Positions 1 through 56,196 of a stretch of 56,196 nucleotides of DNA are shown piece by piece. Source of the DNA: Hydrogenophilaceae bacterium (GTDB taxonomy: Bacteria > Pseudomonadota > Gammaproteobacteria > Burkholderiales > Thiobacillaceae). Location: contig JACAEC010000034.1 of the NCBI GenBank assembly GCA_013389055.1, positions 1 to 56,196 of the forward strand. The letters run 5' to 3'. The translations under genes were made by a program, and so were the position numbers. Positions within the stretch are counted from its first letter, which is position 1; each line of letters begins with the position of its first letter. The notes beneath the pieces are model-generated. The model was not told where the DNA came from. It did not search any database and saw only the letters and a program-made list of their open reading frames with translations.

Positions 1-398
1 CCCTTCATCTGGATCGCCTTGGCCATGCCGGCGGCGAGCGGGAAGGGGCCGCCGACCAGGGCATAGCCGCCCATGAAGCGATGCTCGGTGTCGAAGATGT
101 GCATGGAACCGCCGCGGCCCTTCGAGCAGCCGGTCTCCTTGCCGTAGAGTTCGGCCATCACCGCCTTGGGGTCGGTGCCGCACTTGATGGCGTGCACATG
201 GTCGCGATAACCGGTGATGACGTAGTCGAATCCCGGCCGGGCCGCTTCCATGACGCCATAGCAGCAGGCCTCTTGGCCGGGATAGAGATGCAGGAATCCG
301 CCGATTTTGCGCTCGATATAGGCCTGATAGCAGCGTTCTTCGAAACGCCGGGCCAGAACCATCTCGCGCAGTACCCGCTTACGATCTTTCAGCTTCAT
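1..398 (-). CDS. pdhA: Pyruvate dehydrogenase E1 component, alpha subunit (N-terminal part)
   Basis: The first 132 residues read from the start codon at 398, and the gene runs off the left edge of the window. The protein is the alpha chain of the thiamine-diphosphate-dependent E1 enzyme, which decarboxylates pyruvate and passes the acetyl group to E2. Visible family blocks are LARRFEE, YPGQEA, GYRDH and GRGGSMHIFD, in the usual order. The ThDP-binding GDG...N motif would lie outside the window. A GAGGT ribosome-binding site lies about 8 nt upstream of the ATG. It is divergent from the aminopeptidase gene at 487. Acetoin or branched-chain dehydrogenase alpha subunits look similar, so the substrate is inferred; a pdhB and E2 gene beyond the left edge would settle it. 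Confidence 0.85.
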   Translation of the reverse strand, partial: MKLKDRKRVLREMVLARRFEERCYQAYIERKIGGFLHLYPGQEACCYGVMEAARPGFDYVITGYRDHVHAIKCGTDPKAVMAELYGKETGCSKGRGGSMHIFDTEHRFMGGYALVGGPFPLAAGMAKAIQMK

Positions 399-486
399 TG
401 AGCTAGACCTCGATCCGTTGGGTTGAAAAACCGCGGTATCATCGCGGAAAGGCCGCGCCCGGTCAAGGATTCGAGAGAGAACGAAA

Positions 487-1947
487 GTGAACATACTGGC
501 TGAACTCGTTGAAACGAAAAAGGATTTTACGGGCCTCAAAAAAGGCTTGGCGGGACATGTGCTGCATGTCGTGGCAAAGGGAGCCGCATTGGAAAAAATC
601 CCCGGCAGTGCACGAATCCTGGCGGTGCTGAAACGCAAGGACATGAAGCCGGAGGCCTTGGCCAAATCACCGGTGACATGCGAGGCTGAGGCGGGTGCGC
701 TGGAGAGTTGGCTGGTGCTGGACAGCAAGGCATCCGTTTTCGATCAGCATAGCTTGCTGCGCAAGGCGCTGCTGCCCTTGCTGGAAGAACATCCGAGCGA
801 GATCGATATCGCCGTGTACGGGGCTGCAAGCCTGCGGCTGCAGGTGGCCGAGGCGGCAGTCTATGTGGCCTGGCTCAATGGTGCGGCACTGCCCGATTAC
901 AAGACCAAGAAGAAGGCGAAACCGCTGGCAAGGATTCGCCTGCACGGCTGCCTGAGCCCGGATGGCTTCGCCCGTGCGCGTGCGCTCGCCGAGGGCAATG
1001 TCATGACCCGAGAGTTGACCATGTTGCCACCGAATGAGTTGACCCCGCGCAGTTATCGTCAGCGCATTGCCGTCTTGGCCAGGCGCGAGGGCTGGGGCAT
1101 CGAGGAGCTGGACATCAAGAAGCTGCGCAAGCTCAAGGCGGGGGCCTTTCTCGCCGTCGCTCGCGGCAGTCAGCACGAGGACGCGGCGATCGTGCATCTG
1201 AGCTATGCGCCGAAGAAGACCAAGGGCCACTATGCCCTGGTCGGCAAGGGCATCTGCTTCGACACCGGCGGCCACAACCTGAAGCCGGCCCGCTACATGC
1301 ACAACATGCACGATGACATGAACGGCTCGGCCGTGGGCCTGGGCCTGTTGCTCGCGGCTACCCGCCTGAAGCTGCCGCTGCGCTTGGATGTCTGGCTGGC
1401 CATCGCCCAGAACCACCTGTCGCCGGAGGCCTATACGCAGAACGAGGTGATCACCGCCCTGAACGGCACCACCATCGAGATCGTGCATACCGATGCCGAG
1501 GGTCGCATGGTGCTGGCCGATACCCTGACCCTGGCGGCCAAGGCGAAACCGGCGGCGATCCTGGATTTTGCCACCCTGACCGGCAGCATGGCCGTGGCCG
1601 TGGGCGAGCGCATGAGCGGCGTGCTGGCCAACCGGGACGAGTTGGCGGCGACGGCGGTGGCGGCAGGGGCGCAGTGCGGCGAGCGGGTGGTCGCCTTTCC
1701 GGTGCCGGAGGACTACGACGAGGCGCTGGAATCCAAGGTGGCCGACGTCAAGCAATGCACGCTCGATGGCGAGGCCGACCATATCCTGGCGGCGCGTTTG
1801 CTCAATCGCTTCGTCGCCGATACGCCCTGGCTGCATGTCGATCTGTCGGCCAGCCGCTGCAAGGGTGGGTTGGGTGCAGTCGCCTCCGACATCACCGGCT
1901 TCGGGGTCGGGCTGGGCCTGGGCGTGCTCGAGCGCCTGGCCGGCTGA
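487..1947 (+). CDS. M17 family leucyl aminopeptidase
   Basis: A cytosolic two-metal aminopeptidase of 486 residues, starting at GTG with a GAGAG-type site upstream. The C-terminal catalytic domain keeps the PepA ligand set: the VGKG lysine near residue 253, the Asp of FDTGG, the lysine of LKP, the Asp of HDDMNG and the Asp, Glu and Arg of HTDAEGR (about 333-339). The canonical block reads NTDAEGR, and the region around HDDMNG is also divergent, so this is probably not a strict PepA orthologue but a second M17 branch common in proteobacteria. The N-terminal third is poorly conserved, as is normal for the family. Its stop codon directly abuts that of the convergent diguanylate cyclase. Substrate preference cannot be read from the sequence. 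Confidence 0.88.
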   Translation: MNILAELVETKKDFTGLKKGLAGHVLHVVAKGAALEKIPGSARILAVLKRKDMKPEALAKSPVTCEAEAGALESWLVLDSKASVFDQHSLLRKALLPLLEEHPSEIDIAVYGAASLRLQVAEAAVYVAWLNGAALPDYKTKKKAKPLARIRLHGCLSPDGFARARALAEGNVMTRELTMLPPNELTPRSYRQRIAVLARREGWGIEELDIKKLRKLKAGAFLAVARGSQHEDAAIVHLSYAPKKTKGHYALVGKGICFDTGGHNLKPARYMHNMHDDMNGSAVGLGLLLAATRLKLPLRLDVWLAIAQNHLSPEAYTQNEVITALNGTTIEIVHTDAEGRMVLADTLTLAAKAKPAAILDFATLTGSMAVAVGERMSGVLANRDELAATAVAAGAQCGERVVAFPVPEDYDEALESKVADVKQCTLDGEADHILAARLLNRFVADTPWLHVDLSASRCKGGLGAVASDITGFGVGLGLGVLERLAG

Positions 1948-3051
1948 TCAGGCCGGCTCGTTCTCTGGATTGGCCGTATAGAAGCGGAAGGTGTTGCGGC
2001 CTTCGGTCTTGGCAACATACATGGCCGCATCCGCCATCTGCATCAGGTCGCCGGCATTGTCGGAATCGCGCATGTAGATGGCGATGCCGATGCTGCTGCC
2101 GATCTGGATGTCGTTGCCCTGCACGCTGAAGGGCTTGTCCAGTGCCTCGATGATCTTCTCGGCGACCTTGGCGGCATCTTCCGCCTCTTGGATGGTCGGC
2201 AGGATGACGGTGAATTCGTCGCCACCCAGGCGCGAGACCGTATCGCTGTCGCGCACGCAACGGCGCAGGCGCTTTGCCACCGATTTCAGGAGCAGGTCGC
2301 CGACGGCGTGGCCGAGCGTGTCGTTCACCGCTTTGAAGCGATCGAGGTCGATATACAGCAGGGCCAATGCCTCTTTGTTCCGCTTGGCCAGGCGCAGTGC
2401 CTGTTTGAGGCGGTCTTTGAACAATATCCGGTTGGACAGCCCGGTCAGCGCGTCGTGATGGGCGATGCGGTGCATGCGCGCCTCCGCCTCTTTCATGGCG
2501 GTGATGTCCTCGTGCATGGCGATGAAGTGCGTCACCTGCTGCTGGCTGTCGACGATGGGCGTAATGGTTTGCCGGACGGTGTAGGTGTGGCCGGCCTTGT
2601 GCCGTTCAATGGTGTCGCTGCTCCAACTCTGGCCTGACAGGATGGTGGCCCACATGTCCCGGTAATACGTTGGATCCTGCAGGCCGGATTGCAGAAAGCG
2701 CGGGTTCCAGCCGAGGATTTCGGCCAGGTCATGACCGCAGAGTTTGGCGAAGGCCTCGTTGGCCCAAACGATGTCGCCGGCGCGATCCGTGATGAACACG
2801 GCATTGCTGGTCGCGGTCAGCGCGCGGCTCAGCAGGTTGAGTTCGTTCTGTTGCTTGGACCAGCAGGCTTGCATGGGGCGGAATATGATCAGCCACACGA
2901 CCGGGCCATAGATCAGGCCGAACAGGGCAAGGTTGAGCAGGATGCGCTGGCCGATGCTGTCATTAGCCCAAAGCCATCCGAGGTAGACCTCGAGCGAGAG
3001 CAATGTCAGCAGCACGGCGAGAGCAGTGAGGTACAAAGGGCGTTTGGGCAT
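1948..3051 (-). CDS. Membrane-anchored PAS-GGDEF diguanylate cyclase
   Basis: Predicted to make cyclic di-GMP from two GTP. The 367-residue protein has two N-terminal hydrophobic segments (about residues 6-28 and 38-60), a PAS domain (about 75-190) and a C-terminal GGDEF domain. The active-site GGDEF sits at about 276-280, and five residues before it is RDSD, an intact RxxD inhibitory I-site, so product feedback is expected. The PAS domain faces the cytoplasm and may bind a small ligand or flavin; none can be named. The ATG at 3051 gives a normal membrane N-terminus; the longer reading frame to 3123 adds a basic, non-conserved tail and is less likely. It converges on the aminopeptidase with no intergenic space. 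Confidence 0.9.
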   Translation of the reverse strand: MPKRPLYLTALAVLLTLLSLEVYLGWLWANDSIGQRILLNLALFGLIYGPVVWLIIFRPMQACWSKQQNELNLLSRALTATSNAVFITDRAGDIVWANEAFAKLCGHDLAEILGWNPRFLQSGLQDPTYYRDMWATILSGQSWSSDTIERHKAGHTYTVRQTITPIVDSQQQVTHFIAMHEDITAMKEAEARMHRIAHHDALTGLSNRILFKDRLKQALRLAKRNKEALALLYIDLDRFKAVNDTLGHAVGDLLLKSVAKRLRRCVRDSDTVSRLGGDEFTVILPTIQEAEDAAKVAEKIIEALDKPFSVQGNDIQIGSSIGIAIYMRDSDNAGDLMQMADAAMYVAKTEGRNTFRFYTANPENEPA

Positions 3052-3201
3052 AAGCGCAATCAAGTGATTCGTTGCCCGCAGTCTATGAGCGGATGCGGGA
3101 CATCGGTTCCGGCGGGTGCCCAAGGGCGACTACTTATGCCGGACAGGGTATTTCCTAGGACCTTGGGTTAAAATTACGGGAATACATCAACAGGTCCTGC
3201 A

Positions 3202-4305
3202 ATGTCCGGCAATTCCATCGGCACACTTTTCTGCGTCACTTCCTTCGGTGAATCCCACGGTCCCGCCATCGGTTGCGTGGTCGATGGCTGCCCTCCCGGT
3301 ATGGCGCTGACTGCCGAGGACATCCAAGTCGATCTGGATCGACGCAAGCCCGGCACCTCGCGCCATGTCACCCAACGCCGCGAGTCGGACACGGTGGAGA
3401 TCCTGTCCGGCGTGTTCGAGGGCAAGACCACCGGCACCCCCATCGCCTTGCTGATCCGCAACGAAGACCAGCGCAGCAAGGACTACTCGGAGATCGCCCA
3501 GACCTTTCGGCCAGGCCATGCCGATTACACCTATTGGCAGAAATACGGTATCCGCGACTACAAGGGCGGCGGCCGGTCCTCGGCGCGGGAAACGGCGGTG
3601 CGGGTGGCGGCCGGCGCCATCGCCAAGAAATGGCTGCATGAAAAATACGGCACGGTGATTCGCGGCTACTTGGCCCAGTTGGGCCCCATCGCGGTGCCGT
3701 TCCAGGACTGGGCCGCCGTGGCCGAGAATGCCTTCTTTGCCCCCAATGCCGCGATCGTGGCGGAGCTGGAGGCCTATATGGATGCCCTGCGCAAGGAGGG
3801 CAACTCGGTTGGCGCCCGCATCAATGTGGTGGCCGAGAGCGTGCCGGTCGGCCTGGGCGAGCCGGTCTACGACCGCCTGGATGCCGATATCGCCCATGCC
3901 CTGATGAGCATCAATGCCGTGAAGGGTGTCGAGATCGGCGCCGGTTTCGCCTGCGTCGCCCAGAAGGGCACCGAACACCGCGACGAGCTGACCCCGCAGG
4001 GTTTCTTGAGCAACCATGCCGGCGGCATCCTGGGCGGCATCTCCACCGGCCAGGACATCTTCGCCTCGATCGCCATCAAGCCCACTTCGAGCATCCGCCT
4101 GCCCGGTCGCTCGATCAACCTGGCCGGCGAGCCGGTCGAGGTGGTCACCCACGGCCGCCACGACCCCTGCGTCGGCATTCGGGCGACGCCGATCGCCGAG
4201 GCCATGCTGGCCATCGTCCTGATGGACCATGCCCTGCGCCACCGTGCCCAGAACGCCGACGTCACTTGCCCGACGCCGCCGATTCCCGGCCGGGCGGCGC
4301 AATAA
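3202..4305 (+). CDS. aroC: Chorismate synthase
   Basis: Converts 5-enolpyruvylshikimate-3-phosphate to chorismate, the last step of the shared aromatic pathway, using reduced FMN. At 367 residues it has the usual length. Signature blocks are SFGESHG at residues 14-20, [16 protein letters not shown] in the first half and GGISTGQDI in the second half. It probably starts a short operon with the YdcH-like gene and the MFS transporter. Chorismate made here feeds the tryptophan genes trpFBA further along the window. Start choice is supported by the conserved MSGNSIG N-terminus. Confidence 0.98.
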
Positions 4306-4331
4306 TTTTTACTACCCCAGGAGCTACGGCT

Positions 4332-4577
4332 ATGGAACTCGAACCTCACGATCTTGCCCATGAGTTTCCCGAACACAAGGAAACCATGCGCACCCTGAAG
4401 CAGGGCAATGCCCATTTCGCCAAGCTGTTCGACGAGTACCATGCGATCGATCGCGAGGTGCGCCGCATCGAGCAGAACATCGAGCCGACTTCCGACGTCT
4501 ATGCGGAAGAGCTGAAGAAAAAGCGCCTGGCCCTGAAAGACGAGCTCTACCAGATGCTGGTGGCCGCCAAGGCCTGA
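4332..4577 (+). CDS. YdcH/DUF465 family small helical protein
   Basis: An 81-residue, highly charged protein predicted to be a helical hairpin, matching the YdcH (DUF465) family by its HEFPEH...I..L....HFAKLFDEYHAIDREV core. The function of the family is unsettled. The ATG at 4332 has a GGAG site about 10 nt upstream (GGAGCTACGG) and begins at the conserved MELEPHDLAHEFPEH; the longer in-frame start at 4266 would overlap aroC by 40 nt and adds non-conserved sequence. It lies 26 nt after aroC and is likely co-transcribed. Confidence 0.85.
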   Translation: MELEPHDLAHEFPEHKETMRTLKQGNAHFAKLFDEYHAIDREVRRIEQNIEPTSDVYAEELKKKRLALKDELYQMLVAAKA

Positions 4578-4619
4578 TCTTTTGCCGCGCCGCTGACCGG
4601 CGCGGCGCTTCACCATCCC

Positions 4620-5768
4620 ATGCCCGATTCCCTGCCGTACTGGCGCCTGTCCGGTTTCTATTTCTTCTATTTCGCCTTCGTCGGCGCCATGGCGCCCTAC
4701 TGGGGCCTGTATCTGCGTTCCCTCGAGTTCAACGCCCTGCAGATCGGCATCCTGATGTCGCTGTTGCAGGTGATGCGTATCTTCGCCCCGAATGTCTGGG
4801 GCCATGTCGCCGACCGCACCGGCAAGCGGGTGGCCATCGTGCAGATGGTCGCATTGGTCTGCGTCATCGCCTATATCGGGGTGTTCTTCGGCACCGGTTT
4901 CTGGTGGCTGTTCGCGGTGATGAGTCTGATCAGTTTCTTCTGGAGCGCCTCGCTGCCTCTGGTCGAAGCGACCACGCTGTCGCATCTGAAGGAACGCAGC
5001 GACCGCTACGGCAACATCCGGCTCTGGGGTTCCATCGGCTTCATCCTGGTCGTGGTCGGTCTGGGCGCCTTGCTCGACCATTGGCCAATCGGGTGGCTGC
5101 TCTGGGTGGTGTTGGTCCTGCTGATGGGGGTGGCCCTGTTTGCCCGCTTCATTCCGGAGGCCGAGATCAATACCCTGGAGACGGAGCAGGTCTCCCTGCG
5201 CAGCGTGCTCAAGCGGCCCGAGGTGGTTGCCTTGTTGATTGCCGCCATACTCATGGCTGCGGCCCACGGCCCGTATTACACCTTCTTCACCATCCATCTG
5301 GTCGATGCCGGTTACAGCAAGACCCTGGCCGGTTGGCTCTGGGCCTTGGGCGTCATCTGCGAGATCGGTGTGTTTCTGGTCATGCCCCGGGTGTTCAAGC
5401 GGCTGCGGGTCGAGACGGTGCTGCTATTGACCTTGGCAGCGGCGGCGCTGCGTTTCCTGATCATTGCCTGGCAGGTGGACAACCTGCCCCTGCTGTTGTT
5501 CGCCCAAGCCCTGCACGCCCTGACCTTCGGGGCCTACCATGCCTCGGCCATGGCCTTGGTCCACCGTCACTTCCGCGGCCGCAACATGGCTCGCGGCCAG
5601 GGGCTTTACAACAGCCTGGCCTTCGGTTTCGGCGGTACCCTGGGCAGCCTCTACTCCGGGGCGGCATGGGATAGCCTGGGCGCGGGCGTTACCTTCAGTC
5701 TGGCCGCCGCCTGTGCCACTCTGGCTGCCCTGGTGTTCGCCGCGAGGGGCCGCTCGGCTAGCGTCTAA
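4620..5768 (+). CDS. MFS transporter, HcaT-like (MFS_1_like)
   Basis: A 382-residue inner-membrane protein with about twelve hydrophobic helices. The N-terminus ([20 protein letters not shown]) and the loop DRTGKR after helix 2-3 resemble the HcaT/phenylpropionate-permease and nucleoside-symporter-like branch of the major facilitator superfamily. The substrate cannot be read from sequence; the family name reflects similarity only. It follows the YdcH-like gene with a 42-nt gap and precedes leuC, with 50 nt between that may hold the leu promoter. Confidence 0.85.
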
Positions 5769-5818
5769 GCCCCTGTAAATGCGATAATTCGCGTCTTTCT
5801 GAGATGCGTGTTGCACCT

Positions 5819-7225
5819 ATGTCTGCCCGTACCCTTTACGACAAGCTGTGGGATGCCCATGTGGTTCATGTCGAGCCGGACGGCACTACCTTGCTCTACA
5901 TCGACCGCCACCTGGTCCATGAAGTGACCAGCCCCCAGGCCTTCGAGGGCCTGAAGCTGGCCGGCCGCAAGGTCTGGCGCGTGAAATCCGTGCTGGCCAC
6001 GCCCGACCACAACGTGCCGACCACCGACCGCGACAAGGGCATTGCCGACCCCGTCTCGCGTACCCAGGTCGAGACGCTCGACGCCAACTGCCGCGACTTC
6101 GGCCTGACCGAGTTCGCCATGACCGACAAGCGCCAGGGCATCGTCCACGTGATCGGCCCGGAAGAAGGCTTCACCCAGCCGGGCATGACCCTGGTCTGCG
6201 GCGACTCGCACACCAGCACCCACGGCGCCTTCGCCGCCCTGGCCTTCGGCATCGGCACCTCCGAGGTCGAGCACGTGCTGGCCAGCCAGTGTTTGTGGCA
6301 GAAGAAAGCCAAAGCCATGCTGATCAAGGTCGAAGGCCAACTGGGCCGCGGCGTCACCGGCAAGGACATCGTCTTGGCGGTGATCGGCAAGATCGGCACC
6401 GCCGGCGGCACCGGCTATGCCATCGAGTTCGGCGGCTCGGCCATCCGTTCGCTGTCCATGGAAGGCCGCATGTCGATCTGCAATATGGCGATCGAGGCGG
6501 GCGCCCGCGCCGGCATGGTGGCGGTGGACGACAAGACCATAGCCTACCTGCGCGGCCGGCCCTACGCCCCGCAAGGCGCAATGTGGGACCAGGCGGTGGC
6601 CTACTGGAAGACCCTGGTCTCCGACGAGGGCGCGCAGTTCGACGCCGTGGTCGAGCTCAAGGCCGAAGATATCCGGCCGCAAGTGACCTGGGGCACCTCG
6701 CCCGAGATGGTGGTGCCGGTGGACGGCGAGGTGCCCGACCCGGCCGAGGCGCCCAATGCGGTGAAGAAGGGCGACTGGGAACGCGCGCTGCAATACATGG
6801 GCCTGAAGGCGCATACCTTGATTTCCGAGATCAAGGTGGACAAGGTATTCATCGGCTCCTGCACCAATTCGCGGATCGAGGACCTGCGCGAGGCGGCGGC
6901 GTTGGCCAAGGGCCGCAAGGTGGCGGCCAACGTCAAGCTGGCCATGGTGGTGCCGGGTTCCGGCCTGGTGAAGGCGCAGGCCGAGGCCGAGGGTCTGGAC
7001 CGCGTGTTCAAGGATGCAGGCTTCGAGTGGCGCGAGCCGGGCTGCTCGATGTGCCTGGCGATGAATGCCGACCGCCTGGAGCCGGGCGAGCGCTGCGCCT
7101 CGACCTCGAACCGCAACTTCGAGGGCAGGCAGGGGCAGGGCGGCCGCACCCATCTGGTCAGTCCGGCCATGGCCGCTGCCGCCGCCGTGTTCGGCCATTT
7201 TGTCGATGTCAGCAAGCTTGCCTGA
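5819..7225 (+). CDS. leuC: 3-isopropylmalate dehydratase, large subunit
   Basis: Together with LeuD it isomerises 2-isopropylmalate to 3-isopropylmalate in leucine synthesis. The 468-residue protein carries the three [4Fe-4S] ligands: Cys348 in GSCTNSR and Cys409/Cys412 in PGCSMC. The blocks [24 protein letters not shown]-type and NRNFEGRQG are also present. The start at 5819 gives the conserved [16 protein letters not shown]; an in-frame ATG at 5804 would add five residues. It heads leuC-entericidin-leuD-leuB. No leader peptide with runs of Leu codons is visible upstream, so classical leu attenuation is not supported here. Confidence 0.98.
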
Positions 7226-7234
7226 GAGAGTGGG

Positions 7235-7393
7235 ATGAATCCGAGGAAACTGATCATGTTCGGCGTGTTGAAAGTCATCTTGTTGGCCTTGGCCATCGGC
7301 ATCGTGTTCAGCCTCTACGGCTGCAACACCGTGCGCGGCGTCGGCCAGGACCTTGAAAAGGCCGGTGAGGCCATCCAGAAGTCAGCCAAATGA
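7235..7393 (+). CDS. Entericidin A/B-like small lipoprotein
   Basis: A 52-residue protein inside the leu operon. It has a basic N-terminus ([10 protein letters not shown]), a hydrophobic stretch and a lipobox ending LYGC, with the lipidated Cys at position 30. The short mature tail, [19 protein letters not shown], is the entericidin EcnA/EcnB pattern. Mature size is about 23 residues, so it should be a membrane-attached helical lipopeptide. The stop codon overlaps the leuD start (ATGA), which suggests translational coupling. Entericidins were described as an antidote/toxin pair in enterobacteria, but only one is present here. Function in this operon is unknown. Confidence 0.85.
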
Positions 7394-8028
7394 AACCCTT
7401 CGTCAAACATGAGGGGCTGGTGGTGCCGCTCGACCGCGCCAACGTCGATACCGACGCCATCATCCCCAAGCAGTTCCTGAAGTCGATCAAGCGCACGGGT
7501 TTCGGCCCCAATTTGTTCGACGAATGGCGCTATCTCGACCGCGGCGAGCCGGGCCAGTCGCATCATGACCGCCCGTTGAATCCCGACTTCGTGCTCAACC
7601 AGGCCCGCTACCAAGGTGCCTCCGTGCTGCTCGCGCGGGAGAACTTCGGCTGCGGCTCCTCGCGCGAGCATGCGCCCTGGGCGCTGGAAGACTATGGTTT
7701 CCGCGCCATCATCGCGCCCAGCTTCGCCGACATCTTCTACAACAACTGCTTCAAGAACGGCCTGCTGCCCATCGTGTTGCCGATTGAAGTGGTCGACCGG
7801 CTGTTCCGGGAGGCCGCGGCCCACGAGGGCTACGCCTTGACCGTGGACTTGGCGGCACAGACCGTGACCACGCCGACCGGCGAGGTCATCCCGTTCGAGG
7901 TCGATGCCGAGCGCAAGCATCGCCTGCTCAACGGCCTGGACGACATCGGCATCACGCTGCAATACGTGGACGAGATCAAGGCCTACGAAGCGCGGCGCAA
8001 GAACGAAACCCCCTGGTTATTTGCCTGA
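7390..8028 (+). CDS. leuD: 3-isopropylmalate dehydratase, small subunit
   Basis: Swivel-domain partner of LeuC, 212 residues, the usual length of the bacterial type. Diagnostic blocks are the [16 protein letters not shown] segment near the N-terminus and [14 protein letters not shown] in the middle. The ATG overlaps the stop of the entericidin-like gene by three bases, so it is probably translated by coupling. The leuB start follows 10 nt after its stop. Confidence 0.98.
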
Positions 8029-8038
8029 GAGAATTGAC

Positions 8039-9100
8039 ATGAAAATCGCAGTCCTGCCGGGTGACGGCATCGGCCCGGAGATCGTCGCCCAGGCGGTCAA
8101 GGTGCTCAACGTCCTGAACAAGGACGGCATGAAGATCGAGATGGAAGAGGCGCCGATCGGCGGTGCCGGCTATGACGCGGCGCGCGACCCGCTGCCCGAG
8201 GCGACCTTGAAGCTCGCCCGCGCGGCCGATGCCGTATTGCTCGGCGCCGTCGGCGGCCCGCAGTACGACACGCTCGACCGGCCGCTGCGCCCGGAACGCG
8301 GCCTTTTGCGCATCCGCAAGGAACTCAATCTGTTCGCCAACCTGCGCCCGGCGCTGCTCTATCCGGAACTGGCCTCGGCCTCGACCTTGAAGCCCGAGGT
8401 GGTGGCGGGGCTGGACATCATGATCGTGCGCGAACTGACCGGCGACGTCTATTTCGGCCAGCCGCGTGGCATCGAAATCCGTAATGGCGAGCGCGTCGGA
8501 TTCAACACCATGATCTATTCCGAATCGGAAGTCCGCCGGGTGGCCCATGTCGCCTTCGGCATCGCCATGAAGCGCGGCAAGAAGCTGTGCTCGGTGGAGA
8601 AGGCCAACGTGCTGGAGTGTTCCGAGCTGTGGAAGGAAGTGGTGCTTGAAGTGGCCAAGGACTATCCCGAGGTCGCGCTGTCCAGCATGTATGTGGACAA
8701 TGCCGCCATGCAGTTGGTGCGCAATCCCAAGCAGTTCGACGTCATCGTCACCGGCAACATCTTCGGCGACATCCTGTCCGACCAGGCTTCCATGCTCTCC
8801 GGCTCCATCGGCATGCTGCCCTCGGCCTCGCTCGACGAGCACAACAAGGGCATGTACGAGCCTATCCACGGCTCGGCCCCCGACATCGCCGGCAAGGACA
8901 TCGCCAACCCGCTGGCGACCATCCTGTCGGTGGCCATGATGTACCGCTACACCTTCGCCGATGCCGCGACCGCCGACCGGATCGAGGGCGCGGTGAAGAA
9001 GGTGATCGCCCAGGGTTACCGCACCGGCGACATCTGGACCGAGGGCGGCACCAGGGTCTCCTGCAGCCAGATGGGCGATGCCGTCGTGGCGGCGATGTGA
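8039..9100 (+). CDS. leuB: 3-isopropylmalate dehydrogenase
   Basis: Oxidatively decarboxylates 3-isopropylmalate with NAD+ to give the leucine precursor 4-methyl-2-oxopentanoate. The 353-residue protein begins at the conserved [14 protein letters not shown]; the longer upstream reading frame overlaps leuD and is not used. Family markers are the RxxxxxxxxLxxxxNLRP region, the [16 protein letters not shown] segment that separates LeuB from isocitrate dehydrogenase, and [15 protein letters not shown] followed by [13 protein letters not shown]. It is the last leucine gene; a repeat-bearing gap separates it from asd. Confidence 0.98.
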
Positions 9101-9106
9101 ATTTGA

Positions 9107-9203
9107 GCCGGTAGCAGGTAGCCGGTGGCTTGTAGCTTAAACAAGCGCGCGCACAGCGCGCGGCTACACGGCTACCAGCTACAAGCTACCAGCCACTAGC
9201 TAG
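9107..9203. repeat. Heptad-repeat intergenic element, copy 1
   Basis: The 112-nt leuB-asd gap is almost filled by an ordered element. The left arm holds four 7-mers (GGTAGCA, GGTAGCC, GGTGGCT, TGTAGCT). A GC-rich centre follows, containing CACAGCGCGCGGCT at 9152-9165. The right arm holds four 7-mers of the inverted type (AGCTACA, AGCTACC, AGCCACT, AGCTAGG). The right arm ends in AGGAG, which serves as the asd ribosome-binding site. The arms can pair into a long imperfect hairpin. A second copy with the same plan lies between tatA and tatB. Confidence 0.75.
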
Positions 9204-9212
9204 GAGAATGAA

Positions 9213-10325
9213 ATGAAACGAGTAGGTCTGATCGGTTGGCGCGGCATGGTGGGCTCGGTGCTCATGGGCCGCATGCGTGAGGAGAAGGACTTCGACCTGA
9301 TCGAGCCCACGTTCTTCACCACCTCCAACCCCGGCGGCAAGGGTCCGGACATCGGCAAGGCGGTGCCGCCGCTGAAGGACGCCATGAGTATCGACGAGCT
9401 GAAGGCGATGGACGTCATCATCACCTGCCAGGGCGGCGATTACACCCAGCAGGTGTATCCGAAGCTGATGGCCGCCGGCTGGAAGGGCTATTGGATCGAT
9501 GCCGCCTCCACCCTGCGCATGAAGGACGATGCCATCATCATCCTCGACCCGGTGAACAAGAACGTGATCCAGGACGGATTGAAGCGCGGCATCAAGACCT
9601 ATGTCGGTGGCAACTGCACCGTCTCCTTGATGCTCATGGCCATCGGCGGCCTGTTCGACAAGGGCCTGATCGAGTGGATCGCCCCGCAGACCTATCAGGC
9701 CGCCTCCGGCGCCGGCGCCCGCAATATGCGCGAGTTGATCCAGCAGATGGGCGCGATCAACGGCGAGGTAAAGGGCCTGCTCGACGATCCGGCCTCCGCC
9801 ATCCTGGAGATCGACAAGAAGGTCGCCGACTTCATCCGCTCCGACCGCTATCCGCTCGATGCCTGGCCGGTGCCCCTGGCCGGTTCGCTGATCCCGTGGA
9901 TCGACGTGCAACTGGAATCCGGCCAGTCCAAGGAGGAGTGGAAGGCCCAGGTCGAGTGCAACAAGATCCTCGGCCGCTCGGATAAGCAGATTCCGATCGA
10001 CGGCCTGTGCGTGCGCATCGGCGCCATGCGCTGCCACAGCCAGGCGCTGACCATCAAGCTCACGAAAGACGTGCCGCTGGACGAGATCCACGGCATCATC
10101 GCCGCGCACAACCAGTGGGTGAAGGTGGTGCCGAACGATCGTCAGATCACCATGGAGCAGCTGACCCCGGCCGCCGTCACCGGCACCCTGACCGTGCCGG
10201 TCGGCCGCATGCGCAAGCTCAATATGGGCCCGCAATACCTGTCCGCCTTCACCGTCGGCGACCAGCTTTTGTGGGGCGCGGCCGAGCCGCTGCGCCGCAT
10301 GCTGCGCATCCTGCTCGAGGCCTGA
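9213..10325 (+). CDS. asd: Aspartate-semialdehyde dehydrogenase
   Basis: Reduces aspartyl phosphate to aspartate semialdehyde, the branch point to lysine/diaminopimelate, threonine and methionine. The 370-residue protein is of the Gram-negative type: N-terminal [13 protein letters not shown], nucleotide-binding FFTTSNPGG, catalytic Cys135 in GGNCTVS, and the [16 protein letters not shown] block carrying the catalytic His. An AGGAG site lies upstream. Its stop overlaps the start of the inactive-looking paralogue that follows. Confidence 0.98.
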
Positions 10326-11326
10326 TGGCACATTCAATCAAGATTGCCGTTCTCGGTGCCGACGAGCCCCTGGCCGCGACGCTGTTCAAGGAACTGGAGG
10401 AGCGCAATCTGCCGATCGGCCAGATCCTTGCCCTGACCCTGGGCGAGGCCGAGGCCAATGCGAGCTTCAACGGCGAGGAGATTCCCTGCCAGCCGGCGGC
10501 CGGTTTCGATTGGACCCAGGCCGACTTGTTGGTCGTCACCACGCGCGGCCGGGCCGCCCGCCGTTTCGTCGACGAGGCCCTGGTCGCCGGTCGGTCGGTG
10601 TTGGCTCTGGGCGAGCCCCTGGTGCAACATCCTCAGGCCGCTTGGCTGGATCCCGATCATCCCCAGTTTCCTCAAGGCAAGCTCTGGCTGGTACCGGATG
10701 CGACGGCGAGCCTGATTGCCCGGGTGCTGCGTCCCTTGGCGGCCAGCCTCGGGGTCGAGCGGGTCGACGCCTTTGCCAGCCTGGCGGTGAGTGCCATGGG
10801 CCAGGCCGGCATCGATGAATTGCACGAACAGATCAGTCAGTTGTTCAGCCTGGGATCGATCGAGACCGGCGTGTTTCCGCTCCAGATCGCCTTCAACCTG
10901 ATCCCCCAGGTCGGCGATCTCCTGCCGGATGGCTTGAGCCAAGCCGAGCAGGGGGCGCAGCAGGCCTTGCAGAACCTGCTCGGCAGCGATGCGCCGCATT
11001 GCCAGATTTCCATGACGTGGGCACCGGTTTTCTACGGTCACGGCATCGCCTTGCATCTGACCGGCGGGGCAGGGTTGAGCATCGAGAACGTGCGCACCCG
11101 TTTGCAGAACGCGCCGGGTGTGGTGCTGATGGATGAGCATCTGCCGGGCGGCTATCCGACGCCGGCCACCGATGCCGCGGAAAGCGGCGACGCCTTCGTC
11201 GGCCGCTTGCGAGCGAGCAGCGCAGGGTCCGATAAGCTGGTTCAGTTGTGGCTTGTGGGCGACAATGTGCGCATCGAGGCCATGAATCTTGCGCAGATCA
11301 TGGAGCGCCTCGTTGAAAAACAATGA
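10325..11326 (+). CDS. USG-1-like aspartate-semialdehyde dehydrogenase paralogue, probably non-catalytic
   Basis: A 333-residue homologue of Asd lying one base over the asd stop (TGATG). It keeps the Rossmann start (IKIAVLGADEPLAATLFKELEERNLP) and the overall Asd fold order. At the position of the catalytic Cys, however, it reads PDATASLI instead of GNCTVSL, so the nucleophile is Ala. This is the pattern of the USG-1 proteins found beside asd, fimV and truA in pseudomonads and relatives. Known family members have no established function. Dehydrogenase activity is not expected; a scaffold or regulatory role is a guess. Confidence 0.85.
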   Translation: MAHSIKIAVLGADEPLAATLFKELEERNLPIGQILALTLGEAEANASFNGEEIPCQPAAGFDWTQADLLVVTTRGRAARRFVDEALVAGRSVLALGEPLVQHPQAAWLDPDHPQFPQGKLWLVPDATASLIARVLRPLAASLGVERVDAFASLAVSAMGQAGIDELHEQISQLFSLGSIETGVFPLQIAFNLIPQVGDLLPDGLSQAEQGAQQALQNLLGSDAPHCQISMTWAPVFYGHGIALHLTGGAGLSIENVRTRLQNAPGVVLMDEHLPGGYPTPATDAAESGDAFVGRLRASSAGSDKLVQLWLVGDNVRIEAMNLAQIMERLVEKQ

Positions 11327-11448
11327 GCTTCGGTGCTAACTTAGCCCAATAACTTAACTGAATGCCGAAATGCCGCCTCCGGGCTGCGTTTCATCCCTCG
11401 ACAACAGCACATGATCCTGCAAAGGATTGCGAGGCAGAGGACGGAGCG

Positions 11449-14031
11449 ATGCGACAAACATTCAAGATCAGCGGACTGCTCGCTGCCTTATTGCTGGCTT
11501 GGGGACAGGCCGATGCCGCCGGGCTGGGCCGCCTGACCGTGCAATCGGCCCTGGGTCAGCCGCTCAAGGCCGAGATCGAGCTCTACTCGGTCGCCAAGGA
11601 TGAACTGCCGTCGATCAACGCCAAGCTGGCCAATGTCGACGCCTTCCGCCAGGCCCGGATCGAACGCCTGGATGCCCTGAACAACTTGCGCTTCAGTGTC
11701 GACAGCCGGCCGAACGGCCAACCCATCATTCGGGTGAGTTCCAGCACCCCGATCAACGATCCCTTCCTCGACTTGCTGATTGAATTGAATTGGGCATCCG
11801 GCCGCCTGCTGCGGGAATACACCCTGCTGCTGGATCCGCCGGTCGAGGCGAAGCCGGCTCAGGCGGAGCGGCCGGCACCGCCCGCGCCCCCGGTGACGGC
11901 GGCCCCGGTGGTAAGCAAGCCGGCCGAGGCAGTCAAGCCTGCCAAGGAAGAGGCGAAACCGGCCAAGCCGGAAAAACCGGTGGTCAAGGAGTATGGCCCG
12001 GTCAAGCGTGGCGAGACCCTGCGCAGCATCGCCGGCAAGCTCAAGCCGGAAGGAGCCAGCACCGAGCAGATGATGGTCGGCCTGTATCAGGCCAATCAGG
12101 ATGCCTTCTTGGGCGGCAACATGAATCGCCTGAAGAAGGGCGAGGTCTTGAAGGTGCCCGAATTCGAAAGTCTGATGCTGGCGGCAAGCCCCAGCCAGGC
12201 CCGTCAGATGATTCAGGAGCAGGCGGCCGAATGGCATGCTGCCCGTGCCCAGGCCCCGGCCAAGGAGGCGGCAGTCGAGCCGGCCAAGGACAAGGCGGTC
12301 GCGGCGGGCAAGATCGAACCGGCCAAGCCGGCCGCCCAGCCGGCCGCGGCGGCGCCTGCCAAGGATGTCTTGAAGTTGTCCAAAGGCGAGCCGGTGACGG
12401 CCGGCAAACCCGATGCGAAGACCACGGAACGGCTGCACGCGCTTGAGGAAGACCTGGCGGCCAAGAGCCGGGCCTTGAAGGAGGCGCAGGATCGCGTCGC
12501 CCAACTCGAGAAAACGGTGAAGGACCTGCAGCGCCTGGTCGAATTGAAGACGCAGCAGCCGGTAGCCGTGCCGGTGCCGGAAACCAAGCCGGCCGCCCCT
12601 GCGGAGCCCGTGGCCCAGGCGGAGGCACCGAAGCCGGCCGCACCGCCGGCACCGAAACCCGAGACCAAGCCGGAACCGGGCCTACTCGACAGCCTGCTGG
12701 CGAATCCCTTGTACCTGGGCGGCGGCCTGGCCGGTGTGCTCCTGCTGGTGCTACTCGGCATTTCCGTGATGCGGCGCCGCCGTCAACAGCAGCCCGGCGG
12801 TCTGGCCGGCCTCAATACAGGCCTGTTCGGAGCAGGGGCTGGGGTGACGGCCGCGGCATCGGCGGTCCCCACGGCGGCGCGCCCCGAGAGCAGCGTGCTG
12901 ACCGATTTCAGCCGTCTGGGCCTGGGCGCCATCGACACCCAGGAGATCGATCCGATCGCCGAGGCCGAGGTCTATCTGGCCTACGGCAAGGATGCCCAGG
13001 CGGAAGAGATTATGCGCGACGCCCTGAACAAGAACCCGGGTCGCGAGGACATCCTGCTCAAGCTCCTGGAGATCTATCACGGCCGCAAGGACATTGCGAC
13101 CTTTGAGACTACGGCGCGCGATTTGCAGTCGGCACTGGGCAGCGACACTACCGCCGCGTCCTGGATCAAGGCGGCCGGCATGGGCCGGGAGATCGATCCG
13201 GCCAATCCGCTCTATGAACTGCCTGCCGCAGCCGCCGGGATGGCGGCACCGGAGTCACCGGCCAGCATCCTGGACATGGAAATGCCCACCATGGAGGCAG
13301 CGCCCGAATCGATCGCCGAGGAGCCAGCCGCTTCGGTCTTGCCGCCCGGTCTCGATTTCGAATTCACCATGGAGACACCGAGCGCAGCCGAGCCCGAAGC
13401 CGAAGCTGGACCGGCACCGGCGGAGCCGAGCCCGGTCGATGCAGCCCATAGCCTGGACTTTAGCGCCGAATTGATGCCGACGACGCCTGAGGCGATCGAA
13501 CTGCCGGAAGCCGAGCCGACGGCGGAGCCCGTGGCGGAAATGCCGGTTGAAAGCCTTGCCGCTGAGCCCGCCGAAGAAGCTGTCGTCCGTGAGGCGGAAG
13601 AGATGGCCTTGCCCGACCTCGATTTCGGCGGGCTGGACCTGGAGCTCAAGGAGCCGGAGTCGCCGGCTGCGGAGGCGGCTCCGGCGGCCGTGGCGGAGGC
13701 ACCGGATTTCTTGGAAGCGCTTGGTCCGGAAGCCGCCGCTGCGGAGGCCGCCAGTGTTGAATCGGGCTTGCCTGACCTCGATTTCGGCAGCCTGGACTTG
13801 AACGTGAACGAAGCTGAGGCCAGCGCCTCGGCGGCCGAGGCGCCAACCGAAATCCCGGCGATGGAGAACGAGGAGCTCTGGGCCGAGGTGAACACCAAGC
13901 TCGATCTGGCGCGGGCCTATATCGAGATGGGCGACAAGGAAGGGGCCCGCGAAATCCTGCAAGAGGTCCTGGCCGAGGGCAACAGCCAACAGGCGGCCGA
14001 GGCCAACAAGCTCTTGTCCGAGGCGGTCTGA
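11449..14031 (+). CDS. fimV: FimV-type polar hub protein with LysM domain
   Basis: An 860-residue inner-membrane protein of the FimV/HubP family, which organises cell-pole machinery and type IV pilus or twitching functions. It has a signal peptide ending near ADA-AGLG and the N-terminal FimV block (LGRLTVQSALGQPLKAEIEL). A LysM peptidoglycan-binding domain spans about 185-235, followed by Ala/Pro/Lys-rich linkers and a coiled-coil stretch around 325-370. One transmembrane helix lies near 421-440, ahead of RRRR. The acidic cytoplasmic region has a TPR-like unit, and the C-terminal FimV domain is at about 812-860 (KLDLARAYIEMGDKEGAREIL). The ATG at 11449 gives a normal signal peptide; the upstream in-frame start at 11362 would add an unrelated 29 residues. 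Confidence 0.93.
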   Translation: MRQTFKISGLLAALLLAWGQADAAGLGRLTVQSALGQPLKAEIELYSVAKDELPSINAKLANVDAFRQARIERLDALNNLRFSVDSRPNGQPIIRVSSSTPINDPFLDLLIELNWASGRLLREYTLLLDPPVEAKPAQAERPAPPAPPVTAAPVVSKPAEAVKPAKEEAKPAKPEKPVVKEYGPVKRGETLRSIAGKLKPEGASTEQMMVGLYQANQDAFLGGNMNRLKKGEVLKVPEFESLMLAASPSQARQMIQEQAAEWHAARAQAPAKEAAVEPAKDKAVAAGKIEPAKPAAQPAAAAPAKDVLKLSKGEPVTAGKPDAKTTERLHALEEDLAAKSRALKEAQDRVAQLEKTVKDLQRLVELKTQQPVAVPVPETKPAAPAEPVAQAEAPKPAAPPAPKPETKPEPGLLDSLLANPLYLGGGLAGVLLLVLLGISVMRRRRQQQPGGLAGLNTGLFGAGAGVTAAASAVPTAARPESSVLTDFSRLGLGAIDTQEIDPIAEAEVYLAYGKDAQAEEIMRDALNKNPGREDILLKLLEIYHGRKDIATFETTARDLQSALGSDTTAASWIKAAGMGREIDPANPLYELPAAAAGMAAPESPASILDMEMPTMEAAPESIAEEPAASVLPPGLDFEFTMETPSAAEPEAEAGPAPAEPSPVDAAHSLDFSAELMPTTPEAIELPEAEPTAEPVAEMPVESLAAEPAEEAVVREAEEMALPDLDFGGLDLELKEPESPAAEAAPAAVAEAPDFLEALGPEAAAAEAASVESGLPDLDFGSLDLNVNEAEASASAAEAPTEIPAMENEELWAEVNTKLDLARAYIEMGDKEGAREILQEVLAEGNSQQAAEANKLLSEAV

Positions 14032-14059
14032 AGCGCCGGGAGAATGAGCTAGGCCATTC

Positions 14060-14662
14060 ATGCATCCGGGCGCACGCATCCTCATCGCCATCCTCTCAGC
14101 CCTGGCTCTGCCGGGGCTGAGTTTTTTCTATCTGGCCGGCTTGAGCTTGGCTTTGCTCCTGCTGTCGCTGCGCGACCTCGATCGCCTGGTCGCGCTGTTT
14201 CGCCGCAGTCGCTGGCTCTTGCTCGGCATGGTCTTGGTCTACGCCTGGCAACTGCCGGGGGTCCCTCTGTTCGATGGCCTGTCATGGAGTCCGAGTCGAC
14301 CGGGTCTGGCAGCAGGCCTGGTACAGGCCTGGCGTCTGGCGGCGATGCTGATGCTGATCGATATCCTGATCCTGCGCCTGCCGGCCGATGCCTTGCTGGC
14401 CGGGGTGGCCAGTCTATTGTGGCCGCTGCGCACCGTGGGCTTTCCTGCCGAGCGGACGGCGGTGCGCCTTGGCTTGACCCTTCATGCCCTGGGCAATCGC
14501 GCTGCCGGCAATGGCCGGCAACGCTTATGGGGTGATGCCGATGCGGTCGCCTCGGCCATGCCGGCCAGCCTTGTGGTGAGGCTACCGGTCTGGCGCTTGA
14601 GTGACGGCCTGGGTCTCTTGCTGGCCAGCCTGGCCCTGGGGTGGGTATGGTTGGCCGCATAG
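14060..14662 (+). CDS. CbiQ/EcfT-like integral membrane protein
   Basis: A 200-residue protein with about five hydrophobic segments. The C-terminal half follows the pattern of CbiQ/EcfT energy-coupling transporter subunits: a helix ending in RLPADALLAGVASLLWPLRTVGFP, then a hydrophobic helix and a basic tail. The classical coupling-helix motif with paired arginines is not clear, and no ATPase or substrate-binding subunit is adjacent. The call therefore rests on overall pattern only. Its last 16 nt overlap the truA start, so the two are probably coupled. It could equally be an unrelated membrane protein. Confidence 0.55.
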   Translation: MHPGARILIAILSALALPGLSFFYLAGLSLALLLLSLRDLDRLVALFRRSRWLLLGMVLVYAWQLPGVPLFDGLSWSPSRPGLAAGLVQAWRLAAMLMLIDILILRLPADALLAGVASLLWPLRTVGFPAERTAVRLGLTLHALGNRAAGNGRQRLWGDADAVASAMPASLVVRLPVWRLSDGLGLLLASLALGWVWLAA

Positions 14663-15465
14663 CCCTGGGCCTCGAATACGACGGCCGCCTGTTTTGCGGC
14701 TGGCAGACCCAGCCGGGTGGCTGCGCGGTGCAGGATGCCTTGGAGTCGGCCCTGGCCGAGGTCCATGGCGCGCCGGTCGCCACCATCGTGGCCGGCCGCA
14801 CCGATGCCGGGGTGCATGCCTTGTGCCAGGTGGTGCACTTCGACGCCGTGAACCACCGGCCCGAGAGTGCCTGGCTGCGCGGCGTCAACGCCTTGCTGCC
14901 GGAGGGAATAGCCGTCGTCTGGGCCAGGCCGGTGGCGTCGGATTTCAGTGCCCGGTTTTCGGCCACCGAGCGGGCCTATCGCTATGTATTGTTAAACGAC
15001 CCCGTGCGCCCGGCCTTGTTGGCCGGCCGGGTCGGTTGGGTGCATGCGCCCTTGGATCAGACGGCGATGGCCGAGGCGGCAGCCCACCTCTTGGGTGAAC
15101 ACGATTTCTCGGCGTTTCGCGCGGCCGAGTGCCAGGCCAAGTCGCCGGTGCGCGAGATGCGCCAAATTCAGATCCAGCGGCATGGCGCCCTGATGGTGCT
15201 GGAATTCCGTGCCAATGCCTATCTCCACCACCAGGTGCGCAATATGGTGGGGGCCCTGGTCTGGGTCGGCCTGGGCCGGCGATCGCCCGATTGGGTGAAG
15301 GAGGTTCTCGCCTCGCGCGACCGCAGTCAGGCGGCCGCCACCTTCGCCGCCGATGGCCTTTATCTGAGCGAGGTCCGCTATGGGCCGGAATGGGGCTTGC
15401 CCGCGCCATCCGACCGTACCGGCTGGGCTTTTGGCAATGGTGCTGGCATCATGCCGGCTTCTTGA
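14647..15465 (+). CDS. truA: tRNA pseudouridine(38-40) synthase
   Basis: Converts uridines 38-40 in the anticodon stem of many tRNAs to pseudouridine. The 272-residue protein has the catalytic Asp53 in GRTDAGVHA, the N-terminal [15 protein letters not shown] block and [18 protein letters not shown] near the C-terminus. The ATG at 14647 is preferred to the in-frame GTG at 14641 because it gives [13 protein letters not shown]; it overlaps the preceding membrane-protein gene by 16 nt. The fimV-truA-trpF neighbourhood is conserved in proteobacteria. Confidence 0.96.
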
Positions 15466-15491
15466 TCGATCTGAGTTCGCCGCTTCCTTCC

Positions 15492-16118
15492 ATGGCCCAT
15501 ACCCGCGTCAAGATCTGCGGCATCACCCGCATCGAAGATGCTTTGGCCGCCGCGCACGCGGGCGCCGATGCCGTCGGTCTGGTCTTCTACGACAAGAGCC
15601 CGCGCAAGCTCGGCCTGGATCAGGGCCGGGCCATCGTCGCTGCCTTGCCGCCGTTCGTGACCACCGTCGCCCTGTTCGTCGATCCCGAGGCCGCTGAGGT
15701 CAAGTCGGTGATCGAAGCCGTGCAGCCCGACCTTTTACAGTTCCACGGCGACGAATCCCCGGAGTTCTGCCGCGGCTTCGGCCGGCCTTACCTCAAGGCC
15801 GTGCGGGTTCGGCCAGGGCTGGATTTGCTACAATACGCGGCCCGATTCTCCGAGGCCCGCGGTCTGTTGCTGGACACCTTCGTCGAGGGCGAGGCCGGCG
15901 GCACCGGCCAGCGTTTCGACTGGGACCTGATCCCGCAAGACCTGCCGAAACCCATGGTCCTGGCCGGGGGCTTGAGTCCGGCCAACGTGGCCCAGGCCAT
16001 CCGCCAAGTCCGGCCCTGGGCGGTGGATGTCTCCAGTGGGGTCGAGGCCGGCAAGGGAATCAAAGACGCTACGAAGGTTGTTGCCTTCATGAAGGAAGTA
16101 CGCAATGCAGATGCATGA
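15492..16118 (+). CDS. trpF: Phosphoribosylanthranilate isomerase
   Basis: Isomerises N-(5-phosphoribosyl)anthranilate in tryptophan synthesis. This is a stand-alone, 208-residue TIM barrel, not fused to TrpC. It shows [12 protein letters not shown] at the start (catalytic Cys), [28 protein letters not shown], and the phosphate-binding AGGLSPANV and VDVSSGVE near the end. The ATG at 15492 precedes this core; longer upstream frames run through truA. The 3' end overlaps trpB by 14 nt. Confidence 0.97.
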
Positions 16119-17304
16119 CCTGCCCGATGCCAGCGGGCATTTTGGTCCCTATGGTGGCGTGTTCGTCGCCGAGACCCTGATGACGGCCTTGGAGGAATTG
16201 AAGGTCGCCTATCTCCAGCTCAAGGACGACCCCGCCTTCCAGGCCGAGTTCGCCTACGAGCTCAAGCACTATGTCGGCCGGCCCAGCCCGATCTACCATG
16301 CCCGCCGCTGGTCGGAAAAACTGGGCGGCGCCCAGATCTATCTCAAGCGCGAGGATTTGAATCACACCGGCGCGCACAAGATCAACAACACCATCGGCCA
16401 GGCCCTGCTCGCACGCCACATGGGCAAAAAGCGGGTGATCGCCGAGACCGGCGCCGGCCAGCACGGCGTTGCCTCGGCCACGGTGGCCGCCCGTTACGGC
16501 ATGGAGTGCGTGGTCTACATGGGCGCCGAGGACGTCAAGCGCCAGGCGCCCAACGTCTTCCGCATGAAGCTGCTGGGCGCCACCGTGGTGCCGGTGGAGT
16601 CCGGCTCCAAGACGTTGAAGGATGCCCTGAACGAGGCGATGCGCGATTGGGTCACCAACGTCGAGTCGACTTTCTACATCCTTGGCACCGCCGCCGGCCC
16701 GCATCCCTATCCCATGTTGGTGCGCGATTTCCAATGCGTGATCGGCAACGAGGCCAAGGTGCAGATGCCGGAGATGACCGGCCGCCAGCCGGATGTGGTG
16801 ATCGCCTGCGTCGGCGGCGGCTCCAACGCCATCGGTTTGTTCCACCCGTATCTCGAGTTCGACGAGGTGCGTCTGATCGGGGTTGAGGCGGGCGGCCACG
16901 GCATCGCCTCCGGCCAGCACGCGGCGCCGCTCTCCGCTGGCACCCCCGGCGTGCTGCACGGCTTCCGTTCCTATCTCATGCAGGATGCCGACGGCCAGGT
17001 CATCGAGACCCATTCGGTCTCCGCCGGTCTCGACTATCCCGGCGTCGGCCCCGAGCACGCTTGGCTGAAGGACACGGGGCGGGCCGAATACGTCAGCATC
17101 AACGACGACGAGGCCCTGGCCGCCTTCCACGACCTGTGCCGCTTCGAAGGCATCATTCCGGCCCTGGAATCGAGCCATGCCCTGGCCCATGCCGCCAAGC
17201 TGGCGCCGACCCTGGACAAGGACAAGATCCTGCTCGTCAACCTTTCCGGCCGCGGCGACAAGGACATCAACACCGTCGCCAAGCTGGCCGGCATTACCCT
17301 TTAA
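16105..17304 (+). CDS. trpB: Tryptophan synthase, beta chain
   Basis: Condenses indole with serine, using pyridoxal phosphate, in complex with TrpA. The 399-residue protein has the PLP lysine at residue 92 in HTGAHKINN, the GAGQHGVA segment, the phosphate-cradling GGGSNAIG and the C-terminal [14 protein letters not shown] site sits about 8 nt before the chosen ATG, inside the end of trpF, indicating coupling. The trpE, G, D and C genes are not in this window, so the pathway is split. Confidence 0.98.
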
Positions 17305-17306
17305 TC

Positions 17307-18107
17307 ATGTCGAGAATCCCCAAGAAGTTTGCCGACCTCAAGGCGCAAGGCCGCAAGGCGCTGATCCCCTTCATCACCGCCGGCGATACCGAGCCGGCCC
17401 TGACCGTGCCGCTGATGCACGCCCTGGTCGAGGGCGGCGCCGACATCATCGAGCTGGGCGTGCCGTTCTCCGATCCCATGGCCGACGGCCCGACCATCCA
17501 GCGCAGCTCGGAGCGCGCCCTGGCGCACAAGGTTCGGCTGCGCGACGTCATCGCCATGGTCGCCGAGTTCCGCAAGACCAATGCCGATACCCCGGTGGTG
17601 CTGATGGGCTATGCCAATCCGATCGAGGCCATGGGCTACGACCTGTTCTGCCGCGAGGCCCGAGCCGCCGGCGTCGACGGCGTGCTCACCGTGGACTATC
17701 CGCCGGAAGAGGCGGGCGAATTCACCGCCAAGCTGGCCGAACACGAGTTGGACCCGATCTTCCTGTTCTCGCCGACCACGCCGGAGTCGCGGCTCGATGC
17801 CATCGCCCGCCAAGCGCGCGGTTTCGTCTATTACGTCTCGCTCAAGGGCGTGACCGGCGCGGCCAACCTGGACCTGGCCGAGGTCGCGGCCAAGCTGCCG
17901 CGGATTCGTGCCCATTGCAATCTGCCGGTCGGCGTCGGCTTCGGCATCCGCGATGCGGAGACGGCGGCCCGGGTGGCCGCGGTGGCCGATGCCGTGGTGA
18001 TCGGCAGCCGCATCGTGCAAGAAATCGAACAGTCGCCGCGCGAGCGCGTGGCCGACAACGTCAAGCAGTTCGTCGCCGGCGTGCGCGCCGCGCTGGACAA
18101 GCAGTAG
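17307..18107 (+). CDS. trpA: Tryptophan synthase, alpha chain
   Basis: Cleaves indole-3-glycerol phosphate and passes indole to TrpB. The 266-residue TIM barrel has FITAGDTE near the N-terminus, the catalytic Glu and Asp in [18 protein letters not shown], and LKGVTGA with VGFGIRDAE for phosphate binding. It begins two bases after the trpB stop, and the start at 17307 gives the usual [13 protein letters not shown]-terminus. Confidence 0.98.
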
Positions 18108-18126
18108 CCCATTACGAGGTGACTCC

Positions 18127-18993
18127 ATGAGTTGGTTCCAGAAGATCATTCCGCCCAAGATCAAGCGCCGTGTCGATGCCCGCAAGGTGGTGCCCGAGGG
18201 CTTGTGGAGCAAGTGCCCGTCCTGCGAGGCGGTGCTCTACAGCGCCGACCTCGACAACAACATGCAGGTCTGCCCGAAATGCAATCACCACAACCGGATC
18301 AGCGCGCGCCAGCGCTTGGGCTTGTTCTTCGACGAGGGCAGCGGCAACGAGATCGCCGGCAATGTGCTGCCGGTCGATACCCTCAAGTTCAAGGACAGCA
18401 AGAAGTATGTCGACCGCCTGGAAGAGGCGACCAAGGAAACCAAGGAGAGCGATGCTCTGGTGGTGATGGAAGGCAAGGTCGAGGGCGTGCCCATGGTGGC
18501 GGCGGCTTTCGAGTTCCGCTTCATGGGCGGTTCCATGGGTTCGGTGGTCGGCGAGCGCTTCGTGCGCGGGGTGGATGCCGCGATCAAGGGCAAGAAGCCT
18601 TTCGTCTGCTTCTCCGCCAGTGGCGGCGCCCGCATGCAGGAGGGCCTGCTGTCCCTGATGCAGATGGCCAAGACCAGCGCCGCGCTGACCCAATTGGCCG
18701 CGCATCGGTTGCCGTTCATCTCGGTGCTGACCGACCCGACCATGGGCGGTGTCTCTGCCAGTTTCGCCACCCTGGGTGACGTCATCATCGCCGAGCCGAA
18801 CGCCTTGATCGGTTTTGCCGGCCCCCGGGTGATCGAGCAGACCGTGCGCGAGAAGCTGCCGGAGGGGTTCCAGCGGGCCGAGTTCCTGGTGGCGCACGGC
18901 GCGATCGACCTGATTTCCGACCGCCGCGAATTGCGCAAGACCATCGCGCGCCTGTGTGCGGCGATGATGCGAAAACAGCCGCCGAAAGGCTGA
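18127..18993 (+). CDS. accD: Acetyl-CoA carboxylase, carboxyltransferase beta subunit
   Basis: Transfers the carboxyl group from biotin carrier protein to acetyl-CoA, giving malonyl-CoA for fatty-acid synthesis, in an AccA2D2 tetramer. The 288-residue protein has the four-cysteine zinc ribbon (CPSC at 30-33 and CPKC at 49-52). The carboxyltransferase signatures [12 protein letters not shown] and [12 protein letters not shown] follow. The trpFBA-accD-folC order is the usual proteobacterial arrangement. Its last bases precede the likely folC start by 11 nt. Confidence 0.98.
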
Positions 18994-19004
18994 TCAGCCG
19001 CACG

Positions 19005-20273
19005 GTGAGTACCCCTGAAACGCTGGCTGCTTGGCTGGCGCTACTCGAAACCCGTCACCCCAAGACCATAGAGCTCGGCCTCGATCGCGTCGATGCGGTC
19101 AAAGTCCGGCTCGGCTTGCAGCCGATCTGCCCGATCATCACGGTGGCGGGCACCAACGGCAAGGGCTCGGTCTGCGCATACCTGGAAGCCATGCTGACCG
19201 AAGCCGGCTACCGGGTCGGTTGCTACACCTCGCCCCATCTGTTGCGCTACAACGAGCGCGTGCGCATCAATCGGCAGGAGGCCGGCGATGCCGATCTCGT
19301 GGCCGCCTTCGCTGCCGTGGAGACGGCGCGCGGCGACACCTCGCTGACCTATTTCGAGCACGGCACGCTCGCGGCCGTCTGGTTGATGCAGCGACAAAAG
19401 GTCGATGTCCTGGTGCTGGAGGTCGGTCTCGGCGGTCGGCTCGACGCGGTCAACGTCTGGGATGCCGACTGCGCCGTCGTCACCACCATCGACCTCGATC
19501 ACCAGGACTATCTGGGCCCGGACCGCGAGAGCATCGGTTTCGAGAAGGCCGGCATCTTCCGGGCCGGCCGGCCGGCCGTTTGCGCCGAGATGCATCCGCC
19601 GCAGAGCCTGCTCGACCAGGCGGACCGGCGGGGCGCCCGCTTGCTGCGGCTGGGCCGGCAGATTCGCCATGAACTGAGCGGGGATCGTTGGCGGTGCCAA
19701 GTCGGCGATGCCGACTACCCTGACCTGCCGCGACCGGCCATGCCGGGCCGCCACCAGTTCGACAATGCCGCGGCGGCCATCGCCGCCTTGTGGAGTTTGC
19801 GCGAGCGCCTGCCGGTCGCTGTCGAGGCCATTCGCCGAGGCCTCAGCCAGGCCAGGCAGCCGGGCCGGTTTCAACTCATAGGCGAGCGACCTCGGCGCAT
19901 CCTCGATGTCGCCCACAACCCCCAATCGGCCCGCAGCCTGGCTGACAACCTGCGCAGCCTGCCCGATGGGGGCGAGGTGCATGCCGTGTTCGCCATGCTC
20001 GGCGACAAGGACATCGCCGGCGTCGTCGATGCCTTGAAGGGTCTGGTCCAACATTGGCATATCGCCGGTCTCAGCGTGCCGCGCGGGGCCAGTGCCGAAG
20101 CGCTGGGCCGGGTCTTGCAGTCGGCTGGGCTCGTCTACACTCAGCACGCGGATCTCGCAACGGCCTGGCGGGCTGCCTGTAAAGCGGCGAGGCCGGCTGA
20201 TACAATTGCGGCCTTCGGTTCCTTTTATACCGTTGCCGAGGTCATGGCCACACCCGAGGATTTGCCCAGATGA
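19005..20273 (+). CDS. folC: Bifunctional folylpolyglutamate synthase / dihydrofolate synthase
   Basis: Adds glutamate to dihydropteroate and to folates. The protein is 422 residues from a GTG at 19005. Motifs seen are the P-loop AGTNGKGSVCAYLEAML, TSPHLLRYNERVRI, LEVGLGGRLDAVNVWD, DLDHQDYLG and, late in the protein, ILDVAHNPQSA. An in-frame start at 18954 inside accD would add 17 residues. GTG at 19005 gives the conserved STPETLAAWLALLE start, but the ribosome-binding site is weak, so the exact start is uncertain. The stop overlaps the next gene (ATGA). Confidence 0.95.
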   Translation: MSTPETLAAWLALLETRHPKTIELGLDRVDAVKVRLGLQPICPIITVAGTNGKGSVCAYLEAMLTEAGYRVGCYTSPHLLRYNERVRINRQEAGDADLVAAFAAVETARGDTSLTYFEHGTLAAVWLMQRQKVDVLVLEVGLGGRLDAVNVWDADCAVVTTIDLDHQDYLGPDRESIGFEKAGIFRAGRPAVCAEMHPPQSLLDQADRRGARLLRLGRQIRHELSGDRWRCQVGDADYPDLPRPAMPGRHQFDNAAAAIAALWSLRERLPVAVEAIRRGLSQARQPGRFQLIGERPRRILDVAHNPQSARSLADNLRSLPDGGEVHAVFAMLGDKDIAGVVDALKGLVQHWHIAGLSVPRGASAEALGRVLQSAGLVYTQHADLATAWRAACKAARPADTIAAFGSFYTVAEVMATPEDLPR

Positions 20274-20944
20274 GTTCTAATCCACCGTCTTCCGAAGAAC
20301 TCCAGCTCCGCCGGCGTGCCCGTCGGCGCCTCATCGGCGCCATCGCTCTCGCGTTGATCACCATCCTGGCCCTGCCCATGCTGTTCGAGCCCGAGCCGAA
20401 GCCGCTCGGCAATGATGTCGATATCCGCATTCCCGGCCAGGACACTCCCTTCCAAGCGCCGGTTGCGCCGCCTGCCATCGAGAGCGCTGCACCGGTCCCG
20501 GTCGCTACCGCGCCCGAGCCCACCGCCAAGCCAGAGGCCGTAAGCGCGGCGCCGGCCGCGGAGCAGAAGCCGGCGGCGAAACCGGAGCCGGCCAAGCCGG
20601 AGACTGCCAAGGCACCGACGACAGGCGACAAGGAACAGAAGGCGGCCAAGGCCGAGGCCAAGCCGGCTGCAGACAAGCCTGCCAAGAAAGACGAGGCGAA
20701 GAAGGAAGCGACCAAGCCGGCGAGCAAGGCCGGCTACTTCGTGCAGGTCGGCGTCTTCAGCAGCGAGCAGAACGCCAAGCAGTTGGTCGACAAGCTCGGC
20801 AAGGCCGGTTTCAAGGCGAAGATCGTGAACGTCTCCGGCCAGAGCCGGGTGCGGCTGGGGCCCTATGCCGACAAGCAGCAGGCACAAGAGGTACAGGCTA
20901 AACTGAAGGCGAAAGGCTTCACCCCCGTCCTGATCGCGCCATGA
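20270..20944 (+). CDS. SPOR-domain inner-membrane protein (DedD-like)
   Basis: A 224-residue bitopic protein. A short basic N-terminus (LRRRARRR) is followed by one transmembrane helix (about 20-42). Then comes a long Ala/Lys/Pro/Glu linker and a C-terminal SPOR domain (about 148-224: GYFVQVGVFSSEQNAKQLVDKL ... RVRLGPYADKQQA). SPOR domains bind denuded septal peptidoglycan, so the protein probably acts at the division site, as DedD does. It overlaps folC and cvpA by 4 nt each, in the classic folC-dedD-cvpA-purF order. Confidence 0.9.
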   Translation: MSSNPPSSEELQLRRRARRRLIGAIALALITILALPMLFEPEPKPLGNDVDIRIPGQDTPFQAPVAPPAIESAAPVPVATAPEPTAKPEAVSAAPAAEQKPAAKPEPAKPETAKAPTTGDKEQKAAKAEAKPAADKPAKKDEAKKEATKPASKAGYFVQVGVFSSEQNAKQLVDKLGKAGFKAKIVNVSGQSRVRLGPYADKQQAQEVQAKLKAKGFTPVLIAP

Positions 20945-21429
20945 CGGTCATCGACCTGATCGCGCTCGCCGTTGTCGCCTTGTCCTGCGTGCTCGGCTTG
21001 ATGCGCGGCTTCGTGCGCGAGGCGATGTCGCTGGCGGGCTGGCTGTTGGCCTTCTACGGTGCCCGAATCTTCGCGCCGGAGGTCGGGGCCTGGTTGCCGG
21101 GCATTGCCGATGCCAGCCTGCGCTATGTCGCGTCGCTGGTGTTGATCTTCGTGACGGTGCTGCTGGCCACCAGCCTGGCCTCGATGCTGTTGCGCGGCAT
21201 GGTCAACCTGGCCGGACTCGGTGTCTACGACAAGGCCGTGGGCGTGGCCTTCGGCGCAGTGCGCGCGCTGCTGGTCCTGTTGCTGCTGACGCTGGTGGCC
21301 GGCCTGAGCGCCTTGCCGAAGACTCAGGCCTGGCGCGACTCCTGGAGCCATGCCTGGCTGGAGTCGGCCGTGCTTTATTTGAAACCTTGGTTGCCGCAGG
21401 ATTTGGCGGCGCTGATTCAGTTCCAGTAG
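20941..21429 (+). CDS. cvpA: CvpA family membrane protein
   Basis: A 162-residue inner-membrane protein with four hydrophobic helices and the conserved start [30 protein letters not shown] (read in parts), typical of CvpA. The family is linked to colicin V production in E. coli and to envelope stress; its molecular role is not settled. It lies 10 nt upstream of purF, with which it is probably co-transcribed. Confidence 0.93.
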
Positions 21430-21439
21430 GAGAGTTGCC

Positions 21440-22957
21440 ATGTGCGGGATACTCGGGGTCGTCTCCCACCAGCCCGTGAACCAGTTGTTGTACGACGGCC
21501 TGCAGTTGCTGCAGCATCGCGGCCAGGACGCGGCCGGCATCGTCACCGTCGACGGCAACATGTTTCACATGCACAAGAACAATGGCATGGTGCGCGATGT
21601 CTTCCGCACCCGTGACATGCGCAACCTCATGGGCAATGCCGGCATCGCCCATGTCCGCTATCCGACCGCCGGCAGCGCCGACAGCTCGGCCGAGTCGCAG
21701 CCGTTCTACGTCAATTCGCCGTTCGGCATCGTGCTCGGCCACAACGGCAACCTGACCAATACCGAGCAGTTGCAGGAGGAGATCTTCCGCCAGGACCTGC
21801 GCCACGTGAACACCGGTTCCGATTCCGAGGTGCTGCTCAACGTCCTGGCCCATGAACTCAATGCCGCGGTGAAGGACCACCGCCTGACCAAGGAAGCGGT
21901 GTTCACGGCGGTGGCCAATGTCCATCGCCGCTGCCGGGGCGCCTATGCCGTGGTCGCCATGATCGCCGGCTTCGGCCTCTTGGCCTTCCGCGATCCGCAG
22001 GGCATCCGTCCCCTGATCTTCGGCAAGCTGGAAAGCGAGGCGGGCACCGAGTGGCTGGTCGCCTCGGAGAGCGTGGCGCTGGACGCCCTGGGTTTCAGCA
22101 CGGTACGCGATGTGCAACCGGGCGAGGCGATCCTGATCACCCTCGACGGCCAGTTCGCCAATTGCGCCTGCATCGAAAAGCCGATCTTCACCCCCTGCAT
22201 CTTCGAGTATGTCTACTTCGCCCGGCCGGATTCGGTCATCGACGGCATCTCGGTCTACGAGAGCCGCCTGCGCATGGGCGAGCGCCTGGCCGAGAAGATC
22301 AAACGCGAGTACAGCTACCTGGACATCGACGTGGTGATCCCGATTCCGGACACCAGCCGGCCCAGCGCCCTGCAACTGGCCAACCGCCTGGGCATCGACT
22401 ATCGCGAGGGCTTCATCAAGAATCGTTACATCGGCCGCACCTTCATCATGCCGGGGCAGGGCGTGCGCAGGAAATCGGTGCGTCAGAAGCTCAACGCCAT
22501 GGCCATGGAATTCAAGGGCAAGAACGTGCTGCTGGTGGACGATTCCATCGTGCGCGGCACCACCAGCCGCGAGATCATCCAGATGGCCCGCGATGCCGGC
22601 GCCAAAGCGGTGTATTTCGCCTCGGCCAGCCCGCCGGTGCGCTTCCCCAACGTCTATGGCATCGACATGCCGACCCGGGCGGAACTGCTGGCCACCGGCC
22701 GCACCGACGCAGAGATCGCTATCGAGATCGGGGCCGATGCCGTGATCTACCAGGACCTGCCCGATCTGATCGCAGCCGTGCAGCAGCTCAACCCGAAAAT
22801 CACCCGTTTCGATGCCTCCTGCTTCGACGGCAATTACGTCACCGGCGACATTACCGAGGAATACCTGGCCCGCCTGGAGGCCGAGCGCAGCGGCGTGACG
22901 CCGGTGGTGGCCTCGCCGCCGACCCGGCAGATGCATCTGAACCTCAATGCGGCTTGA
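21440..22957 (+). CDS. purF: Amidophosphoribosyltransferase
   Basis: Makes 5-phosphoribosylamine from PRPP and glutamine, the first committed purine step. The 505-residue protein starts MCGILGVV, so Cys2 becomes the N-terminal nucleophile after Met removal. The glutaminase block has [10 protein letters not shown] and HNGNLTN; the phosphoribosyltransferase domain has the PRPP loop [17 protein letters not shown]. It ends the long operon: just after its stop there is a separate promoter and riboswitch serving metZ. Confidence 0.98.
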
Positions 22958-22960
22958 GCG

Positions 22961-22989
22961 TTGACAGGCCGTTAGGGCCGGAGTAGCTT
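22961..22989 (+). promoter_or_regulatory. Predicted sigma-70 promoter for metZ
   Basis: A perfect -35 TTGACA (22961-22966) begins four bases after the purF stop. A 17-nt spacer follows, then TAGCTT (22984-22989) as -10. The expected transcript start (about 22996) falls right at the first stem of the SAM-II-like aptamer, which supports both calls. Not experimentally shown. Confidence 0.7.
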
Positions 22990-22994
22990 TGGTT

Positions 22995-23046
22995 CTGCGC
23001 CGATTTGAGAACAGCTTGCGGGCGCGTTACAAATACCGCTAAAGCG
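22995..23046 (+). ncRNA. SAM-II-like riboswitch aptamer upstream of metZ
   Basis: The short RNA has the SAM-II layout. P1 pairs GCGCC (22997-23001) with GGCGC (23021-23025). The loop begins with the conserved GAUUUG (23002-23007) and contains CUUGC (23015-23019). A linker with ACAAA follows, then the conserved GCUAAAG (23038-23044). CUU can pair with AAG and GC with GC, leaving UA unpaired, which is the SAM-II pseudoknot pattern around the ligand. SAM-II RNAs are best known upstream of metA, metX and metZ-type genes in alphaproteobacteria; here the next gene is metZ. An intrinsic terminator follows, suggesting that S-adenosylmethionine lowers transcription into metZ. The match was made from memory of the consensus, not by a covariance model. 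Confidence 0.82.
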
Positions 23047-23051
23047 TGGCA

Positions 23052-23097
23052 AAAAACCCGTTTTGGCAGCGCAAGCGCAAAACGGGTTTTTGTTTTT
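23052..23097 (+). terminator. Intrinsic terminator between the SAM-II-like aptamer and metZ
   Basis: A perfect 14-bp stem (23052-23065 with 23078-23091) is capped by a small inner hairpin with a GCAA tetraloop at 23071-23074. A U-rich tract runs to 23097. It ends about 11 nt before the metZ ATG, just ahead of its GGGGA ribosome-binding site, so metZ expression needs read-through. It is the natural expression platform for the upstream aptamer. Confidence 0.85.
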
Positions 23098-23107
23098 GGG
23101 GATTGCC

Positions 23108-24283
23108 ATGACCGACGATTACGAACTCGAGACCCTGGCCGTGCGGGCCGGCACCGTGCGCAGCCAGTTCCACGAGCATTCCGAGGCGATGTTCCTCACC
23201 TCCAGCTTCGTGTTCGACAGCGCGGCCCAGGCGGCGGCGCGTTTTTCCGGAGCCGAGCCGGGCAACATCTACGCCCGCTTCACCAACCCGACGGTATCGA
23301 TGTTCGAGCAGCGGCTGGCCGCCCTGGAAGGGGCCGAGCGCTGCGTCGCCTTCGCCTCCGGCATGGCCGCCATCCTGGCCACGGTGATGGGGCTGATGAA
23401 GGCGGGCGAACACATCGTCGCCTCGCGCTCGATCTTCGGCTCCACCGTGCAGTTGTTCAGCAACATCCTCGGCCGCTTCGGCATCGAGACCACCTATGTC
23501 TCGCCGACCGATCCCGAGGAGTGGCGCCACGCGGTCAAGCCGAACACCCGGCTGTTCTTCGTCGAGTCGCCGTCCAATCCGCTGACCGAGGTGAGCGACA
23601 TCGCCGCCCTGGCCAAGATCGCTCACGAGTCGGGCGCCTGGCTGGCGGTGGACAACTGCTTCTGCTCGCCGGCCCTGCAGCAGCCCTTGAAGTTGGGCGC
23701 CGACATCATCATCCACTCGGCCACCAAGTATCTCGATGGCCAGGGCCGGGTGTTGGGTGGCGCGGTGCTCGGCAGCAAGGAGTTGATGGAGGGGGTCTAT
23801 ACTTTCCTGCGCACCGCGGGCCCGACCCTGTCCGCCTTCAACGCTTGGGTGCTGCTCAAGGGCCTGGAGACCCTGAGCCTGCGCATGGAGGCGCATTCCC
23901 GCCATGCCCTGGAACTGGCGACCTGGCTGGAGGCGCAGCCCAAGGTCGGCCGCGTGCTCTATCCGGGCCTGCCTTCGCATCCGCAGCATCAACTGGCCAT
24001 GCAACAGCAGAAGACCGGCGGCGGCATCGTCGCCTTCGAGGTGGTCGGCGGCAAGGACGGCGCCTGGCAGGTGATCGATTCGACCAAGCTGCTGTCGATC
24101 ACGGCCAACCTGGGCGACGCCAAGACCACCATAACCCATCCGGCCACCACCACCCACAGCCGGATGACCCCGGAGCAGCGGTCGGCGGCCGGCATCGGCG
24201 ACGGTCTGATCCGCATCGCGGTCGGCCTGGAGGCGGTGGCCGACCTCAAGGCCGACCTCGCGCGCGGGCTCGATCGCCTATGA
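23108..24283 (+). CDS. metZ: O-succinylhomoserine sulfhydrylase
   Basis: A PLP enzyme of the Cys/Met metabolism family that makes homocysteine directly from O-succinylhomoserine and sulfide. The 391-residue protein has the PLP lysine at 207 in HSATKYLDGQ. Other blocks are YARFTNPTV, FASGMAAI and SPSNPLTEV, with the C-terminal THPATTTHSRM. The purF-metZ adjacency and the N-terminus (DYELETLAVRAGTVRSQFHEHSEAMFLTSSF, read in parts) fit MetZ better than MetB or MetC. The start at 23108 follows GGGGA; longer frames would run through the terminator. It is probably controlled by the upstream SAM-II-like element. The next gene overlaps its stop. Confidence 0.94.
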   Translation: MTDDYELETLAVRAGTVRSQFHEHSEAMFLTSSFVFDSAAQAAARFSGAEPGNIYARFTNPTVSMFEQRLAALEGAERCVAFASGMAAILATVMGLMKAGEHIVASRSIFGSTVQLFSNILGRFGIETTYVSPTDPEEWRHAVKPNTRLFFVESPSNPLTEVSDIAALAKIAHESGAWLAVDNCFCSPALQQPLKLGADIIIHSATKYLDGQGRVLGGAVLGSKELMEGVYTFLRTAGPTLSAFNAWVLLKGLETLSLRMEAHSRHALELATWLEAQPKVGRVLYPGLPSHPQHQLAMQQQKTGGGIVAFEVVGGKDGAWQVIDSTKLLSITANLGDAKTTITHPATTTHSRMTPEQRSAAGIGDGLIRIAVGLEAVADLKADLARGLDRL

Positions 24284-24939
24284 GGTATGTCTGGCTGTTG
24301 CTGATGCTGCTGCCGGGCCTGGTCTTCGCCCGGCAGACGACAGAGATCCTGTTCGAGGACACCGATCCGGGCGAGGCGCCTTACCTCAGTCGCGTCCTGA
24401 TCCTGGGCGACAAGGTGCGGCTGGATTACGGCCAGGATGCGGAAGATTTCACCCTGTACGACCGGCGGGCGAAGAAACTCTATGTGGTGACCCATAGCGC
24501 CGAGCGCATCACCGAAATCCCTGCCGGCAAGGCCAGGCTGAAACTGCCCAAGGATTGGCGCTTGGCCGTGGAGAAACAGGCCGCGGGTGCCGAGCAGCAT
24601 GTCAGGCTCAAGTTGAACGACAAGCTCTGTCTGGAGATTCGGGCGGTGCCGGGCCTGTTGCCCCAGGCCAGCCGCCTGCTGGGCGACCTGCGCCGGGCCC
24701 TGGCGGCCAATCAATCTGCCGCGTGGCAGATGATGCCGGAGGACATGCGCGATCCATGCAGCCTGTGGCTCGATATCGTGCGGGCGGGGATCGAATACGA
24801 TTTCGGCCTGCCGCTGACGCTGCAATACGGCGATGGCCGCAGCCGAATCTATCGCAGCCATGTCGTGCGCGAGGCGCCGGCCGGCCTGTTCGAGCTGCCG
24901 GCGAAATATCAGCGCTTCAAGCTGAGCACATCACCTTAG
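24280..24939 (+). CDS. Exported protein of unknown function
   Basis: A 219-residue protein with a clear N-terminal signal peptide (MRYVWLLLMLLPGLVFA, cleavage after VFA). I recognise no domain. The mature part looks beta-rich at first (ILFEDTDPGEAPYLSRVLILGDKVRLDYG) and then more mixed. It has only two cysteines after the signal (in KLCLEIR and RDPCSLW), which could form a disulfide. Its ATG overlaps the metZ stop (ATGA), so it should be co-expressed with metZ. Its 3' end overlaps the convergent lpxH by 9 nt. A much longer open frame reaching back to 23005 is a shadow of metZ. Confidence 0.75.
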   Translation: MRYVWLLLMLLPGLVFARQTTEILFEDTDPGEAPYLSRVLILGDKVRLDYGQDAEDFTLYDRRAKKLYVVTHSAERITEIPAGKARLKLPKDWRLAVEKQAAGAEQHVRLKLNDKLCLEIRAVPGLLPQASRLLGDLRRALAANQSAAWQMMPEDMRDPCSLWLDIVRAGIEYDFGLPLTLQYGDGRSRIYRSHVVREAPAGLFELPAKYQRFKLSTSP

Positions 24940-25665
24940 GCTGACGGCCTCGCAGCCTTGCCGGCTGCAACGCAGATAGCCCCCGCCCTCATACCAATCG
25001 GGCAGTACCCAGCGTTCGCAGGCATGGCCGTCGATTTCGTGCAAATGGTGGGCCGGCCTATGGGTGTGGCCGTGGATCAGGCGCGGGTAGCCGTACTTAC
25101 GCAGCGTGGCCGCCAGCGCGTCGAGATTCACATCCATGATGGCCATTTCTTTGGCCGCCTTTTCCAGTTCGCTTTGCGCACGCAGCTGCCGAGCCATCTC
25201 GCGGCGTTCCGCCAGCGGCTTGGCCAGAAACCCGGCCTGCCACGCAGGATTGCGCACTTGCTGGCGGAAGGCTTGGTAGGCCAGGTCGTCGGTGCAGAAT
25301 TGGTCGCCGTGGGCGAGCAGGGTGGGGCTGCCGTAGAGGTCGATTAGCTGCGGGTCGCTAAGCAAGCTCGCCCCGCTGGCCTGGCAAAAGCGTTCGCCCA
25401 GCAGGAAGTCGCGGTTGCCGTGCATCAGATAGAGCCGGACGCCGCGCTCGCTGAGTTGCCGCAGGGCTGCCGCGATGTCGGCATGGAAGGGCAGGGCCAG
25501 GTCGTCATCGCCGATCCAGGCCTCGAAAAAATCGCCCAGGATGTAGAGCGCCTCGGCCTGGGGGGCGATCTCGCTCAGAAAACGGCGGAAGAGGGCGACC
25601 GCCCCGGGCAGCCCGGGGCTCAGGTGCAGATCGGAGATAAACAGGCTGTGACCGGCGTCCGCCAT
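24931..25665 (-). CDS. lpxH: UDP-2,3-diacylglucosamine diphosphatase
   Basis: Hydrolyses UDP-2,3-diacylglucosamine to lipid X in lipid A synthesis, as a peripheral inner-membrane Mn-dependent phosphoesterase. The 244-residue protein shows the full metal set: SDLHL, GDFFEAWIGDD, HGNRDFL, HGDQFCTDD and HGHTHRP. The start at 25665 begins six residues before FISDLHL; the longer frame to 25839 overlaps ppiB and is not conserved. It sits 20 nt after ppiB on the same strand and probably shares its transcript. Confidence 0.95.
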   Translation of the reverse strand: MADAGHSLFISDLHLSPGLPGAVALFRRFLSEIAPQAEALYILGDFFEAWIGDDDLALPFHADIAAALRQLSERGVRLYLMHGNRDFLLGERFCQASGASLLSDPQLIDLYGSPTLLAHGDQFCTDDLAYQAFRQQVRNPAWQAGFLAKPLAERREMARQLRAQSELEKAAKEMAIMDVNLDALAATLRKYGYPRLIHGHTHRPAHHLHEIDGHACERWVLPDWYEGGGYLRCSRQGCEAVSLR

Positions 25666-25685
25666 GGGGCTGCCGAGGGCTGGGT

Positions 25686-26198
25686 TCAAGCGGCGGGCTC
25701 GGCCTCTTCGACCAGTTCGGCCCGCTCGATGATCACCGGCTCCACCGGCACGTCCTGGTGACCGGCGCGGCTGCCGGTCTGCACCTTCTTGATCCGGTCG
25801 ACGACATCCTTGCCTTCGACGACCTGGCCGAACACGCAATAGCCATAGCCGCGGGGAGAAGGCTCGGTGAAGTCGAGGAAGCCGTTGTCGTTGACGTTGA
25901 TGAAGAACTGGGCGGTGGCCGAATGCGGGTTGGGCGTGCGGGCCATGGCGATGGTGTAGGCCGCATTCTTGAGGCCGTTGTGTGCTTCGTTCTGGATCTC
26001 CGCCCGCGTGGGCTTCTGCTCCATATCCGGGGTGAAGCCGCCGCCCTGGATCATGAAGCCGTCGATCACCCGGTGGAAGATGGTGTTGTCGTAGAAACCG
26101 TCACGCACGTATTGCAGGAAATTGCCCACGGTGTCCGGGGCCTTGGCGGCGTCGAGTTCAAGGGTGATGGTGCCGAAATTGGTGTGCAGTTTGACCAT
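25686..26198 (-). CDS. ppiB: Peptidyl-prolyl cis-trans isomerase, cyclophilin type (cytoplasmic)
   Basis: Catalyses proline isomerisation during folding. At 170 residues and without a signal peptide it matches cytoplasmic PpiB. Motifs are TVGNFLQYV, the catalytic [31 protein letters not shown] and [15 protein letters not shown]. The C-terminal EEAEPAA tail is an acidic extension. A 12-bp tandem repeat lies just upstream. Confidence 0.96.
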
Positions 26199-26214
26199 GG
26201 TGGGTGTTCCCGGA

Positions 26215-26246
26215 ATTGAAAGTGCTATTGAAAGTGGAATTGAAAG
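26215..26246. repeat. 12-bp tandem repeat
   Basis: ATTGAAAGTGCT, ATTGAAAGTGGA and ATTGAAAG follow one another, about 2.7 units with a 12-bp period, between the L,D-transpeptidase stop and the ppiB start. They fall in the 5' leader or promoter zone of ppiB. No protein-binding motif is recognised. Confidence 0.6.
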
Positions 26247-26252
26247 AAGAGA

Positions 26253-27482
26253 TCAGCGGGCCAGCTTGGCCACGCGTTTTTCGTCGTCGACGGCTTTTTC
26301 CAGCACGATGCGCCAGTCGCCATTTTCCTGTTTCAGGTAGAGGCGTTTGCGCGTCGCATCGCTGAGCTTGTCGCTGGCGTAGTCCTGCTGGAAGCTGGCG
26401 ACGGCCATGTCGTCGCCCGAGTAGAGATAGAGGCTGGTTTCCGACAGGGCAACGCGAATCCAATCCTTGTCGGTGAGGTTGCGGCGTTTGCTTTCGGCCC
26501 AAGCGCGGCCCTGGCCCTGCAGGAAGCTGCTGGCATAGTGCTTGAGGAAGCGCTCGGCATCCCGGTTTTCCCAGTCGCCCTTCCACTGGGCCAGCTTGTC
26601 GATCAGTTTCTGCCGCTGCTCGGACCAGGCCTGGCGGTCCAGCCATTCCACCCGGTCGGTGATCACGAAGGGCGTGCCCGGCTTCACCCACTGGCCGATC
26701 TCGGACAGGTCGGGATTGGTCAGCACCAGGCAGCCATCGCTGGCGCGGGGGGCGCGGTTGTAGGTGTCGGGCGGCGTGCCGTGCAGCCAGATGCCGTGGC
26801 CGCCGCGGCCCTGGGCCTGGTCCCACTCGTTGGGATAATTGATCGGGAAGGCGCCGGTGCCGTAGAAATCGGTGAGCTGTTTTTGCGGCAACTGGCTGGT
26901 GATGGTGTAGGCGCCGATCGGGGTCCGCTTGTCGCCCTCGATGCGCTTGTCGGTGCCGTTGCGGCCGATGGTCAGGTAGTAGTCGCGCAAGAGGCGCGGC
27001 TCGCCCTCGACGTTTTCGAACAGATAGAGCCGGGAACGGCTGGTGTCGGCCAGCAGCACGTACTTTTGGCCGGCGGCGAGCTGCAGGATGTTTTTCGGCA
27101 GCAGGTTGGGGTTGGGTTGGTCGAGATAGCTCAGCAGGCGCACCCGCGCCTCTTCGCGCAGGTCGGACAGCGACTGCTCGGAGCCCCGGTTCGATGCGGC
27201 ACCCAGGGTCGGCAGCGGTTTGGCCCGGGCGAGCAGCAGGTCGCCCTTGATCAGGTGGGCAAGCTTGAAGTCGGGGCGCAGGGCGATCACCCGATCGACT
27301 TCCTTCAGGGCCTCGTCCAGCCGGCTGGCCCGGATGGCCTCCATGGTCTTGGCGATCAGGGCATCGGGCGAAGGCATGAAGCGGCTGCTGTCGAGGGCGG
27401 CCACTTGCACGGGCCGATCCGCCGCAGCAGCAGGGCCGGCCCAGACAGCGACAGCGCACAGGATCAGGACTGCTCTCAGCAT
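26253..27482 (-). CDS. L,D-transpeptidase (YkuD) with C-terminal NTF2-like domain
   Basis: A periplasmic cell-wall enzyme of 409 residues from ATG 27482. It has a signal peptide (MLRAVLILCAVAVWAGPAAAA), a helical TPR-like N-terminal part and the YkuD catalytic domain. The active-site block is HGIWLHGTPP ... RASDGCLVL, with catalytic Cys251. A C-terminal domain of about 100 residues begins near QWKGDWENRDAERFLKHYA and looks NTF2-like. That domain resembles the C-terminus of the adjacent TPR protein. It should form 3-3 crosslinks or attach proteins to peptidoglycan, but the exact reaction is unknown. A GTG at 27524 is a possible alternative start; it would overlap the upstream gene by 25 nt and lengthen the signal sequence. 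Confidence 0.88.
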   Translation of the reverse strand: MLRAVLILCAVAVWAGPAAAADRPVQVAALDSSRFMPSPDALIAKTMEAIRASRLDEALKEVDRVIALRPDFKLAHLIKGDLLLARAKPLPTLGAASNRGSEQSLSDLREEARVRLLSYLDQPNPNLLPKNILQLAAGQKYVLLADTSRSRLYLFENVEGEPRLLRDYYLTIGRNGTDKRIEGDKRTPIGAYTITSQLPQKQLTDFYGTGAFPINYPNEWDQAQGRGGHGIWLHGTPPDTYNRAPRASDGCLVLTNPDLSEIGQWVKPGTPFVITDRVEWLDRQAWSEQRQKLIDKLAQWKGDWENRDAERFLKHYASSFLQGQGRAWAESKRRNLTDKDWIRVALSETSLYLYSGDDMAVASFQQDYASDKLSDATRKRLYLKQENGDWRIVLEKAVDDEKRVAKLAR

Positions 27483-27499
27483 GCTCGATGCTCGCCGAA

Positions 27500-28585
27500 T
27501 CAACGTTCTTCGGTGATTTTCCACGTTCCCCCTTGTTTTTCAAGGGTAATCCGCTTGGTGGATTGATTTTTGAGGAAGTTCGACTCGTACTGTTGGCGGA
27601 AGGTGACAAAGACCTGCTTGCCCTTCACCTTGGCGCTGATCTTGCTCAGTTCGACCTTGATGTATTCCGGCCGGGTCACCCGGACGCGGCGCTCCTCGGC
27701 CCATTCGGCCCGACTTTTCTTGCCGGGCACCTTGAAGTTGTCGGCATAGAAGGACAGATAGGCGTCGGCATCGCGCCGGCTCCAGGCATCGGCCCAGGCC
27801 CGCAGCAGCTTCTCGGCGGCCAGCTTGGGATCGGCCGGCAGGGCCAGCGGCTTGGCGGGCGACTTGGCCTTGTTCGTGGCTGCTGCAATGTCATTGGCTT
27901 TTGCAGCGGGGGCGGTTTCCGTCTGGGCTGCGGTAGTCGGATTGACCTCGGCAGCGGCAGCGACGGTTTTATCCCGCACGGCCGGCTCCGGCATCGGCGG
28001 CGTCGGCTCGGTGGTCAGCGGCACCGCCTTGGCGGCCGTGGTCTTGCTCTTGCCCTTGCTGCTGGCCATCTGGGGGGCCGGGTTGAACAGGTCCTTGATC
28101 AGCGACAGTTTGGTCTGCGCCGAGAGGTTGCCCTTGTCCAGTTGCAAGGCCTTGTCGTAGGACTGCGAGGCCATCTTGGCGTAGATGTCGCCCAGGTTCT
28201 CGTGGGCGGTGGCATAGCTCGGATGGGTGCGGATGGCCATTTCCAGGCTGTTGCGCGCCTTGTCGTACTGGCCTTGTGCGGCATAGAGCACGGCCAGGTT
28301 GTTGTAAGGTTCGGGCAGTTCCGGATAGTCCTCGGTCAGGTCGGTGAAGACGCGGATGGCGTCCTGGATGCGGTTGAGCTCGGTCAGCACCAAGCCCTTG
28401 AGAAAGCGCGCCTGCGCCTCTTTCGGGTGTGCTGCGAGATAGGCGTTGACCTGGTCCAGCGCGGCCGGGTAGCGGCCTTGTTTGAACAGTTGATTCGCAT
28501 CCTGCAGGGAGGGGGTGCCGGCTGCCAGCGCGGTGCTGCAAAGCAGGGCGCCAAGGCTGAGTACAAGAATTCGAGTAAGGGTCAT
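27500..28585 (-). CDS. Exported TPR protein with C-terminal NTF2-like domain
   Basis: A 361-residue protein with a signal peptide (MTLTRILVLSLGALLCSTALA). At least three TPR units span about 25-150 (QDANQLFKQGRYPAALDQVNAYL, ARFLKGLVLTELNRIQDAIRVF, AYNNLAVLY-type). A long Ala/Thr/Pro/Lys linker follows, and then a C-terminal domain (about 250-361) homologous to that of the neighbouring L,D-transpeptidase. Shared features are the RDAxxxLxxYA start, a basic RRxxxT segment and the final GG/NGxWKI. It lies 17 nt upstream of the transpeptidase. A role as scaffold or regulator for that enzyme is inferred from operon and domain sharing. Confidence 0.85.
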   Translation of the reverse strand: MTLTRILVLSLGALLCSTALAAGTPSLQDANQLFKQGRYPAALDQVNAYLAAHPKEAQARFLKGLVLTELNRIQDAIRVFTDLTEDYPELPEPYNNLAVLYAAQGQYDKARNSLEMAIRTHPSYATAHENLGDIYAKMASQSYDKALQLDKGNLSAQTKLSLIKDLFNPAPQMASSKGKSKTTAAKAVPLTTEPTPPMPEPAVRDKTVAAAAEVNPTTAAQTETAPAAKANDIAAATNKAKSPAKPLALPADPKLAAEKLLRAWADAWSRRDADAYLSFYADNFKVPGKKSRAEWAEERRVRVTRPEYIKVELSKISAKVKGKQVFVTFRQQYESNFLKNQSTKRITLEKQGGTWKITEER

Positions 28586-28694
28586 TGTGCTATACTTTTC
28601 GCCGTTTTCGCGGGATTTGACCGCGCAATTTTAGCAGTCAACCAGAAAATAGCACACAGCCTGCGAATCCCCGATTGATTTCTCCAAATTTGGC
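28586..28694. promoter_or_regulatory. Divergent promoter region with 8-bp inverted repeat
   Basis: The 109-nt gap between the divergent TPR gene and glnS must hold both promoters. TGTGCTAT (28586-28593) and ATAGCACA (28649-28656) form an exact inverted repeat with a 55-nt spacer. The minus-strand copy overlaps a TATA-like segment just before the TPR start. Individual -35/-10 boxes are not convincing. Confidence 0.4.
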
Positions 28695-30365
28695 ATGACT
28701 AGCCCCGTCCCTCCCGTCCAGCATTTCATCCGCACCGTCATCGACAACGACCTGGCGACGGGCAAGCACAGTACCATCCAGACCCGCTTTCCGCCCGAGC
28801 CCAACGGCTACCTGCACGTCGGCCACGCCAAGTCGATCTGCCTGAACTTCGGCCTGGCCGAGGACTATCAGGGCCGGTGCAACCTGCGCTTCGACGACAC
28901 CAACCCGGAGAAGGAAAGCACCGAATACGCCCAGGCCATCCAGGAAGACGTGCAGTGGCTGGGCTTCCAGTGGGCCGGCGAGGTGCGTTGGGCCTCGGAC
29001 TATTTCGAAAAGCTCTATGGCTTCGCGGTCGAGCTGATCGGCAAGGGCCTGGCCTATGTCGACGACCTGACCCCGGAGCAGATGCGCGAATACCGCGGCA
29101 CGCTCACTGAAAAAGGCAAGAACAGCCCCTATCGCGAGCGCAGCGTCGAAGAGAACCTGGACCTGTTCGCCCGCATGCACGCCGGCGAATTCGCCGACGG
29201 CGCCAAGACCCTGCGGCTCAAGATCGACATGGCTTCGCCCAACATCAACCTGCGCGACCCGGTGATCTACCGCATCCGCCGGGCGCACCACATCCGCACC
29301 GGCGATGCCTGGGTGATCTACCCGATGTACGACTACACCCACTGCATCTCAGATGCGCTGGAAGGCATCACCCATTCGCTGTGCACCCTGGAGTTCGAAG
29401 ACCACCGCCCGCTCTACGACTGGGTGCTGGACAACATCTCGGTGCCCTGCCACCCGCAGCAGATCGAGTTCTCCCGGCTGGAGCTGCACTACACCGTCAC
29501 CAGCAAGCGCAAGCTCCTGCAGCTGGTCACCCAGGGCCTGGTCGCCGGCTGGGACGACCCGCGCATGCCCACCATCCACGGCATGCGCCGGCGCGGCTAC
29601 ACGCCGGAAGGCATCCGCGAATTCGCCCGCCGCATCGGCATCTCCAAGAGCGAGAACGTGGTCGACATGGCCGTGCTCGAAGGCTGCATCCGCGAAGACC
29701 TGGAAGGCCGCGCCCCGCGCGTCATGGCGGTGATCCGCCCGCTGAAGGTGGTGCTCACCAATTTCCAGGCCGGCGTCACCGCCAGCCGCAGCGCCGGCTT
29801 CCACCCCAACCACCCGGAATTCGGCGAGCGCGACGTGCCGATTTCGAAAGAGATCTGGATCGAGCAGGACGACTTCGCCGAGACCCCGCCCGCCGGCTGG
29901 CAGCGCCTGACCTTGGGCGGCGAAGTGCGCCTGCGCTATTCCTATGTCATCAAGTGCGACGAAGTGGTGAAGGATGCTGCCGGCAACGTCACTGAGCTGC
30001 GCTGTTCCATCGACCACGACACCCTGGGCAAGAACCCCCAGGGCCGCAAGGTCAAGGGCGTCATCCACTGGGTCTCGGCCGAACACGCCGTGCCCGCCGA
30101 GATTCGCCTGTACGACCGGCTATTCACCGACCCCGAGCCGGACGGCCACAAGGACCGCGACTTCCTCGAATTCATCAACCCACATTCATTGGAAGTAGTG
30201 CAGGGCTGGGTCGAGCCGGTGGTGGCCCAGGCCGCGCCCGAGACCCGCTACCAGTTCGAGCGCCTGGGCTACTTCTGCGCCGACCGTTTCGATCACAAAG
30301 CAGGCAAGCCGGTGTTCAACCGGGCGGTGACGCTGAAGGATTCGTGGGTGAAGGAGCAGGGGTAA
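28695..30365 (+). CDS. glnS: Glutaminyl-tRNA synthetase
   Basis: Class I synthetase charging tRNA-Gln, 556 residues, the usual size. It has the HIGH-type motif HVGHAK within [17 protein letters not shown] and the KMSKS-type ISKSE near residue 317, plus [10 protein letters not shown] and [16 protein letters not shown], typical of GlnRS rather than GluRS. The C-terminal anticodon-binding beta barrels ([26 protein letters not shown] region) are complete. Presence of GlnRS implies direct glutaminylation rather than only the amidotransferase route. Confidence 0.98.
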
Positions 30366-30373
30366 AACCTAGC

Positions 30374-30412
30374 CCGTCATCGTGAGGAGCGAAGCGACGC
30401 GGCGATCCATGG
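30374..30412. repeat. Dispersed palindromic repeat, copy A
   Basis: A CGTCATCGtGAGgAGCGAAGCG...GGCGATCCAT-type sequence just after glnS. This kind of short repeat is scattered in many proteobacterial genomes. The inverted counterpart lies at 32155-32213, so the two copies bracket the orphan gene and the RES-Xre module. Confidence 0.65.
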
Positions 30413-30578
30413 ACACTACGCATCACAGCGGCTTGGAAGGTTGGTTGTGTAGTGCGTGAATGCAAGACCTGACCCCGAGAGCCTGCTGAGAGCCTGCGGA
30501 AATCCACAGGAGGCCATGCTCTGATTCTCCGTAAGGCTAGTTTGCTTTATTCATGTGATTTTCGCGTAGGCATGTGCC
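30413..30578. other. Non-coding stretch downstream of glnS
   Basis: No gene is supported here. It contains a 10-bp direct repeat, GAGAGCCTGC twice in a row with one base between (about 30476-30496), and an ACCTGACCCC segment near 30468. The ACCTGACCCC segment recurs at about 31078 on the other side of the orphan gene. These are scraps of the kind seen at edges of accessory insertions; no transposase is present. Confidence 0.4.
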
Positions 30579-30641
30579 TTATTCCGCCCACTCCGCGATC
30601 AGTTCCAGCAGTTCCTTCACGTAGTGCTCCCGCTCTGCGTC
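30579..30641 (-). pseudogene. Displaced remnant of a recQ 3' end
   Basis: Read on the minus strand, about 20 codons plus a TAA stop encode [17 protein letters not shown], which matches the last residues of the intact RecQ at 32231 ([17 protein letters not shown]). The remnant differs from recQ mainly at third codon positions, so it diverged while still coding and is not a recent copy. Nothing upstream continues the reading frame. It is about 1.6 kb from the real recQ end, with an orphan gene and a toxin-antitoxin module between. Confidence 0.85.
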
Positions 30642-30660
30642 CACGCACCGTCCGATCGCG

Positions 30661-31029
30661 CTATTTCACCTTCGGCACCTTCACCGATTCCCCGGTGACG
30701 AAGGGCCAGCAGGTTGGCGTGGCCGACCAGTAAGCCCGGCCGTCTTTCTGCTTGCCGATGTCCTTGTAGATGTAGTCGCAGACCTTGATGGTGCCGGTGG
30801 CCGTGTCCAGGATGACCGGGCGCTTGAACTGCTTTTCCGGGGCGTCGGGGGTGTTGGAGAAGCTGCCGTCGATGACCTGATAGCGGCCGATCGGCAGCGG
30901 GGCCGGTATCTGCTCGGCCGGGGCTGGCGTTGGTTCTGGGGTAGGCGTTGATGCTGGGGCCGGTTCCTCGGCCAGGGCGATGCCGGCGGTGAGTCCGAGC
31001 GCGGCGAGTATCGAATTGAGCTTGTTCAT
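30661..31029 (-). CDS. Small exported protein of unknown function, proline-rich linker
   Basis: A 122-residue protein starting at the ATG at 31029 with a G-rich ribosome-binding site. It has a signal peptide (MNKLNSILAALGLTAGIALA), then a Glu/Pro/Thr/Ala-rich linker (about 22-47). The C-terminal domain of about 75 residues has two cysteines (KVCDYIY and PTCWPF) that may pair. The frame can be extended to 31107, but the extension lacks a signal. I recognise no family. It lies between the recQ remnant and the RES toxin gene, in accessory DNA. Confidence 0.65.
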   Translation of the reverse strand: MNKLNSILAALGLTAGIALAEEPAPASTPTPEPTPAPAEQIPAPLPIGRYQVIDGSFSNTPDAPEKQFKRPVILDTATGTIKVCDYIYKDIGKQKDGRAYWSATPTCWPFVTGESVKVPKVK

Positions 31030-31075
31030 GCGCCCCCCGTGTGACTGGGTGAAAATATACCGCGTATGGAGAGAA

Positions 31076-31546
31076 TTACCTGACCCCGCCATACATCCTT
31101 GGATCAAACCGAAAATCCCGCACGACGCTCAAGGCCACCTCGGTATAGCGAGGATGCAGCGGATTGATCACCGCATTCCGGCTTTCGGGCACGATGACCG
31201 AGGGCACCAGCAGCACCAACTCTTTAGCACCGGCCAGCCACTGGCTGCCGAAACCCTGGGCGGCGTCGGAGGCAGGCAGGCCGCACCAGCCAGCGGGTAG
31301 TTCGTCGAGTTCGACTCGGCGGGCCAGGCCGGGGGCGTCCGGCACGTCCACGGCGATGAGCACCAGGTCGGCGGGGGCGATGCCGGCGGTGTGGACGAAT
31401 TTTTCCAGCGAGGCGAGTTCGATGGTTTCGGCGGCGTAGAGGGCGCCGTAGCCGGGCTTGTTCCAACGGCCGCCGACCAGGCGGTTGCCCTCGCAGCTTT
31501 TGTCGAGGGCGTGGCGCTGCTTGGCGATGCGCCAAAAACGTTTCAC
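31076..31546 (-). CDS. RES-domain toxin
   Basis: A 156-residue protein of the RES family, toxins of type II systems; characterised members (for example MbcT) deplete NAD+. Family pattern visible: the N-terminal RFWRIAKQRHALD, GNRLVGGRWNKPGYGALYAAETIELASLEKFVH with the conserved Arg and Glu, and a C-terminal NPLHPRYTEV. The GTG start at 31546 overlaps the antitoxin stop (GTGA), so the pair is coupled, antitoxin first. Target chemistry in this organism is inferred from the family. Confidence 0.9.
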   Translation of the reverse strand: MKRFWRIAKQRHALDKSCEGNRLVGGRWNKPGYGALYAAETIELASLEKFVHTAGIAPADLVLIAVDVPDAPGLARRVELDELPAGWCGLPASDAAQGFGSQWLAGAKELVLLVPSVIVPESRNAVINPLHPRYTEVALSVVRDFRFDPRMYGGVR

Positions 31547-32076
31547 ACGACCCCGCCTTCGGCGATGGCGACGAGGATGCGGCGGACGGCGTTGGCGCCG
31601 ATTTCGGTGTCCAGCAGATCGAGCGGCGGGGTATCGCCCAGGGCGTGGTTGGGCCGTAGCATCCAACCCTTGGCCGGCTCGGTGGCGCCGAAGACGTCGA
31701 TGGCCTGGCGGGTGACGATGGCCACCCGATGGACCCGTTCGGAGGCGGCGGGGTCGAGCGGCTTGCCCTGGGTCTGGTAGCGATGCGCCGTGGTGCTGGG
31801 CACACCGATGACCTGGAGCACCCGTTTTTCCGGGATGCTGAAGAACATGCCGGCATGTTTCACCAGGTCGGCCGGGTAGCCTTTGCGCACCCGTTTGATC
31901 AGCAGCTCGCCGGTGGTCGGCTCTTTGGCGATGAAGGCGGCGAAGCGGGCGGCGGAGGCCTTCACGGTATGGGCCTTGCCGGCGGTGATGGTTTTCTTGA
32001 TTGTGGCCTTGGGCTTGACGGCGGTGGCGGTGCGGCGGGGTTTAAGGGCGCGTCCGGTTTCGGTGGCGGTGCTCAT
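31543..32076 (-). CDS. Xre/MbcA/ParS-family antitoxin
   Basis: A 177-residue antitoxin partner of the RES toxin. A basic N-terminal extension (about 1-45, rich in Lys, Arg and Thr) precedes a helix-turn-helix Xre-like region (SIPEKRVLQVIGVPSTTAHRY, about 80-102). The C-terminal DUF2384 toxin-binding domain follows (RVHRVAIVTRQAIDVFGATEPAKGWM ... LGDTPPLDLL). It should neutralise the toxin and repress its own promoter; an inverted repeat suited to this lies 19-48 nt upstream of the start. Confidence 0.9.
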   Translation of the reverse strand: MSTATETGRALKPRRTATAVKPKATIKKTITAGKAHTVKASAARFAAFIAKEPTTGELLIKRVRKGYPADLVKHAGMFFSIPEKRVLQVIGVPSTTAHRYQTQGKPLDPAASERVHRVAIVTRQAIDVFGATEPAKGWMLRPNHALGDTPPLDLLDTEIGANAVRRILVAIAEGGVV

Positions 32077-32094
32077 GGCGGCCTCGGGTTGTTG

Positions 32095-32124
32095 CCAAAT
32101 GGGATTTAATGATATGCCATTTGG
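32095..32124 (-). promoter_or_regulatory. Inverted-repeat operator of the RES-Xre operon
   Basis: CCAAATGG (32095-32102) and CCATTTGG (32117-32124) form an exact 8-bp inverted repeat around a 14-nt AT-rich spacer. The spacer contains a TATCAT-type -10 on the minus strand. The position, just before the antitoxin ATG, fits autorepression by the Xre protein. Confidence 0.7.
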
Positions 32125-32154
32125 GATGGATTGGCCAAGCCGGTTTGTTTTGGG

Positions 32155-32213
32155 TTATGGATCGCCACGGCGCTTCGCGCTTTATGCCCTTCAGGGTGCT
32201 CGCGATGACGGCT
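32155..32213. repeat. Dispersed palindromic repeat, copy B (inverted)
   Basis: The minus strand reads CCGTCATCGCGAG ... GCGAAGCG ... GGCGATCCAT, the counterpart of copy A at 30374-30412 but in opposite orientation and with about 18 extra bases in the middle. It sits 18 nt from the recQ stop codon. The palindrome GCTATATAGC follows at 32211-32220. Confidence 0.65.
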
Positions 32214-32230
32214 ATATAGCCGGGTGCTTG

Positions 32231-34060
32231 CTACTCCGCCCACTCCGCAATCAGCTCCAGCAATTCCTTCCCATAGTGCTCCCGCTTCGCCGCGCCCAGG
32301 CCCGTGATGTCGGCCAGGGCCGCTTCGCCTTCCGGGCGCAGGGTGGCGAGCTGGCGCAGGGTCTTGTCGTGCAGGATGACGTAGGCGGGCACGCCTTGTT
32401 CGCGGGCCTTGTCCAGGCGCCAGGCGCGCAGTCTGTCGAACAGAGGCTGATCTTTCGCCAGCAGGCCGTCGTCGCGCTGGGTAATTCTGCTGGAGCGGGC
32501 CTGCTTGCCGCGGGCCGCGCGGGTGGGGCGGCGAAGCTGCACGGTCTGCTCGCCTTTCAATACCGGCCGGGCGGCCTCGGTGAGCTTGAGCGCGCCGTAT
32601 TCGGCGAGGTCGGCTTGCAGCAGGCCGGCGGCGACCAGTTGGCGGAAGATGCCGCGCCACTCGGCCTCGCTGTGTTCGGTGCCGACGCCGAAGGTGGGCA
32701 GTTGGTCGTGGCCGAAGCTCTTGACCTTGTCGGTGGTCTTGCCGAGCAGGATGTCGATGAGGTGGCCGCTGCCGAAGCGCTGGCCGGTGCGCCAGGCGGC
32801 GGACAGGGCCTTTTGCGCGGCGACGCTGCCGTCGAACAGTTCGGGCGGGTTGAGGCAGACGTCGCAGTTGCCGCAGGGCGCGCTATGCTCGCCGAAGTAG
32901 TCGAGCAGCACGGTGCGGCGGCAGCGCGGGGCCTCGCAATAGGCCAGCAGCGCTTTGAGCTTTTGCGCCTCCAGCCGCTTCCTTTCGGGCGGTGCCTCGG
33001 ATTCGTCGATGCGGGCGCGTTGCAGGGCGATGTCTTGCAGGCCGTAGCTCATCCAGGCCTCGGCCGGTTCGCCGTCGCGCCCCGCCCGGCCGGTCTCCTG
33101 GTAATAGGCCTCGATGCTCTTGGGCAGGTCGAGGTGGGCGACGAAGCGCACGTCGGGCTTGTCGATGCCCATGCCGAACGCGATGGTGGCGACCATGACC
33201 ACGGCCTCTTCGCGCTGGAAGCGGCGCTGGTGTTCGGCCCGCAGGGCGCTGTCCAGGCCGGCGTGGTAGGGCAGGGCGTTGAAGCCCTCGCGCTGCAGCC
33301 ATTCGGCGGTCTCTTCCACCTTCTTGCGCGACAGGCAGTAGACGATGCCGGCCTCGTTTTTATGGTCGGCCAGGAATTGCAGCAGTTGCCGGCGCGGGTT
33401 GTCCTTTTCGACCACGCTGTAGCGGATGTTGGGCCGGTCGAAGCTGGCCAGGAACACCCGGGCGCCGATCAGGCCCAGGCGTTGGGCCATCTCATTGCGG
33501 GTGGTCTCGTCGGCCGTGGCGGTAAGCGCGATGCGCGGCACCCGGGGGTGGCGCTCGTGTAGGGTGGACAGTTGCAGGTATTCCGGGCGGAAGTCGTGGC
33601 CCCATTGCGAGACGCAATGGGCCTCGTCGATGGCGAACAGGGCGAGGCCCGGCCCGGCCTCCAACGCGTCGAGCAGGGCGAGGAATCGTTCGGTCACCAG
33701 CCGTTCGGGCGCGACGTAGAGCAGCTTGATCTCGCCGGCGCGGGCGGCCCGCTCGATGGCATTGGCCTCGCCGGCCTCCAGGCTGGAATTGAGGAAGGCG
33801 GCGGCGACGCCGTTTTGCCTCAGGGCATCGACCTGGTCCTGCATCAGCGCGATCAGCGGCGAGACCACGACGCCGACGCCGGGCCTAAGCAGGGCGGGCA
33901 ACTGGTAGCAGAGCGATTTGCCGCCGCCGGTGGGCATGAGCACCAAGGCATCGAGGCCTTGGCTCACGTGCTCGATGACGGCCTGCTGGCTGCCGCGGAA
34001 TTGGTCGTAGCCGAAGATGCGGCGCAATAGTTCGAGGGCGGGAGTATCAGGAGTGGTCAT
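32231..34060 (-). CDS. recQ: ATP-dependent DNA helicase RecQ
   Basis: A 3'-5' helicase for recombination and fork repair, 609 residues and full length. Motifs in order are motif 0 [10 protein letters not shown], Walker [13 protein letters not shown], Walker B DEAH in [23 protein letters not shown], motif [18 protein letters not shown] and [10 protein letters not shown], the zinc-binding cysteines in YCEAPRCRR and CGNCDVC, a winged helix and a C-terminal HRDC domain ([16 protein letters not shown] onward). Its last 20 codons have a diverged second copy 1.6 kb downstream. Confidence 0.97.
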
Positions 34061-34077
34061 GGCGGGGGATTATCGCA

Positions 34078-34107
34078 TTGGGGCTTGCTGCCGGCTTCCG
34101 TTAAAAT
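34078..34107 (+). promoter_or_regulatory. Predicted promoter for cysS
   Basis: TTGGGG (34078-34083), an 18-nt spacer and TAAAAT (34102-34107) lie about 30 nt before the cysS ATG, in the divergent recQ-cysS gap. The -35 is only a partial match. Confidence 0.4.
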
Positions 34108-34139
34108 CGCGGTTTTTCGCCGCAAGCGCTGCCCGCCCC

Positions 34140-35513
34140 ATGCTCAAGCTCTACAACTCCCTCGCCCGCGAGAAACAGGAATTCGTGCCCATCGAACCCG
34201 GCAAGGTGCGCATGTACGTCTGCGGCATGACCGTCTACGACTATTGCCACCTGGGCCACGCCCGGGTGCTGGTGGTGTTCGACATGATCACCCGCTGGCT
34301 CAAGGCCTCGGGGCTGGAGGTCACCTATGTCCGCAACATCACCGACATCGACGACAAGATCATCAAGCGGGCCCACGAGAACAACGAGCCCTACACCGCA
34401 CTGACCCAGCGCTTCATCGACGCCATGCACGCGGACGGCGCGGCCCTGGGCGTGCAGGCGCCGGACTTTGAACCGCGGGCGACCGAGTATGTGGGCAAGA
34501 TGCTCACCATGATCCAGGCCCTGATCGAGCGCGGTTTCGCCTACCCGGCGCCGAACGGCGACGTCTATTACGCCGTGGGCAAGTTCGCCGACTACGGCCA
34601 ACTCTCGGGCAAGTCGCTGGAAGACCTGCGCGCCGGCGAGCGGGTGGAGGTGGACCCGAACAAGCGCGACCCCATGGACTTCGTGCTGTGGAAGGCGGCC
34701 AAGCCGGGCGAGCCGGCCTGGCCTTCGCCCTGGGGGCAGGGGCGGCCGGGCTGGCACATCGAGTGCTCGGCCATGGGCTCGGACCTCTTGGGCCCGCATT
34801 TCGACATCCACGGCGGCGGCCAGGACCTGCAGTTTCCCCACCACGAGAACGAGATCGCCCAATCGGAGGGCGCCCACGGCTGCAAGTTCGTCAATTACTG
34901 GCTGCACAACGGCTTCGTCCGGGTGGACGACGAGAAGATGTCCAAGAGCCTGGGCAATTTCTTCACCATTCGCGAGGTGCTGGCCAAGTACGATCCCGAG
35001 GTGGTGCGCTTTTTCATCCTGCGCGCCCATTACCGCAGCCCGCTCAATTATTCCGACCAGCACCTGGACGACGCCAAGGCGGCGCTGACCCGGCTGTACA
35101 CGGCGCTGCGCGGGCTGGAGGCCCCGACGATGGCGATCGACTGGCACAACCCCTATGCCGCCAGCTTCAAGGCGGCGATGGACGACGACTTCGGCAGCCC
35201 GGAGGCGATGGCGGTGCTGTTCGACCTGGCAGTGGAAGTGAACAAGGGCCGCGACCCGCAGGCGGCCGGCCTGCTCAAGGCCCTGGGCGGCGTGCTGGGC
35301 CTGCTGCAGCGCGAGCCGGAGGCCTTCCTCAAAGGTGGCGCGGTCGAGGCGGGCGGCTACCCGGCCGAGCGGATCGAGGCGCTGATCGCCGAGCGCCTGG
35401 CCGCGCGCAAGGCCAAGGACTTTGCCCGCTCGGATGCCATCCGCGACGAGCTGAAGGCGGCCGGCATCGTGCTGGAAGACGGCCCCCAGGGCACGCTGTG
35501 GCGGCGGGAGTGA
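34140..35513 (+). CDS. cysS: Cysteinyl-tRNA synthetase
   Basis: Class I synthetase, 457 residues. Zinc-site and HIGH motifs are close together ([17 protein letters not shown]), GWHIECSAM and the zinc-binding [10 protein letters not shown] follow, and KMSKSLGNF is complete. The ATG at 34140 gives the usual [12 protein letters not shown]; an in-frame start at 34017 overlaps recQ and is rejected. The small DUF72-like gene follows closely. Confidence 0.98.
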
Positions 35514-35523
35514 CCTTGCGGCC

Positions 35524-35982
35524 ATGAGCTACGCCGTCTACCTCGGCGCCGCCGGTTGGGACCACCCTTCCTGGCAGGGCGCGTTCTATCCGGAGGAAAT
35601 GCCGGCCGAATGGCGGTTGGCTTTCTACAACACCCTGTACCGTTGCGTTTACCTGGAACGCGCTGCTTGGGCGGACTTGGCGTCCGAGATCTGGGCACAA
35701 TGGGCCCAAGAGACACAGGAGGATTTTCGTTTCATCCTGGAAGCGTCCGAATCGGGTGGGAGGGATGCCGCAGCGGCTGAGGCCTTCGGTGGCCGGGCGG
35801 TGCTGGTCGACTCGGCGACGGATGCCCGGCTGCTCTGGTTCGATGCGGCCACGGCCTTGCGCCCTTTGGCCGATCGGCTGCGCAGCCAGTGGGGTCAGGC
35901 GCCGGTCTATCTGATCAGCCGCGATGCCGATCTGAGCCGCCTGGCCGAGGTGCGGGCGATGCTCGATCTGATGGGGCTTTGA
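35524..35982 (+). CDS. Short DUF72-like protein
   Basis: A 152-residue protein 10 nt after cysS. The start, YLGAAGWDHPSWQGAFYPEEMP, followed by an aromatic and acidic segment (FYNTLYRCVYLE), resembles the N-terminal part of DUF72 TIM-barrel proteins. Those proteins are usually well above 200 residues, and the central barrel appears missing. The frame is intact, so it is a reduced relative rather than an obvious fragment. Function unknown; the family assignment is by eye. Confidence 0.6.
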   Translation: MSYAVYLGAAGWDHPSWQGAFYPEEMPAEWRLAFYNTLYRCVYLERAAWADLASEIWAQWAQETQEDFRFILEASESGGRDAAAAEAFGGRAVLVDSATDARLLWFDAATALRPLADRLRSQWGQAPVYLISRDADLSRLAEVRAMLDLMGL

Positions 35983-36007
35983 GGGAATGCCTGAAATTGC
36001 CTAGAAT
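35979..36007 (+). promoter_or_regulatory. Predicted sigma-70 promoter of the mla operon
   Basis: TTGAGG (35979-35984), a 17-nt spacer and TAGAAT (36002-36007) lie just before mlaF; the predicted transcript start is about 17 nt ahead of the GTG start codon. The -35 overlaps the stop of the preceding gene. Confidence 0.5.
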
Positions 36008-36030
36008 TCGCGCCAAAACAAGGACAATTT

Positions 36031-36831
36031 GTGTCGGATAAGCTCGTTCAGGTCAGGGACCTTTCATTTACCTATGGCGGCCGCATGGTGCTCAAGGGCA
36101 TCAATCTGGAGGCGCATCGCGGCCAGGTCGTCGCCATCATGGGCAACTCCGGCTGCGGCAAGACCACCCTGATGCGCCTGATCGGCGGCCAGCTCAAGCC
36201 GACCCAAGGCCAGGTGCTGGTGGACAAGCAATCGGTCGGCAGCCTCGATTTCCATCATTTGCACGACCTGCGCCGGCGCATGGGCATGCTGTTCCAGTTC
36301 GGCGCCCTGTTCACCGACCTTTCGGTCTACGACAACGTCGCCTTTCCCCTGCGCGAGCACACCGACCTGCCGGAAGCCATGATCCGCGACCTGGTGCTAA
36401 TGAAGCTGAACGCCGTCGGCCTGCGCGGCGGCCAGAACCTGATGCCGGCCGAGCTGTCCGGCGGCATGGCCCGCCGGGTTGCGCTGGCCCGGGCGATCGC
36501 GCTCGAACCCATGCTGGTGATGTACGACGAGCCCTTCGCCGGGCTGGATCCGATCTCCTTGGGGGTGATCGGCAACCTGATCCGCCGACTGACCGATACC
36601 CTGGGCATGACCTCCATCGTGGTCACCCACGATATCCACGAGTCGCTCAAGATCGTCGATTACGTCTATTTCATCTCCGAGGGCGTGGTCGAGGCCGAAG
36701 GCACGCCGGATGAGCTCAAGGCCTCCGATCTGCCTTTCGTCCACCAGTTCGTGCACGGCGAAATGGATGGCCCGGTGCCGTTCCACTATCCTTCGTCGAC
36801 CTATCTTGCTGATCTGGGGTTCGCGCAATGA
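36031..36831 (+). CDS. mlaF: Phospholipid transport ATP-binding protein MlaF
   Basis: ATPase of the Mla system that moves phospholipids between inner and outer membrane and keeps outer-leaflet asymmetry. The 266-residue protein has Walker A GNSGCGKTT, signature LSGGMARRVALARAIALEP, Walker B LVMYDEPFAGLDP and the switch His in VVTHD. It starts with GTG, with AAGGA about 7 nt upstream. It overlaps mlaE (ATGA), and the genes run mlaF-E-D-C-B. Confidence 0.96.
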   Translation: MSDKLVQVRDLSFTYGGRMVLKGINLEAHRGQVVAIMGNSGCGKTTLMRLIGGQLKPTQGQVLVDKQSVGSLDFHHLHDLRRRMGMLFQFGALFTDLSVYDNVAFPLREHTDLPEAMIRDLVLMKLNAVGLRGGQNLMPAELSGGMARRVALARAIALEPMLVMYDEPFAGLDPISLGVIGNLIRRLTDTLGMTSIVVTHDIHESLKIVDYVYFISEGVVEAEGTPDELKASDLPFVHQFVHGEMDGPVPFHYPSSTYLADLGFAQ

Positions 36832-37625
36832 TCGAAGGCCTCGTCCACATCTTGCGGCGCATGGGCGCCCGGGTGACCAACAGCATCTGGCGGCTGGGCA
36901 TGGCCAGCCGCTTTCTGATGCTGACCCTGATGTATTCCGGCACCAGCTTCCGGCGCTTCCATCTGGTGATCAAGGAGATCTTCAACGCCGGCGTGCTCTC
37001 GCTCATCATCATCCTGGTCTCCGGCCTGTTCGTCGGCATGGTGCTGGGTCTGCAGGGCTACGAGACCTTGCAGACCTATGGTTCGGAAGAGGCCCTGGGC
37101 GTGCTGGTCGCCCTGTCGCTGGTGCGGGAATTGGGCCCGGTGGTGGCGGCCCTGCTGTTCGCCAGCCGGGCCGGCTCGGCCATCACCGCCGAGATCGGCC
37201 TGATGAAGGCGACCGAGCAGCTTTCTGCCCTGGAGATGATGGCCGTGGACCCGATCGCCCGGGTGGTCGCACCGCGTTTCTGGGGCGCGGTGATCGCCAT
37301 GCCGCTGCTGGCTGCCATGTTTTCCGCCATGGGCGTGTTCGGCGGCTACCTGGTCGGCGTGGTGCTGCTGGGGGTCGACGAGGGCTCGTTCTGGTCGCAG
37401 ATGCAGGCCGCCGTCGATTTCCGGGAGGACATCGTCAACGGCATCATCAAGAGTGCGGTGTTCGGCGTGGCGATCACCTTGATCGCGTTGTTCGAAGGCT
37501 ACGACGCCCCGCCCACGGCGGAAGGCGTCTCCCGTGCCACGACGCGCACCGTGGTAACCTCCAGCCTGACCATTTTGGCACTGGATTTCGTCTTGACCTC
37601 GTTCATGTTCCGGGGAGTGAGTTAA
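36828..37625 (+). CDS. mlaE: Phospholipid transport permease MlaE
   Basis: Inner-membrane permease of the Mla complex, 265 residues, with about five helices. The conserved MlaE core is visible as GLFVGMVLGLQGYETL, LVRELGPVVAALLFASRAGSAITAEIG, MKATEQLSALEMMAVDP and FEGYDAPPTAEGVSRATTRTVV. It overlaps mlaF by 4 nt and is followed after 2 nt by mlaD. Confidence 0.96.
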   Translation: MIEGLVHILRRMGARVTNSIWRLGMASRFLMLTLMYSGTSFRRFHLVIKEIFNAGVLSLIIILVSGLFVGMVLGLQGYETLQTYGSEEALGVLVALSLVRELGPVVAALLFASRAGSAITAEIGLMKATEQLSALEMMAVDPIARVVAPRFWGAVIAMPLLAAMFSAMGVFGGYLVGVVLLGVDEGSFWSQMQAAVDFREDIVNGIIKSAVFGVAITLIALFEGYDAPPTAEGVSRATTRTVVTSSLTILALDFVLTSFMFRGVS

Positions 37626-37627
37626 TC

Positions 37628-38131
37628 ATGTCCATGAAGCGTTCCACACTCGACCTTTGGGTGGGGGTCTTCGTCGCCGCCGGCCTGGCCGCGCTGCTGT
37701 TCCTTGCTTTCAAGGTGGGCAGCATGGGGGCCTTCGATGTCGCCTCGAGCTACATGATCAAGGCCGAGTTCGAGAACATCGGCGGCCTCAAGGTGCGGGC
37801 GCCGGTGAAAAGCGCCGGCGTCGTGGTCGGCCGGGTAGCCGATATTCAATTCAACAGCGAGACCTACGAGGCCGAGGTGATGCTGAATATCGACAAGCGT
37901 TACCAGTTCCCCAAGGACAGCAGCGCGGCGATCATGACCTCGGGCCTGTTGGGCGAGCAATACGTTGCCTTGGAAGCAGGGGCGGATGACAAGATGCTGG
38001 CCGCCGGCGAGAAGCTCAAGATCACCCAGGGTGCCGTGGTACTGGAAAACCTGATCGGCCAGTTCCTCTACAGCAAGGCGGACGAGGGCGGTGCCAGTAC
38101 CGATACCCCGGCCAGCCCGGCTGAGCCATGA
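37628..38131 (+). CDS. mlaD: Phospholipid-binding MCE protein MlaD
   Basis: A 167-residue protein with one N-terminal transmembrane helix (LDLWVGVFVAAGLAALLFLAF) and a periplasmic MCE domain (ENIGGLKVRAPVKSAGVVVGRV ... YEAEVMLNID). It should form the hexameric lipid channel on MlaFE. The C-terminal helix (LENLIGQFLYSK) is present. The ATG at 37628 is used; longer frames run through mlaE. Confidence 0.95.
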   Translation: MSMKRSTLDLWVGVFVAAGLAALLFLAFKVGSMGAFDVASSYMIKAEFENIGGLKVRAPVKSAGVVVGRVADIQFNSETYEAEVMLNIDKRYQFPKDSSAAIMTSGLLGEQYVALEAGADDKMLAAGEKLKITQGAVVLENLIGQFLYSKADEGGASTDTPASPAEP

Positions 38132-38148
38132 ATTCAGGAGTATTCACC

Positions 38149-38766
38149 ATGATCAATGCGATTCGTTTCATTGCTTTACTAGCCTTGTCGGCAGTGCCGG
38201 CCATGGCCGCGGCCAATGCCTTGGCGCCGGATGTCCTGGTCAAGGACACCACCAACGACGTGGTCCGCATCGTCAAGCAGGACAAGGACATCAAGGGCGG
38301 CAACAGCAAGAAGGTCTATGCCCTGATGGAAACCAAGGTCCTGCCCCATTTCGATTTCCGCCAGATGACTCAACTGGCCGTCGGCAAGAGCTGGCGCCAG
38401 GCCACGCCGGACGAGCAGGAGCAGTTGACCCGTGAGTTCAAGGCCCTGCTGGTGCGTACCTATTCGGCGGCGATCACCAGCGTGGCGGACTACAAGATCG
38501 AGTTCAAGCCGATCAGGATGCAGCCGGGCGATACCGACGTGCTGGTCAGCACCGAGGTGAGCAAGCCGGGGGCGCCGCCGGTTGCCATCGACTATCGCCT
38601 GGAGAAGCAGGAGGGCGGCTGGAAGGTGTACGACGTCCTGGTCGATAGCGTCAGCCTGGTGACGGTGTATCGCAACTCCTTCAACAGCGAAGTGCGCAAG
38701 AACGGCATCGCCGGCCTGATCCAGTCGCTGGTCCGACGCAATCAGACTTCGGCGAGCGGTGGCTGA
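38149..38766 (+). CDS. mlaC: Periplasmic phospholipid carrier MlaC
   Basis: A soluble 205-residue shuttle between MlaD and the outer-membrane MlaA lipoprotein. It has a signal peptide (MINAIRFIALLALSAVPAMAAANA) and the Tol-toluene-tolerance/MlaC fold pattern HFDFRQMTQLAVGKSWRQA ... FKALLVRTYSAAI ... WKVYDVLVDSVSLVTVYRNSF. The ATG at 38149 is chosen because CAGGAG sits 8 nt before it; an ATG at 38128 overlaps the mlaD stop. No mlaA is found in this window. Confidence 0.94.
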   Translation: MINAIRFIALLALSAVPAMAAANALAPDVLVKDTTNDVVRIVKQDKDIKGGNSKKVYALMETKVLPHFDFRQMTQLAVGKSWRQATPDEQEQLTREFKALLVRTYSAAITSVADYKIEFKPIRMQPGDTDVLVSTEVSKPGAPPVAIDYRLEKQEGGWKVYDVLVDSVSLVTVYRNSFNSEVRKNGIAGLIQSLVRRNQTSASGG

Positions 38767-38772
38767 TCTGGC

Positions 38773-39048
38773 ATGCGTGTCGAAGCCGATACCGCCTATC
38801 CGGAAGGCCAGCTGACCTTGGCGACGGCCAACGTCCTGTTGGAAGAAGGGCTGCAGGCCATGGCGCAAGGGTGCGCGCAGTTTGATCTGTCCGGGGTCAG
38901 CCATGTCGATTCAGCGGCACTGAGCCTGATGATGTCGTGGAAACGGGCGGCCGCGAGCCAGGGCCGTCCTCTCAGTTTTCGCAATATCCCCGCCACGCTA
39001 TCCAGCCTGGCTACGCTTTACGGCGTGGCCGAATTCCTCGACGCTTGA
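38773..39048 (+). CDS. mlaB: STAS-domain protein MlaB
   Basis: A 91-residue single STAS domain, the cytoplasmic partner that stabilises MlaF. The FDLSGVSHVDSAALSLMMSW segment is the characteristic STAS strand-helix with the DSA site. It follows mlaC by 6 nt and precedes the second ABC transporter by 2 nt, so all lie in one transcription unit. Confidence 0.88.
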   Translation: MRVEADTAYPEGQLTLATANVLLEEGLQAMAQGCAQFDLSGVSHVDSAALSLMMSWKRAAASQGRPLSFRNIPATLSSLATLYGVAEFLDA

Positions 39049-39050
39049 CC

Positions 39051-39956
39051 ATGCCGGCGGCGATTCGCCTGCAGGGCTTGGCCAAGCGCTTTGGTAGCCT
39101 CGAGGCCCTGCGCGGCGTCGATCTCGAAGTGGAGCAGGGCGAGTTCTTCGCGTTGCTCGGCCCCAACGGTGCCGGCAAGACCACGCTGATCAGCATCCTG
39201 GCCGGCCTCACCCGCGCCACCGGCGGCGAGGCCAGCGTCATGGGCTTCGACGTCGTCCGCCAGTACCGCGAGGCCCGGCGCAACATGGGCGTGGTGCCGC
39301 AGGAGCTGGTGTTCGACCCCTTCTTCACCGTGCGCGAGACCCTCGAGTTCCAGTCCGGCTATTTCGGCCTGCGCCGCAACGACGACTGGATCGATGCCTT
39401 GCTGCATCATTTGAACCTGACCGACAAGGCCGACACCAACATGCGCCGGCTGTCCGGCGGCATGAAGCGGCGGGTGCTGGTGGCCCAGGCCCTGGTGCAC
39501 AAACCGCCGGTGATCGTGTTGGACGAGCCGACCGCCGGGGTCGACGTCGAACTGCGCCAGACCCTGTGGCAGTTCGTTCGCGAATTGAATCAGCAGGGCC
39601 ATACCATCCTGCTGACGACCCATTATCTGGAAGAGGCCGAGGAGTTGTGCGAGCGGGTGGCGATGTTGAAGGAGGGGCAGATCGTGGCCCTGGACCGCAC
39701 GGCCAATCTGCTGCGGACCGATGCCGAGCGGCGGGTCGAGCTGCGCCTAAATCCGGCCCGGCTGCCTGAAGCCTTGCAGGCACGGCTGGTCGAAGAAAAG
39801 GAGGGTGTCTTTCAGCTCGGCCTGCACGACTACGCCGAACTGGAGGGCATGCTGGCGGCCTTGCGCCAAGCCGATATCAAGGTTGAAGGCTTGTGTGTAC
39901 GCCAGCCTGACTTGGAAGAGGTCTTCCTGCGGACCATGCGAGGGGCCGAACGATGA
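39051..39956 (+). CDS. ABC transporter ATP-binding protein (YadG-like)
   Basis: A 301-residue ATPase of an ABC-2 type exporter. Walker A GPNGAGKTT, signature LSGGMKRRVLVAQALVHKP, Walker B VIVLDEPTAGVD and H-loop LTTHYLEEAEELC are intact. The C-terminal extension of about 80 residues is typical of YadG/CcmA-like exporters. It overlaps its permease by 4 nt. Substrate unknown; placement after mlaB is common in betaproteobacteria and suggests an envelope role. Confidence 0.93.
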   Translation: MPAAIRLQGLAKRFGSLEALRGVDLEVEQGEFFALLGPNGAGKTTLISILAGLTRATGGEASVMGFDVVRQYREARRNMGVVPQELVFDPFFTVRETLEFQSGYFGLRRNDDWIDALLHHLNLTDKADTNMRRLSGGMKRRVLVAQALVHKPPVIVLDEPTAGVDVELRQTLWQFVRELNQQGHTILLTTHYLEEAEELCERVAMLKEGQIVALDRTANLLRTDAERRVELRLNPARLPEALQARLVEEKEGVFQLGLHDYAELEGMLAALRQADIKVEGLCVRQPDLEEVFLRTMRGAER

Positions 39957-40708
39957 CCGGTTTCCTGACCCTGTTCCGCAAGGAAGTGCTGCGCTTTTGG
40001 AAGGTGCTGATGCAGACCGTGGCGGCGCCGATCCTGACCACTCTGCTCTATCTGCTGATCTTTTCCCATGTGCTGGAGGCGCATGTCCAGGTCTATCCGG
40101 GCGTGGCCTATACCAGCTTCCTGATCCCCGGCCTGGTGATGATGGCCATCCTGCAGAATGCCTTTGCCAACGGCTCGTCCAGCCTGATCCAGTCCAAGAT
40201 CAGCGGCAACATCGTGTTCTTCCTGCTGCCGCCCTTGTCCTATCTGGAGTTTTTTCTGGCCTACCTGCTGGCCGCCATGGTGCGCGGCCTCTTGGTCGGG
40301 GTGGGGGTGGCCTTGAGCGGCCTGTTGTTCACCGACCTGACTTTGCTTCACCCGCTCTGGATCGTTATCTTCGCGCTGGCCTCCAGTGCCTTGTTCGGTT
40401 GTCTGGGCATCATTGCCGGCATCTGGGCCGAGAAATTCGACCAACTGGCCGGGGTGCAGAATTTCGTCATCATGCCGCTGACCTTCCTGTCCGGCGTGTT
40501 CTATTCCATCCACTCCCTGCCGGCCATTTGGCAGGCTGTTTCCCATTACAACCCGGTCTTCTACATGATCGACGGCTTCCGCTATGGCTTCCATGGCGTC
40601 TCCGACGTCGATCCTTGGCGGTCCCTGGCGGTGCTGCTGCCATGCCTGATCGTTCTTTCCGGCCTGACTTTGCAGCTATTGCGCTCGGGCTATAAACTCC
40701 GCCATTGA
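39953..40708 (+). CDS. ABC-2 type permease (YadH-like)
   Basis: A 251-residue inner-membrane permease with about six helices. Typical ABC-2 features are the N-terminal LFRKEVLRFWKVLMQTVAAPILTTLLYLLIF (read in parts), SFLIPGLVMMAILQNAF and the late LPLTFLSGVFYSIHSLPAIWQ-like segment. It pairs with the ATPase encoded just upstream. The exported substrate is not known. Confidence 0.92.
   Translation: MTGFLTLFRKEVLRFWKVLMQTVAAPILTTLLYLLIFSHVLEAHVQVYPGVAYTSFLIPGLVMMAILQNAFANGSSSLIQSKISGNIVFFLLPPLSYLEFFLAYLLAAMVRGLLVGVGVALSGLLFTDLTLLHPLWIVIFALASSALFGCLGIIAGIWAEKFDQLAGVQNFVIMPLTFLSGVFYSIHSLPAIWQAVSHYNPVFYMIDGFRYGFHGVSDVDPWRSLAVLLPCLIVLSGLTLQLLRSGYKLRH
40669..40696 (+). promoter_or_regulatory. Possible promoter for ibaG-murA-his genes
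   Basis: TTTGCA (40669-40674), a 16-nt spacer and TATAAA (40691-40696) lie inside the end of the permease gene, about 65 nt ahead of the 37-nt gap. A second TATAAC occurs at 40709. The -35 match is modest. Confidence 0.3.
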
Positions 40709-40772
40709 TATAACGCCGTTAAGCTGCGGCGCCTCCCTTTTCTAGATGTTTGCCCTGAGATTCGACACCACT

Positions 40773-42905
<2,133 letters not shown>

Positions 42906-42936
42906 TGCGTTTTTAAGCGATCCCCGTTTCCATAGC

Positions 42937-44244
42937 ATGTCCCGCGTCGCCATTACCCGTCTCGATGCCAAGGCCGCCGATTTCCAGACCCGGCTGGCCG
43001 ATCTGCTCAGTTTTTCCGCCGACACCGATGCCGCCGTGCATCAGGCCGTGGCCGAGATTCTCGCGGCCGTGAAGAGCCGCGGCGATGCGGCCGTGCTCGA
43101 ATACACCCAGCGTTTCGATCGCTTGCAGGCGACCGGCATGGCCGGCTTGGAGCTGTCTCAGGCGCGCTTGCAGCAGGCCCTGAAGTCGCTGCCGCTACGC
43201 CTGGAGACCGCGCTCAAGGCGGCGGCCGAGCGGGTGCGCGTCTATCACGAAAAGCAGTTGCAGCAGTCCTGGACCTATCGTGAAGCCGATGGCACCGTGC
43301 TCGGCCAGCAGGTCACCGCGCTCGACCGCGTCGGCCTCTATGTGCCTGGCGGTAAGGCGGCTTACCCCTCGTCGGTGTTGATGAATGCGATTCCGGCCAA
43401 GGTGGCGGGGGTCAAGGAACTGATCATGGTGGTGCCGACCCCGGACGGCGTGCTCAACGACCTGGTGCTGGCCGCCGCGGCCGTGGCCGGCGTCGATCGC
43501 GTGTTCACCATCGGCGGCGCCCAGGCGGTGGCCGCCCTGGCCTACGGCACCGAGACCGTGCCCCAGGTCGACAAGATCGTCGGCCCCGGCAACGCCTATG
43601 TCGCCGAGGCCAAGCGCCGGGTATTCGGCATCGTCGGCATCGACATGATCGCCGGCCCGTCCGAGATCCTGGTGATCTGTGACGGCCAGACCGATCCGGA
43701 TTGGATCGCGATGGACCTGTTCTCCCAGGCCGAGCACGACGAGCTGGCCCAGTCCATCCTGATCTCGCCCGATGCCGCCTTCCTCGACGCCGTGCAGGCC
43801 AGCATCGACAAGCTGCTGCCGACCATGCCCAGGCAGGAGGTGATCCGCCAGTCGATCACCAATCGCGGCGGTCTGATCCTGTGCAAGGATTTGGACCAGG
43901 CGGCCGAGATCAGCAATTTCATCGCCCCCGAGCACCTGGAATTGTCGGTGGCCGATCCCGAGGCGATGCTACCCAAGATCCGCCACGCCGGCGCCATCTT
44001 CATGGGTCGCAATACCTGCGAGGCCCTGGGCGATTACTGCGCCGGGCCCAACCACGTGCTGCCCACCTCACGCACCGCGCGCTTTTCCTCGCCGCTGGGT
44101 GTCTACGACTTCCAGAAGCGCTCCAGCCTGATCCACGTCTCGGCCGAGGGCGCCAAGACCCTGGGTGAGATCGCCGCGGCCCTGGCCTACGGCGAGGGCC
44201 TGCAGGCGCATGCGCGGTCGGCCGAATTCCGCATGGAGCGCTGA
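42937..44244 (+). CDS. hisD: Histidinol dehydrogenase
   Basis: Oxidises histidinol to histidine in two NAD+-dependent, zinc-requiring steps; 435 residues. Visible blocks are [22 protein letters not shown] (in parts), [38 protein letters not shown] with the zinc-binding His, and [11 protein letters not shown]. Although the pathway ends here, the gene lies second in the operon, as usual. Confidence 0.98.
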
Positions 44245-44246
44245 TC

Positions 44247-44290
44247 CTTCGATTAGAGCGAGGATGCCCGGCATCCTGATAACGTCGAAG
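44247..44290 (+). other. Inverted repeats between hisD and hisC
   Basis: In the 85-nt hisD-hisC gap, CTTCGA (44247-44252) pairs with TCGAAG (44285-44290). Within it AGGATGCC (44261-44268) pairs with GGCATCCT (44270-44277). Together they can form an extended stem without a U-tract, so a processing site or translational element is more likely than a terminator. Confidence 0.45.
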
Positions 44291-44329
44291 CAAAATCTCA
44301 TCCGCATTGGCATCGAGCACACTGGCGAT

Positions 44330-45415
44330 ATGGCGTCCGTAACCCCTGAGCAGATCATCCGCGCGGACATCCGCGCGCTGTCGGCCTATCACGTGGCCGA
44401 GGCGACGGGCATGGTCAAGCTCGATGCCATGGAGAACCCCTATCTGCTGCCCGAGCCGCTACGCGGCGAACTGGGCAAGCTGTTGGCCGAGGCGGCGATC
44501 AATCGTTACCCCGATCCGCGCTCGCCGCAGTTGAAGGCGGCGTTGCGCGAGGCCTTCGCTATTCCCGCCGAGCTGGACGTCCTGCTCGGCAACGGCTCGG
44601 ACGAGATCCTGCAAATCCTCGCTTTGGCAGTGGCCAAGCCCGGCACCACCGTGCTCTCGGTCGAGCCCGGCTTCGTCATGTACCGGATGATCGCCCAGTT
44701 CGCCGGCCTCAACTATGTCGGCGTGCCGCTCAAGGCCGATTTCACCCTGGACGAGGCGGCGGTGCAGGCGGCTATTGCGAAGCATCAACCCGCGCTGACC
44801 TTCATCGCCTATCCGAACAACCCGACCGGCAACGTTTTCGATCGCGCCGTGGTGGAGCGCATCATCCAGGCCGCACCGGGCCTGGTCGTATTGGACGAGG
44901 CCTATCACGCCTTCGCCGGCGGCCTCAGCTTCCTCGATGCCCTGGCGCGCTACGACAACCTGCTGCTCATGCGCACAGTGTCCAAGCTCGGCCTGGCCGG
45001 CCTGCGCCTGGGCTATCTGGTCGGCAAAGCGGCCTGGCTCAAGGAATTCGACAAGCTGCGCCTGCCCTACAACGTGAACGTGCTGACCCAGGTGGCGGCC
45101 GAATTCGCCTTGCGCCATGTCGCAGTGCTGGAGCGGCAGGCGGCGCAGATCGTGGCGGAGCGGGGCCGGCTGCGTGCGGCAATGGCGCAACTGCCGGGTG
45201 TTGCCGTGTTCGACAGCCAGGCGAATTTCCTGCTGTTCCGTGTGGCATCGGCCGATAATGTTTTTGCCGGGCTCAAGGCCCGTGGTGTCTTGATCAAGAA
45301 CCTGCATGGGGCACACCCCCTGCTCAATGATTGCTTGCGTGTGACTGTGGGCGCGCCCGGGGAGAACGATGCCTTCCTCGCTGCGCTCGCTGCGGAATTG
45401 GAAGCGAGGAGATAA
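44330..45415 (+). CDS. hisC: Histidinol-phosphate aminotransferase
   Basis: PLP-dependent transaminase converting imidazole-acetol phosphate to histidinol phosphate; 361 residues. The PLP lysine is Lys219 in [22 protein letters not shown] and [10 protein letters not shown] are also present. The start at 44330 gives [22 protein letters not shown]. Longer in-frame starts reach back to 44165, inside hisD, but add unrelated residues. Confidence 0.96.
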
Positions 45416-45420
45416 GCACG

Positions 45421-46008
45421 ATGCGTACGGCCGAAATCAGCCGCAATACCCTGGAGACCCAGATCACCGTCAAGGTGAACCTGGATGGCAGCGGGCAGGC
45501 CAAACTGGCGACCGGTGTGGCCTTCCTCGACCACATGCTCGACCAGATCGCCCGCCACGGCCTGATCGACCTCGACATCGCGGCCCGCGGCGACCTGCAC
45601 ATCGATGCCCACCACACGGTGGAAGACATCGGCATCAGCCTGGGCCAGGCGTTTGCGAAAGCCGTCGGCGCCAAGAAGGGCATCCGCCGCTACGGCCATG
45701 CCTATGTGCCGCTGGACGAAGCCCTGTCGCGCGTGGTGGTCGACTTCTCCGGCCGTCCCGGCCTGGAGTATCACGTCGACTTCACCCGCGCCCGCATCGG
45801 CGAGTTCGATGTCGACCTGTTCCGCGAGTTCTTCCAAGGCTTCGTCAACCATGCCCAGGTGACGCTGCACATCGACAACCTGCGCGGCATCAATGCCCAC
45901 CATCAGGCCGAGACGGTGTTCAAGGCCCTGGGCCGTGCCTTGCGCATGGCGTTGGAGCTTGATGCGCGCATGGCCGATGTGGTGCCCAGCACCAAGGGGA
46001 CGCTGTAA
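45421..46008 (+). CDS. hisB: Imidazoleglycerol-phosphate dehydratase
   Basis: A monofunctional 195-residue IGPD, not fused to histidinol phosphatase as in enterobacteria, so a separate phosphatase must exist elsewhere. Metal-binding blocks are [32 protein letters not shown] and [19 protein letters not shown]. The start at 45421 gives the conserved [15 protein letters not shown]. It ends exactly where hisH begins. Confidence 0.98.
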
Positions 46009-46656
46009 GTGCCGGATGTAGCTGTCGTCGATTACGGCATGGGCAATCTGCACTCGGTGGCCAAGGCCATCGAACATGTCGCGCCCAAGGCCGAGGTGGC
46101 GGTGACCGGCGACCCGGCCGTGATCGCCCGGGCCGGCCGCGTGGTGTTTCCGGGCCAGGGCGCGGCGCGCGACTGCATGGCCGAGATCGACCGGCGCGGC
46201 CTGCGCGAGGCGATCGTCGAGGCCTCTCAAACCAAGCCCTTCCTCGGCATCTGCATGGGCCTGCAGGTCCTGTTCGAGCACAGCGAGGAGGGCGACACCG
46301 CCTGCCTGGGCCTGTTGCCGGGCCGGGTGCTGCGCTTTCCCGACGAGGCGATGCACGACACGCAGGGCAAGCGGCTCAAGGTGCCGCACATGGGCTGGAA
46401 CAATGTCTACCGGATGATGGAACACCCGATGTGGGCGGGCATCGACGACGGTGCCCGGTTCTATTTCGTCCACAGCTATTACGTCGAGCCGGCGTCGCCC
46501 GATGTGGTGGCGGGGGTGAGTCACTACCCCTTCGCCTTCACCTGCGCGGTGGCGCGCGACAACCTGTTCGCGGTGCAGTTTCATCCGGAAAAGAGCCAGG
46601 CGGCCGGGCTGCGGTTGCTGGGCAATTTCATCACTTGGGAAGGCAAGTCGAGGTAA
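46009..46656 (+). CDS. hisH: Imidazole glycerol phosphate synthase, glutaminase subunit
   Basis: Supplies ammonia from glutamine to HisF. The 215-residue class I amidotransferase has nucleophile Cys82 in LGICMGLQ and the His-Glu pair in FHPEKSQ near the end. It begins with GTG immediately after the hisB stop, which implies coupled translation. YGMGNLHSV at the start is typical. Confidence 0.97.
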
Positions 46657-46661
46657 GCAAG

Positions 46662-47405
46662 ATGTTGATCATTCCTGCCATCGATCTGAAAGACGGTCAG
46701 TGCGTGCGCCTGAAGCAGGGCGAAATGGACAGCGCCACGGTGTTCTCTGCGGAGCCGGCAGAGATGGCCAGGAAGTGGCTGGCCAGCGGCGCCCGGCGGC
46801 TGCACCTGGTCGACCTCAACGGCGCCTTCGCCGGCAAGCCGGTCAACGAGCCGGCGATCAAGGCCATCACCGATGTGGTCGGCGACGATGTTCCGGTGCA
46901 ACTGGGCGGCGGCATCCGCGATCTGGAGACCATCGAACGTTATCTGGACGACGGCATCACCTACGTCATTATCGGCAGCGCCGCGGTGAAGACCCCCGGC
47001 TTCCTGCACGATGCCTGCAACGCCTTCCCCGGCCACATCATCGTCGGCCTCGATGCCAAGGACGGCAAGGTCGCGGTCGACGGCTGGTCCAAGGTGACCG
47101 GCCACGACGTGATCGACCTGGCCCGGCGCTTCCAGGACTATGGCGTCGAGTCGGTCATCTACACCGACATCGGCCGCGATGGCATGCTCTCCGGCGTCAA
47201 CATCGAGGCCACGGTGAAGCTGGCCCAGGCCCTGCACATTCCGGTGATCGCCAGCGGCGGCGTGACCAACCTGGACGACGTGCGCCGCTTGTGCGAGGTG
47301 GAGGGCGAAGGCATCGAGGGCGTGATCACCGGCCGTGCCATCTACGAGGGCACACTCGACTTCAGCGCGGCCCAGAAGCTGGCCGACGAGCTCGGAAACG
47401 CCTGA
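46662..47405 (+). CDS. hisA: Phosphoribosylformimino-5-aminoimidazole carboxamide ribotide isomerase
   Basis: A 247-residue TIM barrel catalysing the Amadori rearrangement in histidine synthesis. The catalytic Asp8 lies in [14 protein letters not shown]; phosphate-binding [10 protein letters not shown] and [14 protein letters not shown] follow, with the second catalytic Asp in [10 protein letters not shown]. The ATG at 46662 is used; longer frames overlap hisH. Its stop overlaps hisF by one base. Confidence 0.98.
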
Positions 47406-48172
47406 TGGGTCTGGCCAAGCGCATCATCCCCTGTCTCGACGTCACCGCCGGCCGGGTGGTCAAGGGCGTGCAGTTCGTCGAACTGCGCGATGCCGGCGAT
47501 CCGGTCGAGATCGCCAAACGCTATGACGAGCAAGGTGCCGACGAGCTGACCTTCCTCGACATCACCGCCAGTTCCGACGAGCGCGACATCATCCTGAGCA
47601 TCATCGAAGAGGTGGCGGCCCAGGTCTTCATCCCGCTCACCGTCGGCGGCGGCGTGCGCGCGGTCGAGGATGTCCGCCGTCTGCTCAATGCCGGGGCCGA
47701 CAAGGTCTCGATCAACACCTCAGCCGTGGTCAACCCGCAACTGGTCCGCGATGCCTCGGACCGCTACGGCAACCAGTGCATCGTGGTCGCCATCGACGCC
47801 AAGCGGGTCGCCGGCCCGGAACCCAAGTGGGAGGTGTTCACCCATGGCGGCCGCAAGGCCACCGGCCTGGACGCCGTGGCATGGGCGAAGCAGATGCAGG
47901 AATACGGCGCGGGCGAGATCCTGCTGACCAGCATGGACCGCGACGGCGCCAAGATCGGCTTCGACCTCGAGCTGACCCGGGCGATCTCGGATGCGGTGGA
48001 GGTGCCGGTGATTGCCAGCGGCGGCGTCGGCAACCTGCAGCATCTGGTCGACGGCGTGAAGATCGGCGGCGCCGATGCCGTGCTCGCAGCCAGCATCTTC
48101 CACTTCGGCGAGTACACCGTGCGCCAGGCCAAGGAATACATGGCGCAGCACGGTATCGAGATGCGGCTATGA
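47405..48172 (+). CDS. hisF: Imidazole glycerol phosphate synthase, cyclase subunit
   Basis: Forms imidazole glycerol phosphate and AICAR using ammonia from HisH. The 255-residue TIM barrel begins [19 protein letters not shown], with the catalytic Asp in [27 protein letters not shown] and [13 protein letters not shown] match HisF. Paralogue of the preceding hisA. The AICAR by-product re-enters purine synthesis, which begins with purF at 21.4 kb. Confidence 0.98.
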
Positions 48173-48555
48173 GTGAAGCCTGGCTGGATAAACTGAACTG
48201 GCCGGCCGACGGCCTGTTGCCGGCCATCGCCCAGGACGCTGCCAGCGGCGACATCCTGATGGTGGCCTGGATGAACCGCGAGGCCCTGGCCAAGACCGCC
48301 GAGCTGGGCGAGGCCGTATACTGGTCGCGTTCCCGCCAGAAGCTCTGGCACAAGGGCGAGGAATCCGGTCACATCCAGAAGGTGCGGGAGATTCGTACCG
48401 ATTGCGACGAGGATGTGATCCTGCTCAAGGTGGAACAGCAGGGCGGCATCGCCTGTCATACCGGCCGGCATAGCTGCTTCTTCCAGAAGCTGGAGAACGG
48501 TGGTTGGCAGGCTGTGGAACCGGTGCTGAAAGACCCCAAGGATATTTACAAATGA
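48169..48555 (+). CDS. hisI: Phosphoribosyl-AMP cyclohydrolase
   Basis: A separate 128-residue cyclohydrolase, not fused to HisE. The zinc and magnesium ligands are in [29 protein letters not shown] (read in parts), and the start block is [12 protein letters not shown]. It overlaps both hisF and hisE by 4 nt, a tightly coupled end of the his operon. Confidence 0.97.
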
Positions 48556-48875
48556 GCGACATCCTCGATCGTCTGGCCCAGACCCTGGAGGCCCGCAAGC
48601 AGGCGGACCCCCAGAGCTCCTATGTGGCCAAGCTCTACGCCAAGGGCCTGGACGCCATCCTGAAGAAGGTGGCGGAGGAGGCGGCCGAAACCATCATGGC
48701 GGCCAAGGACGGCGAACGCGACAAGATCATCTACGAGACCGCCGACCTCTGGTTCCACAGCCTGGTGCTGCTGGCCCAGCAGGGCATCCGTCCGGACGAG
48801 GTGCTGGCCGAGTTGGCCCGGCGCGAAGGGTTGTCCGGCATCGTCGAGAAAAACTCCCGCAAGGAGGGCACATGA
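48552..48875 (+). CDS. hisE: Phosphoribosyl-ATP pyrophosphatase
   Basis: A 107-residue all-alpha MazG-like pyrophosphohydrolase for the second step of histidine synthesis. Metal-binding acidic residues lie in [19 protein letters not shown] and [16 protein letters not shown]. It overlaps hisI and the HIT gene by 4 nt each. Confidence 0.97.
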
Positions 48876-49207
48876 GCGACTGCATTTTCTGCAAGATCGT
48901 GGCCGGCCAGATCCCCAGCCGCAAGATCTACGAGGACGACGAGCTGCTGGCCTTCCACGACATCAACCCCGTGGCGCCGGTGCATTTCATGATCATTCCC
49001 AAGGCTCATCTCGCCTCCTTGTCCGAATGTACTGATGCGTACCGGGATATCTTGGGTAAGATGCTGGTTTTGGCGCCTAAGTTGGCCAAGGAGCAGGGTC
49101 TCGACGACGGCTTTCGCACCATGATCAACACCGGCAAGGGAGGTGGCCAGGAGGTCTTCCACCTGCATATCCATGTGTTCGGCGGTGGTGCCCTCCGGCC
49201 CATGTAA
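48872..49207 (+). CDS. HIT-family nucleotide-binding protein (HinT-like)
   Basis: A 111-residue histidine-triad hydrolase, probably acting on aminoacyl- or phosphoramidate nucleotides as HinT does. The HIT motif is HLHIHVFGG near the C-terminus; [13 protein letters not shown] at the start carries the zinc-type cysteines. Its position between hisE and tatA is common in betaproteobacteria and has no clear functional link. Confidence 0.95.
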
Positions 49208-49241
49208 GCTTGGGCGGATATTTTTATTTAAGGAGTCAGTG

Positions 49242-49466
49242 ATGGGTGGATTCAGTATTTGGCATTGGCTGATCGTGCTGGTGGTGGTGCTGCTGGTCTT
49301 CGGCACCAAGAAGCTGCGCAATATCGGCGGCGACCTCGGCGGCGCGGTCAAGGGCTTCAAGGACGCCATGAAGGAAGAGCAGAACAAGCCGACCGAACTG
49401 CCGCGCCAAGGCGAGGCCGGCGGCACCACCATCGAGGGCGAGGTCAAGGACAAGCAAAAAAGCTAG
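49242..49466 (+). CDS. tatA: Twin-arginine translocase subunit TatA
   Basis: A 74-residue protein with one N-terminal transmembrane helix ([21 protein letters not shown]), an FGTKKLR hinge and an amphipathic helix ([15 protein letters not shown]), forming the translocation pore for folded proteins. A good AAGGAG site precedes the ATG at 49242. The stop codon lies at the left border of the heptad-repeat element. Confidence 0.96.
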
Positions 49467-49560
49467 TAGCCAGTTAGCCAGTGGCGAGTAGCGCTATCGT
49501 GCCCACAGGGTGCGGCTTAGAGAGCTACTAGCCACTCGCTACTCGCTACTCGCCTAGCTC
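49463..49560. repeat. Heptad-repeat intergenic element, copy 2
   Basis: The tatA-tatB gap consists of the same kind of element as the leuB-asd gap. The left 7-mers are AGTAGCC, AGTTAGCC (8), AGTGGCG and AGTAGCG. The core holds CACAGGGTGCGGCT at 49504-49517, and the right 7-mers are AGCTACT, AGCCACT, CGCTACT and CGCTACT. The core matches copy 1 at 12 of 14 positions. The element ends two bases before the tatB ATG. Confidence 0.75.
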
Positions 49561-49562
49561 CT

Positions 49563-50024
49563 ATGTTCGATATCGGCTTTTCCGAATTGCTGGTGATCGG
49601 GGTTGTCGCCCTGATCGTCATCGGCCCCGAACGCCTGCCCAAGGTGGCGCGCACGGCGGGTTCTTTGCTCGGCCGGCTCAATCGCTACGTCAGCCAGGTC
49701 AAGCAGGACGTCGAACGCGATATCCACTTGGAAGAGTTGCGCAAGACGCAGCAATCCATGCAGGAAACGGCCCAGCGCTTCGAGATCATGGCGGACGAGA
49801 CCGGCGGCAGCGTCAAGGCCGAGGCGAACAAGCTGGAGCAGGCACTGCAGCAGACCATCGGTTCGATCACACCGCCTGAAGTCGAGGCCAAGGCGGAGGC
49901 CGAGACGGCTGCCGCCCTGGACGATGCCAGCTTGTTGTCCGAGCCGCCGCCGGAAGAGCCCCCACAGGCGCAGATGGAATTACCGCTCGAGCCTGAGCCG
50001 TCCGATGCGCGCAAGCCCGCCTGA
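49563..50024 (+). CDS. tatB: Twin-arginine translocase subunit TatB
   Basis: A 153-residue protein that forms the Tat substrate receptor with TatC. The N-terminal helix and hinge ([25 protein letters not shown]) are diagnostic, followed by the amphipathic helix and an acidic, variable tail. No ribosome-binding site is visible because the repeat element reaches almost to the ATG. Translation may depend on an unusual leader. It is 2 nt from tatC. Confidence 0.96.
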
Positions 50025-50026
50025 CC

Positions 50027-50836
50027 ATGGATAGCCAGGAAACCTTCATTTCGCATCTGATCGAGATGCGCGACCGCTTGCTCAGGGCGGTGCTCGCCTG
50101 GGTGATCCTGTTCGTGATCCTGGTGCCTTTCGCCAACGAGCTCTATACGTTGCTGGCCGAGCCCCTGCTGGCAAAGCTGCCCAAGGGCGGGCAGATGATC
50201 GCCACCGAGGTGGTCACCCCCTTCTTCGTGCCGATCAAGGTGGCCATGATCACTGCCTTTCTCGGTGCCTTGCCCATCATCCTCTATCAGGCCTGGTCCT
50301 TCATCGCCCCCGGCCTTTATGCCCACGAGAAGAAATTCATCGTGCCGCTGGTCGTCGCCAGCGTGCTGCTGTTCTTCTGCGGCATGGCCTTCGCCTATTT
50401 TTTCGTCTTTCCCGTGGTCTTCGGCTTCATCGTCAGCGTCGCCCCCGCCGGGGTGGCGGTGATGACCGACATCAACAAGTATCTCGATTTCGTCATCACC
50501 CTGTTCATGGCCTTCGGTATCACCTTCGAGGTGCCCATCGTCGTGGTGGCCCTGGCCAAGATGGGCATGGTCAGCGTGGAGCAATTCAAGCAGGCACGCC
50601 CCTATGTGATCGTCGGCGCCTTCATCATCGGCGCGGTCTTCACGCCGCCGGATGTGATCTCCCAGATCATGCTGGCCGTGCCGCTTTGGCTGCTGTACGA
50701 GTTGGGTGTGCTGGTGGCGGGCTTGATCGAGAAGAAGAAGGCCGAGCCGACCGAAGAGGAGACCTATCGGCCGCTGACGGAAGAAGAGCTCGAGGCCGAA
50801 CTGGATCGGGTGGATAGTGAGCAGGATCGCACCTGA
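50027..50836 (+). CDS. tatC: Twin-arginine translocase subunit TatC
   Basis: A 269-residue membrane protein with six helices that recognises the twin-arginine signal. Conserved segments are FISHLIEMRDRLLRAV with the essential Glu, EVVTPFFVPIKVAM, YQAWSFIAPGLYAHEKKF and the FGITFEVPIVVVAL helix. An acidic C-terminal tail follows. It ends the his-tat run; an intrinsic terminator lies 30 nt after it. Confidence 0.97.
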   Translation: MDSQETFISHLIEMRDRLLRAVLAWVILFVILVPFANELYTLLAEPLLAKLPKGGQMIATEVVTPFFVPIKVAMITAFLGALPIILYQAWSFIAPGLYAHEKKFIVPLVVASVLLFFCGMAFAYFFVFPVVFGFIVSVAPAGVAVMTDINKYLDFVITLFMAFGITFEVPIVVVALAKMGMVSVEQFKQARPYVIVGAFIIGAVFTPPDVISQIMLAVPLWLLYELGVLVAGLIEKKKAEPTEEETYRPLTEEELEAELDRVDSEQDRT

Positions 50837-50866
50837 AACTTGCACTGCTCGTGTGCGCGAAAATGA

Positions 50867-50897
50867 AAAACGCCCCATGACGGGGCGTTTTGTTTTG
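50867..50897 (+). terminator. Intrinsic terminator after tatC
   Basis: A perfect 10-bp stem, AAAACGCCCC (50867-50876) with GGGGCGTTTT (50882-50891), has a 5-nt loop and is followed by a T-rich tail. The upstream A-tract makes it potentially bidirectional. Confidence 0.88.
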
Positions 50898-50940
50898 GTG
50901 CAATCTTTGTAACTTATTGATTCATCGTGCACCATTATAA

Positions 50941-50955
50941 GGCATGAGTCTTGCT
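50941..50955 (+). promoter_or_regulatory. Sigma-54 promoter of the ammonium transporter gene
   Basis: GGCATGAGTCTTGCT carries the invariant GG (50941-50942) and GC (50953-50954) separated by exactly 10 nt and matches the TGGCAYG-N4-TTGCW consensus except for its first base. It lies 33 nt before the amt ATG. TGGTGCA (50896-50902) and TGCACCA (50928-50934), resembling NtrC half-sites, occur just upstream but are not in the canonical spacing. Confidence 0.72.
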
Positions 50956-50987
50956 TGCAATTAGCCGGTTCTAGTTTGGAGATCGCA

Positions 50988-52190
50988 ATGGACGCGTTTA
51001 AATCCGGTTCCGATGTCGTATTCCTGCTCATGGGGGCAGTTATGGTCTTGGCCATGCATTCCGGTTTTGCCTTTTTGGAGCTGGGCACGGTACGCAAGAA
51101 GAACCAGGTCAATGCCCTGGTCAAAATCCTCACGGATTTCAGCGTCTCGACCATCGCCTATTTCTTTATCGGTTATGGCTTGGCCTATGGGGTCGACTTC
51201 ATGACCGGGGCTGCTGTCCTGGCCCAGAAGAACGGCTACGATCTGGTCAAGTTTTTCTTCCTGTTGACCTTCGCGGCCGCCATCCCGGCCATTGTCTCCG
51301 GCGGCATTGCCGAGCGAGCCAAGTTCAATCCGCAACTGGCGGCCACCTTCCTCTTGGTCGGCTTCGTCTATCCCCTCTTCGAGGGCCTGGTCTGGAACAA
51401 CAACCTGGGTTTCCAGGATTGGCTCAATGCCAGCTTCGGCGCCAAATTCCATGACTTCGCCGGCTCCGTGGTGGTGCATGCGGTCGGCGGTTGGGTCGCC
51501 CTGCCGGCGGTACTGCTGCTGGGTGCCCGGCGCGGCCGCTACCGGCAGGACGGCCTGGTGTCGGCGCATCCGCCCTCGAGCATCCCCTTCCTGGCCTTGG
51601 GCGCCTGGATCCTGACTGTCGGCTGGTTCGGCTTCAACGTCATGTCGGCCCAGAGCGTCGAGGCGGCCTCGGGCCTGGTGGCGGTGAATTCACTGATGGC
51701 CATGGTCGGTGGCACTCTGGCCGCCCTGGTGGTCGGCCGTAACGACCCGGGCTTCATCCACAACGGCCCCTTGGCTGGGCTGGTGGCTGTTTGCGCCGGC
51801 TCCGACCTGATGCACCCCGCCGGCGCCCTGGCGACCGGCGCGGTGGCCGGCGCCCTGTTCGTCTGGATGTTCACCATCACCCAGAACAAATGGAAGATCG
51901 ACGACGTGCTCGGCGTCTGGCCGCTGCATGGCCTGTGCGGCGCCTGGGGTGGCATCGCTGCCGGCATCTTCGGCCTGGAGGCCCTGGGCGGTCTGGGGGG
52001 CGTGAGTCTGCCGGTTCAAGTCATCGGCACCTTGCTGGGTGTCGCGCTGGCACTGATAGGCGGCGCTATCGTCTATGGCCTGCTCAAGCAGACGGTCGGC
52101 ATTCGCCTGGATGCCGAGGCCGAGTTCAATGGCGCCGACCTGTCCATCCACAAGATCTCGGCGACCGCGGAGCGGGAAACCAACTGGTAA
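50988..52190 (+). CDS. amt: Ammonium transporter (Amt family)
   Basis: A 400-residue channel for ammonium/ammonia with eleven hydrophobic helices. The twin histidines of the pore are His164 (VVVHAVGGW) and His314 (PLHGLCGAWGG). LELGTVRKKNQVNALVK and the DDVLGVWPLHG block are typical. No cleavable signal peptide is apparent: the ATG at 50988, with GGAG upstream, begins almost directly at helix 1, whereas a TTG at 50955 would add eleven residues. No glnK is adjacent. Nitrogen control is suggested by the sigma-54 promoter. Confidence 0.95.
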   Translation: MDAFKSGSDVVFLLMGAVMVLAMHSGFAFLELGTVRKKNQVNALVKILTDFSVSTIAYFFIGYGLAYGVDFMTGAAVLAQKNGYDLVKFFFLLTFAAAIPAIVSGGIAERAKFNPQLAATFLLVGFVYPLFEGLVWNNNLGFQDWLNASFGAKFHDFAGSVVVHAVGGWVALPAVLLLGARRGRYRQDGLVSAHPPSSIPFLALGAWILTVGWFGFNVMSAQSVEAASGLVAVNSLMAMVGGTLAALVVGRNDPGFIHNGPLAGLVAVCAGSDLMHPAGALATGAVAGALFVWMFTITQNKWKIDDVLGVWPLHGLCGAWGGIAAGIFGLEALGGLGGVSLPVQVIGTLLGVALALIGGAIVYGLLKQTVGIRLDAEAEFNGADLSIHKISATAERETNW

Positions 52191-52208
52191 CAACCAGGAG
52201 ACAGGCTC

Positions 52209-52910
52209 TTAGTCTTTTGAAGGCGGCGCCTCGCCCAGTTTCGCATCGACCTGCTCGTCGAAGCTCTTGCCATGGCGGAAACGGCGATAGAGTTGGGTAC
52301 CCAGGATGCCGGCCACGATGAACAGGCCGAGAGCGAGGGCGATGTGCCACTTGCTGTCCACCTGGACGCCGCCGCCGACCAGGGCAAAGACCAGGCTTTG
52401 CGGCAGATAGCCCAGAACGGAGCCGGCAAAGAAGGGCAGGGCGCGCACGCTGGAGACGCCGGCCACCAGATTGGTGACCAGATTGCTGCCGACCGGCAAC
52501 AGCCGGATCAATAGCGTCATGTTGAAAGGATTGCTCTGGACGAAATCGTCCAGCTTGCGGATGCGCCCTGAATATTTTTCCGATACCAGCGAACGGCCGA
52601 CCAGGCGGGCATAGTAGAAGGCCAGGATGCAGCCGAGCCCGGCGGCCAGGGTAGCCAAGAGGGTGCCGGGCAGGATGCCGTAGGCATAACCGCCCAGAAA
52701 GGCAATCACCTGCCTGGGCACGCCGATGGCCGTGGCCAGGCCGCCGATCGCCAAGAACAAGAGATCGCCGCTCAGGCCTTGGCCACGCACTTCGCGGTCG
52801 ATCCACTTTTCATCGAGCAGGCTGGCGAGCTGGGTGGTTTCGATCAAATAGCCGAGAAACGCCAGAGAGGCGATGACGATGAGGCCGCGCAGGATGAAGC
52901 GATAGTTCAT
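52209..52910 (-). CDS. TVP38/TMEM64 family (VTT domain) membrane protein
   Basis: A 233-residue inner-membrane protein with an N-terminal helix and a VTT/SNARE-associated core. GVPRQVIAFLGGYAYGILPGTLLATLAAGLGC (in parts) and RLLPVGSNLVTNLVAGVSSVRALPFFAGSVLGYLP are the conserved halves. Related DedA/TVP38 proteins are proposed lipid scramblases or carriers; the substrate here is unknown. The ATG at 52910 gives MNYRFILRG; the longer frame to 52952 adds a non-membrane tail. Confidence 0.88.
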   Translation of the reverse strand: MNYRFILRGLIVIASLAFLGYLIETTQLASLLDEKWIDREVRGQGLSGDLLFLAIGGLATAIGVPRQVIAFLGGYAYGILPGTLLATLAAGLGCILAFYYARLVGRSLVSEKYSGRIRKLDDFVQSNPFNMTLLIRLLPVGSNLVTNLVAGVSSVRALPFFAGSVLGYLPQSLVFALVGGGVQVDSKWHIALALGLFIVAGILGTQLYRRFRHGKSFDEQVDAKLGEAPPSKD

Positions 52911-53000
52911 GGAAGACGCCGAGGCAATTTGATCTGGAAAAACTCGGCGCATTCTAGCATTCGCTGTCGGCCCGGCTTGCGGCTGGAATGGCCTGCAATC

Positions 53001-53029
53001 TTGCCTTGCCGGCGGGTTCCGTGTATTCT
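53001..53029 (+). promoter_or_regulatory. Predicted promoter of tRNA-Ser
   Basis: TTGCCT (53001-53006), a 17-nt spacer and TATTCT (53024-53029) are followed by a GC-rich start region, as usual for stable RNA promoters. The leader of about 70 nt contains an 8-bp hairpin (53065-53072 with 53084-53091) before the mature tRNA. Confidence 0.5.
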
Positions 53030-53104
53030 CGCGCGCTCTCTACGGAGAAGCGCCCGCAGGCGCGGCCGGAGCCAAAGCGTGTTGCTCCGGCGGCAAGAGA
53101 TTCT

Positions 53105-53195
53105 GGAGAGGTGGATGAGTGGTTTAAGTCGCACGCCTGGAAAGCGTGTTTAGGGTAATACCCTAACGCGGGTTCGAATCCCGCCCTCTCCGCCA
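53105..53195 (+). tRNA. tRNA-Ser (anticodon GGA)
   Basis: A 91-nt class II tRNA reading UCC/UCU. The acceptor GGAGAGG pairs with CCTCTCC, the anticodon loop reads CTGGAAA, a long variable arm (AGGGTAATACCCT) is present, the T-loop is GTTCGAATC and CCA is encoded. A terminator follows at once. Confidence 0.96.
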
Positions 53196-53200
53196 GATAA

Positions 53201-53228
53201 AAAATGGGGCCTAGTGCCCCTTTTTTTA
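53201..53228 (+). terminator. Intrinsic terminator after tRNA-Ser
   Basis: GGGGC (53206-53210) pairs with GCCCC (53216-53220), flanked by A and T tracts, giving a stem that extends into a seven-T run at 53221-53227. Confidence 0.85.
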
Positions 53229-53466
53229 TCTGCTGCAGCGTGCGGGCACCTCGAGAACCCAACTGGTTCAAAGAGCCGAGCAAGCCTGCCCTCGCCAGCA
53301 CTCCTAGAATTCCCGGCTTTTCTCAATCGTCGACGGTCTGGCCGTGTCATGCGCCTTGCCAATCGGTATCATCATGCCAAATCGTCCAAAGCATGAGGGC
53401 TGTTGGCTCTGGATCGATGCATAACTAGTTGCATCCGATAAATGGATGCAGGAAGGCGGAGAACTG
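53229..53466 (+). promoter_or_regulatory. Leader region of the EAL-HDOD gene with a hairpin
   Basis: This 238-nt gap holds no supported gene. TGCATCC (53430-53436) and GGATGCA (53444-53450) form a perfect 7-bp stem with a 7-nt loop, directly before the GGAAGGCGGAG ribosome-binding region. No convincing promoter boxes are seen. Confidence 0.4.
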
Positions 53467-54684
53467 ATGAATACGGTGAGCTATCTTGCTCGACAGCCTA
53501 TTGTCGACAAGGAGCATCGGTTGGTGGCGTATGAGCTGCTGTTTCGACAAACCGAGTCCTGCCGGTCCGCCGACATTCAGAACCCATTGCAAGCTGGGGT
53601 CGAAGTCATCAGCAACACGCTTTGCCTGGGCACCGATTGGCTATTGCAGGGCAGCCAAGCCTTCATCAATCTCGATGAATCGACTTTGATGTGCGATTTC
53701 ATCACCCTGTTGCCTCCTCAGCATGTGGTGTTCGAAATCCTGGAAACGGTGAAGGTCTCGCCCGTGCTGGTGGCCCGCATCCAGGAATTGCGCCAGCATG
53801 GCTATCGCTTCGCCCTGGATGATTTTGTCTGTCTGCCGGAATACCAGCCGCTGATGCCCCTGGTGGACTACATCAAGCTCGATGTCCTGGAGCAGCCTCC
53901 GGCCAAGACCGTGGAAATCATCCGCCACGTGCGCACGCTGTTTTCGGGCAAGCTGCTGGCAGAAAAGGTGGAAAGCCGCGAAATGTTCGAGCTCTGCAAG
54001 GGAGAGGGGGTCGAATACTTTCAGGGCTATTACTTCGCGCACCCGGAGAACATCGCCAACAAGACCATCAAGCCGACCCAGCTGACGGTACTGGCGTTGA
54101 TGAACCAGGTGCGGGCCTGCGAGGACTTGAAACAGATCGAGGAGTCGCTGCGGCGCGATGCCGCCCTGACCATCCGCTTGCTCCGCTTCGTGAACTCGGC
54201 CAGTTTCAGCTTGGCGCACCAAGTGCACAGCGTGCGCCAGGCCCTGACGGTGATCGGCCTGCAATCGCTATACCGTTGGCTGTCGCTCCTGCTGGTGACT
54301 GCCAGCGAGCAGGCGACCATGCCGTTGCTGGCCCGCACGGCGGCCTGTCGCGGGCGAATCTGCGAACTCTTGGCCAGCCGGCAACATAACCTGCAGATTC
54401 AGGATGAATTGTTCATTACCGGCATGTTTTCGCTGCTCGACGCCTTGCTGGATGCCCCCATGGCGACCATCCTCGAGCGCACCCCGGTGCCGGGCCCGGT
54501 GGCCGAGGCCCTGTTGCATCGGCGCGGACCCTATGCCCCCTACCTAAACCTGGTCGAGTCCTGTGAAAACCAGAATTTCGCCGGCATCGAACGGTCGGCC
54601 AACATCCTGGGGCTGGACCCGGCGGAGATCAATGCGGCCCAGCTCCAGGCCCTGGCCTGGGCGGACGGCCTCGCCCTGGCCTGA
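53467..54684 (+). CDS. EAL-HDOD (YuxH-like) signalling protein
   Basis: A 405-residue cytoplasmic protein with an N-terminal EAL domain (about 1-195) and a C-terminal HDOD domain (about 200-400). The EAL signature reads YELLF (Glu23), LDDFV replaces the usual DDFG region, and IKLD and AEKVE are retained. This is the pattern of YuxH-type proteins, several of which have weak or no cyclic-di-GMP hydrolysis. The HDOD half (LLRFVNSASFSLAHQVHSVRQALTVIGLQSLYRWLSLLL, in parts) lacks HD metal residues. The ATG at 53467 has GGAG 6 nt upstream. It probably acts as a c-di-GMP-responsive regulator; the partner is unknown. Confidence 0.88.
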   Translation: MNTVSYLARQPIVDKEHRLVAYELLFRQTESCRSADIQNPLQAGVEVISNTLCLGTDWLLQGSQAFINLDESTLMCDFITLLPPQHVVFEILETVKVSPVLVARIQELRQHGYRFALDDFVCLPEYQPLMPLVDYIKLDVLEQPPAKTVEIIRHVRTLFSGKLLAEKVESREMFELCKGEGVEYFQGYYFAHPENIANKTIKPTQLTVLALMNQVRACEDLKQIEESLRRDAALTIRLLRFVNSASFSLAHQVHSVRQALTVIGLQSLYRWLSLLLVTASEQATMPLLARTAACRGRICELLASRQHNLQIQDELFITGMFSLLDALLDAPMATILERTPVPGPVAEALLHRRGPYAPYLNLVESCENQNFAGIERSANILGLDPAEINAAQLQALAWADGLALA

Positions 54685-54770
54685 GGCGTTGGCCGGACCG
54701 GCCGCCGGTTTTCCACTTGAACCGCCCAGGCGCATTGCGCATAATCGGGTCAAAGAGGTCACTTTGGTCC

Positions 54771-55229
54771 ATGAATAACCAGACAATCCCCGATTTCGAA
54801 CTACCCGGCACCTCTGGCAAGACATTTCGCCTCGCAGAATATCGCGGCAAGCCACTCGTCCTGTACTTCTATCCCAAAGACAATACCCCGGGCTGCACGA
54901 CCGAGGGCCGGGATTTCAGCCAGCTCTATCCCCAATTCCAGGCGCTCGGTTGTCCGGTGTTCGGCATCTCGCGCGACAGCGTCAAATCGCACGAAGGGTT
55001 CAAGGCCAAGCAGGACCTGGCCTTCGAGTTGTTGTCCGACAGCGAAGAAAAGGCCTGCCAGATCTTCGATGTCATCAAGCTGAAGAATATGTATGGCAAA
55101 CAGGTGCGTGGCATCGAGCGCAGCACCTTCGTCATCGATGGCCAGGGCAGGGTGGCGCATGCCTGGCGGGGCGTCAAAGTGCCCGGCCATGCCCAAGCAG
55201 TGCTCGATTTCGTTAACTCCTTAACCTGA
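54771..55229 (+). CDS. bcp: Thioredoxin-dependent peroxiredoxin, BCP type
   Basis: Reduces hydrogen and organic peroxides. The 152-residue Prx has peroxidatic Cys42 in YPKDNTPGCTTEGRDF. The position five residues on, often a resolving Cys in BCP, is Arg here. Other cysteines lie in ALGCPVF and KACQIF, so the catalytic partner may be another Cys or an external thiol. The ATG at 54771 is used; the longer frame from 54717 adds unrelated residues. It is 26 nt before the PhoH-like gene. Confidence 0.94.
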   Translation: MNNQTIPDFELPGTSGKTFRLAEYRGKPLVLYFYPKDNTPGCTTEGRDFSQLYPQFQALGCPVFGISRDSVKSHEGFKAKQDLAFELLSDSEEKACQIFDVIKLKNMYGKQVRGIERSTFVIDGQGRVAHAWRGVKVPGHAQAVLDFVNSLT

Positions 55230-55255
55230 ATCACGACAAGAGGCGATATCAACAG

Positions 55256-56196
55256 ATGGCTCGAAAAACCGGCAAGTCGAACAAGCTTTTTGTCCTCGAT
55301 ACCAACGTGCTGCTGCACGACCCAACCTGCCTCTACCGCTTCCAGGAGCATGACATCTACCTGCCGATGGCGACCCTGGAGGAACTGGATCACAACAAGA
55401 AGGGCATGTCCGAGGTTTCCCGCAATGCCCGCCAGGCCAGCCGCTTCATCGAAGAGATCGTCAGCGCCTGCGAGCTGGACATCGCCGATGGCGCCCCCCT
55501 GGCCGGTTACAGCCATAACGCCGCAACCGGCAGGCTGATCCTGCAGACCCATCCGATCACCAGCGATGCCATGGCCGTGTTGCCGCACAGCAAGGTGGAT
55601 AACCAGATCCTCGGCGTAGTCAGTTACCTCAAGGGCCATCAGCCGGATCGGCAGGTCACCCTGGTGTCCAAGGACATCAACATGCGCATCAAGGCGCGGG
55701 CCTTGGGCATCCAGGCCGAGGACTACTTCAACGACAAGGTCCTGGAAGACACCGACCTGCTTTATACCGGGGTGCGCGAACTGCCGCCCGACTTCTGGGA
55801 GTCCCATGGCAAGGGCATGGAGTCCTGGCAGAAGGATGGCCGTTCCTACTATCGGGTAAGCGGACCGCTGTGCAGTTCCATGCTGATCAACGAGTTCGTC
55901 TACCAGGAGAGCGAGCAGTCCCTGCATGCCATCGTGACCGAGCTGGCCGGCAAGACCGCCGTGCTAACCACGGTGAAGGACTATACCCACCACAAGAATG
56001 CGGTCTGGGGCATCACCGCGCGCAACCGGGAGCAGAACTTCGCGCTTAACGTGCTGATGGACCCGGAGATCGACTTCGTCACCCTGCTCGGCCAGGCCGG
56101 CACCGGCAAGACCCTGCTCACCCTGGCCGCGGGCCTGACCCAGACCCTGGAGAGCAAGATCTACAGCGAGATCATCATGACCCGGGTGACCGTGCC
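55256..56196 (+). CDS. PIN-domain PhoH-like ATPase (N-terminal part)
   Basis: The first 313 residues of a gene that continues past the right edge. An N-terminal PIN nuclease domain (about 1-140: LFVLDTNVLLHD ... EELDHNKKG ... VTLVSKDINMRIKA) precedes a PhoH/YlaK-type ATPase domain with Walker A GQAGTGKTLLT near residue 285. This PhoH2-like fusion is thought to be an RNA helicase/ribonuclease, and in some bacteria is linked to stress. No antitoxin gene precedes it. The start is preceded by AGAGG. Confidence 0.93.
   Translation, partial: MARKTGKSNKLFVLDTNVLLHDPTCLYRFQEHDIYLPMATLEELDHNKKGMSEVSRNARQASRFIEEIVSACELDIADGAPLAGYSHNAATGRLILQTHPITSDAMAVLPHSKVDNQILGVVSYLKGHQPDRQVTLVSKDINMRIKARALGIQAEDYFNDKVLEDTDLLYTGVRELPPDFWESHGKGMESWQKDGRSYYRVSGPLCSSMLINEFVYQESEQSLHAIVTELAGKTAVLTTVKDYTHHKNAVWGITARNREQNFALNVLMDPEIDFVTLLGQAGTGKTLLTLAAGLTQTLESKIYSEIIMTRVTV

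What the first reader, a model, noticed from the sequence alone, without database searches (positions are those of the whole stretch)
22961..23110. SAM-II-type riboswitch with its own promoter and terminator in front of metZ in a betaproteobacterium
Three elements fit together in 150 nt. The first is a TTGACA-17-TAGCTT promoter starting right after the purF stop. The second is an aptamer with GCGCC/GGCGC P1, GAUUUG, CUUGC, ACAAA and GCUAAAG blocks, with pseudoknot pairing CUU-AAG and GC-GC around an unpaired UA. The third is a 14-bp intrinsic terminator ending about 11 nt before the metZ start. SAM-II is known mainly from alphaproteobacterial metA/metX/metZ-type leaders, so a terminator-coupled example between purF and metZ here would extend its range. 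It also explains how metZ escapes the long upstream operon.
Basis: partly seen in the sequence, partly recalled or inferred. Interest (0 to 1): 0.78.

Follow-up and report, generated by a model that had tools for sequence, protein, structure and literature searches.

The report
SAM-II riboswitch in front of metZ
The stretch before the methionine gene metZ is very probably a SAM-sensing RNA switch with its own promoter and stop signal; it belongs to a known kind, seemingly already described in this group of bacteria under other names, and a divergent relative sits before the SAM-synthetase gene of the same genome.

Summary
Confirmed: window 22987-23059 matches Rfam SAM-II (SAM_alpha) at 38.3 bits, cut-off 36, between purF and metZ. 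A promoter lies at 22961-22989 (spacing kept in 28 of 30 loci), a terminator at 23052-23091. The P2 3' strand GCUAAAGCG (23038-23046) can pair with the terminator's 5' arm (23059-23067) as an antiterminator that a locked P2 would exclude. Likely action: high SAM stops transcription before metZ.

The range is not new: SAM-II with terminators in betaproteobacteria was reported in 2007 (PMC2258182). The 2014 'metXZ element', listed before Thiobacillus denitrificans metZ (PMC4239095), is probably this element; Rfam Bp2_287 lies antisense to it (5 of 5 loci). The window's relatives are Thiobacillus-type bacteria.

Fresh: Rfam's cut-off passes 28 of 339 class genomes, a model built here matches in 181 of 369 (samples differ). 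A divergent SAM-II-like element precedes metK in the same genome, with no Rfam SAM_alpha match. Upstream of metZ, 49 of 80 relatives show no match. Ligand binding was not tested.

The parts
21440..22957 (+). purF, amidophosphoribosyltransferase (upstream gene; stop codon 22955-22957)
   Evidence: NCBIfam TIGR01134 528.6 bits, cut-off 350
22961..22966 (+). -35 hexamer TTGACA
   Evidence: TTGAC-N18-TA kept in 28 of 30 loci
22984..22989 (+). -10 hexamer TAGCTT (3 of 6 consensus bases); start of transcription inferred near 22996
   Evidence: not reported by the generic scan
22987..23059 (+). SAM-II (SAM_alpha) aptamer as matched by Rfam
   Evidence: 38.3 bits, E 3.5e-7
22997..23001 (+). P1 5' strand GCGCC
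   Evidence: P1 covariation
23002..23009 (+). L1 block GAUUUGAG
   Evidence: GAUUUGA invariant or nearly so in the 31-row alignment
23015..23019 (+). P2 5' strand CUUGC
   Evidence: invariant in the 31-row alignment; pseudoknot partner of 23038-23044
23021..23025 (+). P1 3' strand GGCGC
23038..23046 (+). P2 3' strand GCUAAAG plus CG; also the proposed antiterminator strand
23059..23067 (+). CGUUUUGGC in the terminator 5' arm, 9 continuous pairs (2 of them G-U) with 23038-23046: proposed antiterminator
   Evidence: -11.7 kcal/mol, p 0.003 against shuffled anchors, p 0.055 against shuffled targets
23052..23091 (+). intrinsic terminator hairpin, 16 pairs with one bulge; U-rich run to 23097
23098..23101 (+). 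probable Shine-Dalgarno GGGG
   Evidence: by eye
23108..24283 (+). metZ, O-succinylhomoserine sulfhydrylase (391 aa)
   Evidence: NCBIfam NF006003 722.4 bits, cut-off 522

Best explanation
A SAM-II riboswitch controls metZ by transcription attenuation. RNA polymerase starts just after purF at a dedicated promoter (supported by conservation; the start site near 22996 is inferred). When SAM is plentiful it would bind the aptamer (inferred from family membership) and lock GCUAAAG (23038-23044) into the P2 pseudoknot with CUUGC (23015-23019). The terminator (23052-23091) then folds and metZ is not transcribed; a leader RNA of about 100 nt would be released (inferred). When SAM is low, GCUAAAGCG is free and pairs with CGUUUUGGC (23059-23067) in the terminator's 5' arm, an antiterminator predicted to be the best fold while transcript ends lie between about 23064 and 23084, which would give polymerase time to pass. 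The energies make it a kinetic switch: once the 3' arm is complete the terminator is the best fold in both states.
For: SAM_alpha match over the cut-off. P1 covariation: 5 of 6 pairs with changes on both sides among 92 distinct sequences; 98.4% of cells of P1+P2 paired, slid controls at most 51.6%. P2: the core hardly varies, but a pair that adjoins it, which I picked after seeing the alignment, reads AU 16, GC 13, UA 2, GU 1 and unpaired 4 of 36 rows. Model R1, made only from family sequences, also finds elements that Rfam scores at 60.5-67.4 bits: 6 of the 12 phylum-search loci that I gave to Rfam. Promoter spacing kept in 28 of 30 loci. Antiterminator: appears on folding the partial transcript; GCUAAAGCG pairs better than with shuffled targets in 30 of 80 distinct terminator leaders at p<=0.05, where 4 are expected, and better than shuffled anchors in 30 of 80; of 34 leaders with duplexes of -8 kcal/mol or better, 33 place the partner in the terminator arm or loop. 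The 80 are related to one another, so these are not independent trials. metZ belongs to methionine synthesis.
Against: No ligand-binding or expression data. In 50 of 80 terminator leaders the antiterminator pairing is not significant, among them all 11 tested from the largest sister genus, g10, so the switch may work differently there; the window's own p against shuffled targets is 0.055. The P2 core shows no double changes, so covariation does not test it. The P2-locked fold excludes the antiterminator by construction. The equilibrium fold has a terminator with or without P2. 49 of 80 MetZ relatives show no match upstream of metZ, 4 of them with under 100 nt of upstream sequence, so the control is dispensable.
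Confidence: 0.85

Rival explanations
1. A SAM-II riboswitch that acts mainly on translation or RNA stability, with a terminator that is not switched and only sets a low basal level, as reported for S. meliloti metA.
For: The equilibrium fold of the complete leader always contains the terminator; for S. meliloti metA the terminator was not predicted to be affected by SAM (PMC9373788, passages and section 5); the best fold of the 150-nt leader pairs 23046-23052 with 23103-23109, over the start codon.
Against: The P2 3' strand has a 9-pair complement inside the terminator arm here, a pairing that recurs in other leaders (30 of 80).
Confidence: 0.1
2. A plain promoter plus terminator between purF and metZ, with a decaying or non-functional aptamer.
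For: Some relatives have decayed copies: L161 keeps promoter and terminator without most of the aptamer, L187 lacks GCUAAAG, L139 is split by an insertion.
Against: In the window the conserved blocks are intact and the match is over the Rfam cut-off; 29 of 80 loci carry full-length copies.
Confidence: 0.03
3. A small RNA encoded on the opposite strand (Rfam RF02424, Bp2_287).
For: RF02424 aligns to the minus strand 23092-22964 with 25.4 bits, far below its cut-off of 70.
Against: The 5 RF02424 matches in 41 order genomes lie antisense to an R1 match, 5 of 5; the part of its consensus shown holds reverse complements of the SAM-II blocks; the promoter and metZ are on the sense strand. The source paper suggested a cis-acting element of methionine metabolism (PMC3521395, section 17).
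Confidence: 0.02

Closest known systems
SAM-II / SAM_alpha riboswitch, Rfam RF00521
   Same: P1, L1 and P2 blocks, methionine gene downstream, match over the cut-off
   Different: Shorter than the Rfam consensus where its 3' pairing lies (gaps of 2 and 4 nt in the alignment); in this family only 3 of 117 genomes are over the Rfam cut-off although 33 match at E<=1e-3
metXZ RNA element of betaproteobacteria (Leyn 2014, PMC4239095)
   Same: Pseudoknot of conserved blocks followed by a terminator, before metX or metZ, named for Thiobacillus denitrificans metZ; a T. denitrificans locus has our element at that place (L192)
   Different: Presented there as new and not linked to SAM-II in the passages read; their guess at an antiterminator used conserved regions 3 and 4. 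Their alignment (Figure S2) was not available to me
S. meliloti metZ SAM-II riboswitch (Scheuer 2022, PMC9373788)
   Same: SAM-II before metZ with a terminator; gives an sRNA of about 100 nt
   Different: Alphaproteobacterium
Rfam RF02424 Bp2_287 (Khoo 2012, PMC3521395)
   Same: Covers the same kind of leader; purF, metZ and metX among its neighbours
   Different: Modelled on the opposite strand and listed as an sRNA
Tandem SAM-II riboswitches (PMC9481103, passages)
   Same: Several relatives carry two copies, the first with a terminator, the second close to a start codon (e.g. L016, L007)
   Different: The window has a single copy

Membership tests
SAM-II (RF00521) | Covariance-model match over the curated cut-off | tested here: met
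   38.3 against 36 bits
SAM-II (RF00521) | Helix P1 supported by covariation | tested here: met
   5 of 6 pairs with double changes, 0 of 500 shuffles as high; weaker within the 33 matches from named MetZ loci (3 of 6 pairs; score reached by 38 of 500 shuffles)
SAM-II (RF00521) | Pseudoknot helix P2 | tested here: inconclusive
   98.1-99.6% of cells paired but no double changes in the core pairs; an adjoining pair chosen after the fact covaries in a variant-rich set
SAM-II (RF00521) | Ligand-contact positions (listed as U10, U11, A20, U21, U22, U46, A47, A49 in PMC11508383, passage) | tested here: inconclusive
   The GAUUU, CUUGC and GCUAAAG blocks are intact, but the mapping of the crystal numbering onto them is from recall; by it A20 reads C here
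SAM-II (RF00521) | Precedes a methionine or SAM biosynthesis gene | tested here: met
   metZ
SAM-II (RF00521) | Binds SAM and discriminates against SAH | not testable with these tools
   needs probing of the RNA
metXZ element (Leyn 2014) | Same position and architecture in Thiobacillus denitrificans | tested here: inconclusive
   Element found before metZ in L192; the published alignment was not seen, so identity is by place and description
RF02424 Bp2_287 | Match over its cut-off of 70 bits on the sense strand | tested here: not met
   25.4 bits, opposite strand

The most novel reading that the evidence does not exclude
Betaproteobacteria carry a large branch of SAM-II that Rfam mostly fails to call, in two forms that can share one genome: a terminator-type switch before metZ/metX, and a divergent, probably ribosome-site-type switch before metK whose L1 reads GAGUUAA in place of GAUUUGA, a change at or next to a ligand contact (mapping from recall). 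The metK form may have a shifted affinity or ligand choice, and would close the feedback loop on SAM synthetase in a group where metK was stated to have no known methionine regulator (PMC4239095, passages).
Probability: 0.5. Interest if true: 0.55.

Novelty: new member of a known kind. Interest (0 to 1): 0.38.

Why it matters
The window's element is ordinary for its group. The gain is in bookkeeping and one lead: three separately named things (SAM-II in betaproteobacteria, the 'metXZ' element, Rfam Bp2_287) appear to be one riboswitch; the Rfam cut-off under-reports it; its antiterminator can be written down and tested; and a divergent copy before metK would add feedback control of SAM synthesis where, in the one survey whose passages I read, none had been assigned.

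Tried and rejected
Range extension: rejected on the literature. Antisense sRNA: rejected. Antiterminators through the P1 3' strand (CGGG with CCCG of the terminator arm) or through GCUUGCG with CGCAAGC of the terminator loop were considered by eye; the loop match is missing in other lineages shown there and CCCG seemed too common in terminators to judge, so neither was tested; the P2 3' strand gave the clear signal. The third R1 match in the own genome (19.5 bits, L093) lies inside a long open reading frame and was taken as chance. A background of other terminators of the genome was planned as a control but could not be made, so shuffles served instead. Dropped rows: of 113 leaders found by my rule, 23 had no terminator by that rule and were left out, and the other 90 held 80 distinct ones; at least L005 and L008 show a hairpin by eye that the rule missed. 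In one search, L130 was left out of the 30 named loci with an R1 match for want of upstream sequence, and the window added. Novelty of the joined identity and of the metK form rests only on searches of open-licence papers and on the passages read; most subscription papers were not searchable.

Full report
What is there. The gap between purF (stop 22955-22957) and metZ (ATG 23108) holds a promoter-like pair of hexamers, a SAM-II aptamer and an intrinsic terminator. Rfam SAM_alpha matches 22987-23059 at 38.3 bits, cut-off 36, E 3.5e-7, the only match over the cut-off in the genome, a draft of 221 contigs, 94.9% complete and 5.64% contaminated. metZ is O-succinylhomoserine sulfhydrylase (NF006003, 722.4 bits). 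The generic promoter and terminator scan found neither; its limits on the -10 match and the loop length probably explain that.

Relatives. Of 117 family genomes, 33 have a SAM_alpha match at E<=1e-3 and 3 are over the cut-off. Thirty-one aptamers from 30 loci were aligned and made into model R1. With it 303 of 399 order genomes, 181 of 369 class genomes and 52 of 299 phylum genomes have a match at E<=1e-3; its E-values are rough and the weakest matches may be false. In the class, Rfam's own model gives 112 of 339 at E<=1e-3 and 28 of 339 over the cut-off; the two samples overlap but are not identical, and R1 also picks up the metK form below. All of R1's training sequences came from the window's family. 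Of 12 loci from the phylum search that I gave to Rfam (27 loci were newly fetched there), 6 score 60.5-67.4 bits as SAM_alpha, 4 score 34.1-35.8, and 2 (L109, L112, the metK form) have no SAM_alpha match.

Structure. On 100 matches (92 distinct) P1 shows changes on both sides in 5 of 6 pairs, and 98.4% of P1+P2 cells are paired against at most 51.6% when slid. The alignment was fitted to P1 by R1, which favours it. The P2 core has no double changes there. In a second set of 36 distinct rows, a pair adjoining P2 that I added after seeing the alignment reads AU 16, GC 13, UA 2, GU 1, unpaired 4; over that whole structure 0 of 500 shuffles reach the covariation score, 4 of 500 the number of pairs with double changes and 307 of 500 the number of pair types. 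Within the 33 matches from named MetZ loci P1 covariation is weak (3 of 6 pairs; covariation score reached by 38 of 500 shuffles).

Switch. Folding the transcript step by step, the free RNA pairs GCUAAAGCG (23038-23046) with CGUUUUGGC (23059-23067) while its end lies between about 23064 and 23084; with the P2 strands held unpaired it cannot, by construction. At 23088 the terminator is best in both cases. Across 80 distinct terminator leaders 30 show this pairing at p<=0.05 against shuffled targets and 30 against shuffled anchors; the window scores p 0.055 and 0.003. Of 26 distinct leaders from class loci L062-L091, 19 have GCUUUAG or GCUUUGG in the stretch up to the terminator loop, a complement of the P2 strand; these loci were the best-scoring R1 matches, not a random draw. 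Fifty of 80 do not show the pairing significantly, among them all 11 tested from sister genus g10.

Promoter. Of the window and 29 related loci with the element, 28 of 30 have TTGAC-N18-TA upstream; in 3 of them (L192, L136, L164) it lies about 12 nt further from the aptamer.

Loss in relatives. Of 80 MetZ loci from titled records, 29 have a full-length R1 match upstream of metZ, 1 a truncated match (L187), 1 a match split by an insertion (L139) and 49 none; of the 49, L134, L149, L176 and L185 have under 100 nt of upstream sequence. In 20 of 80 the PurF end motif lies within 27 nt of metZ, so hardly anything is left between the genes; 15 of 80 could not be measured. L161 keeps promoter and terminator without most of the aptamer. 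Many of the record titles name Thiobacillus or Hydrogenophilales; T. thioparus DSM 505 (L144) and T. denitrificans RG (L192) have the element.

Literature. Seen as passages: PMC2258182, PMC2704228, PMC9481103, PMC12452182, PMC2864571, PMC11508383, PMC6914780, PMC13273304, PMC4035088. Passages and sections: PMC4239095, PMC3521395. Abstract, passages and a section: PMC9373788. SAM-II with terminators in betaproteobacteria dates from 2007. The 2014 'metXZ' element, in 35 betaproteobacterial genomes and named for T. denitrificans metZ, fits ours by place and description. Khoo 2012 describes Bp2_Cand287 with purF, metZ and metX among its neighbours; its Rfam family RF02424 matches in 5 of 41 order genomes, none over its cut-off, 5 of 5 antisense to an R1 match. 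No paper listed was seen to state that these are one element; that is a limited search, mostly of listings.

metK form. R1 finds a second element in the own genome, 36.2 bits, E 1.5e-7, before metK, with an SAH riboswitch further down. A model R2 built from 11 metK leaders matches 215 of 300 order genomes at E<=1e-3, but this includes ordinary SAM-II such as the window's own (45.9 bits). Of its 30 best loci 17 have the MetK motif just downstream by a strict test; 8 of the 17 are training sequences, so 9 are independent, and 13 of 30 lack the motif (L224 and L230 look like MetK by eye). None of 9 R2 loci scanned has a SAM_alpha match at the gathering score, nor has L092 at E<=1. L1 reads GAGUUAA in most of them, and a stretch that could mask the Shine-Dalgarno sequence (e.g. 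CUGCUC against GGAGCAG) is visible by eye in several, which suggests control of translation; this was not tested.

Verdict. Very probably a genuine SAM-II riboswitch, a new member of a known kind, with a specific and testable antiterminator; the claim of extended range fails; the metK form is the lead worth following.

Noticed in passing
L092 1501-1555 (own genome G000:C94:4017-4071): Divergent SAM-II-like element before metK with L1 GAGUUAA and a shortened joining segment; no Rfam SAM_alpha match. Similar leaders before metK in other families of the order.
   Followed up: partly
L092 2817-2893: SAH riboswitch downstream of metK in the same contig, 59.8 bits.
   Followed up: no
L016, L007, L048, L077, L082, L087 and others: Tandem SAM-II copies, the first with a terminator, the second without one by my rule and close to a start codon; the type is known (PMC9481103, passages).
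   Followed up: partly
window 22964-23092, minus strand: Rfam RF02424 (Bp2_287) appears to model the reverse strand of this kind of leader; 5 of 5 matches in 41 genomes are antisense to R1 matches.
   Followed up: yes
   Followed up: no
L135, L138, L139: Insertions of roughly 270-330 nt between aptamer and terminator (L135, L138) or inside the aptamer (L139), judged from match positions.
   Followed up: partly
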